Program-made: the position numbers and the translations under genes | Part shown: piece after piece, positions 1 to 64,000 of the stretch | Layout: every line of letters begins with the position of its first letter | Position numbering within the stretch: the stretch's first letter is position 1 | Notes under the pieces: generated by a model | Databases searched by the model: none | Told to the model about the DNA's origin: nothing | Seen by the model: the letters and a program-made list of their open reading frames with translations, nothing else | Origin: Streptomyces kanamyceticus | GTDB lineage: Bacteria > Actinomycetota > Actinomycetes > Streptomycetales > Streptomycetaceae | NCBI RefSeq assembly: GCF_008704495.1 | Contig: NZ_CP023699.1 | Location: 9,424,001 to 9,488,000, forward strand | Direction of reading: 5' to 3' | Length of the DNA stretch: 64,000 nucleotides

Positions 1-110
1 TCCTTACCCGACTTGCGCAGCACGCCTTCCACCAGGCGCTGCCACTGCTCATGGGTCGCATCAGGGAACTCGGCGGCCAGGGAAAGCCCGTCGTCAGGCA
101 GGACCGTCAT
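1..110 (-). CDS. mutA: methylmalonyl-CoA mutase small subunit, N-terminal fragment
   Basis: Only the first 36 codons lie in the window; the gene runs off the left edge. The translation begins MTVLPDDGLSLAAEFPD and continues ATHEQWQRLVEGVLRKSG, which I recognise as the N-terminus of the small (non-catalytic) chain of the adenosylcobalamin-dependent methylmalonyl-CoA mutase of actinomycetes. With the large chain it interconverts succinyl-CoA and methylmalonyl-CoA, feeding polyketide and odd-chain metabolism. The start is ATG at 110. No Shine-Dalgarno precedes it, but TAGCAT stands six bases upstream (117-122), fitting a leaderless transcript. Identity rests on short sequence recall only. Confidence 0.75.
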   Translation of the reverse strand, partial: MTVLPDDGLSLAAEFPDATHEQWQRLVEGVLRKSGK

Positions 111-428
111 GCCCCGATGCTAGGACCCAACCCCTGGCACGCGGTGCCGAAAGGGGCTGTGACCTTGCCCTCTTCTGAACTCCCTTGATCTGGAACGGGC
201 GGACGGCTAGTGCTTGCCGAAGGCATCTACCGGCACATTTCGGCCCAGACGGTGATGCAGCGGCGGTGCCGGTGGCATCGCTTCAGAACGGCATTGGAAA
301 GGCTTAGGGGGGAACTAGGGGAGGTTCAGCCGCGCTCAAGGGGAGCTTCGGCCGCACTCAAGGGGCGCGTTGGACAGCGGACAGGGGTGCGATGAGGGGG
401 CGGATAGGGGGCGCGGTGCGGAGCGGGT
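111..428. other. intergenic region without a convincing gene
   Basis: This stretch holds the mutA promoter and a short imperfect direct repeat around 328-366 (two copies built on CCGC-CTCAAGGGG). A 61-codon frame on the plus strand has no Shine-Dalgarno and no recognisable product. I see nothing else. Confidence 0.4.
117..122 (-). promoter_or_regulatory. candidate -10 box of a leaderless promoter for mutA
   Basis: On the minus strand TAGCAT is followed by six bases and then the mutA ATG. This is the usual geometry for a Streptomyces transcript that starts at the A of ATG. No clear TTGACA-like -35 box is visible. Confidence 0.4.
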
Positions 429-1229
429 TCACACCGAGGTGCGTGAGGCGGGACGGGGCACCCGCGGCGGCTGGACGGAGGGCTTCCCTGTGGCGTACTG
501 GACGTACTCCCGATGCAGCCGGAAACCGGCCGTCCAGCCGAGCAGTCGGCTGGGCCGGTTGTCGCGCCCGCAGGACCAGCTCGCGGTGCGCCCGCGCGCG
601 GTGATGTCCGCGCAAAGGGCCGTCACACAGGCCAGCGCCAGACCCTCCCTGCGGCGTTCGGGAGCGGTGAGCACGGCCACGTCCTCGAACGTGTCACCGA
701 CGAAGTATCCGCAGGCCACGGCCGCGACCCGGCCCGCCCGGTCGAAGGCGCCCCAGCCGTGCCCGGCGGCCGCGAGCCCCGAAGGGCCGCCCCAACTGCT
801 GTGGATCCACGCGGAGTCGTCGCCGAGCGCGGTGAGCGCGTCGGCGTCACGCGGCTCGAGGCGCCGCACGGTCACCCCGCGCGGCGGCCGCGGCGCGGCC
901 ACCGGTTCACGGTGGACGTACACCATGCGCTCCACCGGTACGAGGCGGTCGAACGCGGCGCCGAGCACGGGCAGGAAGCGCACCGGAGCCTCCACGCGGC
1001 TGTGCGCGAAGGGCGCGAGCAGGCCCGGGGTGAGGCTGTACGGATCGCCGCTGAGCAGCACGTGGCCCGCGCACGAGACGGCCGCGACGCGCGGGCTCAG
1101 GGCGCGGTCCACCCACCAGTCGCCCACACCGCCGGCGGCGACGTGCTCGGGCAGGGAGGCGGTCCCGGGTTCCCCCGCGGTGAACCAGCGGCTCACGGCG
1201 GGCAGCGGCTGCTGGGGGAGCTGAAGCAT
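429..1229 (-). CDS. GNAT-family N-acetyltransferase
   Basis: A 266-residue protein with an N-terminal half of about 120 residues I do not recognise and a C-terminal GCN5-type domain from about residue 115 (GVTVRRLEPRDADALTAL). The acetyl-CoA loop is represented by ERRREGLALACVTAL, a variant of the usual RxxGxG/A signature. The layout matches two-domain GNAT proteins common in Streptomyces that acetylate small amines; the substrate cannot be inferred. The start is ATG at 1229, preceded by GGAGGAA at good spacing. It stands alone, convergent with nothing and divergent from the SAV_915-like gene. Confidence 0.75.
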   Translation of the reverse strand: MLQLPQQPLPAVSRWFTAGEPGTASLPEHVAAGGVGDWWVDRALSPRVAAVSCAGHVLLSGDPYSLTPGLLAPFAHSRVEAPVRFLPVLGAAFDRLVPVERMVYVHREPVAAPRPPRGVTVRRLEPRDADALTALGDDSAWIHSSWGGPSGLAAAGHGWGAFDRAGRVAAVACGYFVGDTFEDVAVLTAPERRREGLALACVTALCADITARGRTASWSCGRDNRPSRLLGWTAGFRLHREYVQYATGKPSVQPPRVPRPASRTSV

Positions 1230-1612
1230 GAGGGTTCCTCCGGAGTGCGACCTTCGAGTGAACTGGGCGTGACACCGGCCGACCCCTGAACGGCAGCCCG
1301 TGTCGGCGTCAGCGGGTTCCCGTCCCGAGCGACATCCAACTGGGCCGGGGGCGCGGGCTCAAGAGCATGGCGTCGGCTTTGACGTCGCACTGACGGCCGA
1401 AGGGGCCCGGCGACAGCATCGCGTCAGGGTGGGGCGCCGTCGCGTCAACGTCGCGTCATGGAGGGTCGGTTGGCACCTCGTGCCGGGCATAACGTCACCG
1501 TATGCCGCAGGTCGCCGATCGGACCCGCGGAGTTCCCTGTGGGCTCCGCCCGTCTCCGTCCGTCACCTGCTTCACTTCTCACCTGCCTCATCTGTCTCCA
1601 TCGGAGGAACCC
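1230..1612. other. intergenic region with two small inverted repeats
   Basis: No gene is credible here. GGCAC-ctc-GTGCC (1472-1484) and GGCATA-N9-TATGCC (1486-1506) are adjacent inverted repeats about 110 bases before the next gene. They could be a regulator site or a transcript hairpin; nothing more can be said. Confidence 0.35.
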
Positions 1613-2029
1613 ATGGCAGAGCTCCCGTGCGGCGAGGACCCCGAGCCCTGTGAACCCGGCCCGGCCGGGCCGCTTTTCGTTCCCGTCCGGCCGGGACCCG
1701 CGGGCTGCGTGGCCCGCCTGTTCCGCACAGCCGTCGGCGGACGCACCGCCGTCGCCTTCACCACCGAGGAGCGCCTCGGCGCCGCCCTCGGCGACACGCA
1801 GCCGTGGATCAGGCTTTCCACACCGGCGCTGCGGGCACTCGTCGAGCCGCTCGGCGTCGGTGACGTCACCGTCGACCCACGGCTGGCCGCGCATCCCGTC
1901 GGGCCGCCGCTGCGGCCCGGCGAGCGGTACGCGGCCCCCCGGCGCGACCGGGACCGGCAGGCGGTGGGCGCGCCGCGCGTCACCTCCGCGGCGGCCCTGG
2001 CGGGCGCGCCGACCCCCTGGATCGGCTGA
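1613..2029 (+). CDS. SAV_915-like / SseB-domain-like small protein
   Basis: A 138-residue protein. Residues from about 18 (LFVPVRPGPAGCVARLFRT) through TAVAFTTEERLGAALG and ALRALVEPLGVGDVTVDP resemble the SseB-type N-terminal domain found in many small actinobacterial proteins of unknown function, and the SAV_915 family in particular. The start at ATG 1613 is set by the Shine-Dalgarno GGAGGA seven bases upstream; a longer in-frame start at 1502 has none. It ends 24 bases before the diaminopimelate decarboxylase gene and is probably cotranscribed with it. Function is unknown. Confidence 0.65.
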   Translation: MAELPCGEDPEPCEPGPAGPLFVPVRPGPAGCVARLFRTAVGGRTAVAFTTEERLGAALGDTQPWIRLSTPALRALVEPLGVGDVTVDPRLAAHPVGPPLRPGERYAAPRRDRDRQAVGAPRVTSAAALAGAPTPWIG

Positions 2030-2053
2030 GGACGAGGCGAAAAGAGACCTGTC

Positions 2054-3499
2054 ATGACCACCCTGCACGTACCTCCGTTCCCGGCACCTGGCCCGTCGTC
2101 GTCGACGCCGTCGGCAGGCGCCCCGGCAGTAGCGGCCCCCAAGACCCCCGCGCCCCCTCTCCCGGTGCTGCCGGGCCCCGTCGACGCACTCGCCCCGTCC
2201 GACGAGGAGCTGTCCATCTGGCCCGCCTCCACCAGGCCCCTCGGACGCGGTGACCTCTCCGTGGGCGGCGTCCCGCTCACCGAGGTCGCCGAGCGCTTCG
2301 GCACCCCCGCCTACCTCCTGGACGAGGGCGAGGTGCGCGCACGCTGCCGCGGCTATCTGCGCGCCTTCCCCGAGGCCGAAGTCCTCTACGCCGCCAAGGC
2401 GTTCCTGTGCCGCGCCATGGCGCACTGGATGGCCGAGGAGGGCCTGGGCCTCGACGTCTGCTCGGCCGGTGAGCTGGAGCTCGCCGTCACCACCGGGTTC
2501 CCCGCCGAACGCATCGTGCTGCACGGCAACGCCAAGAGCCCGCACGACCTGTCGGCCGCGCTCCGGCTCGGCGTCGGCCGCATCGTCATCGACAGCGCGT
2601 CCGAGATCGCCCGCCTCGCCGCCGCCGTGCCGACGGGCAGCAGGCAGAAGGTGATGGTCCGGGTGGTACCCGGCATCGCGGCGGGCGGGCACGCCAAGAT
2701 CCGCACGGGCACCGACGACCAGAAGTTCGGCCTGTCCATCACGGACGGCTCCGCGCAGCACGCCGTCGCCCGCATCCTGGGCCAGCCCGCGCTCGAACTG
2801 GTGGGCCTGCACTGCCATCTGGGTTCACAGATCACCACGGAGAAGCCGTTCCTCGCCGCGGTGCGCAGGCTGGTCGGCCTGATGGCCCGGATCAAGGACC
2901 AGCACGGCATCACGCTCCCCGAACTGGACCTCGGCGGCGGCCACGGCATCGCCTACCGGCCCGGCGAGGACGCGCTCGACATCGCCTGCCTGGCCCGCAA
3001 GGTTCGGGCCGAGCTGATCGAGAGCTGCGCGGCGGCCGGACTCACCGTGCCGCACCTGATCCTGGAACCGGGCCGCGCGATCGCGGGCCCCTCCGGAGTG
3101 GCGCTCTACCGGGTGCTCGCGGTGAAGCGGACCGGCGGGCAGACTTTCGTCGCCGTCGACGGCGGCATGAGCGACAACCCGCGCCCGGCGCTGTACGGGG
3201 TGCGGTACGTGCCCCGTCTGGTCGGCCGGAGCGCCACGGCAGAGGCCGTGCCCGTGACCGTCGTGGGGCGGCACTGCGAGGCGGGCGACATCCTGGCGAC
3301 GGACGTGCCGCTGCCGGGGGACGTACGACCGGGGGACCTGCTCGCCGTCCCGGTCGCCGGGGCGTACCACCTCTCGATGGCCTCGGGCTACAACCTCGTG
3401 GGCCGCCCGCCCGTGGTCGCGGTGGCCGATGGACACGCACGGCTCCTGGTGCGCCGGGAATCCCTGGAGGACTTCCGCAGCAGGGACGTGGGTCTGTAG
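2054..3499 (+). CDS. lysA: diaminopimelate decarboxylase
   Basis: A PLP-dependent fold-type III decarboxylase of 481 residues that converts meso-diaminopimelate to lysine and CO2. Visible landmarks are the PLP lysine in LYAAKAFLC, the His/Gly/Ser/Gln motif HLGSQI, GGGHGIAY, the EPGRAIAGPSG phosphate loop, the active-site HCEAGDIL at the dimer interface, and AYHLSMASGYN near the C-terminus. The first 65 residues are a Pro/Ala/Ser-rich extension not seen in ordinary LysA, and the true start could lie later. Streptomycetes often carry more than one lysA-type gene, so this may be a second copy. It probably shares a transcript with the SAV_915-like gene. Confidence 0.85.
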   Translation: MTTLHVPPFPAPGPSSSTPSAGAPAVAAPKTPAPPLPVLPGPVDALAPSDEELSIWPASTRPLGRGDLSVGGVPLTEVAERFGTPAYLLDEGEVRARCRGYLRAFPEAEVLYAAKAFLCRAMAHWMAEEGLGLDVCSAGELELAVTTGFPAERIVLHGNAKSPHDLSAALRLGVGRIVIDSASEIARLAAAVPTGSRQKVMVRVVPGIAAGGHAKIRTGTDDQKFGLSITDGSAQHAVARILGQPALELVGLHCHLGSQITTEKPFLAAVRRLVGLMARIKDQHGITLPELDLGGGHGIAYRPGEDALDIACLARKVRAELIESCAAAGLTVPHLILEPGRAIAGPSGVALYRVLAVKRTGGQTFVAVDGGMSDNPRPALYGVRYVPRLVGRSATAEAVPVTVVGRHCEAGDILATDVPLPGDVRPGDLLAVPVAGAYHLSMASGYNLVGRPPVVAVADGHARLLVRRESLEDFRSRDVGL

Positions 3500-3512
3500 G
3501 GCGCGGACGTGA

Positions 3513-3547
3513 CGGCGGCCCCGGGGCGCGATGCCCCGGGGCCGCCG
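3513..3547. terminator. bidirectional hairpin terminator between lysA and purB
   Basis: A perfect 15-bp GC stem (left arm 3513-3527, right arm 3533-3547) with a five-base loop lies between the convergent lysA and purB genes. There is no T-run, as is normal for Streptomyces hairpin terminators. Confidence 0.8.
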
Positions 3548-3588
3548 TCGCGACGATGCGGTGGTGGAACCGCGTGGTGGTGGAACCG

Positions 3589-5031
3589 TCAGAGAATGGC
3601 GCCCGGCGCGTAGGCCGCGGCCTCGGGGTGCTCCTTCAGGAGTGCCTCGATCCGCGCGACGACCGCGGCGACCTGGTCACTGGCGGCACCGGTGAAGGAC
3701 AGCTTGTCGGCCATCAGCTCGTCGAGCTGCGCGCGATCCAGCGGAATGCGGGAGTCGGCGGCGAGCTTGTCGAGCAGTTCGTTGCGCTCGGCGCCCTGCT
3801 CGCGCATGGCGAGCGCGGAGGCGACCGCGTTCTCCTTGATGGCCTCGTGGGCCTCCTCGCGGCCGACGCCCGCGCGCACCGAGGCCATCAGGACCTTGGT
3901 GGTGGCGAGGAAGGGGAGGTAGCGGTCCAGCTCGCGCGCCACGACGGCGGGGAAGGCGCCGAACTCGTCGAGCACGGTCAGGAAGGTCTCCAGGAGACCG
4001 TCGAGCGCGAAGAACGCGTCGGGCAGCGCGACCCGGCGTACGACGGAGCAGGAGACGTCGCCCTCGTTCCACTGGTCGCCCGCCAGCTCGCCGGTCATCG
4101 AGGCGTAGCCGCGCAGGATGACGGTGAGGCCGTTGACGCGCTCGCAGGAGCGGGTGTTCATCTTGTGCGGCATCGCGGACGAGCCGACCTGGCCGGGCTT
4201 GAAGCCCTCGGTGACCAGCTCGTGCCCGGCCATCAGGCGGACCGTCTTGGCGATCGAGGACGGCGCGGCCGCGACCTGCACGAGCGCGGTGACCACGTCG
4301 TAGTCGAGGGAGCGCGGGTAGACCTGGCCGACCGAGGTGAAGGCCGCGTCGAAGCCCAGGTGCGAGGCGATGCGCTGCTCCAGGTCGGCCAGCTTCGCGG
4401 CGTCGCCGCCGAGCAGGTCGAGCATGTCCTGGGCGGTGCCGACCGGGCCCTTGATGCCGCGCAGCGGGTAGCGGTCGATGAGTTCGTCGAGGCGGCGGTA
4501 CGCGACCAGGAGCTCGTCGGCGCCGGTCGCGAAACGCTTGCCCAGCGTGGTCGCCTGGGCGGCGACGTTGTGGGAGCGGCCCGCCATGACCAGCTCGGCG
4601 TACTCACCGGCGAGCTTTCCGAGCCGGGCGAGGACCGCGACCGTGCGGTTGCGGATCAGCTCCAGGGAGAGCCGGATCTGCAGCTGCTCGACGTTCTCGG
4701 TGAGGTCGCGCGAGGTCATGCCCTTGTGCACGTGCTCGTGCCCGGCGAGGGCGTTGAACTCCTCGATGCGGGCCTTCACATCATGGCGCGTGACCTTCTC
4801 GCGCTCGGCGATGGAGGCCAGGTCGACCTGGTCGAGCACGCGCTCGTAGTCGGCGATGGCGGCGTCCGGAACCTCGATCCCCAGGTCCTTCTGCGCGCGC
4901 AGCACGGCAAGCCAGAGCTGACGCTCCAGCTTCACCTTCTGCTCGGGCGACCAGAGGGTGGCGAGCTCGGCGGAGGCATAACGTCCGGCGAGGACGTTCG
5001 GGATACGGGGCTTTGCAGGCGCAGCAGTCAC
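3589..5031 (-). CDS. purB: adenylosuccinate lyase
   Basis: Cleaves SAICAR to AICAR and adenylosuccinate to AMP in purine synthesis. The 480-residue protein has the fumarase/aspartase signature SSAMPHKMN, the GRSHNVAAQATT segment and the KGPVGTAQ stretch of actinobacterial PurB. I chose GTG at 5031 (VTAAPAKPRIPNVLAGRY), the usual start in relatives, over an ATG 11 codons upstream. No Shine-Dalgarno lies close to the GTG; TAAACT eight bases before it hints at a leaderless transcript. It is monocistronic and convergent with lysA. Confidence 0.93.
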   Translation of the reverse strand: MTAAPAKPRIPNVLAGRYASAELATLWSPEQKVKLERQLWLAVLRAQKDLGIEVPDAAIADYERVLDQVDLASIAEREKVTRHDVKARIEEFNALAGHEHVHKGMTSRDLTENVEQLQIRLSLELIRNRTVAVLARLGKLAGEYAELVMAGRSHNVAAQATTLGKRFATGADELLVAYRRLDELIDRYPLRGIKGPVGTAQDMLDLLGGDAAKLADLEQRIASHLGFDAAFTSVGQVYPRSLDYDVVTALVQVAAAPSSIAKTVRLMAGHELVTEGFKPGQVGSSAMPHKMNTRSCERVNGLTVILRGYASMTGELAGDQWNEGDVSCSVVRRVALPDAFFALDGLLETFLTVLDEFGAFPAVVARELDRYLPFLATTKVLMASVRAGVGREEAHEAIKENAVASALAMREQGAERNELLDKLAADSRIPLDRAQLDELMADKLSFTGAASDQVAAVVARIEALLKEHPEAAAYAPGAIL

Positions 5032-5202
5032 GTGCACGGAGTTTACCTGGCCTCCGACCTGCACTTTGACCGTCCCTACAGCCCGTAGGGCGGGGATCGT
5101 TGGAGCATCGTCCAGGGATTTCCACGCAGCGTGAGCCGTCCGTCACCCGGGCGTGGGTGCTCGCTGGACCGCGTTGTCAGTGGCGACTGCCATGCTGCGT
5201 CC

Positions 5203-5415
5203 ATGACTGAGACCGTGAAGGGCCCCGCGAGCTACTTTCCGTCGATCGAGAAGAAGTACGGGCGGCCGATAGCCGAGTGGCAGGACCTCATCCGCACCTC
5301 ACCGCTGACCAAGCACATGGAGCTGGTGAGCTGGCTCAAGACCGAGCACGCTCTCGGTCACGGCCACGCCAACGCCCTGGTCGCCCACACCCTCGCGGAG
5401 GGAGCGGGCAAGTAG
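5203..5415 (+). CDS. DUF4287 domain protein
   Basis: A 70-residue protein (MTETVKGPASYFPSIEKKYG ...) matching the short DUF4287 family, with the characteristic IEKKYGRPIAEW, LKTEHALGHGHANALVAH and acidic/basic helical layout. Function is unknown; the same fold occurs fused to DUF1801 proteins. The ATG at 5203 gives the usual family length. It stands between the divergent purB and the convergent GDSL hydrolase gene. Confidence 0.8.
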   Translation: MTETVKGPASYFPSIEKKYGRPIAEWQDLIRTSPLTKHMELVSWLKTEHALGHGHANALVAHTLAEGAGK

Positions 5416-5435
5416 CGGCGACCGGTCGTCGACGG

Positions 5436-6215
5436 CTACCGCCCCTGAGCCGGTCCGTCGTACGGCAGCAGGTCGGGACGCTTGGGCGGGCGGCCGTCGC
5501 CGGACGAGCGGCCCGTGAGGCGGCGGCCGATCCACGGCATGAGGTGCTGCCTGGCGAACCGGGCGTCGGCGACGCGGCGCGCGGCCCAGCGCGGCGGCAG
5601 CGCGGCGGGCAGGGGCGTGCGCCAGTCGTCCTCGGGCGGATAGCCGAGCGCCTGCCAGACGGCCTCGGCGACCCTGCGGTGGCCTTCGGCGGTGGGGTGC
5701 AGCCGGTCCACGTCCCACATGCGCTGGTCGCCGAGCACGGCCGCGCCGTAGAGGTCCACGACGACGGCGCCGTGCCGTGCCGCAAGGCCTTCGATGTGGT
5801 CGAAGAGCTCCTCCATGCGCGGACGGAAGCGTTCCATCACCGGGCCGTTGCGGCCGGGGCTGCGCATCAGGACGAGCTGCTTGCAGGCGGGGGCGAGACG
5901 CTCGACGGCCTCGTCGAGCAGGCCGCGCACGCGGTCCATGTCGCACTTGGGGCGCAGCGTGTCGTTGAGGCCGCCCACCAGGGTGATCACGTCGGGCTGC
6001 ATGGCGGCCGCGACGTCCACCTGCTCCTCGACGATCTGACCGATGAGCTTGCCGCGCACCGCGAGGTTCGCGTAGCGGAAACCGGGCGCCTCGGCGGCCA
6101 TCCGACCGGCCAGGAGGTCGGCCCAGCCGCGGTAGCTGCCGTCGGGCAGCAGGTCCGACATGCCTTCGGTGAAGGAGTCGCCGACCGCGACGAGACTGGT
6201 GTAGTTGGCATTCAT
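5436..6215 (-). CDS. SGNH/GDSL-family hydrolase
   Basis: A 259-residue SGNH esterase/lipase. Block I is VAVGDSFTEGMSD (catalytic Ser), block III GGLNDTL supplies the Asn, and block V DRLHPTAEGH supplies Asp and His. No signal peptide is visible, so it is probably cytoplasmic. A basic, proline-rich tail follows the catalytic core. Start at ATG 6215 (MNANYTSLVAVGDS); an ATG two codons upstream is equally possible. Substrate is unknown. Confidence 0.85.
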   Translation of the reverse strand: MNANYTSLVAVGDSFTEGMSDLLPDGSYRGWADLLAGRMAAEAPGFRYANLAVRGKLIGQIVEEQVDVAAAMQPDVITLVGGLNDTLRPKCDMDRVRGLLDEAVERLAPACKQLVLMRSPGRNGPVMERFRPRMEELFDHIEGLAARHGAVVVDLYGAAVLGDQRMWDVDRLHPTAEGHRRVAEAVWQALGYPPEDDWRTPLPAALPPRWAARRVADARFARQHLMPWIGRRLTGRSSGDGRPPKRPDLLPYDGPAQGR

Positions 6216-6462
6216 CTGCATGGCGGAAGCGATCGTATCCCGCCGGTGCGCGTCGTGGACGGGGGCCGCCGGGTCTCGGTCGGCGCGGGGTTCGGCGGGC
6301 CGCGCCACCACGGTCTCGGCGGCGCCCGCGAACGCCTCGATCTGCTCGCCCGCTGAACCGGGCGGCCTAAGGCGTTCCGGGGGCGGCGCGGAGGTGCTGG
6401 GCAGGACGGTGTGACGGCGGTATGTCATAGGCACGCCGTCGTCACGAGAGAGCGAGCCCGCC

Positions 6463-6735
6463 ATGTGGACCGCAGCCTTCTGGAAGGCCACCGCGGAGCG
6501 TGCGATCCGCACCTTCGCCCAGGCGCTCGCCGCCGTCCTGGTCGCGGGGGCGACCAGCCTGCTGGACGTCCCGTGGGGCGCCGCCTTCGCGACGGCCGGC
6601 CTCGCGGCGCTGCTCGCGGTCCTGACGGCGATCGGCGCGTCGGAGGCCGGAGCGAAGGGCCCCGGCATCACCGAGAGCCCGACCGCCCCGGCGCCGACCC
6701 CCACGGCCACCACCCCGACGACCGGTGGCGCGTGA
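6463..6735 (+). CDS. r1t-type holin-like small membrane protein
   Basis: A 90-residue protein with a basic N-terminus (MWTAAFWKATAERAIRTFAQ), two short hydrophobic segments (about residues 20-35 and 43-58) and a Pro/Thr-rich C-terminal tail. This matches the phage r1t holin family that appears as isolated chromosomal genes in many streptomycetes. No endolysin or other phage gene is nearby, so a lytic function is doubtful. GAGAG lies a few bases before the ATG. Confidence 0.6.
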   Translation: MWTAAFWKATAERAIRTFAQALAAVLVAGATSLLDVPWGAAFATAGLAALLAVLTAIGASEAGAKGPGITESPTAPAPTPTATTPTTGGA

Positions 6736-6745
6736 CACCGGGCCC

Positions 6746-8353
<1,608 letters not shown>

Positions 8354-8386
8354 TGCGGGCAGCTCCCTCGGACGCGTACGACTGAC

Positions 8387-9400
8387 TCACACGGGCTGGC
8401 CGAACAGCTCCCTCAGCACGTCCTCCATCGTGACCATCCCGGCGAGCCTGCCGTCAGAGCCGAGCACCGCGGCCACGTGCGTACGGCTGCGGCGCATGGC
8501 GGTCAGCACGTCGTCGAGCGGCGTCGTCTCGCGGACCTGGGCGATCTTGCGCATGTCGGGGACCCGGAACGGCAGATCGCGCGGCGACCGGTCGAGGGCG
8601 TCCTTGACGTGCAGATAGCCGACGATCCTGCGACCCTCGTCGACGACGGGGAAACGCGAGAAACCGGACTCGGCCGAGAGCTGCTCCAACTGCTCCGGCG
8701 TGACGCCCACGCGCGCGTAGACCACGTCCTGGAGCGGCAGCACCACATCCCTGACCGGGCGGCGGCCCAGTTCGAGGGCGTCGTGCAGCCGTTCCTGCGC
8801 GCGGTCGTCGATGAGACCCGCGTCTCCGGAGTCCTTGACCATGCGGGCCAGCTCGTCGTCGGAGAAGCTCGCGGACACCTCGTCCTTCACCTCGACGCGC
8901 AGGAGCTTCAGCAGGCCGTTGGCGAACGCGTTGATCGCGAAGATCACCGGACGCAGCGCCCGCGCGAGCGTCACCAGCGGCGGCCCGAGCAGCAGCGCCG
9001 TGCGCACCGGCTCGGCCAGCGAGATGTTCTTGGGGACCATCTCGCCGAGCAGCATGTGCAGATACGTCGCCACGGTCAGCGCGATCACGAAGGAGATCGG
9101 GTGCACCAGGCCGTGCGGGACGCCCACCGCGTCGAAGACGGGCTCCAGGAGATGGGCGATGGCGGGCTCGGCGACGATGCCGAGCACGAGGGTGCACAGG
9201 GTGATGCCGAGCTGCGCCGCGGCGAGCAGCGCCGACACGTGCCGCAGCCCCCACAGCACGCTCTTCGCGCGCTTGTTCCCGTCCTCCGCGTAGGGCTCGA
9301 TCTGGCTGCGGCGTACGGAGATGAGCGCGAACTCGGCGCCTACGAAGAAGGCGTTCACGACGAGCGTCGCGAGGCCGATCAGCAACTGGACGGCGATCAT
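8387..9400 (-). CDS. CNNM/CBS-domain membrane protein (hemolysin-like, CorC/TlyC family)
   Basis: A 337-residue protein with a CNNM transmembrane domain (residues 1-180; membrane segments from MIAVQLLIGLATLVVNAFF and ALTVATYLHMLLGEMVPK) followed by two CBS domains (VVDEGRRIVGYLHVKDAL and VLGSDGRLAGMVTMEDVL). Relatives are linked to magnesium or cobalt homeostasis. It lacks the C-terminal CorC/HlyC domain carried by its upstream partner. The start ATG overlaps the stop of the preceding gene by four bases (ATGA), so translation is probably coupled and the two may form a heteromer. Confidence 0.85.
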   Translation of the reverse strand: MIAVQLLIGLATLVVNAFFVGAEFALISVRRSQIEPYAEDGNKRAKSVLWGLRHVSALLAAAQLGITLCTLVLGIVAEPAIAHLLEPVFDAVGVPHGLVHPISFVIALTVATYLHMLLGEMVPKNISLAEPVRTALLLGPPLVTLARALRPVIFAINAFANGLLKLLRVEVKDEVSASFSDDELARMVKDSGDAGLIDDRAQERLHDALELGRRPVRDVVLPLQDVVYARVGVTPEQLEQLSAESGFSRFPVVDEGRRIVGYLHVKDALDRSPRDLPFRVPDMRKIAQVRETTPLDDVLTAMRRSRTHVAAVLGSDGRLAGMVTMEDVLRELFGQPV

Positions 9401-10731
9401 CGGGCATCCTCCTCGGGCTCGTCCGCGGTCAGGGGGGCGTGCAGGAGCACGCGCGCGGCGCGCCGCCCGGAGGCGTCCACCACGTCGAGCCGCCAGCCGC
9501 CGGCCTCGATGGTGTCGCCGACGGCCGGGATCCTGCCGAGCTCGGTGGCGACGAGTCCGGCGAGCGTTTCGTAGGGGCCCTCGGGTGTGCGGAGGCCGAC
9601 CCGCGCCAGCTGGTCGGTGCGCGCGGCTCCGTCGGCGGAGTAGAGCGTCCTGCCGTCGTCGTCCGTGCCCGCGGCGGCGATGTCGGGCGTCTCGTGCGGG
9701 TCGTGCTCGTCCCGCACCTCGCCGACGACCTCCTCGACGATGTCCTCCAGGGTGGCGACCCCCGCGGTGCCGCCGTACTCGTCGATGACCACGGCCATCG
9801 TGCGCTTGCCGGAGAGCCGGTCGAGCAGTCGGTCGACCGTCAGCGTCTCCGGTACGAGCAGCGGCTCGCGCATCAGTTCGGCCACGGGGTAGCGGGCCCT
9901 GCGCTCGGCGGGCACCGCGAGGACGTCCTTGATGTGCGCGACACCGACCACCGAGTCGAGGTTGCCGCGGTAGACGGGGAAGCGGGACAGGCCGGTCGCG
10001 CGCGTGGCGTTCGCGACGTCCTCGCAGGTGGCGTGCGCGTCGAGGGCCATGACCTGGACGCGCGGCGTCATCACGTTCTCCGCGGTCAGATCGGCGAGGT
10101 TCAGCGTGCGCATGAACAGCTCGGCGGTGTCCGCCTCCAGCGCGCCCTCCTTGGCGGAGTGGCGGGCCAGGGCGATCAGCTCCTTGGGGCCGCGCGCGGA
10201 GGCCAGCTCCTCGGTGGGTTCGATGCCGAAGCGGCGTACCGAACGGTTCGCGGTGTTGTTCAGATGCGCGATGAAGGGCCGGAAAGCGGCGCTGAACAGG
10301 CGCTGCGGCGTCGCCACCCGCTTGGCGACCGCCAGCGGCGACGAGATCGCCCAGTTCTTGGGGACCAGCTCGCCGATGACCATCAGGAAGACGGTCGAAA
10401 GGGCCGTGCCGATGACCAGGGCCACCGAGGAGGCGGCCGACGACGGCACGCCGAGGCCGCGCAGCGGGCCCGCGATCAGCTTGGCGATGGACGGCTCGGA
10501 GAGCATGCCGACGACCAGATTGGTGACCGTGATGCCGAGCTGGGCGCCGGAGAGCTGGAAGGTGAGGTTCTTGACGGACTTGAGGGCGCCCGCGGCGCCC
10601 CGCTCGCCGCGTTCGACGGCCTGTTCGAGCTCGCTGCGCTCGACCGTCGTGAGGGAGAACTCCGCCGCGACGAAGACCCCACACGCCAGACTGAGCAGCA
10701 CCGCCACGAGGAGCAGGAGCACTTCGGTCAT
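9397..10731 (-). CDS. CNNM/CBS/CorC-domain membrane protein (hemolysin-like)
   Basis: The first gene of the coupled pair, 444 residues. It has an N-terminal CNNM domain with about four membrane segments (MTEVLLLLVAVLLSLACGVF at the start), a conserved GELVPKNWAI motif, two CBS domains (FPVYRGNLDSVVGVAHIKDV; VVIDEYGGTAGVATLEDIVEE) and a C-terminal CorC/HlyC domain (about 350-430, GWRLDVVDASGRRAARVLLH). The EYGGTAGVATLEDI motif is diagnostic of the family. Likely role: divalent cation efflux or its regulation. Confidence 0.87.
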   Translation of the reverse strand: MTEVLLLLVAVLLSLACGVFVAAEFSLTTVERSELEQAVERGERGAAGALKSVKNLTFQLSGAQLGITVTNLVVGMLSEPSIAKLIAGPLRGLGVPSSAASSVALVIGTALSTVFLMVIGELVPKNWAISSPLAVAKRVATPQRLFSAAFRPFIAHLNNTANRSVRRFGIEPTEELASARGPKELIALARHSAKEGALEADTAELFMRTLNLADLTAENVMTPRVQVMALDAHATCEDVANATRATGLSRFPVYRGNLDSVVGVAHIKDVLAVPAERRARYPVAELMREPLLVPETLTVDRLLDRLSGKRTMAVVIDEYGGTAGVATLEDIVEEVVGEVRDEHDPHETPDIAAAGTDDDGRTLYSADGAARTDQLARVGLRTPEGPYETLAGLVATELGRIPAVGDTIEAGGWRLDVVDASGRRAARVLLHAPLTADEPEEDAR

Positions 10732-10918
10732 CGGGTCACCTCCGTCCCATGATCGGGCAGTGGCGGGAGGAACGCGCGATGTCGGGTACTGGGAGGCTCG
10801 CCCATGGGCGGACGCTCACACCTTTCCGTGGAGACGAGTGGTCCCACCATGTTAATTCCCCGGCGAGGCCGCCCCGGCGCCCGGACCGCCCGCCTGCCTC
10901 CCAGGAGCCGCCCGCCCC

Positions 10919-11344
10919 TCAGCCGCCGAGCGGCTTGACCCATCGGCTCCACTGCGGCTCGGGCGCGTAGCCCGCCGCGCGCCAGGCGTGCTGGGCGAGG
11001 TCGTTGCGGTCCAGGACCATGGCGTCGCCGCGGCGCCCGCCGAGCCGTACGAAACGCTCCTCGGCGGCGGCGAGGAGCGCCGCGCCCACACCCCGGCGGC
11101 GGTGCTCGGGGTGCACGGCGAGGCGGTAGAGGTGGCAGCGCCAGCCGTCGAAGCCCGCGATGACCGTGCCCGCGAGGTCGCCCCCGCGCTCGGCGAGGAT
11201 CAGCGCCTCGGGGTCGCGGCCGACGAGTCGCTCCACTCCGGAGCGGTCGTCGCTGATGCTGGTGCCCTCCGCGGCCACCTTCCAGAAGGCGAGCACGGCA
11301 TCTAGGTCCTCGGGCGTCGCGGCCCGTATCCGAAGATCGTCCAT
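10919..11344 (-). CDS. GNAT-family N-acetyltransferase
   Basis: A compact 141-residue GCN5-type acetyltransferase. It starts MDDLRIRAATPEDLDAVLAF, and the acetyl-CoA pyrophosphate loop is EHRRRGVGAALLAAAEERF. The ending, NDLAQHAWRAAGYAPEPQWSRWVK, is typical of the short RimI-like stand-alone members. No close operon partner; the substrate is unknown. Confidence 0.85.
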   Translation of the reverse strand: MDDLRIRAATPEDLDAVLAFWKVAAEGTSISDDRSGVERLVGRDPEALILAERGGDLAGTVIAGFDGWRCHLYRLAVHPEHRRRGVGAALLAAAEERFVRLGGRRGDAMVLDRNDLAQHAWRAAGYAPEPQWSRWVKPLGG

Positions 11345-11417
11345 GCGGGCATTCCATCACCGCCTGGGGCCCTGCACGCGCGATTTTCAGCATGCGGACA
11401 ACGGGGCGCCACGGCGC

Positions 11418-12308
11418 TCAACTGCCGGACAGCTCCTCGATGACCGGCCCGAACGCCTCGAAGTACGGTTCCAGGACCGTGATGTACGAGAAGCCGTAGC
11501 GCTCGCGCTGGGCGCGCAGCTGGTCGGCGATCTGGCGCACGGTGCCGATGAGGACGATCGGGAGTTCGAGTGCGGTGTCCTCGGTGAGGCGCGGGATGTA
11601 CTCCACGACCGGGCGGACCGCCGCGCGTCGGTCGTCCGTCACCTCCACCATCTGGATCAGCAGGTTCAGCTCGGCCGGTGCGGCGCGGTCGGCGGCGAAG
11701 CGGTGGTAGGCGGCGATCCGCTCGTCCAGTTCCTCCGCGGTGAGGTGACGCAGCGTCCCGCTGCTGTCTCCCGGGGCCGCCTTGGCCCCCGTGAAGGCGG
11801 CGATGTCGGCGTGCTGGGAAGTGAGTTGGAGCATGCGGTCGCCGTTGCCGCCGATCAGGAGGGGCGGCCGTGGCTTCTGGAGCGGCTGTGGCTGGTGCTC
11901 GTCGGCGCCGAGCAGCTTGTCCAACTCCTCGATGGCGCGCCGGAGATGGTCGACGCGCTCGCCCGGTGTGCCCCAGGGCAGGCCCGCCGCGTCGTGCTCC
12001 GGCTTGACGTAACCGGTGCCGAGGCCGAGTTCGAGCCGCCCGCCGGTCAGCGCGTCCGTCGTGGCGACCTCGCGCGCGAGCAGGGCCGGATTCCAGAATC
12101 CGGCGTTGAGGACGAACGTGCCGACCCGGGGCCGCTCGGTGGCCTCGGCGGCGGCCACGAGCGCGGGGAACGGCGAGGGCGCGCCGAGGTGGTCGGGCAC
12201 CAGGATCACGTCGTACCCGAGCCGTTCCGCCGTGCGGCACTTCTCACGCCAGTCGTCGCCGGTCGACAGGCTGACCATGTTGACGCCGAAGCGGAACGGC
12301 CGGGTCAT
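11418..12308 (-). CDS. LLM-class F420-dependent oxidoreductase (MSMEG_2516-like)
   Basis: A 296-residue luciferase-like monooxygenase-fold protein. It begins RPFRFGVNMVSLSTGDDWRE and contains the F420-binding hallmarks ERLGYDVILVPDHLG, VGTFVLNAGFWNPALLARE and GRLELGLGTGYVKPEH. This pattern is close to the MSMEG_2516 branch of deazaflavin-dependent reductases. The physiological substrate is unknown. It stands alone, 93 bases after the ABC permease start-side neighbour. Confidence 0.85.
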   Translation of the reverse strand: MTRPFRFGVNMVSLSTGDDWREKCRTAERLGYDVILVPDHLGAPSPFPALVAAAEATERPRVGTFVLNAGFWNPALLAREVATTDALTGGRLELGLGTGYVKPEHDAAGLPWGTPGERVDHLRRAIEELDKLLGADEHQPQPLQKPRPPLLIGGNGDRMLQLTSQHADIAAFTGAKAAPGDSSGTLRHLTAEELDERIAAYHRFAADRAAPAELNLLIQMVEVTDDRRAAVRPVVEYIPRLTEDTALELPIVLIGTVRQIADQLRAQRERYGFSYITVLEPYFEAFGPVIEELSGS

Positions 12309-12401
12309 GAAATCTCCTCGCGCGTCGGGTACTTGGGTGCTTCCGCTGTCAGTCCACCACTGGGCGCACTCGCGCGGCCAGTGCGTTCACGCACGATGCG
12401 C

Positions 12402-14966
12402 TCACTCGTGCGCGATGGCCGCGAGTACGTTCATGCGCGACGCGCGCAGCGCGGGCAGCAGCGCCGCCGCGAGGCCCACGACGACCGAACCGATCACCAC
12501 CGCGACGATCGTGCTCCACGGGATCGCGAGTTCCTTCATGCCCTGGAGCGCGAGGACCTGTTGTACGGCGACGCCCCAGACCAGGCCGAGCGCCAGCCCG
12601 AGCAGTGCCCCGAACACCGCGATGACCACGGATTCAAGGCGGATCATCCGGCGCAGCTGACGCCGGCCGAGGCCGATGGCGCGCAGCAGGCCGATCTCGC
12701 GGGTGCGTTCCACGACGGACAGGGCGAGGGTGTTGACCACGCCGAGCACCGCGATGACGATCGCCAGGCCGAGCAGGGCGTAGACGAGGTAGAGCATGAC
12801 GGCGATCTGCTGGCGGATCAGCTCCTTGTAGTCGGCCTGGTCGCGGACCTGGACCTGCGGATAGGGGTCGAGGGTCTTCTCCAGGCGGTCGCGCAGGGTG
12901 TCCGCGCCGGTGCCGGAGGCGGCGTTGACGTACAGCGCGGAGTCCTGGCCGCCCGGCACGTACTTCTCGACCGTGCCGAACCCGACGAAGATTCCGCCCT
13001 CGACGCCGAAGCCCTCGGCCGTGTCCACGTCGGTGAGCGCGCCCACCGTCAGCTTCGTCGTGCGCCCGCCGGGGAAGGTGACGGGCAGTTCCTCGCCCAT
13101 GCGGACCTTGTGCTTCGCGGCGAAGTCCGCGTCCATGCCGATGTGGCCCGTGGCGAGCGCGGCCCGCGAACTGCCCTGCTCGTACGGGATGTGGGCGACG
13201 TCGTCGAGCCGCTGATCGTAGCCGGACGCGGTCGTCTTGACGTTCTTGCCGTCGGGCATCGCCAGTTTGACGGGCGTGAACCGCTGGCGTACGACGAGTC
13301 CCGCACCCTCGGTGTCCTTGACCTTCCCCGTGATCTCCTGCGGGAACGGCATGAAGTTGCTGTTCTGCACGACGAAGTCGGCGCCGAGCGTTTTGTCGAT
13401 CTGCCGGTCGAACGACTTGGTCATCGACGCGCTCGCCACCGAGAGCCCGCCGACCAGGGCGAGGCCCACCATCAGCGCGGCGGCCGTGGCGCCGGTGCGC
13501 CGCGGATTGCGCAGCGCGTTGCGCTGGCTCATCCGGCCGATCGAACCGAACACGGCGGGGAAGGCACCGCCGAGGACCCGGATCACCGGACGCACCAGGA
13601 GCGGGCCCGCGATGACGGTGGCGATCAGGGTCAGTACGACACCGAGCCCCAGCAGCGACGCCGCCGACGAGGTCTTGTCCGCCCTCGCACAGCCCACGAG
13701 AGCGGCCGCCCCGGCCGCGCCGACGAGCGCGCCCGCCACCGCCCGTACCTTCAACGGCCGTCCCACACCGGCGATTTCGGCGTCCGCGAGCGCGGCCATG
13801 GGCGAGACGTGCGCGGCCCGGCGCGCGGGCAGGTACGCGGCGACGAAGGTGACGCCGACGCCGACGACGTACGAGATGACGGGCGTCGCCCAGCCGACGA
13901 CCATCTCCGTGGACTTCAGGTTCATCCCGAGCAGGCTCATGAGCTTGATGAGCCCGAGGGCGAGGCCGATGCCCGCGGCGAGGCCGAGCGTGGAGCCGAC
14001 GAGCCCGAGCAGCAGCGCCTCGAAGAGTACGGAGCGGCGCACCTGGCTGCGGTCGGCGCCGAGCGCGCGCAGCAGGCCCAGTTCGCGGGTGCGCTGCGCG
14101 ATCAGCATCGAGAAGGTGTTGACGATCAGGAAGATGCCCACGAGCACGGCGACACCGGCGAAGCCGAGCATGACGTACTTGATGACGTCCAGGAAGCTGC
14201 CGAACTCCGACGCCGCGGAGTCGGCCTGTTCGTCGGCGGTCTTGAGGTCGTAGCGCGAGCCGAGGTCGGCGGCGATCCGGTGCTTGAGCGCGGTGTCGCT
14301 CACGCCGTCGGCGGCGGTCACCGAGATGCCCGTCGCCACGTCCGTCGAGCCGAGGAGCTCGCGCTGGGCGGACGCGGTGTCCAGGAACAGGAGGGCGGCG
14401 CCGGGATTGGTGGTGGTGAAGGTGGCGATGCCGACGATCTCGACCTTGAACGAGCCGGGGCGCGCCAGGACGGTGAGGGTGTCGCCGAGCTCCACGCCCT
14501 TCTTGTCGGCCGTGTCCGCGTCGATCATCGCCTGACCGCTGCCGCGCGGCGCGTGGCCCGAGGTGAGCTCCACGGGGTTGCGGTCGGTGCGGTACCAGTT
14601 CATGGCGATGGTGGGTGCGCCGGTGGTCGGTCCGACCGATTCGTTCTTCCTGTCGACGACCGTGATGTTCCGGACCGAGGCGTCGACGTGCGCGTCCGCG
14701 ACACCGGGGACCTTCGCCACCCGCTGCCGCAGGCTCGCGGGCACCGTCGGGGTCTGTCCCGAGGGCACCGCCTCGTCGAGGTCCTCCTTGGGGGAGACGG
14801 TCACATCGGCGGCCGTCGACGCGAAGAGCCGGTCGAACGTGCGCGTCACGGTGTCCGAGAAGATCAGGCTGCCCGCGACGAACGCGACCGAGAGGATGAC
14901 GGCAAGGGCGGAGAGCATCAGCCGGCCCTTGTGCGCGAGGAAGCTCCTGAGCGTCGCCTTCAGCAC
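12402..14966 (-). CDS. ABC transporter permease, FtsX/MacB type with two FtsX domains
   Basis: An 854-residue permease. A first membrane helix near residues 15-37 and a periplasmic-type domain (about 40-260) are followed by an FtsX block of three helices (about 265-400). A second extracellular domain and a second FtsX block (about 730-850, ending MNVLAAIAHE) follow. The start is GTG at 14966, 12 bases after the ATPase stop. With the upstream ATPase it forms an exporter-like system of the LolCDE/MacB type; no periplasmic adaptor is encoded. Its substrate is unknown; relatives handle peptides or lipids. Confidence 0.88.
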   Translation of the reverse strand: MLKATLRSFLAHKGRLMLSALAVILSVAFVAGSLIFSDTVTRTFDRLFASTAADVTVSPKEDLDEAVPSGQTPTVPASLRQRVAKVPGVADAHVDASVRNITVVDRKNESVGPTTGAPTIAMNWYRTDRNPVELTSGHAPRGSGQAMIDADTADKKGVELGDTLTVLARPGSFKVEIVGIATFTTTNPGAALLFLDTASAQRELLGSTDVATGISVTAADGVSDTALKHRIAADLGSRYDLKTADEQADSAASEFGSFLDVIKYVMLGFAGVAVLVGIFLIVNTFSMLIAQRTRELGLLRALGADRSQVRRSVLFEALLLGLVGSTLGLAAGIGLALGLIKLMSLLGMNLKSTEMVVGWATPVISYVVGVGVTFVAAYLPARRAAHVSPMAALADAEIAGVGRPLKVRAVAGALVGAAGAAALVGCARADKTSSAASLLGLGVVLTLIATVIAGPLLVRPVIRVLGGAFPAVFGSIGRMSQRNALRNPRRTGATAAALMVGLALVGGLSVASASMTKSFDRQIDKTLGADFVVQNSNFMPFPQEITGKVKDTEGAGLVVRQRFTPVKLAMPDGKNVKTTASGYDQRLDDVAHIPYEQGSSRAALATGHIGMDADFAAKHKVRMGEELPVTFPGGRTTKLTVGALTDVDTAEGFGVEGGIFVGFGTVEKYVPGGQDSALYVNAASGTGADTLRDRLEKTLDPYPQVQVRDQADYKELIRQQIAVMLYLVYALLGLAIVIAVLGVVNTLALSVVERTREIGLLRAIGLGRRQLRRMIRLESVVIAVFGALLGLALGLVWGVAVQQVLALQGMKELAIPWSTIVAVVIGSVVVGLAAALLPALRASRMNVLAAIAHE

Positions 14967-14978
14967 GGCGCCCCCGCC

Positions 14979-15809
14979 TCAGCCCTGGTCGGTCGCGCTG
15001 TCGGCGGGTCCGTGGGGCAGCCCTGGTGTCACGGCGTGCAGCGAGTCGAAACGCTTCATGCGCTCGAGCACGGTGTCCGCCGTCGGCCGCGCCATGTCGT
15101 CCACGATCCGTCCGTCGCCCAGGAAGAGGACCAGGTCGGAGTGGGCGGCCGCGCCGGGGTCGTGGGTGACCATCACGACGCTCTGGCCGAGCTTGTCGAC
15201 CGCGTCGCGCAGGAAGCCGAGCACTTCGAGTCCGGCGCGCGAGTCGAGGTTCCCCGTCGGTTCGTCGGCGAAGATCAGTTCGGGCTTGGAGGCGAGCGCG
15301 CGGGCGCAGGCGACGCGCTGCTGCTGTCCGCCCGAGAGCTGGGCGGGCCGGTGCTTGAGGCGGTCCCGCAGGCCGAGGGTGTCGATGACGTGCTCCAGCC
15401 ATGCGCGGTCGGGGCGCTGTCCCGCGATGTCCATCGGGAGCGTGATGTTCTCCAGGGCGTTGAGCGTGGGGATGAGGTTGAAGGACTGGAACATGAAGCC
15501 GATGCGGTCCCTGCGCAGCCGGGTCAGCTCGCGCTCCTTGAGCCCGGTGATCTCGGTGTCGCCGAGCCACACCTGGCCCGCCGATACGTTGTCGAGCCCG
15601 GCCAGGCAGTGCATCAGTGTGGATTTCCCCGAGCCGGAGGGCCCCATGACGGCGGTGAACCGCTCGCGGGCGATGTCCACGTCGACCGAGTCGAGGGCGA
15701 GCACCGTCGTCTCGCCCGATCCGTAGGCCTTGGTCAGACCGCGGGTGCGCGCGGCGACGGCGGTGGGCCCCGAGTGCCCGGTGAACGGTGCCGAAGCAGG
15801 TGTGGACAA
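14979..15809 (-). CDS. ABC transporter ATP-binding protein (MacB/LolD type)
   Basis: A 276-residue ATPase with Walker A GPSGSGKST, signature LSGGQQQRVACARAL, Walker B LIFADEPTGNLD and H-loop VMVTHD. The ADEPTGNLDS sequence is typical of the LolD/MacB subfamily that partners FtsX permeases. The start is a TTG at 15809, fixed by AGGAGG five bases upstream. It is the first gene of a two-gene operon with the permease. Confidence 0.9.
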   Translation of the reverse strand: MSTPASAPFTGHSGPTAVAARTRGLTKAYGSGETTVLALDSVDVDIARERFTAVMGPSGSGKSTLMHCLAGLDNVSAGQVWLGDTEITGLKERELTRLRRDRIGFMFQSFNLIPTLNALENITLPMDIAGQRPDRAWLEHVIDTLGLRDRLKHRPAQLSGGQQQRVACARALASKPELIFADEPTGNLDSRAGLEVLGFLRDAVDKLGQSVVMVTHDPGAAAHSDLVLFLGDGRIVDDMARPTADTVLERMKRFDSLHAVTPGLPHGPADSATDQG

Positions 15810-15938
15810 GGCCGCCTCCTGGGTTGTGGCCGTCCCAACTCCCGTAATTCCGCCGAGAGTAGTGGGGTGCGCAGGGTGTCCGGTATCCCTCCGAGGTCGT
15901 GGCCCGAAGCGTATGTAAGGGACAAGGTTCTGGCGCCC

Positions 15939-15968
15939 TTGCCGGTGCTAGCGTTTCGGCGCTAGCTT
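15939..15968 (+). promoter_or_regulatory. leaderless promoter of the RHH/Fic-like pair
   Basis: TTGCCG (15939-15944), an 18-base spacer and TAGCTT (15963-15968) are followed by six bases and the ATG at 15975. There is no Shine-Dalgarno, so transcription probably begins at the start codon. Confidence 0.6.
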
Positions 15969-15974
15969 GATGGC

Positions 15975-16244
15975 ATGGCGAAGACTCAGCTGAACGTGCG
16001 GGTGGACGAGGACACCGCCCGGGCCGCGCGGGAGCGCGCCCTGGCCCGAGGCATGAGCGTGAACCGCTACATCGAGGAACTGGTCAAACAGGACGCGGGT
16101 GAACTGGGACACACGTTCGTCGAGGCCGCGGCCGATTTCATGAAGCAGTACGAATCCGTCTTCGCCGAGGAGTTCGGCCCCGAGCGCGAGGGCAGCCGTC
16201 CGGTCCGCGAGGGCAGCCACCCGGTCCGAGAAGGTCGTCACTGA
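15975..16244 (+). CDS. ribbon-helix-helix antitoxin-like protein
   Basis: An 89-residue protein. Residues 1-45 (AKTQLNVRVDEDTARAARERA ... MSVNRYIEELVK) form a ribbon-helix-helix DNA-binding fold of the CopG/HicB-antitoxin type. The C-terminal tail contains a tandem short repeat (EREGSRPVREGSHPVREGRH, residues about 70-89), probably disordered and suited to wrap a partner. It is followed after three bases by a Fic/Doc-like gene, so the two look like an antitoxin-toxin pair in which the antitoxin would repress its own leaderless promoter. Confidence 0.7.
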   Translation: MAKTQLNVRVDEDTARAARERALARGMSVNRYIEELVKQDAGELGHTFVEAAADFMKQYESVFAEEFGPEREGSRPVREGSHPVREGRH

Positions 16245-16247
16245 ACG

Positions 16248-16619
16248 TTGAACCTCAGAATCGATCTTGCCTGGCTGCTCATGATCGCCGAACACAAGAC
16301 GCCCGGAGACCCCCAGGTCACCGACTGGGGAGCCCTCGTCGCCGCCATCAGCAGGCACGAGGCCGAGATATTCGGCATGCCCGTCTACGAGACCCCGCAC
16401 GACCGCGCGGCGGCGCTCTTGCAGGTGCTGCTCCACATCCCCGCACTCGAACGCTCCAACGCGCTCTTCGCCTCCTCCGTCGCCTACGCCTACCTCGTCT
16501 CCAGCGGCCTGAAGGTCGTCACCTCGCCCGAGCAGGTGCGCGATCTCGCCCGCCTGGTCAAGGAGGACGGCGCGAGCGTGCACACCATCGCGGATCAGCT
16601 GCGCCTGTGGAGCCTGTGA
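16248..16619 (+). CDS. degenerate Fic/Doc-like toxin component
   Basis: A 123-residue protein starting at TTG 16248 (MNLRIDLAWLLMIAEHKTPG). The overall helical plan and the stretch HIPALERSNALFASSVAYAY correspond to the Fic/Doc core, and orthologues in Streptomyces are named fic-family toxin components. The catalytic loop HxFx(D/N)(A/G)NKR is not intact: His63 and Asn71 are eight residues apart instead of six, and the GNGR/ANKR anion loop is missing. It may therefore be inactive or have another activity. Coupled to the RHH gene three bases upstream. Confidence 0.6.
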   Translation: MNLRIDLAWLLMIAEHKTPGDPQVTDWGALVAAISRHEAEIFGMPVYETPHDRAAALLQVLLHIPALERSNALFASSVAYAYLVSSGLKVVTSPEQVRDLARLVKEDGASVHTIADQLRLWSL

Positions 16620-16725
16620 GCTTTCGGGGCGGCCGACCGATGAGTTGTCGCCCCGGCGGGGGTCATTACGGATGACCGGCCGCGCCCTCCGGGGCGCGGC
16701 ACACCCGTTCGTCGGAGGAGAACGC

Positions 16726-17088
16726 ATGCCCACCGCCATCCAGCCCATCATCGTGACGCCGGACGTCGATCGCCTCGTGTCCTTCTACCGTGAACTCCTC
16801 GGCGCCGAGGAGGCCGAGCGGTTTCCCGAGGGCGACCAGGTCTTCTTCGTCCAGCTGGCGCTCGACGGCGCGGAGCTCGGCATCGTCGCGGACGCCGCCA
16901 CCGAGAGGGGCGAGCCCGGACGGATCGTCCTGAGCGTGCGGGTCGACGGCGTGGACGACCTGCTCAAGCGGGTCGAGCCGCTGGGCGGCACGGTGTCGGG
17001 GGAGCCCAACGACATGCCGTGGGGGCAACGCGTCGCGCACGTCAAGGACCCGGACGGCAACGTGGTCAATCTCTGCCAGGAGCTCTGA
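16726..17088 (+). CDS. VOC-family (glyoxalase/bleomycin-resistance fold) protein
   Basis: A 120-residue single-chain vicinal-oxygen-chelate protein with paired beta-alpha-beta-beta-beta modules: TAIQPIIVTPDVDRLVSFYREL at the N-terminus, and RVAHVKDPDGNVVNLCQ at the C-terminus with the characteristic DPDGN turn. The start at 16726 is preceded by GGAGGAG. The substrate is unknown; members include dioxygenases, isomerases and drug-binding proteins. Confidence 0.85.
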   Translation: MPTAIQPIIVTPDVDRLVSFYRELLGAEEAERFPEGDQVFFVQLALDGAELGIVADAATERGEPGRIVLSVRVDGVDDLLKRVEPLGGTVSGEPNDMPWGQRVAHVKDPDGNVVNLCQEL

Positions 17089-17094
17089 GACAGA

Positions 17095-17135
17095 GCGCGC
17101 CGCCCCGGACGTCAGGAGGCGTCCGGGCGGCGCGC
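17095..17135. terminator. bidirectional hairpin terminator
   Basis: A 16-17 bp GC stem with one bulged C and an eight-base loop lies between the convergent VOC and methyltransferase genes. It overlaps the last codons of the methyltransferase gene. Confidence 0.75.
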
Positions 17136-17783
17136 CGTGCCGAGCACGCAGTACGACGAAGGCAGGCGCGGCCCCTTCGCGGGCACCAGGAACCGCCGGT
17201 GCGCGCCGAGTGTGAAACCCGCCTCGCGCAGGGCCGCCAGGGGGTCACGGCCGACGTGACAGCCGCCGAACAGGGGCGGCCACACCGTGCGGTCGAGGAT
17301 CCGCTGGGTGGTGGCCATCAGCGTGCCCGGCGCCTTGCCGTGCTCGAAGAAGCGGAGCTCGCCGCCGGGCCGCAGCACCCGGCGGATCTCGCCGAGCGCC
17401 CGGGGCACGTCGCGCACGCTGCACAGCACGAGCGAGACGACGGCGGCGTCGAACGCCTCGCTCTTGACGGGCAGCGCCTCCGCGGCGCCCGGCACGACGT
17501 CGACCGGCACGTCGGCACGGAGCGCGGCGGAGACCGCGAGCCGCCGCAGCAGGCGCTCCGGCTCGATCGCCACGACCTCGGAGACCGCGCCCGGGTAGTG
17601 CGCGAAGTTGAGCCCGTTGCCCGCGCCGATCTCGATCACCCGCCCCGACAGACCGGCGAGCAGTTCCTTGCGGTGGGCGCCGATCACGGGCTCGGCCGCC
17701 ACGCTCTGCCGGGCGTAGAAGCGGGCGAAGACGGGGTGGTGCACGATGTCCCGGGAGCCGGGCTTGGGGGAGCGGGGCGGCAT
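17112..17783 (-). CDS. class I SAM-dependent methyltransferase
   Basis: A 223-residue methyltransferase of the UbiE/methyltransf_11 type. SAM motif I is VIEIGAGNGLNFAHYP, the post-I acidic residue is in VVAIEPE, motif II is FDAAVVSLVLCSV, and motif III is LRPGGELRFFEHG. The acceptor is unknown. The start at ATG 17783 is supported by GAGGAGGG seven bases upstream; the longer in-frame extension lacks a ribosome site. Confidence 0.87.
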   Translation of the reverse strand: MPPRSPKPGSRDIVHHPVFARFYARQSVAAEPVIGAHRKELLAGLSGRVIEIGAGNGLNFAHYPGAVSEVVAIEPERLLRRLAVSAALRADVPVDVVPGAAEALPVKSEAFDAAVVSLVLCSVRDVPRALGEIRRVLRPGGELRFFEHGKAPGTLMATTQRILDRTVWPPLFGGCHVGRDPLAALREAGFTLGAHRRFLVPAKGPRLPSSYCVLGTARRPDAS

Positions 17784-17985
17784 GAACCCTCCTCGACGGA
17801 GCGATCGGATACCGCCATGGTGCCCCGACGGAGGGCATTCGCCTCCTGCTGGTGGCGGGGAGTCCCTGTGAAGGGGCGGCTGCTCCCACCATGCCGGGCC
17901 CCTGCGGGCGAATCTCCGCGTGACCGGCAGCCGCCCGTGCCCCTGGCCTCTCGGCCCCAGCGCCTGCGCCCGCTCACCCCTGGCC

Positions 17986-18720
17986 TCAACGCCCCCGCGC
18001 CCCCGCCCCCTCCCGCTCACCGAACGCCTTCGCGTCCCACGTGCCGCCCAGCTCGGGAGCCAGCCAACTGCCCGCCGAAGCGCGGAAGGCGGGGCCTTCG
18101 AGCGACCCGGCGCCCGCCGGGACCGCGCCGAGGAGCGGGGTGCCCGCGTCCTTGGGGAGGTCGGCGAGGTTGCAGCGGGATGCCAGGTCGGGGGCGGTCG
18201 GCCAGCTGCCGATCAGCGGGCCGAGCTGGCGCACGCCGCGCGCCCGCAGCGCCTCGGCCGTCAGCGCCGTCGCGTTGAGCGTGCCGAGGCCCGCCGTCAC
18301 GACCATCAGGACCGGCGCGCCCAGGAGCCGCGCGGCGTCCGCGAGGGTGCCGCCCTCGTCGTCGAGGCGTACGAGCAGTCCGCCCGCGCCCTCGACGAGG
18401 ACCAGGTCGTACTCGGTCGCCAGCTTCGCCGCCGCGTCGGCCACCTGCTGCGGACGGACCTGCGCGAGTCCGGCCCGCCGTGCCGCGACGTCCGGCGCCA
18501 ACGGCTCGGGGTAGCGCGCGAGTTCGAGGGTGGTGATGCCCTCGCCCGCGAGCCGCGTCACCTCCCGCGCGTCGCCGGGATCGTCGGGGCCGACCCCGGT
18601 CTGCGCCGGTTTGAGGACGGCGACGCTGCGCCCGGCCGCGCGGGCGACGGCGGCCACCGCCGCCGTCGTCACGGTCTTGCCGATCTCCGTGCCCGTACCG
18701 GACACCACGATGACCGTCAT
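17986..18720 (-). CDS. bioD: dethiobiotin synthetase
   Basis: ATP-dependent carboxylation of 7,8-diaminopelargonate to dethiobiotin, the third step from pimeloyl precursors. The 244-residue protein has the BioD P-loop GTGTEIGKT, KPAQTG, and the VEGAGGLLV motif. The start is ATG at 18720, one base after the bioA stop, so bioB-bioA-bioD form a tightly packed operon. A basic C-terminal tail of about 10 residues is extra. Confidence 0.93.
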   Translation of the reverse strand: MTVIVVSGTGTEIGKTVTTAAVAAVARAAGRSVAVLKPAQTGVGPDDPGDAREVTRLAGEGITTLELARYPEPLAPDVAARRAGLAQVRPQQVADAAAKLATEYDLVLVEGAGGLLVRLDDEGGTLADAARLLGAPVLMVVTAGLGTLNATALTAEALRARGVRQLGPLIGSWPTAPDLASRCNLADLPKDAGTPLLGAVPAGAGSLEGPAFRASAGSWLAPELGGTWDAKAFGEREGAGARGR

Positions 18721-18721
18721 G

Positions 18722-20011
18722 TCAGCCCTCCTTCGCCGCCGCGCACACCGCGCGCGCGATCCGTGCCACGTCGTCGTCATTCGTGACGAACGGCGGCATC
18801 GTGTAGATCAGGTCGCGGAACGGCCGCACCCACACACCCGCGCGTACCGCCGCGTCCGTGGCCGCCGCCATGTCCACCGGGTGATCGAGCTGGACGACGC
18901 CGATCGCCCCGAGGACGCGGACCTCCTTGACGCCGGGCAGGGCGGCCGCCTCGGCCAGACCGTCGCGCAGGCCCGACTCGATGCGTTTGACCTCGGTCCG
19001 CCAGTCCTGCCCGAGCAGCAGGTCGATCGAGGCACCGGCCACCGCGGCGGCCAGCGGATTGCCCATGAACGTCGGCCCGTGCGCGAGGACCGGCACCTCG
19101 CCCCGCGAGATGCCGTCGGCCACGCGCGGTGTGCACAGCGTCGCCGCCATCGACAGATAGCCGCCGGTCAGCGCCTTGCCGACACACATCACATCGGGTG
19201 TGACACCGGCATGGTCGGCCGCGAACAGCTCCCCCGTACGGCCGAAGCCCGTCGCGATCTCGTCGAACACCAGCAGGACGTCATGGGCGTCGCACGCCTC
19301 GCGAAGGGCGCGGAGGTAGCCGGGGGAGTGGAACCGCATGCCGCCCGCGCCCTGCACCACCGGCTCGACGATCACGGCGGCGAGTTCGTCGGCGTGCGTC
19401 CCGATCAGCTCGTGGAGGTGATCGGCGTACGCCTCGTCGTACGCGTCGAAACCGGGCGGCGGCGCGTCCGCGAACACCTGCCGCGGCAGGACGCCCTGCC
19501 ACAGCTCGTGCATGCCCCCCTCGGGGTCGCAGACGGCCATCGGCTGCCAGGTGTCGCCGTGGTAGCCGCCGCGCCACGTGAGCATGCGCCGCTTCTCGGG
19601 GCGGCCGAGCGAACGCCAGTGCTGCAGGCACATCTTCACCGCGACCTCGACGGCGACCGAACCCGAGTCGGAGAGGAACACGTGCTCCAGGCCCTCGGGC
19701 GTGATGTCGACGAGGCGCTTGGCGAGGGCGACGGCGGGCTCGTGCGTGAGTCCGCCGAACATCACGTGGCTCATGCGGTCCAGCTGGCCGCGCACCGCGT
19801 CGTCGAGGACGGGGTGGCGGTAGCCGTGGATCGCCGACCACCAGGACGACATGCCGTCGATGAGCTCGGTCCCGCCGTCCGCGAGACGCATCCGGACGCC
19901 GCTCGCGGACTCGACGACCAAGGGCTCGTGCGTGCCGGGCATCGGCCCGTAGGGGTGCCAGACGTGCTGCCGGTCGAGCGCGATCAGGTCCGCGGTGGAG
20001 AGGTCACGCAT
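18722..20011 (-). CDS. bioA: adenosylmethionine-8-amino-7-oxononanoate aminotransferase
   Basis: PLP class-III aminotransferase that uses S-adenosylmethionine as amino donor to make 7,8-diaminopelargonate. The 429-residue protein shows HVWHPYGPM near the N-terminus, [16 protein letters not shown], the PLP aspartate in [17 protein letters not shown] and the PLP lysine in [10 protein letters not shown]. The ATG at 20011 overlaps the end of bioB by eight bases, which indicates coupled translation. Confidence 0.94.
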
Positions 20012-21239
20012 TGGGTGCGAGGTCCGTTCCCGCGCCCCGGCGACGCACCGCCACCAGGTCCGTGCGCGCCTCGTTGGCTTCGGCCGCGGGCTCGTTCGAG
20101 GACGCAGTCGATTCGTCCGGGGTCTCGGCGCTCCCGCAGGGACCGCATCCGCCGCCCTCGTGCGAACCACAGCCACCCGCGTCGTGCCCGCCACAGCCCG
20201 CCGCCGCGGCCGCCGCCGCGGCCGCCGCCGCGTCCACGCGGTGCTTCGGCAGCGTCACCTGGTCGGTGCCCTCGACCTCGAAACCGGCGTCCGCGATCAT
20301 GTCCAGGTCCGTCTGGCCCGCCTGGCCCTCACTGGTCAGGTAGTCGCCCAGGAAGATGGAGTTGGCGAGGTTCAGGGCGAGCGGCTGCATGGAGCGCAGA
20401 TGGACCTCGCGGCCACCCGCGATGCGCACCTCGATGTCCGGGCAGACGAAGCGGGTCATGGCGAGGATGCGCAGGCAGCGCTGCGGCGTGAGGTTCCACT
20501 CCTTGGCCAGCGGCGTGCCCTCGAAGGGGATCAGGAAGTTCACCGGCACGGAGTCCGCGTCGAGTTCGCGCAGCGCGTACACCACGTCGACCAGGTCGGC
20601 GTCGCTCTCGCCCATGCCCGCGATCAGCCCCGAGCAGGCGGAGAGGCCCGCCGCGTGCGCCTTCTGGACGGTGTCGACACGGTCGGCGTACGTATGGGTC
20701 TTGGTGATGTCCCCGTACGTCGCCTCGGACGTGTTGAGGTTGTGGTTGTACGCATCGGCGCCCGCGCCCCGCAGGCGCTCCGCCTGGCCGTCCGAGAGCA
20801 GGCCCAGACAGGCGCACACCTCGACGCCCTCGTTCGCCTCCTTGACCGCCGCGATGGTCTGCGCGACCCGGTCGACGTCACGGTCCGTCGGCCCGCGGCC
20901 GCTCGCCACCAGGCAGACCCGCTTGGCGCCGCCCGCGACCCCGGCGGCCGCCGCCTGGGACGCCTCGTCGGGCTTGAGCCAGGTGTACTTGAGGATCTCG
21001 GCCTTGGAGCCGAGCCGCTGCGAACAGTACGAGCAGTCCTCGGGGCACAGGCCCGACTTGAGATTGACCAGATAGTTGAGTTTCACCCGTCGCCCGAACC
21101 AGTGGCGCCGCACCTTTCCGGCGGCGGCCACCACGTCCAGCAGGTCGTCGTCGGAGGTGGCCAGTACGGCCAGCGCCTCTTCGCGGGTCGGCAGCTCGCG
21201 CCGAAGCCCCTTGTCCACCAGCGTGTTCAGCAGATCCAT
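20004..21239 (-). CDS. bioB: biotin synthase with Cys/His-rich C-terminal tail
   Basis: Radical SAM enzyme that inserts sulfur into dethiobiotin. The 4Fe-4S motif is C65-PED-C69-SY-C72. The 2Fe-2S ligands lie in the usual TIM-barrel positions (for example [16 protein letters not shown], and Arg near EVRIAGGRE). Beyond the normal barrel, ending near residue 335, is a 75-residue tail: eleven consecutive alanines, then a Gly-rich segment with four Cys and two His, then an acidic and basic stretch. The start is ATG 21239, preceded by AAGGA. It is the first gene of the bioBAD operon and divergent from bioF. Confidence 0.93.
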
Positions 21240-21265
21240 GGCGCTGATCCTTACGTACGGCGACC

Positions 21266-21352
21266 CTCCTGGCCAAGGAGAGTTCGTACAACAGAAACGC
21301 TTTGAGGTGTGGGTATTGCCACACCCTGGCCAGGTGGCCGGACGGCTAGGGT
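21266..21352. promoter_or_regulatory. bioB/bioF divergent promoter region with paired CTGGCCA palindromes and leaderless bioF promoter
   Basis: Two related palindromic sites share a CTGGCCA core: CTCCTGGCCAAGGAG at 21266-21280 and the perfect palindrome CCTGGCCAGG at 21325-21334. The second lies where the bioF -35 box should be: TAGGGT (21347-21352) is followed by seven bases and the bioF ATG, a leaderless arrangement. The sites are candidates for the biotin repressor operator; no repressor gene is in the window. Confidence 0.45.
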
Positions 21353-21359
21353 CTGTGCA

Positions 21360-22532
21360 ATGTCTACAAACAGGCCCCGTGTGGCGCAACCGGCGAGCGC
21401 ACCGTTCGACTGGCTCGACGAGCAGGCCAGGCTACGGTCGGCGGCCGGTCTCGTGCGCACCCTGCGCTCCCGCGCGGCCGACCCGGGCGGCCTCCTGGAC
21501 CTGGCGAGCAACGACTACCTGGGCCTGACCCGGCACCCCGCGATCGCCGAGGGCGCGGCCGCGGCGGCCCGGCGCTGGGGCGGCGGCGCGACCGGCTCGC
21601 GCCTGGTGACGGGCACGACGGAGCTGCACGCCGAGCTGGAGCGTGAACTGGCGGAATTCTGCGGCGCCGAGGCGGCGCTGGTGTTCTCCTCCGGGTACAC
21701 GGCGAACCTCGCGGCCCTCACCGCGCTCGCCCCGCACGGCTCCCTGATCGTCTCCGACGCGAGCAACCACGCCTCGCTGATCGACGGCTGCCGCCTCGCC
21801 CGCGCCGCGACGCAGGTGGTGCCGCACGCCGACCCGAACGCGGTGCGCAAGACGCTGGACGCCCACGGCGGCCCCGCCCTGATGGTCACCGACTCGGTGT
21901 TCTCGGTGGACGGCGACGCCGCCCCGCTCGCCGAACTGGCCACCATGTGCCGGGAGTTCGGTGCGGGGCTCGTCGTCGACGACGCCCACGGACTCGGCGT
22001 GCTGGGGACCGGCGGCCGGGGCGCGCCGTACGCGGCGGGGCTGGCCGGTGCGCCCGACACCGTGGTGACCCTCACGCTCTCGAAGTCCTTCGGCAGCCAG
22101 GGCGGCGCCGTGCTCGGTCCCGCCAAGGTCATCGAGCACCTGGTGAACGCGGCCCGCACCTTCATCTTCGACACCGGGCTCGCGCCCGCGTCGGCCGGCG
22201 CCGCGCTGGCCGCCCTGCGGCTGCTGCGCGCCGAGCCGGAGCGTGCGGCGCGGGCGCGGGAGGTCGCCGCCGAGCTGTACCGGCTGCTCACGGCGGAGGG
22301 CCTTTCGGCGGTGCGTCCGGAGGCCGCCGTCGTGTCCGTACGGGCGCCGTCGCCGGACGAGGCCGTGCGGTGGGCGGCCGACTGCCGGGCCGCGGGCCTT
22401 GCGGTGGGGTGCTTCAGGCCGCCGTCCGTGCCGGACGGCATCTCGCGACTGCGGCTGACCGCCCGTGCGGATCTCACCGGCGAACAGATCGCCGATGCCG
22501 TACGAGTGATCAGCCGCAACGCACCCGGGTAA
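21360..22532 (+). CDS. bioF: 8-amino-7-oxononanoate synthase
   Basis: PLP enzyme of the alpha-oxoamine synthase family that condenses pimeloyl-thioester with alanine. The 390-residue protein shows [54 protein letters not shown] and the PLP lysine in [11 protein letters not shown]. The start is ATG 21360, directly after a TAGGGT-N7 leaderless promoter and without Shine-Dalgarno. It completes a full bioF/bioB/bioA/bioD set; no bioC, bioH or bioW is seen nearby. Confidence 0.93.
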
Positions 22533-22567
22533 GAACCGGTCCCGGCCCGGTCGGGGCCGGGGTCTGC

Positions 22568-22792
22568 TCACCGGAGGCTGTCTACGAATGTCTCCCAGGG
22601 GCCGGGGGAGAAGAGCAGGGCGGGCCCTGCCGTGTCCTTCGAGTCGCGCACGGCACGCAGGCCGGTCAGCGAACCCGAGACGAGCGTGGCCGTCTCGACA
22701 CAGTTGTTCATTCCATTACTGCGACTGCTGCGCTGCCACCGCGCACCGTGCAGTGTGGTGCTGGAAGGTAGGTGTCGAGGCAGTGCTGTCAT
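22568..22792 (-). CDS. DUF397 domain protein
   Basis: A 74-residue protein of the DUF397 family (RWQRSSRSNGMNNCVETA ... VRDSKDTAGPALLFSPGPWETFV). Such proteins accompany DUF5753 helix-turn-helix regulators in Streptomyces and resemble the antitoxin-like or modulator members of WhiJ-type loci. The gene starts nine bases after the upstream regulator stop and is probably cotranscribed with it. Confidence 0.88.
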   Translation of the reverse strand: MTALPRHLPSSTTLHGARWQRSSRSNGMNNCVETATLVSGSLTGLRAVRDSKDTAGPALLFSPGPWETFVDSLR

Positions 22793-22801
22793 GGTGCCTC
22801 C

Positions 22802-23665
22802 TTATGCGCCATCGCCTAGCCCGGCGATGAAATCCGTTGAGTCCTCTGGTGATAGCGCCTGTTCCTGAAGGGAGTTGAAGGCCTCCGTGTATGCCTGGAG
22901 GTCTTCTTTCCGTTCGAGGTAGAGGCTACTCGTCAAATGGTCGAGAACAACCAGATCCAGATCAGCAATGTTCGGAAATGAGAAGATAACGAAAGGCCCG
23001 ATCAGGCCCACGTGCTCTCCCGCGGCGAACGGCAGCACCTGAAGTCGCACGTGGGGCAGGTGTGCTGTCTCCCGTAACCGCGCCAGCTGCCCCGCGAAGA
23101 CCCGCTCCCCGCCCACCGGGCGGCGCAGCACCGCCTCGTCGAGCACCACGCTCAGCCGCAGCGGCGGATCCGCGCGCAGCACGTCCTGCCGGGCCAGACG
23201 CACCTCCACCAGGGCCTTCACCTGGTCCTCCGGCAGCCCGCCGAGCGCGGCCCTGGTCACCGCGCGCGCGTAGTCCGGGGTCTGCAGCAGGCCCGGCACG
23301 ACACTGGTCTCCAGGGTGCGCAGCCAACTCGCCTGCGATTCCAGGCTGATGAAGTCGCGATAGGTCGCGGGCAGCAGGTCGCGGTAGGCCTTCCACCAGT
23401 GGTGGCGCCCCGTGCCCGCTTCCTCGGAGCCGCCCAACGCGGCCAGGCGTTCGATGAGATGGGGGTCCTTCACGTCGTACGCATCGAGCAAGAGGCGCAC
23501 GTCGGGGGCCTTCACGCCACTGCGGCCCGTCTCGATCCGGCTGACCTTCGACTGGTGCCAGCCGACCTTGGCCGCGGCCTCGCTGCTGGTGAGTCCGGCC
23601 AGGCCGCGCAGGGCGCGTAATTCCGCGCCGAGTTGGCGGCGGCGCACCGCGGGCCCGTACTGCAT
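22802..23665 (-). CDS. XRE-type HTH regulator with DUF5753 domain (WhiJ-like)
   Basis: A 287-residue protein. Residues 10-65 are a Cro/cI helix-turn-helix (RQLGAELRALRGLAGLTSSEAAAKVGWHQSKVSR in outline) and residues about 105-280 form the DUF5753 domain (LESQASWLRTLETSVVPGLLQTPDYARA). These regulators work with small DUF397 partners in development or antibiotic control. The G+C content of the 3' quarter is visibly lower than in neighbouring genes. An ATP-binding protein gene lies divergently upstream, completing the usual trio. Confidence 0.9.
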   Translation of the reverse strand: MQYGPAVRRRQLGAELRALRGLAGLTSSEAAAKVGWHQSKVSRIETGRSGVKAPDVRLLLDAYDVKDPHLIERLAALGGSEEAGTGRHHWWKAYRDLLPATYRDFISLESQASWLRTLETSVVPGLLQTPDYARAVTRAALGGLPEDQVKALVEVRLARQDVLRADPPLRLSVVLDEAVLRRPVGGERVFAGQLARLRETAHLPHVRLQVLPFAAGEHVGLIGPFVIFSFPNIADLDLVVLDHLTSSLYLERKEDLQAYTEAFNSLQEQALSPEDSTDFIAGLGDGA

Positions 23666-23940
23666 GTCCGTCTCCTTCCGGACGGAGCCGTCGGCGAGGC
23701 GGCGGCTGGGCGGGGGGCAATAGGCGACAGTAGAGGAAGTGCCGGTGTCCCGCCCAAATACGGTCTGTCGTTGCAGAGTTCACCGCTTCGAGCGACAGAT
23801 ATATGCACATCTCGGTGGATCGCCACCCGTGACCGGCCAAGGAGTGGCAGGCTGGCGCGAAGCACCAGTCCGGGATTGTCCTCGAGTCATCCGCCACGAG
23901 TCGGCGAGACCAGTCCCGGTGGGAAAGGGACAGCGTCGCC

Positions 23941-24393
23941 ATGGCAGATCACCAGGAAGCATCCGTCACCCTGCCGAGCGATCCTGCCTCGGTCCCCGCG
24001 GCCCGTAAGTACGTCTCGCGGGTGCTCATGGAGTGGGGCCTGCCAGGAGAGGCCGAAGTGGCGGACACGATCAGGCTGATCGTCTCCGAGCTCGCCACGA
24101 ACGCCGTGCAGCACACCCTCGGCCAGTCGCCGACCTTCACCGTGGGCCTGGAGCTCGACCGGGACGAACAGCTGCGGATCGGCGTCACCGACAGCCACCC
24201 CCGCTACCCCAAGCGGCTGCCCGCCGCCGTCCAGCAGGACAACGGCCGCGGCATGGTGATCATCCGCTGGCTGGCCGCCGAGTGCGGCGGCAGGCTGTCG
24301 GTCAGCCCCACGGAGGAGGGCGGCAAGACGGTCTGGATCGCCCTGCCGTGGACCGCCCCGGTCAAGGACAGGCCCCGCGACCCGGCCCACTGA
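23941..24393 (+). CDS. HATPase_c ATP-binding protein (anti-sigma-factor-like kinase)
   Basis: A 150-residue stand-alone GHKL ATPase domain related to SpoIIAB/RsbW: N-box IRLIVSELATNAVQHT, G1 box IGVTDSHPR, G2 region QDNGRGMVIIRWLAAECGG, and the final GGKTVWIALPW strand. Streptomyces have many such proteins near DUF397/DUF5753 genes; they may act as anti-sigma factors or bind partner regulators. It is divergent from the HTH regulator across a 275-base spacer. Confidence 0.87.
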   Translation: MADHQEASVTLPSDPASVPAARKYVSRVLMEWGLPGEAEVADTIRLIVSELATNAVQHTLGQSPTFTVGLELDRDEQLRIGVTDSHPRYPKRLPAAVQQDNGRGMVIIRWLAAECGGRLSVSPTEEGGKTVWIALPWTAPVKDRPRDPAH

Positions 24394-24412
24394 CCTCCCC
24401 CGCCGCCCCGGC

Positions 24413-25324
24413 TCAGCCCGCCGAACGCCCGTAGGTCCCGCGCAGCAGCGCCCTGAAGGAGTCCGCGGCGGCGGTCGACTCGTCGGTCCGGTGGACGACG
24501 GAGATGGTGCGCCGCAGGTCACCGGGTTCGAGCAGGCGCATGCCGACCGGTGTCGCGGCGGTGCGCGCCACCATCTCCGGCACCACGGCGATGCCGAGCC
24601 CGGCGCTGACCAGCGCGCACACCAGGGCGTAGCCCGGCGTCTCGACCAGCACCGAGGGCGTCGCACCGGCCCGCGCGAGCGCCCGCTCCACGGCCTGCCG
24701 GGGCGGATGCGTCGGCGCCATGCTGATCAGCGGCTGCCCGGCGAGCGCCCGCAGCGGCAGCCTTGCCGTCCCGCTCGCAAGGGCGTGCCCCGGCTGCGTC
24801 ACCAGGACCAGCTCCTCGACCAGGATCCGCTCGGCCGAGACGGCGGCGGGCAGCGGCACCGTGTCGGCGGGCTCGTAGGCGTGGGTGAGGGACAGATCGA
24901 CCTCGCCCGCCGCCACCGCCGCGACGCCGAACGGCGGTTCGTAGCCCGCGACGGTCAGCTCCACGTCCGGGTGGGCCCTGCGGAACGCGGTCAGGACGGG
25001 CGGCAGCAGATGGATCCCGGCGGTCGTGAAGGTGCCGACGCGGAGCCTGCCGCCCGACAGGCCCGCGAGCTGCGCGAGTTCGTGCCGGGCGCGCTCCATC
25101 TCGTCGAGCACCCGGCGGGCCCTGGCCGCGAGGAGTTCGCCCGCGCCGGTCAGCCGCGCCCCGCGGTGATGGCGTACGAGCAACGACGTCCCGGCCTCCC
25201 GCTCCAGCTTGGCCAGTTGCTGGGAGAGGGCGGGCACGGTGTAGCCGAGGCGCTCGGCGGCCCGCGTGATCGAACCGGCCTCGGAGACCGCGACGAGTGC
25301 GGCGAGCCGCGTGGGGTCGTACAT
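24413..25324 (-). CDS. LysR-family transcriptional regulator
   Basis: A 303-residue LysR regulator. The N-terminal winged helix-turn-helix is residues 1-60 (RLAALVAVSEAGSITRAAERLG, then TVPALSQQLAKLEREAG). The periplasmic-binding-protein-like effector domain spans about 90-295. It is divergent from a LysE-type exporter gene, a classic LysR/LysE arrangement, and probably controls it. Confidence 0.9.
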   Translation of the reverse strand: MYDPTRLAALVAVSEAGSITRAAERLGYTVPALSQQLAKLEREAGTSLLVRHHRGARLTGAGELLAARARRVLDEMERARHELAQLAGLSGGRLRVGTFTTAGIHLLPPVLTAFRRAHPDVELTVAGYEPPFGVAAVAAGEVDLSLTHAYEPADTVPLPAAVSAERILVEELVLVTQPGHALASGTARLPLRALAGQPLISMAPTHPPRQAVERALARAGATPSVLVETPGYALVCALVSAGLGIAVVPEMVARTAATPVGMRLLEPGDLRRTISVVHRTDESTAAADSFRALLRGTYGRSAG

Positions 25325-25405
25325 GGCAGCTCCCTGCGCCGCGAAGGACGCGCGTACGGCGGTGGGCGGCAGGCCGCCCGGAACCCGGAGTGGGTGTGGG
25401 TAAAC

Positions 25406-25424
25406 GACTGCTTAAGGCACAGTC
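25406..25424. promoter_or_regulatory. candidate LysR-type operator
   Basis: GACTG, nine bases, CAGTC: an inverted repeat in the 150-base region between the divergent lysR-like and lysE-like genes. Its size fits LysR recognition boxes. Confidence 0.35.
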
Positions 25425-25474
25425 AGGATATTCCACATACCCGTTGAAGGCTCAGGACCGGCAGGCTGGGCGGC

Positions 25475-26092
25475 ATGGACGCACAACTGGTCGCCTTCAC
25501 CCTGTTCGCGGCGGGCATGGTCGCCATGCCCGGTGCCGACTTCACCGTCGTCGTACGCAACTCACTCGTCTCGCGGCGGGCGGGCGTGGCCAGTGCGATC
25601 GGGGTCGCGGCCGGACTCCTGGTGCACACGGCCCTCGCGGTCGCGGGTGTCGCCGCGGTGCTCGCCGCGGTCCCCGCGCTCTTCCGGGCGCTCCAACTGG
25701 TCGGCGCCGCCTATGTGCTGTACCTCGCCTACCGCGCGCTGCGCTCAGCGGCACGACCGCGCGACATGGCGCAGGACGTGGTGACGGTGCGGGCGGGCGG
25801 TCTGCGGGAGGGCTTCCTGACCAACGCCCTCAACCCCAAGGCGTCGATCACGTTCCTGAGCGTGCTGCCCCAGTTCGTGCCCGCGGGCAGTCCCGCGATG
25901 CCCAGGACCTTGCTGCTCGCGTCCATCGTCGTGGCGCTCGCCCTGTTGTGGTTCCCGGTGGTGGCGCTGCTCGTCGACCGGCTCGGCAGGTGGCTGCGCA
26001 GGCCCCGCACGGCCCGCGCCATCGAGGCGGTGACCGGTGCGGCGCTCGGCGTGCTGGGTCTCGTACTCCTGGTGGAGCCTGTCCTGGCCTGA
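25475..26092 (+). CDS. LysE-family amino acid/metabolite exporter
   Basis: A 205-residue membrane protein with about six hydrophobic segments. It starts DAQLVAFTLFAAGMVAMPGADFTVVV (the PGPD-like motif of RhtB/LysE proteins as PGAD), and contains LVGAAYVLYLAYRALRS and FLTNALNPKASITFLSVLPQF, both family hallmarks. Likely exports an amino acid or related compound under control of the adjacent LysR regulator. Confidence 0.88.
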   Translation: MDAQLVAFTLFAAGMVAMPGADFTVVVRNSLVSRRAGVASAIGVAAGLLVHTALAVAGVAAVLAAVPALFRALQLVGAAYVLYLAYRALRSAARPRDMAQDVVTVRAGGLREGFLTNALNPKASITFLSVLPQFVPAGSPAMPRTLLLASIVVALALLWFPVVALLVDRLGRWLRRPRTARAIEAVTGAALGVLGLVLLVEPVLA

Positions 26093-26121
26093 CTCCGAGC
26101 ACTCCGGAGTGCTCGGAGTCA
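26090..26121. terminator. perfect 32-base palindrome terminator
   Basis: A perfect palindrome of 32 bases begins at the TGA stop of the lysE-like gene and ends 18 bases before the NlpC/P60 stop. It can form a 14-bp or longer hairpin in both transcripts, serving the two convergent genes. Confidence 0.8.
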
Positions 26122-26138
26122 GGCCGGTGGGGCGAGGG

Positions 26139-26612
26139 TCAGCGGACCCTGCCGTACCAGACGCTCTTGGTCCAGATCCTCTCCAGGCGCACCACGGTGT
26201 TCCGCTTGGGCGCGTGCCAGATGCGGCCGTTACCGGCGTAGATCCCGACGTGGTAGACGTTCCTGCCGGAGTGGAAGAACACCAGGTCGCCGCGGGTCCG
26301 CTGGGACTTGGAGATGTGCTTGGTCTTGTTGTACTGCGCGGCGGCGGTGCGCGGCAGCTTCTTGCCCGTCTTCTTGAACGAGTACAGCGTCAGGCCCGAG
26401 CAGTCGAACCGGTTGGGTCCCACCGCGCCGTAACGGTAGGGCGAGCCCTTCTTGGAAGCCGCGATCTTGAGCGCCTTCGTCCCGTGAGTGGCCGCTTGTG
26501 CTTCCCCGGTGAGCCCGGGGGCCACCACCGTGCCGCCTACGACGGCGAGCGTGAGGGCCGATGCGGCCCCTGTCCTGCTGAGCAGCGACGGAACATGATT
26601 CAGCGCAGTCAT
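26139..26612 (-). CDS. secreted NlpC/P60 cell-wall hydrolase
   Basis: A 157-residue secreted endopeptidase. Residues 1-40 form a signal peptide (hydrophobic ALTLAVVGGTVVAPGLTG, cleavage near EAQAATHG). The NlpC/P60 domain follows, with catalytic Cys in RFDCSGLTLYSF, His in YHVGIYAGNG and a polar third residue near IWHAPK. It should cleave peptidoglycan stem peptides. The start is ATG 26612. The 5' leader carries a c-di-AMP riboswitch, so synthesis is expected to fall when c-di-AMP is high. Confidence 0.9.
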   Translation of the reverse strand: MTALNHVPSLLSRTGAASALTLAVVGGTVVAPGLTGEAQAATHGTKALKIAASKKGSPYRYGAVGPNRFDCSGLTLYSFKKTGKKLPRTAAAQYNKTKHISKSQRTRGDLVFFHSGRNVYHVGIYAGNGRIWHAPKRNTVVRLERIWTKSVWYGRVR

Positions 26613-26629
26613 GCGCAACCCTTCGTCAG

Positions 26630-26825
26630 CCGCCTGTGAAGGATGACCTGTCGGGTTCGGGCAGGCGAAGATGCCCGGCCGCGTCGTGCTCTGCGGCTTC
26701 ACCCCAAGGGCGCGTCGTCCGGACCTTCCGGACGGGCCCGCCGTGCTTGGGTCCTCCACTCCTGCCGTTGCACCGATGTCGACCGGTCATCCGGGTGGCG
26801 GCAGGACTCGGCGTCCGCCCGGACC
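26630..26825 (-). promoter_or_regulatory. ydaO-yuaA (c-di-AMP) riboswitch
   Basis: The minus-strand leader of the NlpC/P60 gene contains the conserved blocks of the ydaO class in the right order: GCCGAGUCCUGCCG pairing with CGGCAGGAGUGGAGGACCC, then GGGGUGAAGCCGCAG, then GCCCGAACCCGACAGGUCAUCC. The 3' end lies about 17 bases before the ATG. In Streptomyces this riboswitch is known to control cell-wall hydrolases such as rpfA and NlpC/P60 proteins. Boundaries are approximate. Confidence 0.85.
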
Positions 26826-27203
26826 GCCCCGCCGCTGTGGCGGGGGCTTGTCGTCGGAGAGGATCTTGACCCGACAAGGGCGAAAAAACCGAGCCGAAAC
26901 GGCGTTTTGTGAGGCTCCTCACGACTGACCCGTTCAGGTGGACACCGCCCGAAAGGGGAGGCCGTCCCGGTGGTCGACGACGGTTCGACCAGCACCGGAA
27001 TGGTTCGTTCCGCACTCTTCGTAGGCGCCTGACGCAACTCTCGGCCATGCCCTGGCGGACCCTCGGCTACGCCGTTCGGGGTAGCTCGTCTGGTCCGTTT
27101 CAACACGCCTCCGGACGTTCCGAAGAGTGCGGCGCGGCGGATTCCGGGCCTCCGGCGGCGGCCAACGGGCGGACCGCCACGGAGATCTGGGCGAAGAGCT
27201 TGA
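26826..27203. other. intergenic region upstream of the riboswitch
   Basis: I see no credible gene here. Several overlapping frames occur on both strands but lack ribosome sites and family resemblance. The riboswitch transcript probably starts around 26860-26900, where there is an A-rich tract. Confidence 0.4.
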
Positions 27204-27509
27204 TCAACTCTGCGACGGGGGTGGCACGGTGACCCGGCGGGTCCGGCGCTCGCCGTCGAGCACGCGCAGCGCACGGGCCAGCGTCGGCGCGTGCACTTCG
27301 CTCTCGCCGCGCCGGTGCATCAGCGTCAGCGCGTCCCGCAGGGCCGTCGCGCTGCTCACGAGCGCCTGGGCCGCGCGCAGCCCGCCGTAGGTGAGTTCGC
27401 CCCTGGCCGGGTTGATCCGGCCGACCAGGTCGACGACTTCGAGGTAGCGGTCGACCAACTCTGCCTCGGCGCGCGTCAGCGCGGGCAGGGGCGGGAGGTC
27501 GGGCAGCAT
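27204..27509 (-). CDS. conserved small protein of unknown function downstream of clpP
   Basis: A 101-residue, mostly helical protein (MLPDLPPLPALTRAEAELVD at the start, with GELTYGGLRAAQALVSSATA in the middle) ending in a basic tail. I do not recognise a family. It begins seven bases after the clpP stop on the same strand, so it is almost certainly cotranscribed, and might be an accessory or adaptor of this ClpP. Its codon use fits a real gene. Confidence 0.55.
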   Translation of the reverse strand: MLPDLPPLPALTRAEAELVDRYLEVVDLVGRINPARGELTYGGLRAAQALVSSATALRDALTLMHRRGESEVHAPTLARALRVLDGERRTRRVTVPPPSQS

Positions 27510-27516
27510 GCCGGGC

Positions 27517-28209
27517 TCACCTTCCCTCGCGCGCGGACGGTGCGCCCTCGTGCGTGGTCAGTGTGCTCTTGCGGCTCGGGATGATGCGGTCCACCAGGCC
27601 GTACTCGACGGCCGCGGGGGCATCGAGGATCTTGTCCCGCTCGATGTCGGCGCTGATCCGCTCGGGGCTCTGTCCGGTGTGCCGTACGAGCAGTTCCTCC
27701 AGGAGCCGCCGGGTGCGCAGGATCTCGTCGGCCTGGATCGTGAGGTCGCTCGTCTGCCCGTGGATCGGCTCGGTGACGGACGGCTGGTGGATGAGCACGC
27801 GCGCGCCGGGTAGCGCGAAACGCTTGCCGGGCGTGCCCGCGGCGAGCAGCACGGCGGCGGACGACGCCGCCTGCCCCAGGCAGGTCGTCTCCACGTCGCA
27901 GGCGACGAACTGGATCGTGTCGTACAGGGCGGTCATCGCGCTGAAGGAGCCGCCGGGGGAATTGATGTAGAGCGAGATGTCCCGGTCCGGCGCCAGGTAT
28001 TCGAGGTGCATGAACTGCGCCATCACGTCGTTCGCCGACGTCTCGTCGATGGGGGTGCCGAGGAAGACGATCCGTTCTTCGAGGAGCTTGGAGTACGGAT
28101 CCAGGGTCCGCGTCCCCGAACTCGTGCGCTCGGTGAACTGGGGCAGGACGTAACGGGCGGACGGGCGGCTCAGCGGGCGGCTCAGCGGGTGGTTCGACGG
28201 ACGGTTCAT
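27517..28209 (-). CDS. clpP: ATP-dependent Clp protease proteolytic subunit (orphan ClpP paralogue)
   Basis: A 230-residue serine protease of the ClpP family. The catalytic triad is visible: Ser116 in [14 protein letters not shown], His141 in RVLIHQP and Asp192 in IERDKILDA. The strand motif [20 protein letters not shown] is also present. Streptomycetes have several ClpPs; this one stands alone without a second clpP or a chaperone gene, so it is not the essential clpP1P2 pair. The start ATG 28209 gives a normal length; the first 20 residues contain repeated PLSRP-type elements. A CTGTA-N7-TACAG palindrome lies 35 bases upstream. Confidence 0.9.
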
Positions 28210-28243
28210 GGGACGGCCTCTCTTCGCATCTCTCCGCAGCACT

Positions 28244-28260
28244 CTGTAAAAAATGTACAG
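28244..28260. promoter_or_regulatory. palindrome upstream of clpP
   Basis: CTGTA-AAAAATG-TACAG, an inverted repeat with a seven-base AT-rich centre, lies between clpP and a divergent acetyltransferase gene. It covers the likely clpP promoter (minus-strand TACATT) and is a candidate repressor or activator site. Confidence 0.45.
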
Positions 28261-28335
28261 GACGTACGTTCGCGGTGGGGAGGGGTCCGTAATCCTCGTG
28301 GCGCGGGCGGAGCCCTCGCGTACGCTCGACGGGCC

Positions 28336-29085
28336 ATGCCGAGGGAAGGGCGAGAGGGGTCGGGGCGGGTCATGGAACGGAACGAGAAGGACCTGCTCGC
28401 GCTGGAGGTCGACGTCATCCACGGCCTCGCTCCGGGGCGGGCCGGGGTGTGCGCGAGAGTGACGGACCCGTCGGTGCGGGCCGTCTGGTCCTGGTCGCCG
28501 GGAGCGCGGCTGCTGGCGCTGGGCCCGGACGTCGAGGATCCGGGGACGGCCGACGGCTCGGCTCAGCCGTACGCTCCGGGCGAGACGCCCGTCGTACTGA
28601 CGCGCATCGCGGCGGCCCTGCAGACGCCGGGCGAGCCGGTCGGGGTCCAGGGCGGCCCGTGCTTCACCTTCCCCGACCGCCTGGCGACGCATCGACCCGC
28701 GCCCTTTCCGCTGCTGGTCTCGGATGCCGAAGGGCGTGGCGCCGCAAGGAAGTTGAGGCGTCCCGACAACTGGCAGCCCGGCGAGTGGGCGGAGCTGATC
28801 GCCGGGGCCGCGGGGGAGTGGGTCATGGCCGTACGCGACGGCGAGCCCGTGTCGATCTGTCACACCCCGGCCGCGAACACGCGCGCCGCGGAAGCGGGTA
28901 TCTGGACCCGCGCGGACCACCGGGGCCGTGGCCTCGCACCGGCCACGGTCGCCGCATGGGCGCGCCGCGAGGGCCCGCGCAGGGACGTGCTCTTCTACAG
29001 CACCACGATCGACAACCACGCCTCGCGGGGCGTGGCCCGCGCTCTCGGCCTCACACCGCTGGGGTGGATCTGGACGGTGCGCTGA
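28336..29085 (+). CDS. GNAT-family N-acetyltransferase
   Basis: A protein of 249 residues (237 if ATG 28372, [13 protein letters not shown], is the true start). The C-terminal half is GCN5-like: [15 protein letters not shown], then the acetyl-CoA loop [18 protein letters not shown], then [20 protein letters not shown]. The N-terminal half resembles the double-GNAT or FR47-like enzymes. I chose 28336 because TACGCT stands nine bases before it; neither start has a strong Shine-Dalgarno. The substrate is unknown. Confidence 0.75.
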
Positions 29086-29134
29086 GCGAGGGGGTACGCC
29101 CCGCGCGCGGGGAACGGGTTTCTGAGGCGCCGTT

Positions 29135-29140
29135 TAAGCT
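29135..29140 (+). promoter_or_regulatory. -10 box of a leaderless promoter for the Phd-like antitoxin
   Basis: TAAGCT, six bases, then ATG at 29147. There is no Shine-Dalgarno. No TTGACA-type -35 box is clear. Confidence 0.5.
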
Positions 29141-29146
29141 GGGTGC

Positions 29147-29425
29147 ATGGCCTACGAGATTCCGGTGACGCAAGCCCGGGCAGAGCTCGCCGAGCTGATC
29201 AACCGCGTCGTCTACGGCGGCGAGCGGGTCGTCGTGACCCGGCACGGCAAGCCACTCGTGGCACTGGTCTCGGCCGCCGACCTGGAGCGCCTCGAAGGGC
29301 TCGCGCAGGAGCCGGAGGAGCACACCATCAGCTCGGTCACCTCGCTCGGCAGCACGTCGTCGTCCCCCGCCGAACCGCACCGATTCGGCATCGCGGCGGA
29401 GCATCGGGGTCCGGGCGCGACCTGA
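29147..29425 (+). CDS. Phd/YefM-family antitoxin without a neighbouring toxin
   Basis: A 92-residue protein. The first 55 residues (MAYEIPVTQARAELAELINR, then VVVTRHGKPLVALVSAADLERLE) are a textbook Phd/YefM DNA-binding domain that would bind its own promoter. The C-terminal tail, Ser/Thr-rich, is where a toxin would be held. No Doc, YoeB or PIN gene follows: the next 800 bases are repeats. It may pair with an unlinked toxin or act only as a regulator. Confidence 0.85.
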   Translation: MAYEIPVTQARAELAELINRVVYGGERVVVTRHGKPLVALVSAADLERLEGLAQEPEEHTISSVTSLGSTSSSPAEPHRFGIAAEHRGPGAT

Positions 29426-29480
29426 CTGAACACCCAACTCCACTGCTAGGAGAGGGAAGTTCAGGTGCGGGGAGGGGTGC

Positions 29481-30265
29481 GCCTCGGCTAACCGGCACCG
29501 TCTCGAGCCGGACCACGGGCCGCTGGTGAGTGCCGTCCTCGCGGCAGCGTGCCGAGCAGCGCGACTGTCAGGCCGAGGGTGGCCTGCAGGGTGGGGTTGA
29601 AGGCTCGCGCGGGGGTGTGCCTCAGTTGACCGGTGCCGTCTCGGGCCGGACTGCGGGCCGCTCGGTGGCCTCCGAGGGGCATCTATCTCGCAGTAGTGCG
29701 GGCGCGCCTCAGTTGACCGGCGCTGTCTCGGGCTGGACCGCGGGCGGCTCGGTGGCCGGTGGTGAGTGCCGTCCTCGCGGCAGCGGGCCGAGCAGCACGG
29801 CGGTCAGGCCGAGGGTGGCCTACAGGGTGGGGTTGAAGGCTCGCGCGGGGGTGTGCCTCAGTTGACCGGTGCCGTCTCGGGCCGGACTGCGGGCCGCTCG
29901 GTGGCCTCCGAGGGGCGCCTTTCTCGCAGCAGCGCTGGCGCGCCTCAGCCGACTGGCGCTGTCTCGGCCCGGACCGCGGGCGGCTCGGTGGCCGCTGGTG
30001 AATGCCGTCCTCGCGGCAGCGGGCCGAGCGCTACGGCCGGCAGGCCGAGGGCGGCCCGCAGGGCGGGGCCGAATGCTTGCGCGGGGGTGGCTCAGCTGAT
30101 CCGCGCCGCCTCGGCCCAGACCGCAGGCCGCTCGGCGGCTGCCGGGGAATGCCGTCCTCGCGGCAGCGCGGGCGCGCCTCAGGTAACCCGCGCCGCCTCG
30201 GCCCGGACCGCAGGCCGCTCGGCGGCTGCCGAGGAACGCCGTCCTCGCGGCAGCGCGGGCGCGCC
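29481..30265. repeat. array of decayed tandem copies of the 3' end of the adjacent membrane-protein gene
   Basis: Eight unit starts (GCCTC-G/A-type) occur at 29481, 29619, 29706, 29855, 29942, about 30090, 30176 and 30263. Spacing after the first alternates about 87 and 148 bases, a higher-order period of about 236. The last start coincides with the stop codon of the membrane-protein gene (30266-30268). Read on the minus strand the units encode variants of that gene's last residues, for example RAEAARV followed by a stop. The array is therefore repeated 3' terminal gene sequence, not a new gene; the long frames on either strand are by-products. Confidence 0.75.
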
Positions 30266-31282
30266 TCAGCTGACCCGCGCCGCCTCGGCCCGCGCCGAGG
30301 GCTGCTCGGCGGCCGCCGGTGAACGCCGTCTCCGCAGCGCCGCGCCAAGCACCACGGCCGTCAAGCCGAGGGCGGCCCACAGAGCGAGCGTGAGGGCAGG
30401 GCCGAAGGCTCGCGCGCCGTCGAAGAAGGAGACCGAGCGCAGGAGGGAGCCGCCCGCCCCCGGCGGCAGCAACTGGCCGATGGTGCCGACCGGTTCGGGC
30501 AGCAGCTGCGGCGCGGACGTCACGCCGGAGAACGGGTTGCCGAGCAGCACCATCGACAGGGCGCCGATCCCTATCCCCACGGGTCCGAGCAGCGCGGCGA
30601 GCCCCGCGACGGTGGCGCTCACCGCGAGAGTGGACAGGCCCAACGCCCCCGCCTCCGCCCACCAGTTGCCGGTGAGCACGCCGAGCCAGCTGTGCGTGAG
30701 CGCGGCGGTGACCGCTCCCACGAACGCGGCGGCGACGACGAGGGCGACCACCGCACGGATGCCACGGAGACCGCGCAACGTCACGAGCGCCCCGGCCGCG
30801 ACCCCCGCGATCGCCAGCGGCAGCACGCTGGCCCCGAGGGCAGAGCCCCGCGGATCCGCCTCGGGCGCGGGCACCACGTCGACCGTCGGCACCGCCCTGC
30901 CTTCCGGAGCCTGACGCTGCACCGCCTGCTGAAGCAGTTGCGCGACGACGGGACTCGCGGCTGACGCGGTCAGCAGCTTCGGCCCCTGGGGCGTGGCGAC
31001 GACCGCGCCGTACACGGCCCGGTCCTCGATGGCGTCGCGGGCCGCGCCCTCATCGGCGTACCGATGGACCTCGAACGCCCCCTGCTGCCGCTGGAGTTGC
31101 TGGGTCAAAGGGCCCGCCGCCGCGGCCGGTCCCGCGACGCCGAGCGGCAGATCGCGGGGCGCCGTCCGCGCGGCGGGCCACGCGAAGGCCCAGAGCGCGA
31201 GGGCCGCGAGGACGGGGACGAGAACGGCCACCATCACGATCTGACGCGCCTGCGGGGGCGCGGTGGCGGGCGGCGTGGTCAT
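30266..31282 (-). CDS. multi-pass membrane protein (ABC-2/YhgE-like)
   Basis: A 338-residue membrane protein. One N-terminal helix (about residues 17-38, IVMVAVLVPVLAALALWAFAW) precedes an extracellular domain (about 45-165) and then five or six C-terminal helices (from ASVLPLAIAGVAAGALVTL to ALTLALWAALGLTAVVLG). This topology matches the ABC-2-type/YhgE-Pip family of export-related proteins. The start ATG 31282 has GGAGGAG upstream. It is divergent from a TetR regulator that probably represses it. Its last ~50 codons are the parent of the adjoining repeat array. Confidence 0.8.
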   Translation of the reverse strand: MTTPPATAPPQARQIVMVAVLVPVLAALALWAFAWPAARTAPRDLPLGVAGPAAAAGPLTQQLQRQQGAFEVHRYADEGAARDAIEDRAVYGAVVATPQGPKLLTASAASPVVAQLLQQAVQRQAPEGRAVPTVDVVPAPEADPRGSALGASVLPLAIAGVAAGALVTLRGLRGIRAVVALVVAAAFVGAVTAALTHSWLGVLTGNWWAEAGALGLSTLAVSATVAGLAALLGPVGIGIGALSMVLLGNPFSGVTSAPQLLPEPVGTIGQLLPPGAGGSLLRSVSFFDGARAFGPALTLALWAALGLTAVVLGAALRRRRSPAAAEQPSARAEAARVS

Positions 31283-31343
31283 GGGGTGCTCCTCCGCGAA
31301 AGGGTCGCCCGGCGACGAATGGTCCCGGGCCGCCGTGCGAAGC

Positions 31344-31455
31344 GACTGAACCTGCGAGGCGACTGAACCGGCAAAGAGAATGAACCTTCGTTTTACGCCA
31401 TTCACTCTCCCGGGGCGGCGGCTCGCTTGTCAAGAATGAATGTTCGTTTTACGTT
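31344..31455. promoter_or_regulatory. TetR operators and leaderless promoter in the divergent control region
   Basis: Two 20-base sites with the pattern GAATGAA-NN-TTCGTTTTACG lie at 31378-31397 and 31434-31453; the core AA-GAA-NN-TTC-TT is an inverted repeat. The second fills the spacer of a promoter, TTGTCA (31427-31432)-N17-TACGTT (31450-31455), which is six bases before the TetR ATG. Further copies of the half-element GACTGAACC at 31344 and 31361 continue with a 17-base period toward the membrane-protein gene. Confidence 0.7.
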
Positions 31456-31461
31456 GAGCCC

Positions 31462-32082
31462 ATGGCCCGGGTATCCCAAGAGCACCTCGACGCGCGACGT
31501 CGACAGATCCTCGACGGCGCGGCGCTCTGCTTCGCGCGCAACGGCTTCCACGCCACGTCGATGCAGGACGTGCTGAAGGAGGTGGGCCTCTCGGCGGGCG
31601 CGGTCTACCGCTACTTCCGCGGCAAGGAGGAGCTGATCGAGGCGATCGTCGCCGAGGTGCTCGACGACATCCGGGGCGTCTTCGAGGCGGCCGCCGAGCA
31701 GAGTCCGCCGCCCCCTCCGCACGAGCTGGTCGGCGAGGTCCTCGGCAACGTCCTCGACCTCAAGCCGGGTCTCGCGGACGGCGCCAAGTCGTACTACCCG
31801 CGGCTGATGATCCAGGTGTGGACGGAGACGCTCCGCAACGACGACCTGTCGGGCCTCATCCGCGAGGGGTACATCGGGGTGCGGGCCGCGTGGGTGCGGG
31901 TCGTCGAGGGGTACCAGGAGGCCGGAATGATGTCCTCCGACGTACCCGCCGACCATGTCGCGCGGACCATGATCGCCGTGGCTCAGGGCTTCGCCGCCCA
32001 GTATGCCCTGTTCGACGACGTCGCCGTCGACATGCTGCAGAACGGCCTGCGAGGGCTGGTGAGTATGGATCTCCCCAGCTGA
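31462..32082 (+). CDS. TetR-family transcriptional regulator
   Basis: A 206-residue TetR repressor. The helix-turn-helix is residues 12-58 (RRQILDGAALCFARNGFHAT, then VGLSAGAVYRYFRGKEELIEA). The C-terminal ligand domain shows no recognisable effector signature. It starts at ATG 31462 without Shine-Dalgarno, directly after a TTGTCA-N17-TACGTT-N6 leaderless promoter that contains an operator, so it should repress itself and the divergent membrane-protein gene. Confidence 0.9.
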   Translation: MARVSQEHLDARRRQILDGAALCFARNGFHATSMQDVLKEVGLSAGAVYRYFRGKEELIEAIVAEVLDDIRGVFEAAAEQSPPPPPHELVGEVLGNVLDLKPGLADGAKSYYPRLMIQVWTETLRNDDLSGLIREGYIGVRAAWVRVVEGYQEAGMMSSDVPADHVARTMIAVAQGFAAQYALFDDVAVDMLQNGLRGLVSMDLPS

Positions 32083-32107
32083 TAGTCATGAGCCGGTCAA
32101 TGGCTGG

Positions 32108-32123
32108 TTAACCTCGTTGAAAC
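32108..32123 (+). promoter_or_regulatory. candidate GlnR box upstream of the urease operon
   Basis: TTAAC, six bases, GAAAC fits the GlnR half-site pair (GTnAC-N6-GAAAC) at all but the first base. A weaker GTTAC follows at 32203-32207. GlnR is known to control ureA in S. coelicolor, so nitrogen-dependent control is plausible; the site itself is inferred by eye. Confidence 0.45.
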
Positions 32124-32280
32124 TCCTCCCAACTACCCTCCCATGCCACGCCACCAGCGGATTTCGTAGCCAGGGTGCGTAGATCATGCGCACTCGCTGT
32201 GTGTTACATCTATATCTGTCGCGGTGGCCGCGGCAGCCGGACCCCGCACGGTTCGGAGCTAGGACTGTGAGGTGGGACGC

Positions 32281-32583
<303 letters not shown>

Positions 32584-32599
32584 CGGGGGACCGCGCCTC

Positions 32600-32947
32600 A
32601 TGCATGCCGCAGCGCACGCTGTCACGGGTCGGGGAACGATCCCCGGCGAGATCCTCTTCGCCGACGACCCCGTCTCCTTCAACGAGGGCCGCGAGGTCAC
32701 CCGCCTCACGGTCCTCAATGCCGCCGACCGCCCCGTCCAGGTCGGCTCCCACTACCACTTCGCCGAGGCCAACCCGGGTCTGGACTTCGACCGCGGCGCC
32801 GCGCACGGAAAGCGGCTGAACATCGCCGCGGGAACCGCCGTGCGCTTCGAGCCCGGAATTCCCGTTGACGTCGAACTCGTTCCGCTGGCCGGCAAGCGCA
32901 TCGTGCCCGGTCTACGCGGAGAGACCGGAGGTGCCCTCGATGCCTGA
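32600..32947 (+). CDS. ureB: urease subunit beta
   Basis: A 115-residue urease beta chain with the signature [37 protein letters not shown] and [12 protein letters not shown]. It begins 16 bases after ureA and overlaps ureC by eight bases. The C-terminus, [12 protein letters not shown], is shaped by this overlap. Confidence 0.96.
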
Positions 32948-34661
32948 GCTGTCCCGTGCCGCGTACGCCGATCTGTTCGGCCCCACCACCGGCGACCGCA
33001 TCCGGCTCGCCGACACGGATCTGCTGATCGAGATCGAGGAGGACCGCTCCGGCGGGCCGGGACGCTCCGGCGACGAGTCGGTGTTCGGCGGCGGCAAGGT
33101 GATCCGCGAGTCGATGGGCCAGTCGCGGACGACCCGTGCCGAAGGCGCCCCCGACACCGTCATCACCGGCGCCGTGACCATCGACCACTGGGGCATCGTC
33201 AAGGCTGACATCGGTGTCAGGGACGGCCGCATCACCGGCATCGGCAAGTCCGGCAACCCCGACACGATGGACGGTGTCCACCCCGAGCTCGTCATCGGCC
33301 CGGAGACCGAGATCATCGCGGGCAACGGCAAGATCCTCACCGCGGGCGGCATCGACACCCACATCCACTTCATCTCGCCGACCATCGTCGACGAGGCCCT
33401 CGCCTCCGGCGTGACCACGCTCTTCGGCGGCGGCACGGGCCCTGCCGAGGGCAGCAAGGCGACCACCATCACGCCCGGCGCCTGGCACCTGGCCCGGATG
33501 TTCGCCGCGCTGGAATCCAGCCCGGTCAACATCGGCTTCCTCGGCAAGGGCAACACCGTCAACGCCGAGTCCATGCACGCCCAACTCCGCGCGGGCGCCG
33601 TCAGCTTCAAGATCCACGAGGACTGGGGCGCGACCCCCGCCACCATCGACGCCTGTCTGAACGTCTGCGAGGAGACCGGCGCCCAGCTCGCCGTCCACAC
33701 GGACACCCTCAACGAGGCGGGCTTCGTCGACGCCACCTTCGATGCCGTGGCGGGCCGCACCCTGCACGCCTTCCACGTCGAGGGCGCGGGCGGCGGCCAC
33801 GCCCCCGACATGATCACGGCCGTCTCGCTGCCGAACATGCTGCCGAGCTCCACCAACCCGACCCGGCCGCACACCGTCAACACCGTCGAGGAACACCTCG
33901 ACATGCTGATGGTCTGTCACCACCTCAACCCGGCCGTCCCGGAGGACCTCGCCTTCGCCGAGTCCCGCATCCGGCCCACGACCATCGGGGCGGAGGACAT
34001 CCTGCACGACATCGGCGCCATCTCGATCATGTCGTCGGACTCCCAGGCCATGGGACGCATCGGTGAAGTGATCATGCGTACGTGGCAGACCGCGCACGTG
34101 ATGAAGCGGCGCCGGGGCTACCTGCCCGGAGACATACGCGCCGACAACCACCGCGCACGTCGCTATGTCGCCAAGTATACGATCAACGCGGCCGTCGCCC
34201 AGGGCATCGACCACGAGCTGGGCTCGGTGGAGTCCGGCAAGCTCGCCGACCTGGTCCTGTGGGAACCGGCGTTCTTCGGCGTCAAGCCGCAGGTGGTCCT
34301 CAAGGGCGGCCAGATCGCGTACGCGCAGATGGGCGACGCCAACGCGTCGATCCCGACCCCGCAGCCGATCCTGCCGCGCCGCATGTACGGCGCGCACGGC
34401 AGGGCCCCCGCGCTCAACTCGATCAACTTCGTCACCCAGTCGGCCCTCGACGACGGACTGCCCGAACGCCTCGGCCTGGACAAGCAGTTCACCGCGATCC
34501 GTTCGACGCGCGGCCGCTCGAAGGCGGACATGTACGAGAACGACGCGCTGCCCCGGGTCGAGGTCGCCCCCGACAGCTTCGCCGTCACCATCGACGGCGA
34601 GCTCGTCGAACCGTCGCCCGCCGCGGAACTGCCGCTCGCGCAGCGGTACTTCCTCTTCTGA
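32940..34661 (+). CDS. ureC: urease subunit alpha
   Basis: The 573-residue catalytic subunit. Nickel ligands are visible as H141 and H143 in the HIHF motif and carbamylated K224 in [11 protein letters not shown], with the histidine-rich flap MVCHHLNP and [12 protein letters not shown]. The start is ATG 32940 ([19 protein letters not shown]), overlapping ureB by eight bases. Length matches the family, so the enzyme should be intact. Confidence 0.97.
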
Positions 34662-34713
34662 CGGCTTCGACCACCGAGGTTTCGACGGTCTCAACTCACC
34701 TGGCGACGATCAC

Positions 34714-35388
34714 ATGTCACGAGCAGCACTTCTCGTCCTGGCCGACGGACGTTTCCCCGCCGGCGGGCACGCCCACTCCGGCGGGGCCGAAGAGGCCGTC
34801 AAGACGGGCCGCGTCACCGGCGCCGCGAGCCTGGAGTCCTTCTGCCGGGGCCGGTTGCACACCACCGGCCTGGTGACGGCCGCCCTCGCGGCGGCCGCCG
34901 CCCTCGGCGTCGATCCGGTGGACCTGGACGTGGCGGCGGACGCCCGTACGCCGTCCCTGGCGCTGCGCATCGCCGCGCGGCGCCTGGGGCGGCAGATGAT
35001 GCGGGCCGCCCGGGCCACCTGGCCGGACCCGGAACTCGACGCGCTGGCACGGCGGTTCCCCAAGGGCGCGCATCAGCCCGTCGTGCTCGGCCTCACCGCC
35101 CGCGCGGCCGGGCTCGGCCCCGAGGACGCGGCGTACTGCTCGGCGTACGAAGGGATCAGCGGGCCCGCGACCGCGACGGTGCGGCTGCTGAGCCTCGATC
35201 CCTTCGACGCCACGGCGGTCCTTGCCCGGCTCGCCCCGGACGTCGACCGCGTGGTGCGCCAGGCGGTCGACGCGGCGGCGCGTGTGCTGGACGACGGCGT
35301 CGGCGCGTTGCCCGCGGGGTCGGCGCCGCTTCTGGAGATCGGGGCGGAGGCGCATGCCGCTTGGCCTGTGCGGTTGTTCGCCTCCTAG
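34714..35388 (+). CDS. ureF: urease accessory protein UreF
   Basis: A 224-residue helical protein that, with UreD and UreG, delivers nickel to the apo-urease. The start MSRAALLVLADGRFPAGGHAHSGG contains the conserved DxRFPxGGxxHSxG motif, and the middle has YCSAYEGISGPATATVRLLSLDP. It begins 52 bases after ureC. Confidence 0.92.
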   Translation: MSRAALLVLADGRFPAGGHAHSGGAEEAVKTGRVTGAASLESFCRGRLHTTGLVTAALAAAAALGVDPVDLDVAADARTPSLALRIAARRLGRQMMRAARATWPDPELDALARRFPKGAHQPVVLGLTARAAGLGPEDAAYCSAYEGISGPATATVRLLSLDPFDATAVLARLAPDVDRVVRQAVDAAARVLDDGVGALPAGSAPLLEIGAEAHAAWPVRLFAS

Positions 35389-35457
35389 CTGGCTTGGCTG
35401 ATGTCGCGGGGCTGTGCCCCGGACCCCCTTTCGGCCTGAACGGCCTCGTCCTCAAAC

Positions 35458-35538
35458 GCCGGACGGGCTGAAAACCCTCTCCGTGCCGGACGGGCTGGAG
35501 ACCCTCTCCGCGCCGGATGGGCTGAAAACCCCGTCCGA
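35458..35538. repeat. three-copy 27-bp tandem repeat within a Streptomyces-type intergenic repetitive element
   Basis: The ureF-ureG spacer (35389-35569) starts with a hairpin GGGGC-TGT-GCCCC and continues CCTCAAACGCCGGACGGGCTG, wording I know from the repetitive intergenic element common in Streptomyces genomes. Its terminal part is repeated as 27-base units at 35458, 35485 and 35512. Units 1 and 2 are nearly identical; unit 3 is diverged. Confidence 0.65.
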
Positions 35539-35569
35539 TCCCTACTCACTGAAATCTGGAGCCGTAACC

Positions 35570-36249
<680 letters not shown>

Positions 36250-36253
<4 letters not shown>

Positions 36254-37047
36254 CGGTCGACCTCGCCCCCCGGGGCGTCACCCGAACGGGCGGCGGCGCG
36301 GGCGTCCGCGGCACCGCCCGTGTGGAGGCCCGCGCCGACGGGCGTGGCGGCACCGCGCTGCCGGTGCTCGACGGCGAGGGCCCGCTCGCGCTGCGCCGCA
36401 CCCGGTCGACCGGGTCCGGGGCGCACATCACGCTCGTCGGCGCGATGAGCGGTCCCCTGGGCGGCGACCGCCTGACCGTCGACGCCACCGTGCGCGCGGG
36501 CGCCGCGCTGCACATCGGCTCCGCGGCGGCCACCATCGCGCTGCCGGGCCAGAACGGCGACTTCGCGCGCTACGACGTACGGCTGACCGTCGAGGACGGC
36601 GCGGAACTGCACTGGCTGCCCGAGCAGTTGATCTCGGTCCGCGACAGCGACCTGCGCGTCACCACCCGCGCCGACCTCGCCCCGGGCGCCCGCCTCGTGC
36701 TGCGCGAGGAACAGGTCCTGGGCCGGGTGGCCGAGGCGCAGGGGCGCCTCACCAGCCGCCTCACGGTGTACCGCGCGGGCAGCCCCCTGCTCGACCAGGA
36801 ACTGTCCTGCGGGCCAGGCGCCCTCGCGGGCTGGGACGGCCCCGCCGTCCTCGCGGGGAACCGGGCGGTCGGGCAACTGGTCGTCGTACGGCCGGAGTTC
36901 GCCGAGGACATGCCCGGGCCCGCGCCACTGGGGGAGTGGGCCGCGCTCACTCCACTGGCGGGCCCCGCGGTCCTGGTCACCGCTGTGGCGCCGGACGCGC
37001 TGCGGGTGCGCAGGGCCCTGGACGAGGCGCTGAACACCCTGGGCTGA
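36250..37047 (+). CDS. ureD: urease accessory protein UreD
   Basis: A 265-residue UreD/UreH protein ([58 protein letters not shown]), the scaffold for the UreF-UreG complex. I chose GTG 36250, which overlaps the ureG stop by four bases (GTGA); an in-frame GTG at 36235 would add five residues. Last gene of the urease operon. Confidence 0.92.
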
Positions 37048-37056
37048 CAGACCGTT

Positions 37057-37698
37057 TTAGTTCTCCCTTCGCTGGAGCACGACGTACCGAGCCGCCCAGT
37101 CCGTCACGCCCCGCTGTCGGCCGAAATCGGAGATCCGGTGGTCGAGCACGGTGAACCAGGTGGTCACCGCGGTGCGGAAGGTCTCCTCCGTGGTCCAGGA
37201 CGGTCCGCTGGACTGGTGCAGGGCGTCCTCCTCGGTGAGCGCGGCGGCTCCGACGTGTATCCACAGTCCGCCGGGGCGGCACATCCGGGCCATCGCCGCG
37301 GCGAACGTCCGGCGCTCACGGTGGGTGGGGCAGGTGTGCAGTACGCCACGGTCGAGGACCACGGGGAACGGGTCCAGGGGCGGGTGAGCGGTGACGTCGA
37401 GTACCTCGTAGCGCACGGCCGCATCGGCCGGTGTGCGGCGCCGGGCCTCGGCGATCGCCCGGGGCGAGAAGTCGCAGGCCGTCACCGTGTAGGAGCGGTC
37501 GGCGAGCCACCGCGCGGTGGTGCCGAGCCCGCAGCCGACATCCAGTACGTGGGTCGGCGGCGGAGCGTGCTCGGTGAGGAGTTCACCGAGCAGTGGTGGC
37601 GGCTCCTCGTCCCATCCAGGGGTCGTGGAGTCGTACGTGTGGTCCCATTCAGCCGCGTTGAGGGAGCGCAGCGGCCCGGTGGCTTCGCCTTGAGACAT
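37057..37698 (-). CDS. class I SAM methyltransferase of the RiPP island
   Basis: A 213-residue methyltransferase with motif I VLDVGCGLGTTARWLADR, post-I acidic residue in TACDFSPRAIAEA, and motif III PGGLWIHVGAA. It is the last gene of the four-gene minus-strand island, 18 bases after the radical SAM gene, with AAGGACC before the ATG. It could methylate the peptide (N- or O-terminus, or side chain). It ends nine bases after the convergent ureD gene. Confidence 0.85.
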   Translation of the reverse strand: MSQGEATGPLRSLNAAEWDHTYDSTTPGWDEEPPPLLGELLTEHAPPPTHVLDVGCGLGTTARWLADRSYTVTACDFSPRAIAEARRRTPADAAVRYEVLDVTAHPPLDPFPVVLDRGVLHTCPTHRERRTFAAAMARMCRPGGLWIHVGAAALTEEDALHQSSGPSWTTEETFRTAVTTWFTVLDHRISDFGRQRGVTDWAARYVVLQRREN

Positions 37699-37716
37699 GG
37701 TCCTTGATCCCTTCCG

Positions 37717-40260
37717 TCAACTTACGACCGGCCAGCGGGAGATGCGGGAGGGCAGCCACCACAGCAGAGAGCCGACCTGGTGCACGAGGCCTGACTTCAG
37801 GAACGCTTCGATCTCCTGTTGCCGGAAATCCGACACGGGGGCGCCGTCCAGCAGTGATGCCAGTTTCCCCTTGTGCACCTTGCGCATGAGGACGCGCCGC
37901 TGCGTTCCGTGGCGCAGGTCGGTGACCTCGACGAAGCCCTTGCCGCGCCGGTAGCCGCACTTGTTCATGTGGAACGTGGCGCGCCACTGATCGAGGACGG
38001 CGTCGCCGTCGGGACCGGCCACCGAACGCGGCGGGTAGAGGTGGCTGAACAGCCGCCACTGTCCGATCTCGGTGCCGAGGTCCAGCTCCCAGTCGACGGA
38101 GAGGCCGTGCCCGGTCAACTCCCGCACATGGGTGAGCCCGCGGACCGCGTCCCGGTCACTCTCGGGGTCGCCGTGGCCGAGGAGCACGGGCCCCGGAAGG
38201 GCGACGTGCCGGGTGCCTCGCGCGACCAGGTCCGAGACGGTCCGCACAGCGGTGTCGTCGTACGGACCCTCTCCCATGTAGATGCCGTCCCTCGCGCGCG
38301 TCTCCTCGTCGCGTTCCCGCCAGCACCGGAGCGCCGTCGCCGTGCTCGTTTCCGGTACGCGGCCCACCGGGTCCTGGAGCAGCGCGGGCACCAGGGCGGG
38401 ACTGCTGTCACGGGTCACCCAGCGCATGAGGTCCTGGTTGGCGGCGAACGGTACGACGTGCACGGTCTGGCCACCGTCCTCGAAGAGCAGCCCCAGCGTG
38501 CGCCAGCGGGCGAGCACGGCCGACAGGTCCTCCGCGGCGATGTCGTGCTGGGCTTCCCGGAGCTTCTTCGCCAGCACCTCGCTCGTACACGGCTGTTCCA
38601 GGAGCCGGAAGGCGGCCATCTCCCAGGGTTCCTCGATGCTCAGCGTCCGCCAGGCGAAGCCGGGCCGGGTGTTGGTGAGGACGATGGAGTCCGTCAGGTC
38701 GCACTGGGTCAGCCGCCCTCGGGGGAACTCGTGACGCCAGGTCTCGACGGCCTTTTCCAACCGCTCCGCGTGCGCGGTGGAGATGCCTTGGTGCGCCGCG
38801 TCGAAGACATAGGCCATGTCCCGGAGTTCGGACTCCGGGAGATCGTAGATCACCGCGTAGTGAGCGGCGGGCCGCAGGTCGCCGAAGCCGAGTTCCGGGC
38901 GGTTGAAGTAGGGGCTGAAGCGTTCGATGGCTATCCGGGTCACTCCATTGGGCGGAGCGAGGTGATGGATGGCGGGGAACTGGTCGATCACCGAGTCGTA
39001 GTCGTCCTCGGTCTCGGCGGGAAAGCCGAAGAGGTAGTTCCACACGACGCCGAGGCTCACCGACTCCGCGTCCCGCAGCATGCGGACGTTCTGGCAGCCG
39101 GTCACCCCTTTGTCCATCAACTTGAGGACACGGGCGCTGAGGCTTTCGATGCCCGGCTGCACGTAGTGGATTCCCGCGGCGACGAGCGAGGCGAGCTGCT
39201 CGCGGCGCATGTTGGACTTGATCTCATAACTGATCCGCAGGTCGCATTCGGCCTCCGCGAGCCTCGGGACCACCGACCGCAGATACGTCATGTCCAGGAT
39301 GTTGTCGGCCACGGCGACGTTGAGCACCTGGTGGCGTTCGGTCATCGCGAGCAGTTCGTCGACGAACCGGTCCGGGCTCTTGCTGCGGAATTCCATGAAC
39401 GAACCGTTGAGCCCGCAGAAGGTGCAGTGATGCTTTTGACCCCACCAGCAGCCGCGTGAACTCTCCAGGACCAGATGGGGCTCGGCCATGGCCCTGGCGC
39501 GAGAGGCCGCGTGCTGCTCGAAGTAGTCCGTGTAGTCCGGGGTGACCAGTGCCGACGCGGGCAACGGGGCCGCCCGCATGGCATTGGCGTGCGAGACGCC
39601 CTCCGCATCGCGCCAGCAAAGCCCGGGAATGTCCGCGGGGTTCGACTCGTCGCGAAGGCAGGCGAGCAGCCGCGTGAACGACACCTCGCCCTCACCGCGG
39701 TTGACGTAGTCGATGAAGGGGAAGCCGCGATGGAGCGCGGCGCCCTGGGGGCCGTCACAGTTGCCGCCACCCAGCACCACACGCACTTCTGGCGCGGTCT
39801 TCTTGATGAGCCTGGCCGCGGCGAGAACGGCACTGTTCTGCGCGAAGGTCGTCGAGAAGCCGACGACGTCGGGCCGGTCGGCGAGAATGCGGCCGACCAG
39901 GGACGCGATGTATTCGGGGGCGAGCGCGTGCAGCTCTCGCCCCTTGTTGAGCATGTCTCCCGGCACCGCTCCCGCCACGAGGTCCGCGAATGCGGAGTTG
40001 CGCCACTGCGGATCGTCGTACAGCGCGGAGGAGAAGATCCACTCGCTGTAGCCGGTGAAGTAGGAGTCCCAGCAGAAGTTGTACTCCTCACGCGTGAGAC
40101 CTGCTCGCTCGGTGATCCAGTCGAGGTAGTCGAGATTGGCGTTCACGACGTCGACACGACTCTCCGGGAACTCGTCCGCGACGCGACGCTTGAGGATTCC
40201 CAGGGCCAGGGAAGGGAAGTCAATTGAGGCCCAGGGCATATTGACCAGGGTGATGTGCAC
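37717..40260 (-). CDS. B12-binding radical SAM RiPP maturase (C-methyltransferase type) fused to a DUF5825-like domain
   Basis: An 847-residue protein matching the RiPP maturation radical SAM C-methyltransferase family (rSAM_ocin_1). Domains in order: B12-binding-like Rossmann region (about 1-215; VVGFSTTFAQNSAVLAAARL, VRVVLGGGNCDG); radical SAM barrel (about 260-480) with a C271-x7-C279-x2-C282 cluster motif in RGCWWGQKHHCTFCGLNG; a winged-helix-like region (about 540-610); and a C-terminal segment (about 642-847) resembling the DUF5825 proteins usually encoded separately. The start is GTG 40260 with AAGGAG, 12 bases after the upstream radical SAM gene. Family assignment is strong, the DUF5825 assignment moderate; the reaction is inferred. 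Confidence 0.85.
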   Translation of the reverse strand: MHITLVNMPWASIDFPSLALGILKRRVADEFPESRVDVVNANLDYLDWITERAGLTREEYNFCWDSYFTGYSEWIFSSALYDDPQWRNSAFADLVAGAVPGDMLNKGRELHALAPEYIASLVGRILADRPDVVGFSTTFAQNSAVLAAARLIKKTAPEVRVVLGGGNCDGPQGAALHRGFPFIDYVNRGEGEVSFTRLLACLRDESNPADIPGLCWRDAEGVSHANAMRAAPLPASALVTPDYTDYFEQHAASRARAMAEPHLVLESSRGCWWGQKHHCTFCGLNGSFMEFRSKSPDRFVDELLAMTERHQVLNVAVADNILDMTYLRSVVPRLAEAECDLRISYEIKSNMRREQLASLVAAGIHYVQPGIESLSARVLKLMDKGVTGCQNVRMLRDAESVSLGVVWNYLFGFPAETEDDYDSVIDQFPAIHHLAPPNGVTRIAIERFSPYFNRPELGFGDLRPAAHYAVIYDLPESELRDMAYVFDAAHQGISTAHAERLEKAVETWRHEFPRGRLTQCDLTDSIVLTNTRPGFAWRTLSIEEPWEMAAFRLLEQPCTSEVLAKKLREAQHDIAAEDLSAVLARWRTLGLLFEDGGQTVHVVPFAANQDLMRWVTRDSSPALVPALLQDPVGRVPETSTATALRCWRERDEETRARDGIYMGEGPYDDTAVRTVSDLVARGTRHVALPGPVLLGHGDPESDRDAVRGLTHVRELTGHGLSVDWELDLGTEIGQWRLFSHLYPPRSVAGPDGDAVLDQWRATFHMNKCGYRRGKGFVEVTDLRHGTQRRVLMRKVHKGKLASLLDGAPVSDFRQQEIEAFLKSGLVHQVGSLLWWLPSRISRWPVVS

Positions 40261-40272
40261 CGTGTGACTCCT

Positions 40273-42222
40273 TCAGCGTGACGGACTGGTTGCCGGTAGC
40301 GGTTCGTTGCAGAGGACACCGACATCCGCGGCGGCGAGCTTGCCGAGTAGGAACCGGCCCTGCGCACTGGTCGCGATCAAGGGACCACCGGGCGCGGCGC
40401 TCCGGGTCACGTGGTTCTTCGGCAATGAGTACACCTGTTCCCGTACGGGATCGGCCAGCAAGGAGGAATCGCCGCCCGGGCCGTGCGGGGCGAACCTCGC
40501 CGGAGCGCACCGGATCCACGGATGCGGGCGCAGCGCGATGTGTTCCGCAGGGGGTTGCGCCGCGGCTTCGGCGGGCCCGGCCGCCGCAGGACCGGAGATC
40601 CGGCGCATGCCGTGCTTCAGCCGCCGCAGCATGTCGGGGCGCTCGGGTCCGCCGACGACGGTGTGCCGCCTGCCCACCCTGCCGCCCAAGTAGTTGAGTT
40701 CGCGGTTGTCGGCGAACGCATCGGACCCGTCGAGGACCACGCCGAAGGACTGCGGATCGGCCACCAGGCGGGTTTGCGGCTCGACCACCATGAGCTCGAA
40801 CGCGTCGATGGCGAACTTGTCGCGGTTGCGTTCGAGGAAGCGGAGCGATTCCTCGGACTCCTCCTCGGTCTCGTCCAGAAGGCCGCCCATGATCGAGAGA
40901 TTGACCCGTATGTCCGCCGCTGCGAGGTTGTCGAGAATGACTTGGAAGTCCCCGGCCTGAACGCCCTTGTCCAGTCTGTCGAGCAGCCGCTGTGTGACGC
41001 CTTCGTAGCCGACGGCCATTCCCTCACAGCCCAGTTCTGCCAGTTCCTGGCAGAAGCCCGGATCGAGCAGGATCGGCTCAAGGCGGTTGCGCGTATTGAA
41101 ACGCACCTGAACACCGCGCTCGCGCACCAGGCGCATGGCGCGGGCGAGCAGTCGCAGATTGGTGTTCTCATCGACAACGGTGACGAAGTCGATTCCGGTG
41201 TTTTCTACGATGTGGCATACCGCGTCCGCGAGTTGCCTGGGGGAAGCCTGCTGATACGCCCCGCGTTCGAGAGACCGATTGCCGTAGGAACAGAAGATGC
41301 AGCGTCCCCAGTAGCAGCCCACACAGGACACCATGGAGAGGACAACGGTGTCATTGAGGTAGGAGTGCACCTTCAACCCGGCGTAGTCAGGCGGGCCGAT
41401 GTCCTTGAAGCGAAGGGTTGGCAGTCGGCTCGGGCCTGCCACGCCCTCGGGGCTCAGCCATCGCATCCCCGGCACGTCGGAGCGCGGCGCGTTTCCATGG
41501 AGGTGGGCCAGCCAGCGCTCCAGGGGCTCCTCACCCGCCGTGATACAGAGAGCGTCCACGGCCCTGCGTACCGATGCCATCGATGCCAGTTCGGAGTGGC
41601 GCAGCATGACTTGCTGCCCGCCGAGGCAGATGGGCATGCCCGGGTGGCGCTGGCGGATCCATTGGGCGATCAGCAGAGCGGGCGCCAGCTGGCTGAAGAA
41701 GGCGACGGAGATGCCGACCGCCCGCGGCGCGGACTCGTCAAGAGCCTCGGTCAGCAAAGTGTGCAGATTCCCGGTCGCGAAGTCGAGGGAATCGACCCTC
41801 GATTCCGACAACCGTTCAACCGCCTGGTCGAGCGAGTCGAAGTCGTCCCACACTTGCGACAACGCCGAGTCGCGCATCATCAGTTGGGCGCTCTGCCGGG
41901 CCAGTCGCACCGCGCGTACGGGACCCAGGCGGGGCGCCGGGTTCTTCGTCAGGACGAAGTCGCGCATTTCGCCGAGATGCCGCACGGCGGCATCGGCTAC
42001 GACCGCTCGATACCAAGTGGGCAGATCTGGTGCCTCGTCCAGGGCCTGGGCCTTGCGCATGAGTGCCGGGCCGTCAAGAAGCCGGTGGACCAATTCGATG
42101 CCCAGATCGACCTGATGGGCGCTGTAGCCGAATCGTCGGACGTGACCGGCGAGATAGGGCAAACTCAGATAGGGAAAGAGAGTTGCCTCCGTTGGCGGCG
42201 GAAAGAGCAGCAAGAGATCCAT
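40273..42222 (-). CDS. B12-binding-domain radical SAM protein of the RiPP island
   Basis: A 649-residue radical SAM protein. The N-terminal region (about 1-230; LLLLFPPPTEATLFPYLSLP, GISVAFFSQLAPALLIAQWI, PICLGGQQVMLR) is a cobalamin-binding-type Rossmann fold. The cluster motif is C303-YWGR-C308-IF-C311, with an extra Cys300 just before it. The barrel continues through FVTVVDENTNLRLLARAMRL and EGMAVGYEGVTQRLLDRLDKG. The last 130 residues look like a separate, Pro/Ala-rich domain of unknown role. ATG 42222 has GGACGGA upstream. It is the first enzyme gene after the precursor, so it probably acts on that peptide. Confidence 0.85.
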   Translation of the reverse strand: MDLLLLFPPPTEATLFPYLSLPYLAGHVRRFGYSAHQVDLGIELVHRLLDGPALMRKAQALDEAPDLPTWYRAVVADAAVRHLGEMRDFVLTKNPAPRLGPVRAVRLARQSAQLMMRDSALSQVWDDFDSLDQAVERLSESRVDSLDFATGNLHTLLTEALDESAPRAVGISVAFFSQLAPALLIAQWIRQRHPGMPICLGGQQVMLRHSELASMASVRRAVDALCITAGEEPLERWLAHLHGNAPRSDVPGMRWLSPEGVAGPSRLPTLRFKDIGPPDYAGLKVHSYLNDTVVLSMVSCVGCYWGRCIFCSYGNRSLERGAYQQASPRQLADAVCHIVENTGIDFVTVVDENTNLRLLARAMRLVRERGVQVRFNTRNRLEPILLDPGFCQELAELGCEGMAVGYEGVTQRLLDRLDKGVQAGDFQVILDNLAAADIRVNLSIMGGLLDETEEESEESLRFLERNRDKFAIDAFELMVVEPQTRLVADPQSFGVVLDGSDAFADNRELNYLGGRVGRRHTVVGGPERPDMLRRLKHGMRRISGPAAAGPAEAAAQPPAEHIALRPHPWIRCAPARFAPHGPGGDSSLLADPVREQVYSLPKNHVTRSAAPGGPLIATSAQGRFLLGKLAAADVGVLCNEPLPATSPSR

Positions 42223-42261
42223 GCCATCCGTCCTGATCCGGACAGTGCGACCGAGAACCGA

Positions 42262-42326
42262 AGGAGCTCACAAGCGGGCGCCGCTCCGACCTCGCGGCCT
42301 TCAGGCGGCAGATCTTGTGAGCTCCT
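42262..42326 (-). terminator. attenuator-type stem-loop between precursor and radical SAM genes
   Basis: Arms AGGAGCTCACAAG (42262-42274) and CTTGTGAGCTCCT (42314-42326) are a perfect 13-bp inverted repeat with a 39-base loop. It lies 24 bases after the precursor stop and 40 bases before the radical SAM start. No T-run follows. Partial termination or RNA protection here would give more precursor than enzyme, as in many RiPP clusters. Confidence 0.65.
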
Positions 42327-42350
42327 CATGCAGCGATTCAGCCGGGCCGA

Positions 42351-42500
42351 TCAGCCCGCCGGTATCTCCGAGGAGCGGTCTGCATTCTTGGCGATGTAGT
42401 TGTAGGCCGTGGACGAACCGCTGACTTGCAGTTCGTCCATCTCGAGTACCTCAAGTTCGCCGAGGTCGCTGTCGACTTCGGTGCTCATCTGGATGTCCAT
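42351..42500 (-). CDS. RiPP precursor peptide (49 residues)
   Basis: A short gene directly upstream of two B12-type radical SAM genes. The leader, residues 1-28 (MDIQMSTEVDSDLGELEVLE, then MDELQVSG), is strongly acidic and has the ELxVSG ending seen before RiPP cleavage sites. The putative core, residues 29-49 (SSTAYNYIAKNADR, then SSEIPAG), has no Cys or Trp but two Tyr, two Asn and several Ser/Thr. GGAGG four bases upstream of ATG 42500 fixes the start. No Cys means no lanthionine or sactionine; C-methylation or Tyr-based cross-linking is conceivable. The cleavage point is inferred. Confidence 0.75.
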   Translation of the reverse strand: MDIQMSTEVDSDLGELEVLEMDELQVSGSSTAYNYIAKNADRSSEIPAG

Positions 42501-42899
42501 CGAACCTCCATGTGTGAGTGGAACATGAAACTGGAGTGCATTTCTGGGACTCCGGTTCTCGAACAGACTCGCTGTGACGTTTCCTCATGGTCAAGGGCGC
42601 CATTGAGCCATGATCGGCTGGACGGTGCGCCGCCGCCGTCGCCCCGGCCTCGTCGTAGCCTCGTCCTGACCTCGGGCTGACCTCGGACGACCGGATGTAC
42701 GCCGCGACGAGCAGGGCGCCGCCCCCCTCCGGACCCGTGTCCGGATGTCACCGACCCACCCTCCCCGTTGAGCGGTTCAGGGTTCACCGTTTATCGGATT
42801 GGTAAAGAACCCCCGCCACATCTGTCGCAGGGAACCTAGCGGCGCGAGGATCCCTCGTACTGATCGAATCTGCTCGAATCGATGTGCGGGAGGCCCCAC
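42501..42899. other. intergenic region between RiPP precursor and tripeptidyl aminopeptidase gene
   Basis: It holds the divergent promoters. A short plus-strand frame (42426-42680) and a minus-strand frame (42485-42787) are not credible genes. The sequence near 42790-42810 (TTTATCGGATTGGTAAAG) is AT-rich and may be the aminopeptidase promoter. Confidence 0.4.
42565..42594 (-). promoter_or_regulatory. candidate promoter of the RiPP operon
   Basis: On the minus strand TTGACC (42589-42594), an 18-base spacer and GAGTCT (42565-42570) would start transcription about 57 bases before the precursor ATG. The -10 box is a poor match. Confidence 0.35.
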
Positions 42900-44501
42900 T
42901 TGCGACGGACCCCAGGAAACAGACGGACCGCGGTGCTCGGCACCGCGGGCACCCTGGTCACGGCCACGCTGATCGCGGGCGCCATGGCCGCGCCCTCGGC
43001 GAACGCCGACGCGGGTGCCCGCTCCGGGAAGGACCGCGAGGCGCGCGGTGTCGCGCTCGCCGCGCAGCGCGCAGCGAAGGCCGGCGTCGACTGGCGGGAC
43101 TGCCCCGCCGACTGGGGCCTGGAGAAGCCGATCCAGTGCGGCTGGGTCTCCGTGCCGCTCGACTACGCGAAGCCCAACGGCAAGAAGATCAAGATAGCCG
43201 TCGACCGCATCGGCAACACCGGTTCCGAGAAGGAGCGTCAGGGCGCCCTCGTCTACAACCCAGGCGGCCCCGGCGGCTCCGGCATGCGCTTCCCGACGCG
43301 CGTGACCAAGAAGAACCCGGTCTGGGCCAAGACCGCCAAGGCGTACGACTTCGTCGGGTTCGACCCGCGCGGCGTCGGCCACTCCACGCCGATCTCCTGC
43401 GTCGACCCGCAGGAGTACGTGAAGGCGCCCAAGGCCGACCCGGTGCCCGACTCCGAGGCCGACAAGCGCGCCCAGCGCAAGCTCGCCGCCGAGTACGCGG
43501 ACGGCTGCGCCGAGCGCAGCGGCTGGATGCTCCCGCACATGACCACGCCGAACACGGCGCGCGACCTCGACGTGGTCCGCGCCGCCCTCGGCGAGAAGAA
43601 GCTCAACTACCTGGGCGTGTCCTACGGCACCTACCTGGGCGCCGTCTACGGCACGCTCTTCCCCGCCCACGTCCGCCGCATGGTCGTGGACAGCGTGGTC
43701 GACCCCTCCCGCGAGAAGATCTGGTACCAGGCCAACCTGGACCAGGACGTCGCCTTCGAGGGCCGCTGGAAGGACTGGACCGCGTGGGTCGCCAAGAACG
43801 ACGCCACCTTCCACATCGGTGACACCCAGGCCAAGGTGCAGCAGCAGTGGGAGAAGCTGCGCGCCACCGCCAAGAAGAACCCGATCGGCGGTGTCGTCGG
43901 CCCCGCCGAGCTGACCGCCTTCTTCCAGGGCGCGCCCTACTACGACTCGTCGTGGGTGCCGGTCGCCGAGACCTGGAGCAAGTACCTCGCCGGGGACACC
44001 AAGGCGCTCGTCGACGAGGCGGGCCCCGACATGTCCGACACCGCGGGCAACATCTCCGACGAGAACGGCAACGCTGTCTACACCGCGGTGGAGTGCGCCG
44101 ACGCCAAGTGGCCGACCAGCTGGCGCAAGTGGGACCGGGACAACACCCGCCTGCACAAGGACTATCCGTTCCTGACCTGGTCCAACGCGTGGATGAACCT
44201 GCCGTGCGCCACCTGGCCGACCAAGCAGCAGACCCCGCTGAAGGTCAAGACCGGCAAGGGCCTGCCCGCCGTGCTCATCGTGCAGTCCCAGCGTGACGCG
44301 GCCACCCCGTACCAGGGCGCCGTCGAGCTGCACAAGCGCTTCAAGGGCTCCCGCCTGATCACCGAGAAGGACGCGGGCTCCCACGGAGTCACCGGCCTGA
44401 CCAACCCGTGCATCAACGACCGGGTGGACGGCTACCTGCTCGACGGGAAGACGGACGCCAAGGACGTGACGTGCGCACCGCACGCCACGCCCAAGCCGTA
44501 A
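42900..44501 (+). CDS. tap: secreted tripeptidyl aminopeptidase (alpha/beta hydrolase)
   Basis: A 533-residue exported serine peptidase. The start is TTG 42900, six bases after GGGAGG; an ATG at 42882 has no ribosome site. Residues 1-37 are a signal peptide (MRRTPGNRRTAVLGTAGTLV ... ending PSANADAG). The oxyanion segment is YNPGGPGGSGM, nucleophile GVSYGTYLG, Asp in VQSQRDAATP and His in DAGSHGVTG, matching the Streptomyces Tap/SlpD family that removes tripeptides from secreted protein N-termini. Its place beside the RiPP island is probably coincidental, but an extracellular trimming role cannot be excluded. Confidence 0.9.
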   Translation: MRRTPGNRRTAVLGTAGTLVTATLIAGAMAAPSANADAGARSGKDREARGVALAAQRAAKAGVDWRDCPADWGLEKPIQCGWVSVPLDYAKPNGKKIKIAVDRIGNTGSEKERQGALVYNPGGPGGSGMRFPTRVTKKNPVWAKTAKAYDFVGFDPRGVGHSTPISCVDPQEYVKAPKADPVPDSEADKRAQRKLAAEYADGCAERSGWMLPHMTTPNTARDLDVVRAALGEKKLNYLGVSYGTYLGAVYGTLFPAHVRRMVVDSVVDPSREKIWYQANLDQDVAFEGRWKDWTAWVAKNDATFHIGDTQAKVQQQWEKLRATAKKNPIGGVVGPAELTAFFQGAPYYDSSWVPVAETWSKYLAGDTKALVDEAGPDMSDTAGNISDENGNAVYTAVECADAKWPTSWRKWDRDNTRLHKDYPFLTWSNAWMNLPCATWPTKQQTPLKVKTGKGLPAVLIVQSQRDAATPYQGAVELHKRFKGSRLITEKDAGSHGVTGLTNPCINDRVDGYLLDGKTDAKDVTCAPHATPKP

Positions 44502-44533
44502 CACCCCGCGTCTGACGGGTTCCTGCGTGGTTC

Positions 44534-45022
44534 CTACTGGGAGATCGCCTCGGTCCTAGGCCCGGCGATCTCCCGGTAGTCCGCCGTCCGCAGCGCCAGC
44601 GAACGGTCGAGCCGCGCGGCGTTGAAGAAGATCTCCTCGTGCTCCAACAGCGCCGGATCCACGACGAGTTCGAGCTCGGGGTCGAAGGAGAACGGCAGGA
44701 TGGTGCCGCTCACGCTGCCCGAGAGCCGCTCCGCCACCTCCTGCGTCGCGAAGCCCGCGTACGTACCGCCGAGCAGCGCCTTGAGCGCGTTGAGGTCGAC
44801 GCGCCGGTCGCCGGGCACCACGGCCAGGACGTACCGCTTCGTCTTCTTGCCGATCTTCACCATCACCACGATGCACTTGGCGGCCTGCTCCAGCGTGTTG
44901 CCGCGCAGCGCGCTCACCGCCTCCGTGGCGCCCTCGGCCTCGTGCTCGATGACGCGGTACGTGGCACCCCGCTCATCGAGCAGTCCCACCAGCTTCGTGT
45001 ACTGGGCGTGCTGCTCGCTCAC
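44534..45022 (-). CDS. YbaK/EbsC-family aminoacyl-tRNA deacylase
   Basis: A 162-residue editing-domain protein (YRVIEHEAEGATEAVSALRG, AAKCIVVMVKI, GGTYAGFATQEVAERLSG, SGTILPFSFDP). It resembles YbaK/ProX-type enzymes that hydrolyse mischarged tRNA. GTG 45022 abuts the stop codon of the upstream epimerase-like gene (TAA-GTG), so the two are coupled. Confidence 0.85.
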   Translation of the reverse strand: MSEQHAQYTKLVGLLDERGATYRVIEHEAEGATEAVSALRGNTLEQAAKCIVVMVKIGKKTKRYVLAVVPGDRRVDLNALKALLGGTYAGFATQEVAERLSGSVSGTILPFSFDPELELVVDPALLEHEEIFFNAARLDRSLALRTADYREIAGPRTEAISQ

Positions 45023-46054
45023 TTACTTCTCCCGCCGTGCCAACCAGGCGTCTTCCGCCGAGTAGTTGAAGAGATCATAGTTCGCGGCCATCTTGGGGAA
45101 CGCCTCGCGCCAGTCGCGCTCGCGGAGGTGATCGACGAGCCAACGGACCGTCTCCTCAAGGGATTCGGCGTACGTCGTGACGGGCCTGTACCCCAACTCC
45201 CGCTCCGCGGCCGCCATGTCGTACACCACCGGGTGCGCGGCTGACCACATCGTGAGGCCGACGCCGGGCTCCGGCGGCCCGCCCTCCACCAGTACCGTCT
45301 CGGTCTCGACCCCCATCACCGCGTCCACCGAGGCCCCGATGTCGGCCACGGTCGGCGCCTCGGGGTCGCCCGCGTTGAGCACCCGGGAGCCGGGCCGGGC
45401 CGCGGCGAGCCGCACGAGCTCGGCCAGCGTGCGCACCCCCACCGGGTGGAACCGGCTGCGGCCGCCGTGGGCGAGCACCCGGGTGCGCCTGCCGTCGAGG
45501 TTGCGCTGCACGAAGTACAGCTCGCGGGGCCCCCGGCAGTACGGCCCGTGGATCGCCCCGGCCCGCAGCAGCGTCACCGGCAGCCGGTCGCCCAGCGCGA
45601 GCAGTCCCCGCTCCAGCGCTATCTTCCGGGTGCCGTACGTGGAGTCGCCCGGCGCCACGGTGGGTTGGTTCTCGGGGATCGGCACCGGGTACCGGGGAAA
45701 GCCGTCAGGATCGTCCTGGGTGTCGAAGCTCCGGCCCTGTGCGTCCGCGTAGACGGCACCGCTGGAGAGCACCACGGCGGACCCGATCCGATCGGTGAGC
45801 GCGGCGTACTGCCGGGCGTGCGCCGCCGTGAACGCCACCATGTCGACCACGAGGTCCACGCCGTCGCCGAGCACCCCGGCGAGCTCCGCATCGACCTCCC
45901 GGTCGAGCCTGACCGCCTGTACGTCACCTGACCACCGCTCGTCGCGCCCGCCGCCCCGCGACGCCGCCGTCACCGTCCAGCCGTCCTCGACGAGGGCCCG
46001 CACCGTCGCGCGCCCGGTCTGTCCCGTCGCGCCGATCACCACCGCGTTCTTCAT
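45023..46054 (-). CDS. NAD-dependent epimerase/dehydratase-like SDR
   Basis: A 343-residue extended short-chain dehydrogenase. The NAD(P) loop is VVIGATGQTGRATV, the active-site tyrosine region is STYGTRKIALERGL (YxxxK), and HPTGV-like HPVGVRTLAELVRLAAARPG follows. Substrate is unknown; this branch includes nucleoside-sugar reductases. First gene of the pair with the deacylase. Confidence 0.83.
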   Translation of the reverse strand: MKNAVVIGATGQTGRATVRALVEDGWTVTAASRGGGRDERWSGDVQAVRLDREVDAELAGVLGDGVDLVVDMVAFTAAHARQYAALTDRIGSAVVLSSGAVYADAQGRSFDTQDDPDGFPRYPVPIPENQPTVAPGDSTYGTRKIALERGLLALGDRLPVTLLRAGAIHGPYCRGPRELYFVQRNLDGRRTRVLAHGGRSRFHPVGVRTLAELVRLAAARPGSRVLNAGDPEAPTVADIGASVDAVMGVETETVLVEGGPPEPGVGLTMWSAAHPVVYDMAAAERELGYRPVTTYAESLEETVRWLVDHLRERDWREAFPKMAANYDLFNYSAEDAWLARREK

Positions 46055-46135
46055 GATCGGACCGTACGCCCGAGTCGCGGGCCGAGGAGGGCCGCTCTGC
46101 TCTCAGCAGAGCTGAGCAGACCAGAGCGGAACGGC

Positions 46136-46870
46136 TCAGCTCAGCGGCATCCGCGGGAACTTGCGGGGCTCCTTGGCGCCCGCCGCCGTCCGCTCGGCCT
46201 CCTCCGCCTTCACGACGGCCGCGTACTTGTCGACGTACTCCTGCCCGGAGAGCCCGAGGATCGCGTACATGATCTCGTCGGTGACGGCCCGCAGGACCGC
46301 CTTCTCGTTGTCCATGCCGGAGTAGCGCGAGAAGTCGAGCGGTTCGCCGAAACGAATCGTCACCTTCTGGAAGTTGGGCACCTTCTGGCCGGGCGGCTGC
46401 GCCTCGAACGTGCCGATCATCGCGCAGGGGATCACCGGCACCTGGGCCTTGAGCGCCATCGCGGCGACGCCGACCTTGCCCTTGTAGAGGCGGCCGTCGT
46501 GCGAACGGGTGCCCTCGGGATAGATGCCGAGCAGCTCGCCCTTGCGCAGCACGCCGAGCCCCTCGCGGATCGCGGCCTGGCCCGCCTCCTTGCCGGAGCG
46601 GTCCACCGGGATCTGCCCGGCGCTGCGGAAGAACGCGGCCGTCAGACGGCCCTTGACGCCGGGCCCGGTGAAGTACTCGGCCTTCGCGAGGAAGGTGATG
46701 CGGCGCTTGATGATGGCGGGCATCAGGAAGTGGTCGGAGAAGGACAGGTGGTTGCCCGCGACGATCGCCGCGCCGGACTCCGGAATGTGCTCCAGGCCCT
46801 CGATCCTCGGCCGGAACATCAGCCGGAGGAGAGGGCCGAGGATCACGTACTTGAGCAGTAGATAGAACAT
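46136..46870 (-). CDS. 1-acyl-sn-glycerol-3-phosphate acyltransferase-like protein
   Basis: A 244-residue PlsC-family acyltransferase for phospholipid synthesis at the membrane. The N-terminus is hydrophobic (MFYLLLKYVILGPLLRLMF). The catalytic HX4D is GNHLSFSDHFLMP, block III is IYPEGTRSHDGRLYKGK and block IV VPVIPCAMIGT. The start is ATG 46870, with GGGGGAAGG upstream; the longer in-frame extension is ignored. Confidence 0.87.
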   Translation of the reverse strand: MFYLLLKYVILGPLLRLMFRPRIEGLEHIPESGAAIVAGNHLSFSDHFLMPAIIKRRITFLAKAEYFTGPGVKGRLTAAFFRSAGQIPVDRSGKEAGQAAIREGLGVLRKGELLGIYPEGTRSHDGRLYKGKVGVAAMALKAQVPVIPCAMIGTFEAQPPGQKVPNFQKVTIRFGEPLDFSRYSGMDNEKAVLRAVTDEIMYAILGLSGQEYVDKYAAVVKAEEAERTAAGAKEPRKFPRMPLS

Positions 46871-47075
46871 GGCGGCTGCCTTCCCCCTGGACCCGGTGCC
46901 GACGCAGAGTAGCCAATCGGCGGCGCGGACGCGAGAGCCCGTTCGGGCCCTTGCGCGCGGCCGGGCGGGGGACCGACCGGCGCGGCAGCTGGAAGTACCG
47001 CTCCGGCGGAGGGTGCGCTGGCTTCTTCCCGGCGTCCTGGACGCCACAGAACGTCACCGTCACCGGAGGTTTCGC

Positions 47076-47465
47076 ATGCGCCCGTCCACCGTCGCGGCCG
47101 CCGTACTGATCGCGCTCGGCGCGGCCGTCCCCGCCCATGCCGCGGAGGGGCTCCCCGCCCCGCAAGGCGGTCTCTTCCTGACCGTCTCGGGTGCGGACGA
47201 CACCTGGATCCGCGGTGTGCTCCTTCGCTGCGCGCCCGAGCCCGCGGGCCATCACCCGCAGGCGGCACAGGCGTGTGCGGCCATCGAGGCGGCCGCGGGG
47301 GACTTCGACGCGCTGCCCGACGACCCGCACGCGTGCACCAAGGAGTTCGACCCGGTGACCGTGAGCGCGAAGGGCACCTACGGGGGCCGGGCGATCAGCT
47401 GGCACAAGACGTACCCGAACGCCTGCACCATGGATGCCGACACCGGGTACGTCTTCCGCTTCTGA
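47076..47465 (+). CDS. secreted subtilisin-inhibitor-like protein (SSI family)
   Basis: A 129-residue exported protease inhibitor. The signal peptide ends about residue 23 (VPAHAAEG). Four of the SSI cysteines are present, around LRCAPEP, QACAAI, HACTKEFDP and NACTMDADTGYVFRF. The reactive loop places Lys89 at P1 (C-T-K), so trypsin-like targets are expected instead of subtilisin (Met in SSI). The start ATG 47076 follows CGGAGGT. A 15-base palindrome sits at 47031-47045. Confidence 0.88.
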   Translation: MRPSTVAAAVLIALGAAVPAHAAEGLPAPQGGLFLTVSGADDTWIRGVLLRCAPEPAGHHPQAAQACAAIEAAAGDFDALPDDPHACTKEFDPVTVSAKGTYGGRAISWHKTYPNACTMDADTGYVFRF

Positions 47466-47493
47466 CCGGTCGGGTCCCCGGCCGGTGTGCGCC

Positions 47494-47655
47494 TCAGGTG
47501 GTGCTGCGGGACAGCACCATCGCGAGGGTGATCAGGCCGAGTACGACCCAGCCGAACCAGAGCCAGCCGTTGCTTCCGAGCGTCACCGTGTAGGCCGTCA
47601 CCATGACGAGGCCGCCAATGGTGAACGCGCCCATCGTCTTCGTGGAATCGGGCAT
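47494..47655 (-). CDS. small membrane protein (53 residues)
   Basis: A short gene with a strong ribosome site (GGGAGGAGG) before ATG 47655. The protein (MPDSTKTMGAFTIGGLVMVT, then two hydrophobic stretches including GSNGWLWFGWVVLGLITLA) has two membrane helices and a polar end. It may be cotranscribed with the CtaG-like gene 87 bases upstream. Function is unknown, possibly a small terminal-oxidase-associated subunit. Confidence 0.7.
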   Translation of the reverse strand: MPDSTKTMGAFTIGGLVMVTAYTVTLGSNGWLWFGWVVLGLITLAMVLSRSTT

Positions 47656-47742
47656 CGCTGAGCCTCCTCCCGGCAGCCTCGTGCGCCGGGGCGCGGTGGC
47701 TGCGGTCCGAGGGCCATCGTCCCCCGTGAAGCCCGGTTGCCG

Positions 47743-48693
47743 CTAGCGTCCGCGTGCGGCCAGTGAGGCCAGATAGGCGTTGTACGCCTCGAGGTCCTTG
47801 TCGCCGTCCCGGTCGGCGGCGCGGTCCTTGCGCCGTGCCTCGCGGTCCTCGGACTTGCGCCACTGGAAGAGCAGCGCCACCAGGACCACCACGGACGGGA
47901 TCTCGCTGAAGGCCCAGGCGATGCCGCCCGCCGCCTCCTGGTCGGCGAGCGGATCGATGCCCAGTGAGGCGGGCGGATGCATGTAGGTGCCGATCATCGG
48001 CTGGGTCGCCATCATCAGCGCGATGCCGAAGAACGCGTGGAACGGCATGCCCGCGAAGAGCTCCAGCATCCGGAAGATGTGGCCGGGCCGGTGCGGCCCC
48101 GGGTCGATGCCCATGATCGGCCAGAAGAAGACCAGGCCGACGGCGAGGAAGTGCACCATCATCCCGATGTGGCCCGCCTTGGAGCCCATCAAGGTGTCGA
48201 AGAGCGGCGTGAAGTAGAGCGCGTACAGGCTCGCGATGAACAGCGGGATCGTGAACGCGGGATGCGTGATGATCTTCACGTACCGGCTCTGGAGGATCCA
48301 GAGCAGCCACTCGCGGGGACCCTTGTGGCCGCGGGCCGCCACCGGCAGCGCGCGCAGCGCCAGTGTGATCGGGGCGCCGAGCAGCAGCAGGATCGGCGAC
48401 AGCATGCTGATGATCATGTGCTGCACCATGTGCACGCTGAACATGACCATGCCGTAGTCGTTCAGCTTGGTGCACATCACCAGCAGGATGGTGAGGACGC
48501 CGATCACGAAGGAGATCGTGCGGCCCACCGGCCACTTGTCACCGCGCCGCACGAGCCGCGCCACGCCCCACCCGTACAGGGAGAGGGCCACCAGGCAGCC
48601 GATGAGGAAGAAGGGGTCGGCCGACAGTTCGAGGCCTCGCCCCAGCGTGAACGGCGGCAGATCCATGTTCATGCCGTGCCCGCTGTGATCCAT
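47743..48693 (-). CDS. cytochrome c oxidase assembly protein (caa3-type CtaG)
   Basis: A 316-residue multi-pass membrane protein (PF09678-like), with about seven hydrophobic segments, HMVQHMIISMLSPILLLLGAP, and PGPHRPGHIFRMLELFAGMPFHAFFG. It helps metallate the CuB site of aa3/caa3 oxidase. The N-terminus MDHSGHGMNMDLPP is His/Met-rich and may bind copper. Confidence 0.87.
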   Translation of the reverse strand: MDHSGHGMNMDLPPFTLGRGLELSADPFFLIGCLVALSLYGWGVARLVRRGDKWPVGRTISFVIGVLTILLVMCTKLNDYGMVMFSVHMVQHMIISMLSPILLLLGAPITLALRALPVAARGHKGPREWLLWILQSRYVKIITHPAFTIPLFIASLYALYFTPLFDTLMGSKAGHIGMMVHFLAVGLVFFWPIMGIDPGPHRPGHIFRMLELFAGMPFHAFFGIALMMATQPMIGTYMHPPASLGIDPLADQEAAGGIAWAFSEIPSVVVLVALLFQWRKSEDREARRKDRAADRDGDKDLEAYNAYLASLAARGR

Positions 48694-48799
48694 CCAGTGG
48701 CTCCTGATTCGTGCGGATTGTGCGACGTGTTCGGCACCAGAGTAGAACTGCCCCCGGCCGCTGGCGCGACCGGGGGCAGATAGTTCAACAAGCGATGAG

Positions 48800-49825
48800 T
48801 TACAGCACGCACTCCGCTTCGGCGTACCGCTCGTCCGGCACGGTCTTCAGCGTCTCGACGGCCTCGGCGAGCGGCACCATCGTGATGTCCGTGCCGCGCA
48901 GCGCCGTCATCTTGCCGAACTCGCCGCGGTGCACGGCCTCCACCGCGTGCCAGCCGAACCGGGTCGCGAGGACGCGGTCGTACGCGGTGGGGGTGCCGCC
49001 GCGCTGGACGTGGCCGAGGATCACCGGACGCGCCTCCTTGCCGAGGCGCTGCTCCAGTTCGAGGGAGAGCTGCCGGGCGATGCCCGCGAACCGCTCGTGG
49101 CCGTAGACGTCCTTGCCGCCCTCGTCGAACTCCATGGAGCCCGCGCGGGGCTTGGCGCCCTCCGCGGCCACCACGATCGCGAACTTCTTGCCCGCGGAGA
49201 AGCGTTCACCGACCTTCGCCGCCAGCTCCTCGATGTCGAAGGGGCGCTCGGGGACGACGATCGCGTGCGCGCCCGCGGCCATGCCCGAGTGCAGGGCGAT
49301 CCAGCCCGTGTGACGGCCCATGACCTCGACGATGAGCACGCGCTGGTGCGACTCGGCGGTGGTCTTGAGACGGTCGAGGGCCTCGGTCGCGACGCCGACG
49401 GCCGTGTCGAAGCCGAAGGTGACGTCGGTGACCGCGATGTCGTTGTCGATGGTCTTGGGGACGCCGACGATGGGCAGGCCCCCGTCCGAGAGGAGCCGCG
49501 CCGCCTTCAGCGTGCCCTCGCCGCCGATCGGGATGACCGCGTCGAGGCCGAGGTCGGCGAGGTGCCCCTTGGCGCGCTCGACACCGTCACGCAGATGGGC
49601 GGGCTGGACGCGCGACGAGCCGAGAATCGTTCCGCCGCGGGCGAGGATGCCGCCCACCGCGTCGAGGTCGAGCTTGCGGTAGTCGCACTCCAGGAGGCCC
49701 TTCCAGCCGTCGTGGAAGCCGATGACCTCGTCGCCGTGGTCCACCACCGCGCGGTGCACGACGGAGCGGATGACGGCGTTCAGTCCGGGGCAGTCGCCTC
49801 CGGAGGTCAGGACACCAATGCGCAT
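48800..49825 (-). CDS. pfkA: 6-phosphofructokinase
   Basis: A 341-residue PfkA that phosphorylates fructose 6-phosphate. Motifs: GVLTSGGDCPGLNAVIR, PIGGEGTL, PKTIDNDI, EVMGRHTGWIALHSG. In E. coli numbering Gly104 (ATP type) occurs with Lys124, a mixed pattern typical of actinobacterial group III enzymes, so ATP dependence is likely but the phosphoryl donor should not be taken for granted. I recall pfkA3 of S. coelicolor at the equivalent place. Confidence 0.92.
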   Translation of the reverse strand: MRIGVLTSGGDCPGLNAVIRSVVHRAVVDHGDEVIGFHDGWKGLLECDYRKLDLDAVGGILARGGTILGSSRVQPAHLRDGVERAKGHLADLGLDAVIPIGGEGTLKAARLLSDGGLPIVGVPKTIDNDIAVTDVTFGFDTAVGVATEALDRLKTTAESHQRVLIVEVMGRHTGWIALHSGMAAGAHAIVVPERPFDIEELAAKVGERFSAGKKFAIVVAAEGAKPRAGSMEFDEGGKDVYGHERFAGIARQLSLELEQRLGKEARPVILGHVQRGGTPTAYDRVLATRFGWHAVEAVHRGEFGKMTALRGTDITMVPLAEAVETLKTVPDERYAEAECVL

Positions 49826-49938
49826 AGCCCGGAATACCTTTGCAACGTGGGCCGAGGTCCGGACCACGTCGTCCGGCTGGAATCCCCGCCACCCTATAGG
49901 CGTGAGGGGGTTGGTCCGTACCGGGCGTCCGCCTGCTG

Positions 49939-49971
49939 GACGCCCCCGCTCACATGTGCGGGCGGGGCGTC
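49939..49971 (-). terminator. hairpin terminator downstream of gatD
   Basis: GACGCCCCCGC (49939-49949) and GCGGGCGGGGCGTC (49958-49971) pair with a bulge around an eight-base loop, 23 bases after the gatD stop. Confidence 0.55.
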
Positions 49972-49993
49972 AAGCGGGCTCTTTGGAAGCTGC

Positions 49994-50725
49994 TCAGGCG
50001 GGCTGCTGCTGCGCGGCGTTGATGCGCTCGTTGCGCAGGGCCTCGTACCACCGGTCGTCCGTCGGCGGCAGCGCGTTCACATCGAGGGCCAGCTTCAGGA
50101 GCAGGTCCGCGATGAGCGGGTTGCGGGCGAGGACGGGGCCGTGCATGTACGTCCCGAACACCGTGCCGTTGTAGGCGCCTTCGGTGCCGTCGCCCGTGCC
50201 GTTGCCCCGGCCGAGCCTGACCTGGGCGAGGGGGCGAGCGTTCGGGCCGACGTGCGTGACGCCCTGGTGGTTCTCGAAGCCGGTCAGCTGCGGCAGGCCG
50301 AGCCGCGGGTCGATGTCGCCGAGGACGTCGCCGACGCACCGCTCGCCCTCGCCGCGCGTGGAGACCACGTCGAGCAGGCCGAGGCCCGGCTCGCGCTGGC
50401 CGAGGTCGTTGATGAATTCGTTGCCGATGATCTGGTATCCGGCGCAGACCGAGAAGACGATCGCGCCGTTGCCCACGGCCCGCTGCAGGCCGCCGTCGCG
50501 GCGAAGGCGCTCGGCCGCCAGACGCTGCGGCCTGTCCTCGCCGCCGCCGATCAGATAGATGTCGCCGGAGGTGGGCACCGGCTGGTCGCTGCGTACGTCG
50601 TAGCGCTCGACCTGGAGGCCGCGCTGGCGGGCGCGGCGCTCCACGACCAGGGCATTGCCCTGGTCCCCGTACGTGCTCAGGAGGTCGGGGTAGACCCAGA
50701 CCAGACGCAGGCTGTTGTCGCTCAT
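49994..50725 (-). CDS. gatD: lipid II isoglutaminyl synthase, glutaminase subunit
   Basis: A 243-residue class-I glutamine amidotransferase-like domain that supplies ammonia to MurT for amidating D-Glu in lipid II. The nucleophile is Cys94 in FSVCAGYQIIG and the His is in TYMHGPVLARNP. The start is ATG 50725, seven bases after AAGGA. It follows murT by 23 bases in one operon. Confidence 0.92.
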   Translation of the reverse strand: MSDNSLRLVWVYPDLLSTYGDQGNALVVERRARQRGLQVERYDVRSDQPVPTSGDIYLIGGGEDRPQRLAAERLRRDGGLQRAVGNGAIVFSVCAGYQIIGNEFINDLGQREPGLGLLDVVSTRGEGERCVGDVLGDIDPRLGLPQLTGFENHQGVTHVGPNARPLAQVRLGRGNGTGDGTEGAYNGTVFGTYMHGPVLARNPLIADLLLKLALDVNALPPTDDRWYEALRNERINAAQQQPA

Positions 50726-50748
50726 GCTCATGTCCTTATCCGGGCGGG

Positions 50749-51987
50749 TCAGTTGCCGACGCGGCGGCGCAGGTCCTGGAACGCGGTGTAGTTCGCGATG
50801 GTCTCGATGCGTCCCGGCGGGGCGAGCTGCACGGCCTCGTCGACGGTCTCGCAGACCCGGAAGTCCAGGCCCGCGACCTCCAGGCGCACGGCGAGGTCCA
50901 GCTTGCGGTCGCCGAGGACGAAGATCGGGTGGCCCGCGAGGCGGGTGTAGTCCACGTCCCACAGCCAGGAGGTGTCCGTGCCGTCCGCGCCGCGGGCGTT
51001 GACGGAGAGGATCACCGGGGTGGGCGGCGGGTCGATCAGCGAGAACGTCTCGAGCCAGCCCGCGGGGTTCTTCGCGAGCAGCAGCCGCAGGTCGCGGCCC
51101 TGGAACTGCACGACGTCATAGCGGCCCGCGACGGCCTGCACCTGGTACATGCGCTCAAGGGCGACCTGCGGCGGCACTCCGAAGACGGCGGCGACGGCGG
51201 CCGACGAGGTCGCGTTGGCCTTGTTCGCCCGGCCCGGCAGCTGCAGATGGATCGGCCAGGCCGAGCCGTGCGGGTCCAGGACGTGGTCGCCGGAGAGCAC
51301 CCAGCTCGGCGCGGGGCGGCGGAAGCCGCACTCGCCGCAGAACCAGTCGTCCCCGGGGCGCTGCATGACGCCACCGCAGGACGGGCACGACCAGGCGTCG
51401 TCCTTCCACTCCTGGCCGGCGGCCACCCACACCACGTTCGGCGAGGAGGAGGACGCCCAGACGACCAGCGGGTCGTCGGCGTTGGCGATGATCACGGCCT
51501 TGGAACCGGACAGGCCCTCGCGCCACTTCTCGGCGAGCATGCGGGTCTCACCGGCGCGGTCCAGCTGGTCGCGCGAGAGGTTGAGCAGCGCGATCACCTT
51601 CGGGGCGACGTCACGGGCGACGCCCGCGAGGTACTTCTCGTCGACCTCGATCACGCCGTACTTCGCGTCGGATCCGCCGGCGAGCGCCGAGGTGATTCCG
51701 GCGGGCATGTTCGCACCGAGCGCGTTCGAGACGACCGGGCCGCTGGCCCGCAGCGCCTCGGCGATCAGACGCGTGGTGGTCGTCTTGCCGTTGGTGGCCG
51801 ACACGAGGACAACGTCCAGGTGAGTGGCGAGCCGACCGAGCAGTTCGGGGTCGAGCCTGAGCGCGACCTTGCCGCCGATCACCGATCCGCTGCCGCGGCC
51901 CGCCGCGCGTGACACCGCCGCGGCCGCCTTGCCCGCCGTCACGGCCAGCTTGGCCCGCGGCGACAGCGGGTCCGTGTTGCCTGACAT
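50749..51987 (-). CDS. murT: lipid II isoglutaminyl synthase, Mur ligase-like subunit
   Basis: A 412-residue Mur-ligase-related protein with ATP loop VSATNGKTTTTRLIAEAL, NLSRDQLDRAGE, and the MurT-specific Cys4 zinc ribbon CPSCGG ... CGECGF in the middle. The C-terminal DUF1727 domain ends GRIETIANYTAFQDLRRR. With GatD it converts the D-isoglutamate of lipid II to isoglutamine, needed for proper peptidoglycan cross-linking. Start ATG 51987. Confidence 0.93.
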   Translation of the reverse strand: MSGNTDPLSPRAKLAVTAGKAAAAVSRAAGRGSGSVIGGKVALRLDPELLGRLATHLDVVLVSATNGKTTTTRLIAEALRASGPVVSNALGANMPAGITSALAGGSDAKYGVIEVDEKYLAGVARDVAPKVIALLNLSRDQLDRAGETRMLAEKWREGLSGSKAVIIANADDPLVVWASSSSPNVVWVAAGQEWKDDAWSCPSCGGVMQRPGDDWFCGECGFRRPAPSWVLSGDHVLDPHGSAWPIHLQLPGRANKANATSSAAVAAVFGVPPQVALERMYQVQAVAGRYDVVQFQGRDLRLLLAKNPAGWLETFSLIDPPPTPVILSVNARGADGTDTSWLWDVDYTRLAGHPIFVLGDRKLDLAVRLEVAGLDFRVCETVDEAVQLAPPGRIETIANYTAFQDLRRRVGN

Positions 51988-52127
51988 CTGTCGAGATCCT
52001 CCTTGCGTACGGCGCCGCGCCTGCCCCCGGCATCGTTTCGACCTCAGCCTATCGAGATCCACTGACAAGCCCGAACCGCGGCACCACCTCGGCACCGCTC
52101 CTTCCCCTGGACCGTACTCTTGCCGCC

Positions 52128-52670
52128 ATGCGACACGGCTTGATCCCGGGCGCCTCCGGGCGCGTACGACCCCTGACCCTGCTCGGTGACCCCGTGCTGC
52201 ACACCCCCTGTGAGGAGGTGACCGACTTCGGACCCGAACTGGCGCGGCTCGTCGAGGACATGTTCGCCACGATGTACGCGGCCCAGGGCGTGGGCCTCGC
52301 CGCCAACCAGATCGGCGTCGCGCGCCGGGTGTTCGTCTACGACTGCCCCGACGACGAGGATGTCAGACACCTGGGCCACGTGGTCAATCCGCGTCTCGTC
52401 GAGGCGGACGGCGTGACGGTGCGCGGCCCCGAGGGCTGTCTGTCGCTGCCGGGTCTCGAAGCGGGGACACCGCGCTTCGACCACGCCGTGGTCGAGGGCG
52501 TGGACGTGCGCGGGGAGCCCGTGACGGTGCACGGCTCCGGCTGGTTCGCGCGCTGCCTGCAGCACGAGTGCGACCACCTGGAGGGCGGTGTCTACACCGA
52601 CCGCGTCACCGGCTGGCGGCGGCGCAGGGTGCTGCGGGCCGCCGCCAAGGCCTCCTGGAACGTGAACTGA
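52128..52670 (+). CDS. def: peptide deformylase
   Basis: A 180-residue metal-dependent deformylase with all three motifs: GVGLAANQIGV (54-64), EGCLSLPG with metal ligand Cys104, and QHECDHLEG with ligands His146, His150 and catalytic Glu147. ATG 52128 is preceded by TACTCT-N7 and no Shine-Dalgarno, suggesting a leaderless transcript. Streptomyces usually have several def genes; this is one paralogue and lacks an adjacent fmt. Confidence 0.93.
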   Translation: MRHGLIPGASGRVRPLTLLGDPVLHTPCEEVTDFGPELARLVEDMFATMYAAQGVGLAANQIGVARRVFVYDCPDDEDVRHLGHVVNPRLVEADGVTVRGPEGCLSLPGLEAGTPRFDHAVVEGVDVRGEPVTVHGSGWFARCLQHECDHLEGGVYTDRVTGWRRRRVLRAAAKASWNVN

Positions 52671-52692
52671 CGACTACGGGAGGGGGCTGGGC

Positions 52693-53337
52693 TCAGAACC
52701 CGGGCCCGCCCACGCGGTTGCCCGCGGCGGCGAGTCTGCCCCACAGCAGGTCCGCCAGGCTGCTCACCAACTCGGCGCGCGAGCACGGCCGTTCGCCGAG
52801 CCACCAGTCACCGGCCGCGTGCATCATGCCGACGATGCCGTGACCCCACACGCGGGCGAGTTCCGCGCTCCGCGGACCGAGGTCGACGCGCTCCTCGATG
52901 ACCTCGGCGAGCTCCTCGCCGAGGCGGCGGAGCAGCGGAGCGGAGTGCAGGCCGACGTCGAAGCCCTGCTCGCCGGGGGAGGGTGCCTCCGAGGGATGCA
53001 TCAGGAACCGGTAGACCTGCGGGCGGGCCTCGATCGCCGCGAGGTAGGTGTCGAGCGTCGCCTCGACCCGCTCCCTGCGCTCGGCTGGCGCGTCCAGCGC
53101 GGCGCGCAGCGCCTCCAGAAGCGCGTCCGTGTGCCGCTTGGCGAGCGCGGCGTAGAGTCCGCCCTTGTCGCCGAAGTGGCGGTAGAGGATCGGCTTGGTG
53201 ATGCCCGCCTCCGCGGCGATGGCGTTCATCGAGGCGCCGGGTCCGTCGCGGAGCACCACCCGGTCCGCGGCCTCGAGCAGTTCCCGTCGCCGGTGCTCGG
53301 CGGACCGCTGTTGATCGGTCCGCTGCGTGGTCTCCAT
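52693..53337 (-). CDS. TetR-family transcriptional regulator
   Basis: A 214-residue TetR repressor. The helix-turn-helix covers residues 18-62 (RRRELLEAADRVVLRDGPGA, then AGITKPILYRHFGDKGGLY). The C-terminal domain is of the fatty-acid-associated kind (DTYLAAIEARPQVYRFLM). It is divergent from an acyl-CoA dehydrogenase gene whose promoter carries a palindromic site, so a repressor role in lipid catabolism is likely. Confidence 0.9.
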   Translation of the reverse strand: METTQRTDQQRSAEHRRRELLEAADRVVLRDGPGASMNAIAAEAGITKPILYRHFGDKGGLYAALAKRHTDALLEALRAALDAPAERRERVEATLDTYLAAIEARPQVYRFLMHPSEAPSPGEQGFDVGLHSAPLLRRLGEELAEVIEERVDLGPRSAELARVWGHGIVGMMHAAGDWWLGERPCSRAELVSSLADLLWGRLAAAGNRVGGPGF

Positions 53338-53422
53338 GGCTTCTCCCCGCCCGTGCTGATTCGGTGACGCACGCGCAACGTAACACCCGGCGTGCTGTGC
53401 GCATCGAACGGGCTGCCGGGAG

Positions 53423-53452
53423 TTGACATGGACTACTGGCCAGTAACAGACT
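53423..53452 (+). promoter_or_regulatory. acyl-CoA dehydrogenase promoter with operator in the spacer
   Basis: TTGACA (53423-53428), an 18-base spacer and CAGACT (53447-53452). The perfect palindrome TACTGGCCAGTA (53434-53445) fills the spacer, and GTTAC-N5-GTAAC follows at 53456-53470. The divergent TetR protein is the obvious candidate to bind. Confidence 0.6.
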
Positions 53453-53501
53453 TCGGTTACCGCAAGTAACGCCGCAGTTGATCGCTGGTCCTGGAGGGGT
53501 C

Positions 53502-54728
53502 ATGGCCGAGTTCACCATGGAGCTCAACGACGAACAGAAGGAGGTCCGGGACTGGCTCCACGGTTTCGCCGCCGATGTGATCCGCCCCGCGGCCGCCGAG
53601 TGGGACGAGCGCGAGGAAACCCCCTGGCCCATCATCCAGGAAGCGGCGAAGCTCGGGATCTACTCCCTGGACTTCTACGCCCAGCAGTTCTTCGACCCCA
53701 CCGGGCTCGGCATCCCGATGGCGACCGAGGAGATCTTCTGGGGGGACGCGGGCATCGGCCTGTCCATCATGGGCACAGGCCTGGCGGCCGTGGGCGTCCT
53801 CGCGAACGGCACCGAGGACCAGATCGGCACCTGGATCCCGCAGATGTACGGCGACGCGGACGACGTGAAGGTCGCCGCCTTCTGCTCCTCCGAGCCCGAC
53901 GCGGGCTCGGACGTCGCGGCGATGCGCACCCGTGCCGTCTACGACGAGGCCAAGGACGAGTGGGTGCTGAACGGCACCAAGACCTGGGCGACCAACGGCG
54001 GCATAGCCAACGTCCACGTCGTCGTCGCGGTCGTCGACGCGGAGCTCGGCTCGAAGGGGCACGCCTCCTTCATCGTGCCGCCGAACACCCCCGGTCTGTC
54101 GCAGGGGCAGAAGTTCAAGAAGCACGGCATCCGCGCCTCGCACACCGCCGAGGTCGTCCTGGAGGGCGTACGCGTCCCCGGCCACTGCCTCCTCGGCGGC
54201 AAGGCCAAGCTGGACGAGCGGCTCGCCCGCGCCAGGGAGCGCGCCAAGTCCGGCGGCGAGCGCGTGAAGAACGCGGCCATGGCCACGTTCGAGGCGTCCC
54301 GCCCCGCGGTCGGCGCGATGGCCGTGGGCACCGCGCGCGCGGCGTACGAGGAGGCGCTGGAGTACGCCAAGACGCGTACCCAGTTCGGCCGCCCCATCAT
54401 CGACAACCAGGGCATCGCCTTCCAGCTCGCCGACATGCGTACGCAGATCGACGCGGCCCGGCTGCTTGTGTGGCGTGCCTCGTGGATGGCGAGCACCGGC
54501 AAGAAGTTCGAGTCGGCCGAGGGCTCCATGTCCAAGCTGTACGCGAGCGAGGTCGCCAAGAAGGTCACGGCGCAGGCCGTGCAGATCCTCGGCGGCAACG
54601 GCTTCACCCGCGAGTACCCCGTGGAGCGCATGCACCGGGACGCCGCGATCTACACGATCTTCGAGGGCACGAGCGAGATCCAGCGCCTGGTGATCGCGCG
54701 CACGCTGTCGGGCATGCCGATCCGCTAG
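53502..54728 (+). CDS. acyl-CoA dehydrogenase
   Basis: A 408-residue FAD flavoprotein that forms trans-2-enoyl-CoA. Motifs: FCSSEPDAGSDVAAMRTRA (FAD/substrate region), WVLNGTKTWATNGG, EYAKTRTQFGRPIIDNQGIAF, and IFEGTSEIQRLVIARTL with a catalytic Glu nearby. GGAGGGG precedes ATG 53502. Probably induced when the divergent TetR repressor binds a fatty acyl ligand. Confidence 0.93.
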   Translation: MAEFTMELNDEQKEVRDWLHGFAADVIRPAAAEWDEREETPWPIIQEAAKLGIYSLDFYAQQFFDPTGLGIPMATEEIFWGDAGIGLSIMGTGLAAVGVLANGTEDQIGTWIPQMYGDADDVKVAAFCSSEPDAGSDVAAMRTRAVYDEAKDEWVLNGTKTWATNGGIANVHVVVAVVDAELGSKGHASFIVPPNTPGLSQGQKFKKHGIRASHTAEVVLEGVRVPGHCLLGGKAKLDERLARARERAKSGGERVKNAAMATFEASRPAVGAMAVGTARAAYEEALEYAKTRTQFGRPIIDNQGIAFQLADMRTQIDAARLLVWRASWMASTGKKFESAEGSMSKLYASEVAKKVTAQAVQILGGNGFTREYPVERMHRDAAIYTIFEGTSEIQRLVIARTLSGMPIR

Positions 54729-54751
54729 CGCGCATGTTGCACGTGAAACGT

Positions 54752-54790
54752 CCGCCCCTGTCGCTTTTGCGGCAGGGGCGGTTCTCTGTG
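54752..54790 (+). terminator. hairpin terminator after the acyl-CoA dehydrogenase gene
   Basis: A 13-bp stem with one mismatch and a TTTT loop (arms from 54752 and up to 54781) is followed by TTCTCTGTGT. It separates this gene from the MarR operon. Confidence 0.8.
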
Positions 54791-54827
54791 TAGGGAGAAG
54801 TTCGACAGGAGGACTGCGCAGTAAGAC

Positions 54828-54857
54828 TTGCAAGTTTACCTGTCTAACTCGTACGGT
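54828..54857 (+). promoter_or_regulatory. leaderless promoter of the MarR operon with palindromes
   Basis: TTGCAA (54828-54833), an 18-base spacer and TACGGT (54852-54857) are followed by seven bases and ATG 54865. ACTTGCAAGT (54826-54835) is a perfect palindrome over the -35 box, and AGTT...AACT follows in the spacer. This suggests MarR autorepression. Confidence 0.6.
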
Positions 54858-54864
54858 GCGAAGC

Positions 54865-55308
54865 ATGAGCGCACACAGTGGTGACCCCGCCCCCGAACAG
54901 CTCGCCGCCGACCTTTCGGGCGCCGTCCGACGGCTCGTACGACGCTTTCGCGGTGTGTCGCCGGATTCCGGCCTCAGCCCATCGCAGCGCTCCGTGCTCG
55001 CCCGCCTCGACGGGGCGGGACCCGACACCACCGCGGGCCTGGCCCGCGCGGAGCTCGTGCGGCCCCAGTCGATGCGGATGACCGTGAGCGCGCTGGAGGA
55101 TCTGGGGCTCGTCGAGCGCGCCCCCGATCCCGACGACGGGCGCCAGTCCGTCGTCTCCGTGTCCGACCAGGGGCGGCGCACCCTCACCGAGATGCGAGCC
55201 GCCAAGCGCGACTGGCTCGCCGCGGCGCTCGCCGACGAGCTGGACCCGGCCGAGCGTCGCCAACTGGCGGATGCCGTCGTGCTGTTGGAGCGGCTGGTGC
55301 GCAAGTGA
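54865..55308 (+). CDS. MarR-family transcriptional regulator
   Basis: A 147-residue winged-helix repressor (LSPSQRSVLARLDGAGPDTT, LVRPQSMRMTVSALEDLGLVERAPDPDDGRQSVVSV wing). The start ATG 54865 gives a leaderless transcript. It is the first gene of a three-gene operon with an MFS exporter (four-base overlap) and an isochorismatase-like protein. It probably represses its own promoter until a drug-like ligand binds. Confidence 0.92.
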   Translation: MSAHSGDPAPEQLAADLSGAVRRLVRRFRGVSPDSGLSPSQRSVLARLDGAGPDTTAGLARAELVRPQSMRMTVSALEDLGLVERAPDPDDGRQSVVSVSDQGRRTLTEMRAAKRDWLAAALADELDPAERRQLADAVVLLERLVRK

Positions 55309-56738
55309 GGACGGCGTCGCGCGCGACGTCCCGGTCTGCCGCGGGCGACCGTCCGGCCTTCGGGGCCCGGCTCACCGCGCCCCTCCTCCTCGGCTCCCTG
55401 CTCAACCCGCTCAACACCACGATGATCTCCACAGGCCTGGTGGCGATCGGTCACGACTTCGGCGTCGGCGCCGCCGACACCGCCTGGCTCGTCTCCGTCC
55501 TCTACCTCGCGAGCGCCGTCGCCCAGCCCGTGCTCGGCAAGCTGGCCGACGGCATCGGGCCGCGGCGGGTCTTCCTCGGCGGGCTCGTCGTCGTCATCGC
55601 CTCCGGGCTCGTCGGCGCGCTCGCCCCGGGCTTCGGCTGGCTGCTCGTCTCCCGGCTGCTGCTCGGCATCGGCACCTCCGCGGCCTACCCGGCCGCCATG
55701 GCCGTCCTGCGCGACGAGTCACGCAGGCTCGGCACGCCGACCCCGCGCACCGTCCTCGGCAGGCTCTCCTTCGCCGCGCTCGGCAGCGCCGCCATCGGCC
55801 CCACGCTCGGCGGGCTCCTCGTCGCGACCGCGGGGTGGCGCGGCATCTTCGCCGTGAACGTCCCCGTCGCCCTCCTCGCGTACGGCGCGACGCTGCGCTG
55901 GATCCCCAAGGACGCGCCGCGCGGGGAGCGCACAGGACACGGCACCGCGGGCGGCCTCGACCCGCTGGGCACGCTGCTCTTCACCGGCGCGCTGAGCTGC
56001 CTCGTGGTCTTCCTGCTCGACCTGCGCCACCCCCTGTGGTGGCTGCTCGCCCCCGTCGTCCTGCTCGGCGCCGCCCTGACCTGGTGGCAGCTGCGCCACC
56101 CGCACCCCTTCATCGACCTGCGGATGCTGGGCGGCAATCGCGCGCTCACCCGCACCTATCTGCGCCACGGGCTCAGCTACCTCGTCGTCTACTGCGTCAT
56201 GTACGGCTTCACCCAGTGGCTGGAGGAGGCCCGCGGCTACGGCTCGCTGCACACCGGGCTCGTCATGCTGCCCATGTCCCTCGCCGCGCTGGCCTGTTCA
56301 CTCCTCGGCGCCCGCACCAAGGGCATCCGCGCGCCGCTCACCGTCTCCGCCGTGCTCCTCGCCGCGGGCAGCGCGCTGCTCCTGGTGACGACGGGATCCA
56401 CCCCGCTCGCCGTACTGCTGCTCGCGGGCGCCTGCTTCGGCATTCCGCAGGGATTCATGGGCACCGGCAACCAGGCCGCCGTGCAGCAGTTCGCCCCCGC
56501 CGACGCGATCGGGTCGGCCGCCGGGCTCCAGCGCACCGCCCAGTACATCGGCGCCATCACGGCCTCCGGGCTCATCGGCCTCGCCTACGGCAGTCAGGCC
56601 GACGACGGCGGCCTGCACCTCATGGCCGTGGTCGGCGGCGTCCTCGCACTGGCCCTCATCGTCCTCACCGTCACCGACCGCGCACTGCGCACCACCCCGC
56701 ACCGGAAAGGCACCACCCATGACCGCCACCGTCCTTGA
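55305..56738 (+). CDS. MFS drug/metabolite exporter (DHA2-like)
   Basis: A 477-residue transporter with about 14 membrane segments. Motif A-like LGKLADGIGPRRVFLGG, motif C-like GRLSFAALGSAAIGPTLGGLL. Start GTG 55305 overlaps the MarR stop by four bases (GTGA). Drug or aromatic efflux is likely, judging from the MarR partner. The C-terminal end overlaps the next gene by 20 bases. Confidence 0.88.
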   Translation: MRTASRATSRSAAGDRPAFGARLTAPLLLGSLLNPLNTTMISTGLVAIGHDFGVGAADTAWLVSVLYLASAVAQPVLGKLADGIGPRRVFLGGLVVVIASGLVGALAPGFGWLLVSRLLLGIGTSAAYPAAMAVLRDESRRLGTPTPRTVLGRLSFAALGSAAIGPTLGGLLVATAGWRGIFAVNVPVALLAYGATLRWIPKDAPRGERTGHGTAGGLDPLGTLLFTGALSCLVVFLLDLRHPLWWLLAPVVLLGAALTWWQLRHPHPFIDLRMLGGNRALTRTYLRHGLSYLVVYCVMYGFTQWLEEARGYGSLHTGLVMLPMSLAALACSLLGARTKGIRAPLTVSAVLLAAGSALLLVTTGSTPLAVLLLAGACFGIPQGFMGTGNQAAVQQFAPADAIGSAAGLQRTAQYIGAITASGLIGLAYGSQADDGGLHLMAVVGGVLALALIVLTVTDRALRTTPHRKGTTHDRHRP

Positions 56739-57270
56739 CCCCACCACCGCCCTCGTCCTCGTCGACCTCCAGAAGGGCATCACCGCGCTGCCCACGGTCC
56801 ACCCGGCCGACCAGATCGTCGAGCGGGCCGCGCGGCTCGCCGACGCCTTCCGCGAGCGGGGTCTGCCCGTGGTCCTGGTGCGGGTGACCGGTGGCGCCCC
56901 CGGGCGTACCGAAGCTCCCGCGCGCGAGGGCCGGCCGCCCGCCGACTGGGCGGAGCTCGTGCCCGAACTCGGCCGCGTGGACAGCGACATCGTCGTCACC
57001 AAGCAGCAGTGGGGGGCCTTCCACGGCACCGATCTGGACCTGCGGCTGCGCCGCGGGGGCGTCAGCCAGGTCGTGCTCGCGGGCATCGCGACGAGCATCG
57101 GCGTGGAGTCGACGGCGCGCGCCGCGCACGAGCATGGCTATCACGTCACCGTGGCCGTCGACGCCGTGACCGACATGGACGCCGACGCCCACCGCAACAG
57201 CGTGGAGAAGATCTTCCCGAGGCTCGGCGAGACCGACACGGCGGATGCCATCGCCGAGCTCCTCGGCTGA
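56719..57270 (+). CDS. isochorismatase-like hydrolase lacking the catalytic cysteine
   Basis: A 183-residue cysteine-hydrolase-fold protein. Asp16 (VLVDLQKGI) and Lys95 (VVTKQQWGAF) of the D-K-C triad are present, but the Cys position in AGIATSIGVEST is Gly128. Length and fold are otherwise normal. It may bind ligands or use another mechanism. The gene overlaps the exporter gene, and GGAAAGG precedes its ATG, so it is cotranscribed with the MarR-MFS pair. Confidence 0.82.
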   Translation: MTATVLDPTTALVLVDLQKGITALPTVHPADQIVERAARLADAFRERGLPVVLVRVTGGAPGRTEAPAREGRPPADWAELVPELGRVDSDIVVTKQQWGAFHGTDLDLRLRRGGVSQVVLAGIATSIGVESTARAAHEHGYHVTVAVDAVTDMDADAHRNSVEKIFPRLGETDTADAIAELLG

Positions 57271-57279
57271 GCGGGCCGC

Positions 57280-58068
57280 CTACGGCTGGTACACGTACGG
57301 CGTGGTCGTGCACAGCGTCGCGAAGCCGAGCCTGTCCAGGATCGGGCGGCTGTCGTCCGACGCGTCGACCTGGAGGTAGCGATAGCCGCGCTCGGCCGCG
57401 ATGCGGGCGCGGTAGGCGACGAGGGCGCGGTAGATGCCCCTGCCGCGCCACTGAGGAGCGGTTCCGCCGCCCCAGAGCCCGGCGAACTCGGTGCCGGGGC
57501 AGAGCTCCATCCGGGCGCCGCACACCGGCAGGTCACCGGCCATGGCGACGACCGCGACGATGTCGTCGGGAGCCTCCGCGAGCTGGGCGAGCACCCGCTT
57601 GCCGATCCGCTCGCCCAGGGCGGCGTCGCCCTCGCCGAACGCGGCGATGTGCGCGCGGGACATGAGCCGCACGCCCTCCGCGTCCGTCACGGGGAGCAGG
57701 CTGATGCCCTCGGGCAGCTCGGGGCCAGCGGGCAGGGCGCCGGTCTCGGCGACCATCACCGTCTCCGTGGGATCGGCCACGAAACCGGCCGCGACGAGGC
57801 GGTCCGCGAGGTCGGCGGGGCGGTCGTGGGAGTGCAGCTTCCACTCGAACTCCCGCCCGGCGGCGGTGTAGTCGCGCACCTGGCGGGCGATCACGGCATC
57901 GGCCGTCGCCGCGTCGATGTCCGCCCACAGGACACCGTTCCAGTCGTACGCGGAACCGACCTGCCGTACGACGCCGCCGATCCGCTCGATCCGCGAGGTC
58001 GCACTGTCGCTGTGCGCGTCGCGCCGCATCTGCCGGTCGTACGCGGCCAGCGCCTTCTCATGATCCAT
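57280..58068 (-). CDS. GNAT-family N-acetyltransferase
   Basis: A 262-residue two-domain GNAT. The first half (MDHEKALAAYDRQMRRDAHS, GGVVRQVGSAYDWNGVLWAD) is an N-terminal domain of unknown function. The second carries the acetyl-CoA loop GTAPQWRGRGIYRALVAYRA and ends DASDDSRPILDRLGFATLCTTTPY. ATG 58068 is the start. The substrate is unknown. Confidence 0.85.
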   Translation of the reverse strand: MDHEKALAAYDRQMRRDAHSDSATSRIERIGGVVRQVGSAYDWNGVLWADIDAATADAVIARQVRDYTAAGREFEWKLHSHDRPADLADRLVAAGFVADPTETVMVAETGALPAGPELPEGISLLPVTDAEGVRLMSRAHIAAFGEGDAALGERIGKRVLAQLAEAPDDIVAVVAMAGDLPVCGARMELCPGTEFAGLWGGGTAPQWRGRGIYRALVAYRARIAAERGYRYLQVDASDDSRPILDRLGFATLCTTTPYVYQP

Positions 58069-58139
58069 GCGCGTCACTTCAACAGGGCGGCACCGGCGGG
58101 GCAACCCAATATCCGCACGTGCGGCCGTGGTGGCCCGGC

Positions 58140-59180
58140 CTACGCGTGCCAGCGGCAGCGCAGTGCGGCGGTGGCGAAGCCGGGACCGAAGGCGACCATG
58201 GCGCCCGGGGCACCGGTGGCCGGGGGTTCCGCGTGCGTGCGCTCCAGGACGCGCAGGATGCTCACGCCGCCGAGGTTGCCCTCGTGGGCGAGCGTGTCCA
58301 GGGAGTGCCGGGCCGCGTGGTCGTCCAGGCCGAGCGCGGCCGCGGTGTCGGTGATGATGCGGGGGCTGCCGGGGTGGATGACGGCGAAGTCGAGGGGCCG
58401 CGTGCCGAGCCATTCCCGCAGCCGCGGCATGACGTCCCCCGCGGCCGCCAACGCCTTCTTGGTGGAGTCGAAGTGGATCCCGGCCGCGCTGATCCGCCCG
58501 CGCTGCCGGTCCAGACTGTCCGGCAGGACGTACTCGAAACTGTCCTCGAGCGCGAGGCCGGGGCCCAACGGTGCGTCGGTGACGATCGTGGCGGCGGCCG
58601 AGTCCCCGAAGAGGGCCTTGTAGACCATCGACTCGATGGACGTGTCGTCGTGGTGGTAGATGGCCGAAAGTACCTCGGCGGCGACCACGAGGACCTTGCT
58701 GCCGGGACGGGCGGCGACCAGATCGGCGGCCCGGATGAGGGCCTGGGTGCCACCGGGACAGGCCACCGTGGTGAGCGCGACGCGGCGTACGTCGGGGCGC
58801 AGGCCGAGGCGTGCGACGAGGTGGATGTCCAGGTTGGGCACGGACCAGCTCGTCGTGTGCGTGGTGACGATCGCGTCGATGTCCCGCGCGGCGAGAGAGG
58901 CCGAGTCGAGGGCCGTGACGGCGGCGCGCTCGGCCATGACCAGGGAGTCCGTGAACGCGGCCCGTGCCCGCTCGCCGACGTCACCGGTCCCCGAGACGGT
59001 GGGGGAGTCCAGTGGGCGTGAGAAGTGCCGCGTGTCCACGCCGCAGTTGCCGATCACCCGGAGGATCGCGCGCAGGCGGGGGTGGTCGGCGTGGTGGGCG
59101 CTGATGTCGTCGGCTATCTCCGCCGTGGTGACCTTGTGGTCGCCTAGGACGGTCTGAGGTCTGAGCACGTGGGCGGTCAC
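58140..59180 (-). CDS. type III polyketide synthase (chalcone/stilbene synthase superfamily)
   Basis: A 346-residue homodimeric type III PKS. The catalytic triad is Cys141 (TTVACPGGTQAL), His269 (FAVIHPGSPRI) and Asn302 (HEGNLGGVS), with the conserved GFG-type loop as VAFGPGFA. It differs clearly from RppA and germicidin synthase, which I know from the same genus: the N-terminal region and the THTTSWSVPNLD segment are unlike theirs. GTG 59180 has GAGGGAG upstream. The product is unknown, possibly an alkylresorcinol, pyrone or phloroglucinol type. No tailoring genes are adjacent; an MmyB-like regulator is upstream on the same strand. Confidence 0.88.
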   Translation of the reverse strand: MTAHVLRPQTVLGDHKVTTAEIADDISAHHADHPRLRAILRVIGNCGVDTRHFSRPLDSPTVSGTGDVGERARAAFTDSLVMAERAAVTALDSASLAARDIDAIVTTHTTSWSVPNLDIHLVARLGLRPDVRRVALTTVACPGGTQALIRAADLVAARPGSKVLVVAAEVLSAIYHHDDTSIESMVYKALFGDSAAATIVTDAPLGPGLALEDSFEYVLPDSLDRQRGRISAAGIHFDSTKKALAAAGDVMPRLREWLGTRPLDFAVIHPGSPRIITDTAAALGLDDHAARHSLDTLAHEGNLGGVSILRVLERTHAEPPATGAPGAMVAFGPGFATAALRCRWHA

Positions 59181-59307
59181 GGGGCGGCTCCCTCAAGAAC
59201 AGGCAAAGGGCGGGCGGGGTGATGGCCAAATTACTGCACCTCGCCGTGCCTGTTACCCATGGTGCCAGGACCGGGGCGGAACCTCTTTTCGAGCGGCGGG
59301 GCAGCCC

Positions 59308-60129
59308 TCAGGTCGCCCGGAGGATCCCCGCGCGCGGGTGGGTGCGCGTCTCGCCGGGATGGAACACCAGGATCATCAGGCGGGAGCCGGGCGCCGTCAG
59401 GGGCTGCGCCGCGCACATGGTGACCCAGCCGCTCCCCTCCTGGGCGTGCAGCAGCGGGCGCTCGTCACCGTCCGGATGGGGATGGGAATTGCCCGCGGCG
59501 TAGAGATCGGCGGTCCGCGATTCGGCGAGGACCTCCTTCTCGATCTGCCGCAGGATGTCGTCGTCGGGCCGGGCGGCGAGCGCGGCGCGCAGCTGCGGCA
59601 GCACCATCGGCGCCCAGGCCGTGTCCCATTCGAGGAGGGTCTGGCGGCCGTGCGGGTCCAGGAGCATCCAGCGCAGGGTGTTCGCGGGGACCTTGCCGTT
59701 GGGGAACATGGTGGCGAACCGCTCGTTGTAGGCGAGCATCTCCCAGGAGGCGTCGGTCACGTAGGCCATGTGCCGGATCCCGTCGACCGCCTCCTGCCAC
59801 ACCCCCGGCACCTCTTTGCCCGATGACAGGTGCAGCGGCCCAGGGGGGTCCTGAAGGAGCGCGTACCGGCAAAGGGACACCCACTCCTGCTCGTTGAGGC
59901 CGAAGAGGCGGGCGATGTCGCGCAGCAGCGAGGTCGGCGGGTTGGGGTAATTGCCGGATTCGAGTCGGTGGTACGTGCCGAACGTCCGGTGCAGCAACTG
60001 GTCGACCTGATGCTGTGACAGGCCCGGTGCGCGTCTGCCCTGACCGGTCGGCCGGGCGAAGCCGTGTGATTCGGGGGCTATGAGGGCGCGTCGTTCGCGG
60101 AGCAGAGCGCGGAGCGCCGTCTTGTTCAT
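59308..60129 (-). CDS. XRE/MmyB-like transcriptional regulator
   Basis: A 273-residue protein with an N-terminal helix-turn-helix (about 25-85; LSQHQVDQLLHRTFGTYHRLESGNYPNPP) and a C-terminal MmyB-like ligand domain (about 105-270; ASWEMLAYNERFATMFPN, MLLDPHGRQTLLEWDTAWAP). Such proteins control antibiotic or dehydrogenase genes in Streptomyces. Here the gene lies 127 bases upstream of the type III PKS gene on the same strand, so it may regulate it. Start ATG 60129. Confidence 0.82.
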   Translation of the reverse strand: MNKTALRALLRERRALIAPESHGFARPTGQGRRAPGLSQHQVDQLLHRTFGTYHRLESGNYPNPPTSLLRDIARLFGLNEQEWVSLCRYALLQDPPGPLHLSSGKEVPGVWQEAVDGIRHMAYVTDASWEMLAYNERFATMFPNGKVPANTLRWMLLDPHGRQTLLEWDTAWAPMVLPQLRAALAARPDDDILRQIEKEVLAESRTADLYAAGNSHPHPDGDERPLLHAQEGSGWVTMCAAQPLTAPGSRLMILVFHPGETRTHPRAGILRAT

Positions 60130-60568
60130 GGTGGGTAATCCCTCTTGGTGCACGCCGAGTTGGAGCGCGATCAGTCTAAATATTCGCATCGGCTTTGGTA
60201 GTAAACATTGCCCGAAGAAAACGATCAGTCTCTACGGCATCATGGAGTGCGCGAGCTCGTCGACCTGCAGCTTTGATCGTCGACGGGCACGCGGGCACAA
60301 CTGTGGGGCATCTTGTCCGGGGAGCCTGAGAATGGCTGAAATTCCCCGGCATTGGGTACCCCCTAGGCCTATCGGGCCGTTGCGGGAAGCGTGTGGGACT
60401 GTTGTTCGTATTTCGATCGGTGTGGTCGGAAACCGGGCAACTCAGGATCGCACAGCGGTTCTTCCCTGACCGGTCTTGTGGGTCCACTGGCTGCGGTCGG
60501 TGCCGTCACTCGCCATTACGTAGCGGCCACGGTACCGGCCGCCCGTGGTTGTCCCCGGGCGGATCACG
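60130..60568. other. AT-richer intergenic region
   Basis: About 440 bases without a convincing gene. Direct repeats of GATCAGTCT occur at 60169-60177 and 60223-60231 near the regulator's promoter. A 103-codon minus-strand frame has no ribosome site. I see nothing else. Confidence 0.4.
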
Positions 60569-61459
60569 TCACGCCCGCGCGATCTGAGCCTCGGCCTCCG
60601 CCAGGATCTCCGTGACCCGCAGTCCGAAACGGGCATCGCAGGCGTGCGGCCCGCCACCGTGCGCCCCCTCGACGAGTCCGTCGATCGCTGTCCTGAACGC
60701 TTCGCCGGGTCCGTCCCAGCCGGGCAGCAGTGCCGTGCCTATCTCGCCGCGCAGCTCCACGGTCAGGCCCGCGCCCTTCACCGGCGCCGTCAGGCTGAGT
60801 GCCGCCGTACTGGAGGCCCCGCCCGTGTGCCGCAGGATCAGATGGGTCGTGTCACCCGCACCCTGTGCCGCCGTCACCGAGGTGACGTCGCCGAGCACCG
60901 GGATCAGCACGGACAGGGCGTGCGGGCCGACGTCCCACAGTCCGCCGCGGCCCGCCCGCCAGGGCGAGGAGAACGCGGCGTCGCCGCCGTCCGGCGCGTA
61001 GAACGAGCCGTACCAGTCGGCGCGGCCCGTGAACCAGCCGCCCACGGATGCCTGTTGGGCGACCCAGGCCGAGGTGGCGGGGGCGAAGCGGAGTGTGAAG
61101 AAGACCACGGACGCCACTCCGGCCCTTTCGGTCGCCGCCACGAGGTCCCGTGCCCCTTCGACCGAGGTGGCGACCGGTTTGTCGAGCAGCAGGTGGCAGC
61201 CCGCCGCGGCGGCCCGCGCGGCGAGCGGCGCCTGCACGTCGGGCGGCACCGCGAACGCCACGGCGTCGCAGGCGGCGAACAGTTCGTCCACGTCCGCGTA
61301 CGCCGTCGTGGCGTGCGTCGCGGCGAGCGCGGCGGCGGCTTCCGGGCGGCGGCCCCAGACGCCGCCCAGTTCGACGCCCGGGTGCCCGGCCAGTGCGGGA
61401 GCGTGTGTGGCGCTGGCCCAGGGGCCGGTGCCCACCAGGCCGATGCGGAGTCGGTTCAT
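60569..61459 (-). CDS. Gfo/Idh/MocA-family oxidoreductase
   Basis: A 296-residue NAD(P)-dependent dehydrogenase. The N-terminal Rossmann fold reads LRIGLVGTGPWASATHAPAL, the Lys-Pro motif is LLLDKPVATSVEGARDL, and the C-terminal domain contains WYGSFYAPDGGDAAFSSPWR. Substrate is unknown, typically a sugar or inositol. ATG 61459 is chosen over longer frames that reach into the divergent MFS promoter. Confidence 0.88.
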   Translation of the reverse strand: MNRLRIGLVGTGPWASATHAPALAGHPGVELGGVWGRRPEAAAALAATHATTAYADVDELFAACDAVAFAVPPDVQAPLAARAAAAGCHLLLDKPVATSVEGARDLVAATERAGVASVVFFTLRFAPATSAWVAQQASVGGWFTGRADWYGSFYAPDGGDAAFSSPWRAGRGGLWDVGPHALSVLIPVLGDVTSVTAAQGAGDTTHLILRHTGGASSTAALSLTAPVKGAGLTVELRGEIGTALLPGWDGPGEAFRTAIDGLVEGAHGGGPHACDARFGLRVTEILAEAEAQIARA

Positions 61460-61806
61460 GGGCGGCAGTATGACCGAGAGTGCCCGGACGAGACCTGTCC
61501 TGACCGAAGTATGCCCGAACTCGGACCGGTTCCCGGGCTGTTCCCGGGCGGAAGTATCGACCGAAGTGACCGTTCGGTGGCGGCGGTTGGGCTCGCCGTA
61601 CAGGCCGTTGTCGGACATTCCCCACCAGTGGGTGCATTCCGTCACGCGACGGTCTTCGCGCATCATCCTAAATGGGTCGTCGTGCCCCCTTCCTGAATAG
61701 GGGCGGCAGCGCATGTTCTCATGGCACATGCCATTTCCTCATGGTGAATACCCATTCACCCGCTATGGTGAATTTCAATTCACCTCAGGCTCGCGGGGGA
61801 GTCCGC
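61460..61806. other. intergenic control region of the MFS-TetR operon
   Basis: Divergent from the Gfo/Idh gene. Apart from the twin operators near its right end I see no gene; GGGGGA before 61807 is the ribosome site. Confidence 0.5.
61743..61784 (+). promoter_or_regulatory. twin operators GGTGAAT-N4-ATTCACC
   Basis: Two identical-arm inverted repeats, GGTGAAT-accc-ATTCACC (61743-61760) and GGTGAAT-ttca-ATTCACC (61767-61784), with centres 24 bases apart, lie 23 bases before the MFS start. They are the likely binding sites of the TetR protein encoded downstream of the exporter. Confidence 0.7.
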
Positions 61807-63279
61807 ATGAAGTCCGTACCGATACCCGGTGAGACGAAGGGCCTCAGGGCCCGGCTGACCGTTCCCGTGCTGGCCTTCGGCGGCATCCTCATGGCCGTCA
61901 TGCAGACGGTGGTCGTGCCGCTGCTGCCCGATCTGCCCCGGCTGACCGGCAGTTCCGCCGGGGCCGTCTCCTGGCTGGTCACCGCGACCCTGCTGGCGGG
62001 CGCGGTGCTCACCCCCGTGCTCGGCCGCGCGGGCGACATGTACGGCAAGCGCCGCGTCCTGCTCATCGCCCTCGGCCTGATGACCGCGGGCTCGGTGCTC
62101 TGCGCGCTGACCTCCGACATCCGGCTGCTGATCGCGGCGCGTGCGCTGCAGGGCGCGGCCGCCGCCGTGGTGCCGCTGTCCATCAGCATCCTGCGCGACG
62201 AACTCCCGCCGGAGCGCACCGGTTCGGCGGTCGCCCTGATGAGTTCCACGGTCGGGATCGGCGCCGCGCTCGGCCTGCCCCTCGCCGCGCTCGTGGTGCA
62301 GTACGCGGACTGGCACGTCATGTTCTGGGCGACCGCGGGCCTCGGCGCCGTCGGGTTCGCGCTCGCCTGGTGGGTCGTCCGGGAATCACCGGTGTGTTCC
62401 CCCGGCCGGTTCGACTCGTGGGGTGCGCTGGGACTCGCGGGGGGCCTCGTCTGTCTGCTGCTCGCGGTGTCGCAGGGCGGCCAGTGGGGGTGGGGGAGCG
62501 GTGCGGTGATCGGGCTCGGCGTGGGCGCGGTCGTCATCCTCGCCGCGTGGTGGCACCGGCAACTGCGCACCGAGCAGCCGCTGGTGGACCTGCGGCTCGC
62601 GGCCGGGCGGAAGGTGGCGCTGCCGCACGTGGCCGCGCTGCTCGCCGGGTTCGCCTTCTACGCCAACTCGCTCGTGACGGCGCAGTTGGTGCAGGCGCCC
62701 GCCGCCAGCGGCTACGGCCTGGAGCTGTCCATCGTGGCGACCGGCCTGTGCCTGCTGCCCAACGGTGTGGTCATGCTGGTCCTCTCGCCGGTCTCGGCCC
62801 GCATCTCCGCCGCGCGCGGACCCAGGGTGACGCTCGCGATCGGGTCGGCCGTCATCGCCCTCGGCTATGTCGTACGCATCGTGGACAGCCGGGAGTTGTG
62901 GGTGATCGTCGTGGGTGCGGCGATCGTGTCGACGGGGACCACCTTCGCGTACTCCGCGCTGCCCACGCTGATCCTGCGGGCGGTGCCGGTCGCCCAGACC
63001 GCGTCGGCGAACGGCGTGAACGTCCTGATGCGGACCATCGGGCAGAGCGTGTGCAGCGCGGCGGTGGCCGCCGTGCTCGTACATCACACCAGCGCCGTCG
63101 GCGCGGCCCACGTCCCCACCCTGCGGGGCTATCAGATGGCCTTCGCCCTGGCGGGAACGGTGGCGCTCGTCGCCTGCGCCGCCGCTCTGGCCATACCCTC
63201 GGACACGGTGCCGAAGGGCGGGCGGCCGCGCGCGGGGCGCGGGGGGTCCACCCAGGAGACGGCTCTGGAAGGAACGTGA
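61807..63279 (+). CDS. MFS multidrug exporter (DHA2-like)
   Basis: A 490-residue transporter with about 14 membrane segments. The first is VLAFGGILMAVMQTVVVPLL; motif A is LGRAGDMYGKRRVLL and motif C-like VALMSSTVGIGAALGLPLAAL. Start ATG 61807 is supported by GGGGGAG. Its stop overlaps a GTG of the next gene, a TetR regulator, so they form an operon controlled by the twin operators upstream. Confidence 0.9.
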   Translation: MKSVPIPGETKGLRARLTVPVLAFGGILMAVMQTVVVPLLPDLPRLTGSSAGAVSWLVTATLLAGAVLTPVLGRAGDMYGKRRVLLIALGLMTAGSVLCALTSDIRLLIAARALQGAAAAVVPLSISILRDELPPERTGSAVALMSSTVGIGAALGLPLAALVVQYADWHVMFWATAGLGAVGFALAWWVVRESPVCSPGRFDSWGALGLAGGLVCLLLAVSQGGQWGWGSGAVIGLGVGAVVILAAWWHRQLRTEQPLVDLRLAAGRKVALPHVAALLAGFAFYANSLVTAQLVQAPAASGYGLELSIVATGLCLLPNGVVMLVLSPVSARISAARGPRVTLAIGSAVIALGYVVRIVDSRELWVIVVGAAIVSTGTTFAYSALPTLILRAVPVAQTASANGVNVLMRTIGQSVCSAAVAAVLVHHTSAVGAAHVPTLRGYQMAFALAGTVALVACAAALAIPSDTVPKGGRPRAGRGGSTQETALEGT

Positions 63280-63281
63280 CC

Positions 63282-63938
63282 ATGGCGACCACCGCCTCGT
63301 CCTCGACGACGCCTTCACCCGCGACCGAGGCTCGGGCCGCTGCCGTGACATCGGCCCAGTCGGACCGGTCCGCGCCACCGACTCCCTCCGGCCGCAGGGA
63401 CGCCGAGGCGACCAAGGCCGCCATCATCCGCGCCGCCCGCTACCTCCTCGCGCGGCACGCGCACGGCGACATCACGCTCAAGGCGGTGGCCGAACGCGCC
63501 GGGGTGAGTCCCCCGCTGATCCTGAAGTACTTCGGGAACAAGGACGCGCTGTTCTCGCACGTCATGTCGTTCGAGGTGGACGCGGACGCGTTCTTCGACG
63601 CGCCCGTGGACGGTCTCGGCGCACACATGGTCCGCCATGTCCTGACCGGTCAGGCCGAGCGGGGCGCCGACCCCATCCTGCGGATCGTCTTCGCCCCGCT
63701 CCACGGCGAACAGGGCGACATCCTGCGCGCCAACTTCCGTACGCAGGTGGCCCACCGGCTCAGCGAACGGCTGCCGGGTCCTGACGCGGGCCTGCGCGCC
63801 GAGCTGGCCGTGGGCATGCTCATCGGGCTCGGCGTGATGTACGGCATCGCCCGGGGTCCGTGCCTGCGGGGCACCGGGATCGACGAGGTCACCGGCCGGT
63901 ACGCGCCCGCGGTGCAGGCGCTGCTGACGCCTCAGTGA
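63282..63938 (+). CDS. TetR-family transcriptional regulator
   Basis: A 218-residue repressor. A disordered Ser/Thr/Ala N-terminus of about 40 residues is followed by the helix-turn-helix (about 42-88; TKAAIIRAARYLLARHAHGD, then GVSPPLILKYFGNKDALFSHV). The C-terminal domain ends VTGRYAPAVQALL. ATG 63282 lies seven bases after GGAAGGA; a GTG two codons earlier overlaps the MFS stop. It probably represses the MFS-TetR operon. Confidence 0.9.
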   Translation: MATTASSSTTPSPATEARAAAVTSAQSDRSAPPTPSGRRDAEATKAAIIRAARYLLARHAHGDITLKAVAERAGVSPPLILKYFGNKDALFSHVMSFEVDADAFFDAPVDGLGAHMVRHVLTGQAERGADPILRIVFAPLHGEQGDILRANFRTQVAHRLSERLPGPDAGLRAELAVGMLIGLGVMYGIARGPCLRGTGIDEVTGRYAPAVQALLTPQ

Positions 63939-64000
63939 CCGGTTCCGTCACGGCGGCCGCGGCATCCCCGCGGTCACGGCCGCGCCGCACGACCAGCACG

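Follow-up and report, generated by a model that had tools for sequence, protein, structure and literature searches.

A radical SAM island of Streptomyces kanamyceticus as a probable MNIO-free branch of the biphenomycin-like RiPP family

A compact four-gene island in the window, a 64,000-nucleotide stretch of the Streptomyces kanamyceticus genome, probably belongs to the biphenomycin-like (PbsB/BipD) RiPP family as a branch without MNIO. Its first radical SAM enzyme, rSAM1, would join Tyr33 to Tyr35 of a small precursor, and other enzymes of the island would methylate the peptide. PbsB and BipD, published in 2025, are B12 radical SAM enzymes that form the biaryl bond of biphenomycin (PMC12257519, PMC12707348). 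Known biphenomycin-type pathways use an iron oxygenase first; the island's clade has none. The island is unusual for what it lacks: the MNIO with its partner protein and, in the precursor, the [FY]-His pair.

All four ORFs are present on the minus strand where the initial annotation had placed them, and its description of them as a compact RiPP island, with a Cys-free precursor and a pair of B12-type radical SAM enzymes, is supported. The precursor gene (42351..42500; 49 aa, Cys-free) is followed by the genes for rSAM1 (40273..42222; 649 aa), a predicted B12 radical SAM enzyme of the PbsB/BipD family, and for rSAM2 (37717..40260; 847 aa), in which a RiPP C-methyltransferase of the TIGR03975 family is fused with DUF5825. 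A class I SAM methyltransferase gene (37057..37698; 213 aa), found in all four loci of the clade, completes the set. As had been stated, no exporter or protease is encoded within the four genes; specifically, the island has no TldD-type protease, and the sole TldD-family match in the genome lies at 7.81 Mb. Urease-like genes (32281-37047, plus strand) and a divergent hydrolase gene (about 42882-44501, plus strand) were rejected as parts of the island because the flanks, with genes named by eye, differ among the four clade loci.

An intergenic hairpin separates the precursor and rSAM1 genes (42261..42327, minus strand; arms 42314-42327 and 42261-42274). Its arms are identical in S. atriruber (L040) and S. 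silaceus (L050), and shorter but covarying in S. xylophagus (L055). This hairpin, 3' of the precursor gene, has no T-run, and neither a sigma-70 promoter nor an intrinsic terminator was detected in 42200-42900. It is possibly an attenuator or mRNA stabiliser, and may hold the precursor mRNA in excess.

The small peptide is the product of a genuine precursor gene, which is conserved, under purifying selection and adjacent to the enzymes in all four clade loci. Its acidic leader ends in DELQVSG and is followed by SSTA-Tyr33-Asn34-Tyr35-IAKN. A protein search with it gave nine matching clusters at 77-96% identity. The initial annotation had allowed that homologous enzyme pairs might lack the peptide, or that it might be non-coding in close relatives. 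Instead, the peptide accompanies the enzymes throughout the clade, homologous precursors occur in 21 of 21 MNIO-bearing loci, and the same 49-codon ORF precedes rSAM1 in L040, L050 and L055, with dN/dS values against the window of 0.018/0.31, 0.035/0.41 and 0.183/0.82, respectively. On these values and synteny, a non-coding peptide was rejected. It is scarcely credible that the peptide is an unrelated small protein or a chance ORF: its shortness and the lack of a source name for three of its nine matching clusters would fit, but dN lies far below dS, the position is constant in all four loci despite differing flanks, and the core aligns with pbs-type precursors without a gap. A Pearlin-type carrier peptide was also considered and rejected, as the peptide has no Cys and the four genes include no amino-acid ligase.

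The core preserves one half of the known precursor motif and has lost the other. Against pbs-type and YHxYxY precursors, the gap-free alignment retains Y-x-Y and lacks [FY]H; the FHxFxF/YHxYxY motif of the pbs/bip pathway is not found (core SSTAYNY), with leader and Y-x-Y collinear. The Tyr33-Asn34-Tyr35 codons (42396..42404, minus strand), the putative cross-link site, are collinear with FRF and YTY of the pbs and stg precursors. Both tyrosines are invariant in 10 aligned clade sequences, and Asn34 becomes Ser in L055. All 21 MNIO-bearing loci encode [FY]HxZxZ precursors, and the [FY]H pair is absent from the four MNIO-free clade loci. Motif classing of precursor-search matches covered 120 of 131; the L056 and L062 precursors, missed by the first precursor search, were recovered by searching simply for [FY]HxZxZ. 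The distant MNIO-free loci L059 and L060 yielded no recognisable precursor.

rSAM1 is homologous to the PbsB/BipD family and groups with members adjoining FHxFxF/YHxYxY precursors (7,992 best candidates scored; 120 of 173 matches listed). In Peribacillus (L063) and Paenibacillus (L064), homologues are accompanied by MNIO, partner and FHAFRF precursors, and another lies in a bip-like cluster of genome G281; rSAM1 shares only 31-36% identity with the Bacillota and bip-like enzymes. Its Cx4Cx2C motif (Cys303, Cys308, Cys311; 41290..41316, minus strand), presumed to supply the [4Fe-4S] ligands, is invariant in 17 aligned family members. Both radical SAM enzymes fall below the Pfam B12-binding gathering cut-off (22.8 and 31.4 vs 32.1 bits). 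The B12 assignment of rSAM1 rests on three observations: its N-terminal domain profile matches the N-terminal domain of rSAM2 with 97% probability, OxsB is the only structure in the PDB that its family profile matches at E <= 0.001, and BipD, a family member, is reported to contain B12 (PMC12707348).

The island had been described as matching no named RiPP class. By sequence, nevertheless, its rSAM1 is a member of the biaryl cross-linking PbsB/BipD family, and the combination of a further B12 radical SAM enzyme and DUF5825 next to a PbsB-type enzyme is already on record for YHxYxY precursors (PMC12257519). The statement that no cyclase is present is probably wrong, since rSAM1 is probably itself the cyclase; we infer that it would be a Tyr-Tyr cross-linking enzyme. 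The proposal that the second enzyme belongs to a C-methylation family and the first performs a different step holds up well.

MNIO and partner protein are absent from all four clade loci within the flanks examined. In the tree, the MNIO-free clade has support of 100/100, and its sister is the YHxYxY group (99/95). Because the clade is nested inside MNIO-bearing relatives, the MNIO was probably lost in the island's clade. The tree was built without L065 (rSAM1 split over frames), L062 and L069 (long branches), and L067 and L068 (misread or too short). The 26-locus count was made without G068/L033 (aligned and gene-called only), G150/L071 (MNIO, partner, rSAM2 and DUF5825 present) and G278/L072 (MNIO and partner present). 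At E <= 1e-60, matches occurred in 7 of 246 genomes of the genus sample (n=250) and in 2 of 374 of the class sample (n=380), the S. kanamyceticus genome (G000) included in each. No leader-binding domain resembling the lost partner was found in rSAM1, rSAM2 or DUF5825, a weak negative (hhalign <=0.4%, against 97% for the B12-domain control).

An MNIO encoded elsewhere could still hydroxylate the core first, which would make this an ordinary biphenomycin-type pathway with a split cluster. One MNIO-family gene does occur in the genome, 7 Mb distant, but it is BufB/HvfB-like, though under the cut-offs of those models. Protein searches (E <= 0.001) found no Pbs-type MNIO or partner genome-wide in G000 or G081, and the same searches recovered both in G011 and G281. 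Moreover, the Phe/Tyr needed by PbsC (Phe5) is Ser in the clade. A split cluster is therefore very improbable, and the MNIO-free reading is preferred.

Activity reported for PbsB bears on the proposed chemistry in both directions. PbsB cross-links unhydroxylated YTY through a Cε2-Cε2 bond; it was inactive on a His6Ala variant and failed to cross-link YRY (PMC12257519). The YRY result, the absence of this His from the MNIO-free clade precursors, the low identity of rSAM1 to the Bacillota and bip-like enzymes and the missing partner-like leader-binding domain count against the preferred explanation, and the loss of a His required by PbsB makes altered rSAM1 chemistry possible. rSAM1 might then install another modification at or near YxY in place of a Cε-Cε biaryl bond: C-methylation, an aryl ether, or a bond joining Tyr to Asn or Ile. 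Methylation is described as the activity of most B12 radical SAM enzymes in RiPP pathways (PMC12707348), and at ten positions the rSAM1 sequences of the clade are set apart from the MNIO-bearing rows. That comparison set 31 'free' rows (4 MNIO-free loci and 27 database proteins, counted as clade members by >=65% identity alone, neighbours unseen) against 19 MNIO rows, without L062 and L065. However, Y-x-Y spacing is preserved in 10 aligned clade precursors and L055, the clade nests in a cross-linking family, and the island already has rSAM2 as its dedicated C-methyltransferase. Such a switch is rather unlikely, and Tyr-Tyr cross-linking is the reading followed here.

rSAM2 scores well above the TIGR03975 cut-off (606.1 vs 281.85 bits) and carries a Cx7Cx2C motif (Cys271, Cys279, Cys282; 39415..39450, minus strand). 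Its C-terminal DUF5825 domain (residues 673-845; 37726..38244, minus strand; 162.2 vs 25 bits cut-off) did not figure in the initial annotation. The fusion occurs in all four clade loci, whereas YHxYxY clusters encode DUF5825 as a separate gene. A homologous pair of B12 radical SAM enzyme and DUF5825 protein C-methylates in clavusporin biosynthesis (Zhang 2025, cited in PMC12257519). That pair and the island have B12 radical SAM enzyme and DUF5825 in common, would share C-methylation, and differ in the single fused chain of the island. The best reading is that rSAM2-DUF5825 would C-methylate the core.

In the proposed pathway, rSAM1 would use the 5'-deoxyadenosyl radical to abstract hydrogen from one of the two phenols, Tyr33 or Tyr35, and would join both rings carbon to carbon, giving a three-residue Tyr-Asn-Tyr macrocycle (-2 Da). 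No prior hydroxylation would be needed because the core already carries tyrosines. The rSAM2-DUF5825 fusion would place one or more methyls on core carbons (+14 Da each), and a further methyl, on O or N, may come from the class I methyltransferase. Proteins encoded outside the island would have to remove the leader and carry out export.

Among the closest known systems are the YHxYxY clusters (e.g. stg, ATCC 700248; PMC12257519). They share with the island a PbsB-family enzyme, a TIGR03975 B12 radical SAM enzyme, DUF5825 and a collinear precursor with Y-x-Y-[IKV]-A. Only they have MNIO, partner and YH before the core, and a Stf0 sulphotransferase occurs in 11 of their 12 loci and in none of the island clade; only the island clade has the fused DUF5825 and the class I methyltransferase. 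The pbs/bip biphenomycin clusters (PMC12257519, PMC12707348) share a PbsB/BipD-family enzyme and a related leader. Compared with them, the island lacks MNIO, partner, arginase, Orn hydroxylase and TldD-type protease, has Tyr in place of Phe, and gains a C-methyltransferase. In aminopyruvatide/biarylitide pathways (PMC13192836, PMC12951456), a Tyr-x-Tyr C-C bond like that proposed here is formed (ApyO, YLY), but by a cytochrome P450; the island has no P450.

The authors of the pbs study raise two questions: why activating Phe with an oxygenase arose at all, given that Tyr leads to an identical ring, and why the chemistry requires a B12 enzyme (PMC12257519). A natural clade without the oxygenase, with its tyrosines kept, makes the first question directly testable. 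Tentatively, a B12 radical SAM enzyme here natively joins a pair of unhydroxylated tyrosines in a ribosomal peptide, the oxygenase having been lost; no longer tied to the His required by PbsB, it may set one atropisomer or even form a linkage known from no other B12 radical SAM enzyme. MNIO-first mining, as in the published survey (PMC12257519), would not start from this clade. The single-chain fusion offers a means to study the role of DUF5825. The clade would provide a minimal enzyme, expected to work without oxygen, for making Tyr-x-Tyr biaryl macrocycles and, if the reading is true, four genes would yield a macrocyclic, C-methylated peptide via SAM chemistry alone.

The four minus-strand genes proposed by the initial annotation at 37057-42500, which encode a precursor peptide, a B12-type radical SAM enzyme (rSAM1), a second radical SAM enzyme (rSAM2) and a methyltransferase, were confirmed in the 10.13 Mb S. 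kanamyceticus genome. The precursor comprises 49 residues without Cys, and GGAGG lies 5' of its ATG. Against TIGR03975 (cut-off 282), rSAM2 reaches 606 bits, and DUF5825 forms its C-terminal part; rSAM1 fell far under all cut-offs in an NCBIfam model search, and the methyltransferase is of generic class I type. Public genomes, when scanned, yielded rSAM1 homologues at 26 loci. The same four-gene order, with rSAM2 and DUF5825 likewise fused, is kept in S. atriruber (L040), S. silaceus (L050) and S. xylophagus (L055), which form a clade with the window. The flanks, named by eye from translations, are urease-like genes and a divergent hydrolase in the window, NRPS and FkbH-like genes in L040, hydrogenase-like genes in L050, and a two-component pair in L055. 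As these flanks are unlike, the travelling unit is the four genes, without an exporter or protease. In S. atriruber, NRPS, carrier-protein, acyl-CoA-dehydrogenase, FkbH-like and cupin genes (by eye; L031:1-8050) precede the cassette; being absent from the other clade loci, they are probably a separate adjoining cluster. Purifying selection acts on the precursor: relative to the window, its dS/dN is 0.31/0.018 in L040, 0.41/0.035 in L050 and 0.82/0.183 in L055. Nine protein clusters match the peptide. In seven, the longest contig is equal in length to that of an rSAM1 cluster, which suggests, without proving it, that peptide and enzyme lie on one contig.

Between the precursor and rSAM1 (window 42261-42327), a long stem with related arms is possible in all four clade loci. 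The window, L040 and L050 have almost the same arm sequences and differ in their loops; in L055 the arms are shorter, with one A-U pair changed to G-C on both sides (by eye). The z-scores are -2.36 (window), -3.32 (L040), -1.61 (L055) and -4.11 (L050, over 283 nt), the last being 0.15 for the first 128 nt alone because the second arm lies beyond. A pattern search of the hairpin region found no intrinsic terminator; the hairpin may act as an attenuator or mRNA stabiliser.

Homology places rSAM1 in the PbsB/BipD enzyme family. Its homologues in Peribacillus (L063) and Paenibacillus (L064) occur together with FHAFRF precursors, an MNIO (the iron oxygenase of biphenomycin-type pathways) and the partner protein. 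A Streptomyces genome (G281) carries an apparently complete biphenomycin-type cluster (L070:6074-15487), with an FHAFRF precursor, MFS protein, TPR protein, rSAM (31% against rSAM1), MNIO and partner; its remaining genes, named by eye, match the published JmjC, HExxH, TldD order. In such clusters, the B12-rSAM has been shown to make the biaryl bond between the two hydroxylated Phe of FRF (PMC12257519, PMC12707348; both 2025). The island pathway lacks two defining features of biphenomycin-like RiPPs, the [FY]H motif and an MNIO with its partner; it is therefore a relative rather than a standard member.

MNIO and partner matches occur at 21 of the 26 loci. Twelve of these (L041-L049, L053, L056, L065) have YHxYxY precursors, and all 12 match rSAM2 and DUF5825, the latter as a separate ORF in 11 and broken over frames in L065; such clusters are also reported to carry another B12-rSAM alongside a DUF5825 protein (PMC12257519). 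The other nine (L051, L052, L054, L057, L058, L061-L064) have FHxFxF precursors, and none showed an rSAM2 match in the DNA fetched around it. A lantibiotic-dehydratase-like gene (matched in 9/12 loci) and a Stf0 sulphotransferase (11/12) lie beside the YHxYxY clusters on the opposite strand, for example at L032:3042-6035 (-) and L032:12940-13803 (-), suggesting further tailoring on which the published passages covered are silent. At L065 (Streptomyces sp. P3), matches to rSAM1, rSAM2, the partner, the dehydratase, DUF5825 and the sulphotransferase are fragmented, as would fit either an error in the sequence or decay of the cluster.

MNIO and partner are absent from five of the 26 loci: L040, L050, L055, L059 and L060. 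The last two hold distant rSAM1 enzymes (32-33%) in other gene company, and the precursor search recognised none there. Beside the homologue in Fictibacillus (L060:9995-15534) and Longirhabdus (L059:6731-11923) are what we take, by eye, to be genes for a BtrH-type protein and an AMP-ligase and, in L060, also for a carrier protein and a methyltransferase; the substrate there may be carrier-bound.

Clade, FHAFRF and YHxYxY precursors can be aligned gap-free over the end of the leader and the whole core: the aromatic-His pair is replaced by Ser-Thr in the window and Pro-Thr in L055, and Y-x-Y is retained. The 120 precursors listed of 131 matches comprise 61 FHxFxF, 50 YHxYxY and nine without the pair, all nine being the clade's own; these counts are a census rather than an independent test, since the query profile contained all three types. 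In loci fetched with rSAM2, the cores share Y-x-Y, then Ile, Lys or Val, then Ala. Among the database YHxYxY precursors listed (P0130-P0240), YHSYYYYC (6), YHSYTYHC (2) and YHSYTYNC (2) have Cys immediately after the aromatic core; some database precursors, YHSYYYYC among them, depart from the shared pattern.

In a maximum-likelihood rSAM1 tree (34 rows), the clade forms a single group (support 100/100) whose sister is the YHxYxY group (99/95), and the Streptomyces FHAFRF enzymes fall outside; another tree gives the same placement (97/96). The simplest history would be an MNIO-bearing ancestor from which MNIO, partner and [FY]H pair were lost, with DUF5825 fused to rSAM2. Because the tree is midpoint-rooted, the direction of this change is read from the nesting. 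The MNIO label switches twice on the tree, since L059 and L060 also lack MNIO. Methyltransferase homologues lie near the YHxYxY locus L044 (52%, other strand) and after rSAM1 in L060 (32%). When whole genomes were searched for the Pbs-type MNIO and its partner, both were recovered in G011 and G281 and neither in the window genome or Streptomyces G081. The sole MNIO-family gene of the window genome (L066:1441-2787; about 2.51 Mb) is BufB/HvfB-like, under those models' cut-offs and, at 448 aa, longer than the models.

PbsB is reported to join an unhydroxylated YTY variant at Cepsilon2-Cepsilon2 (PMC12257519), so a Tyr-containing core needs no MNIO. rSAM1 would thus couple Tyr33 to Tyr35 into a three-residue ring (-2 Da). 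Before or after this cross-link, rSAM2-DUF5825 would methylate carbon, as a homologous pair is reported to do in clavusporin biosynthesis (PMC12257519); given the shared cores, Y-x-Y-[Ile/Lys/Val]-Ala residues are the first candidate sites. PbsB is described as inactive on a His6Ala variant and as leaving YRY uncross-linked (PMC12257519), which counts against simple transfer of its mechanism to rSAM1. Ten rSAM1 positions (14, 28, 277, 280, 284, 327, 426, 441, 470, 505) separate 31 clade rows (27 assigned by identity only) from 19 MNIO rows, as expected if the enzyme had adapted to a substrate without His.

In a published motif survey, the MNIOs of all 99 hits fall in one MNIO cluster (PMC12257519). 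Literature searches on biphenomycin, clavusporin, DUF5825 and B12-rSAM/MNIO biaryl chemistry, covering abstract openings and selected main-text passages (including some of PMC12452194), showed no MNIO-free cluster of this kind. The PbsB/BipD enzyme family is already known; what appears new, as judged from sequence, is a pathway that would use it free of MNIO.
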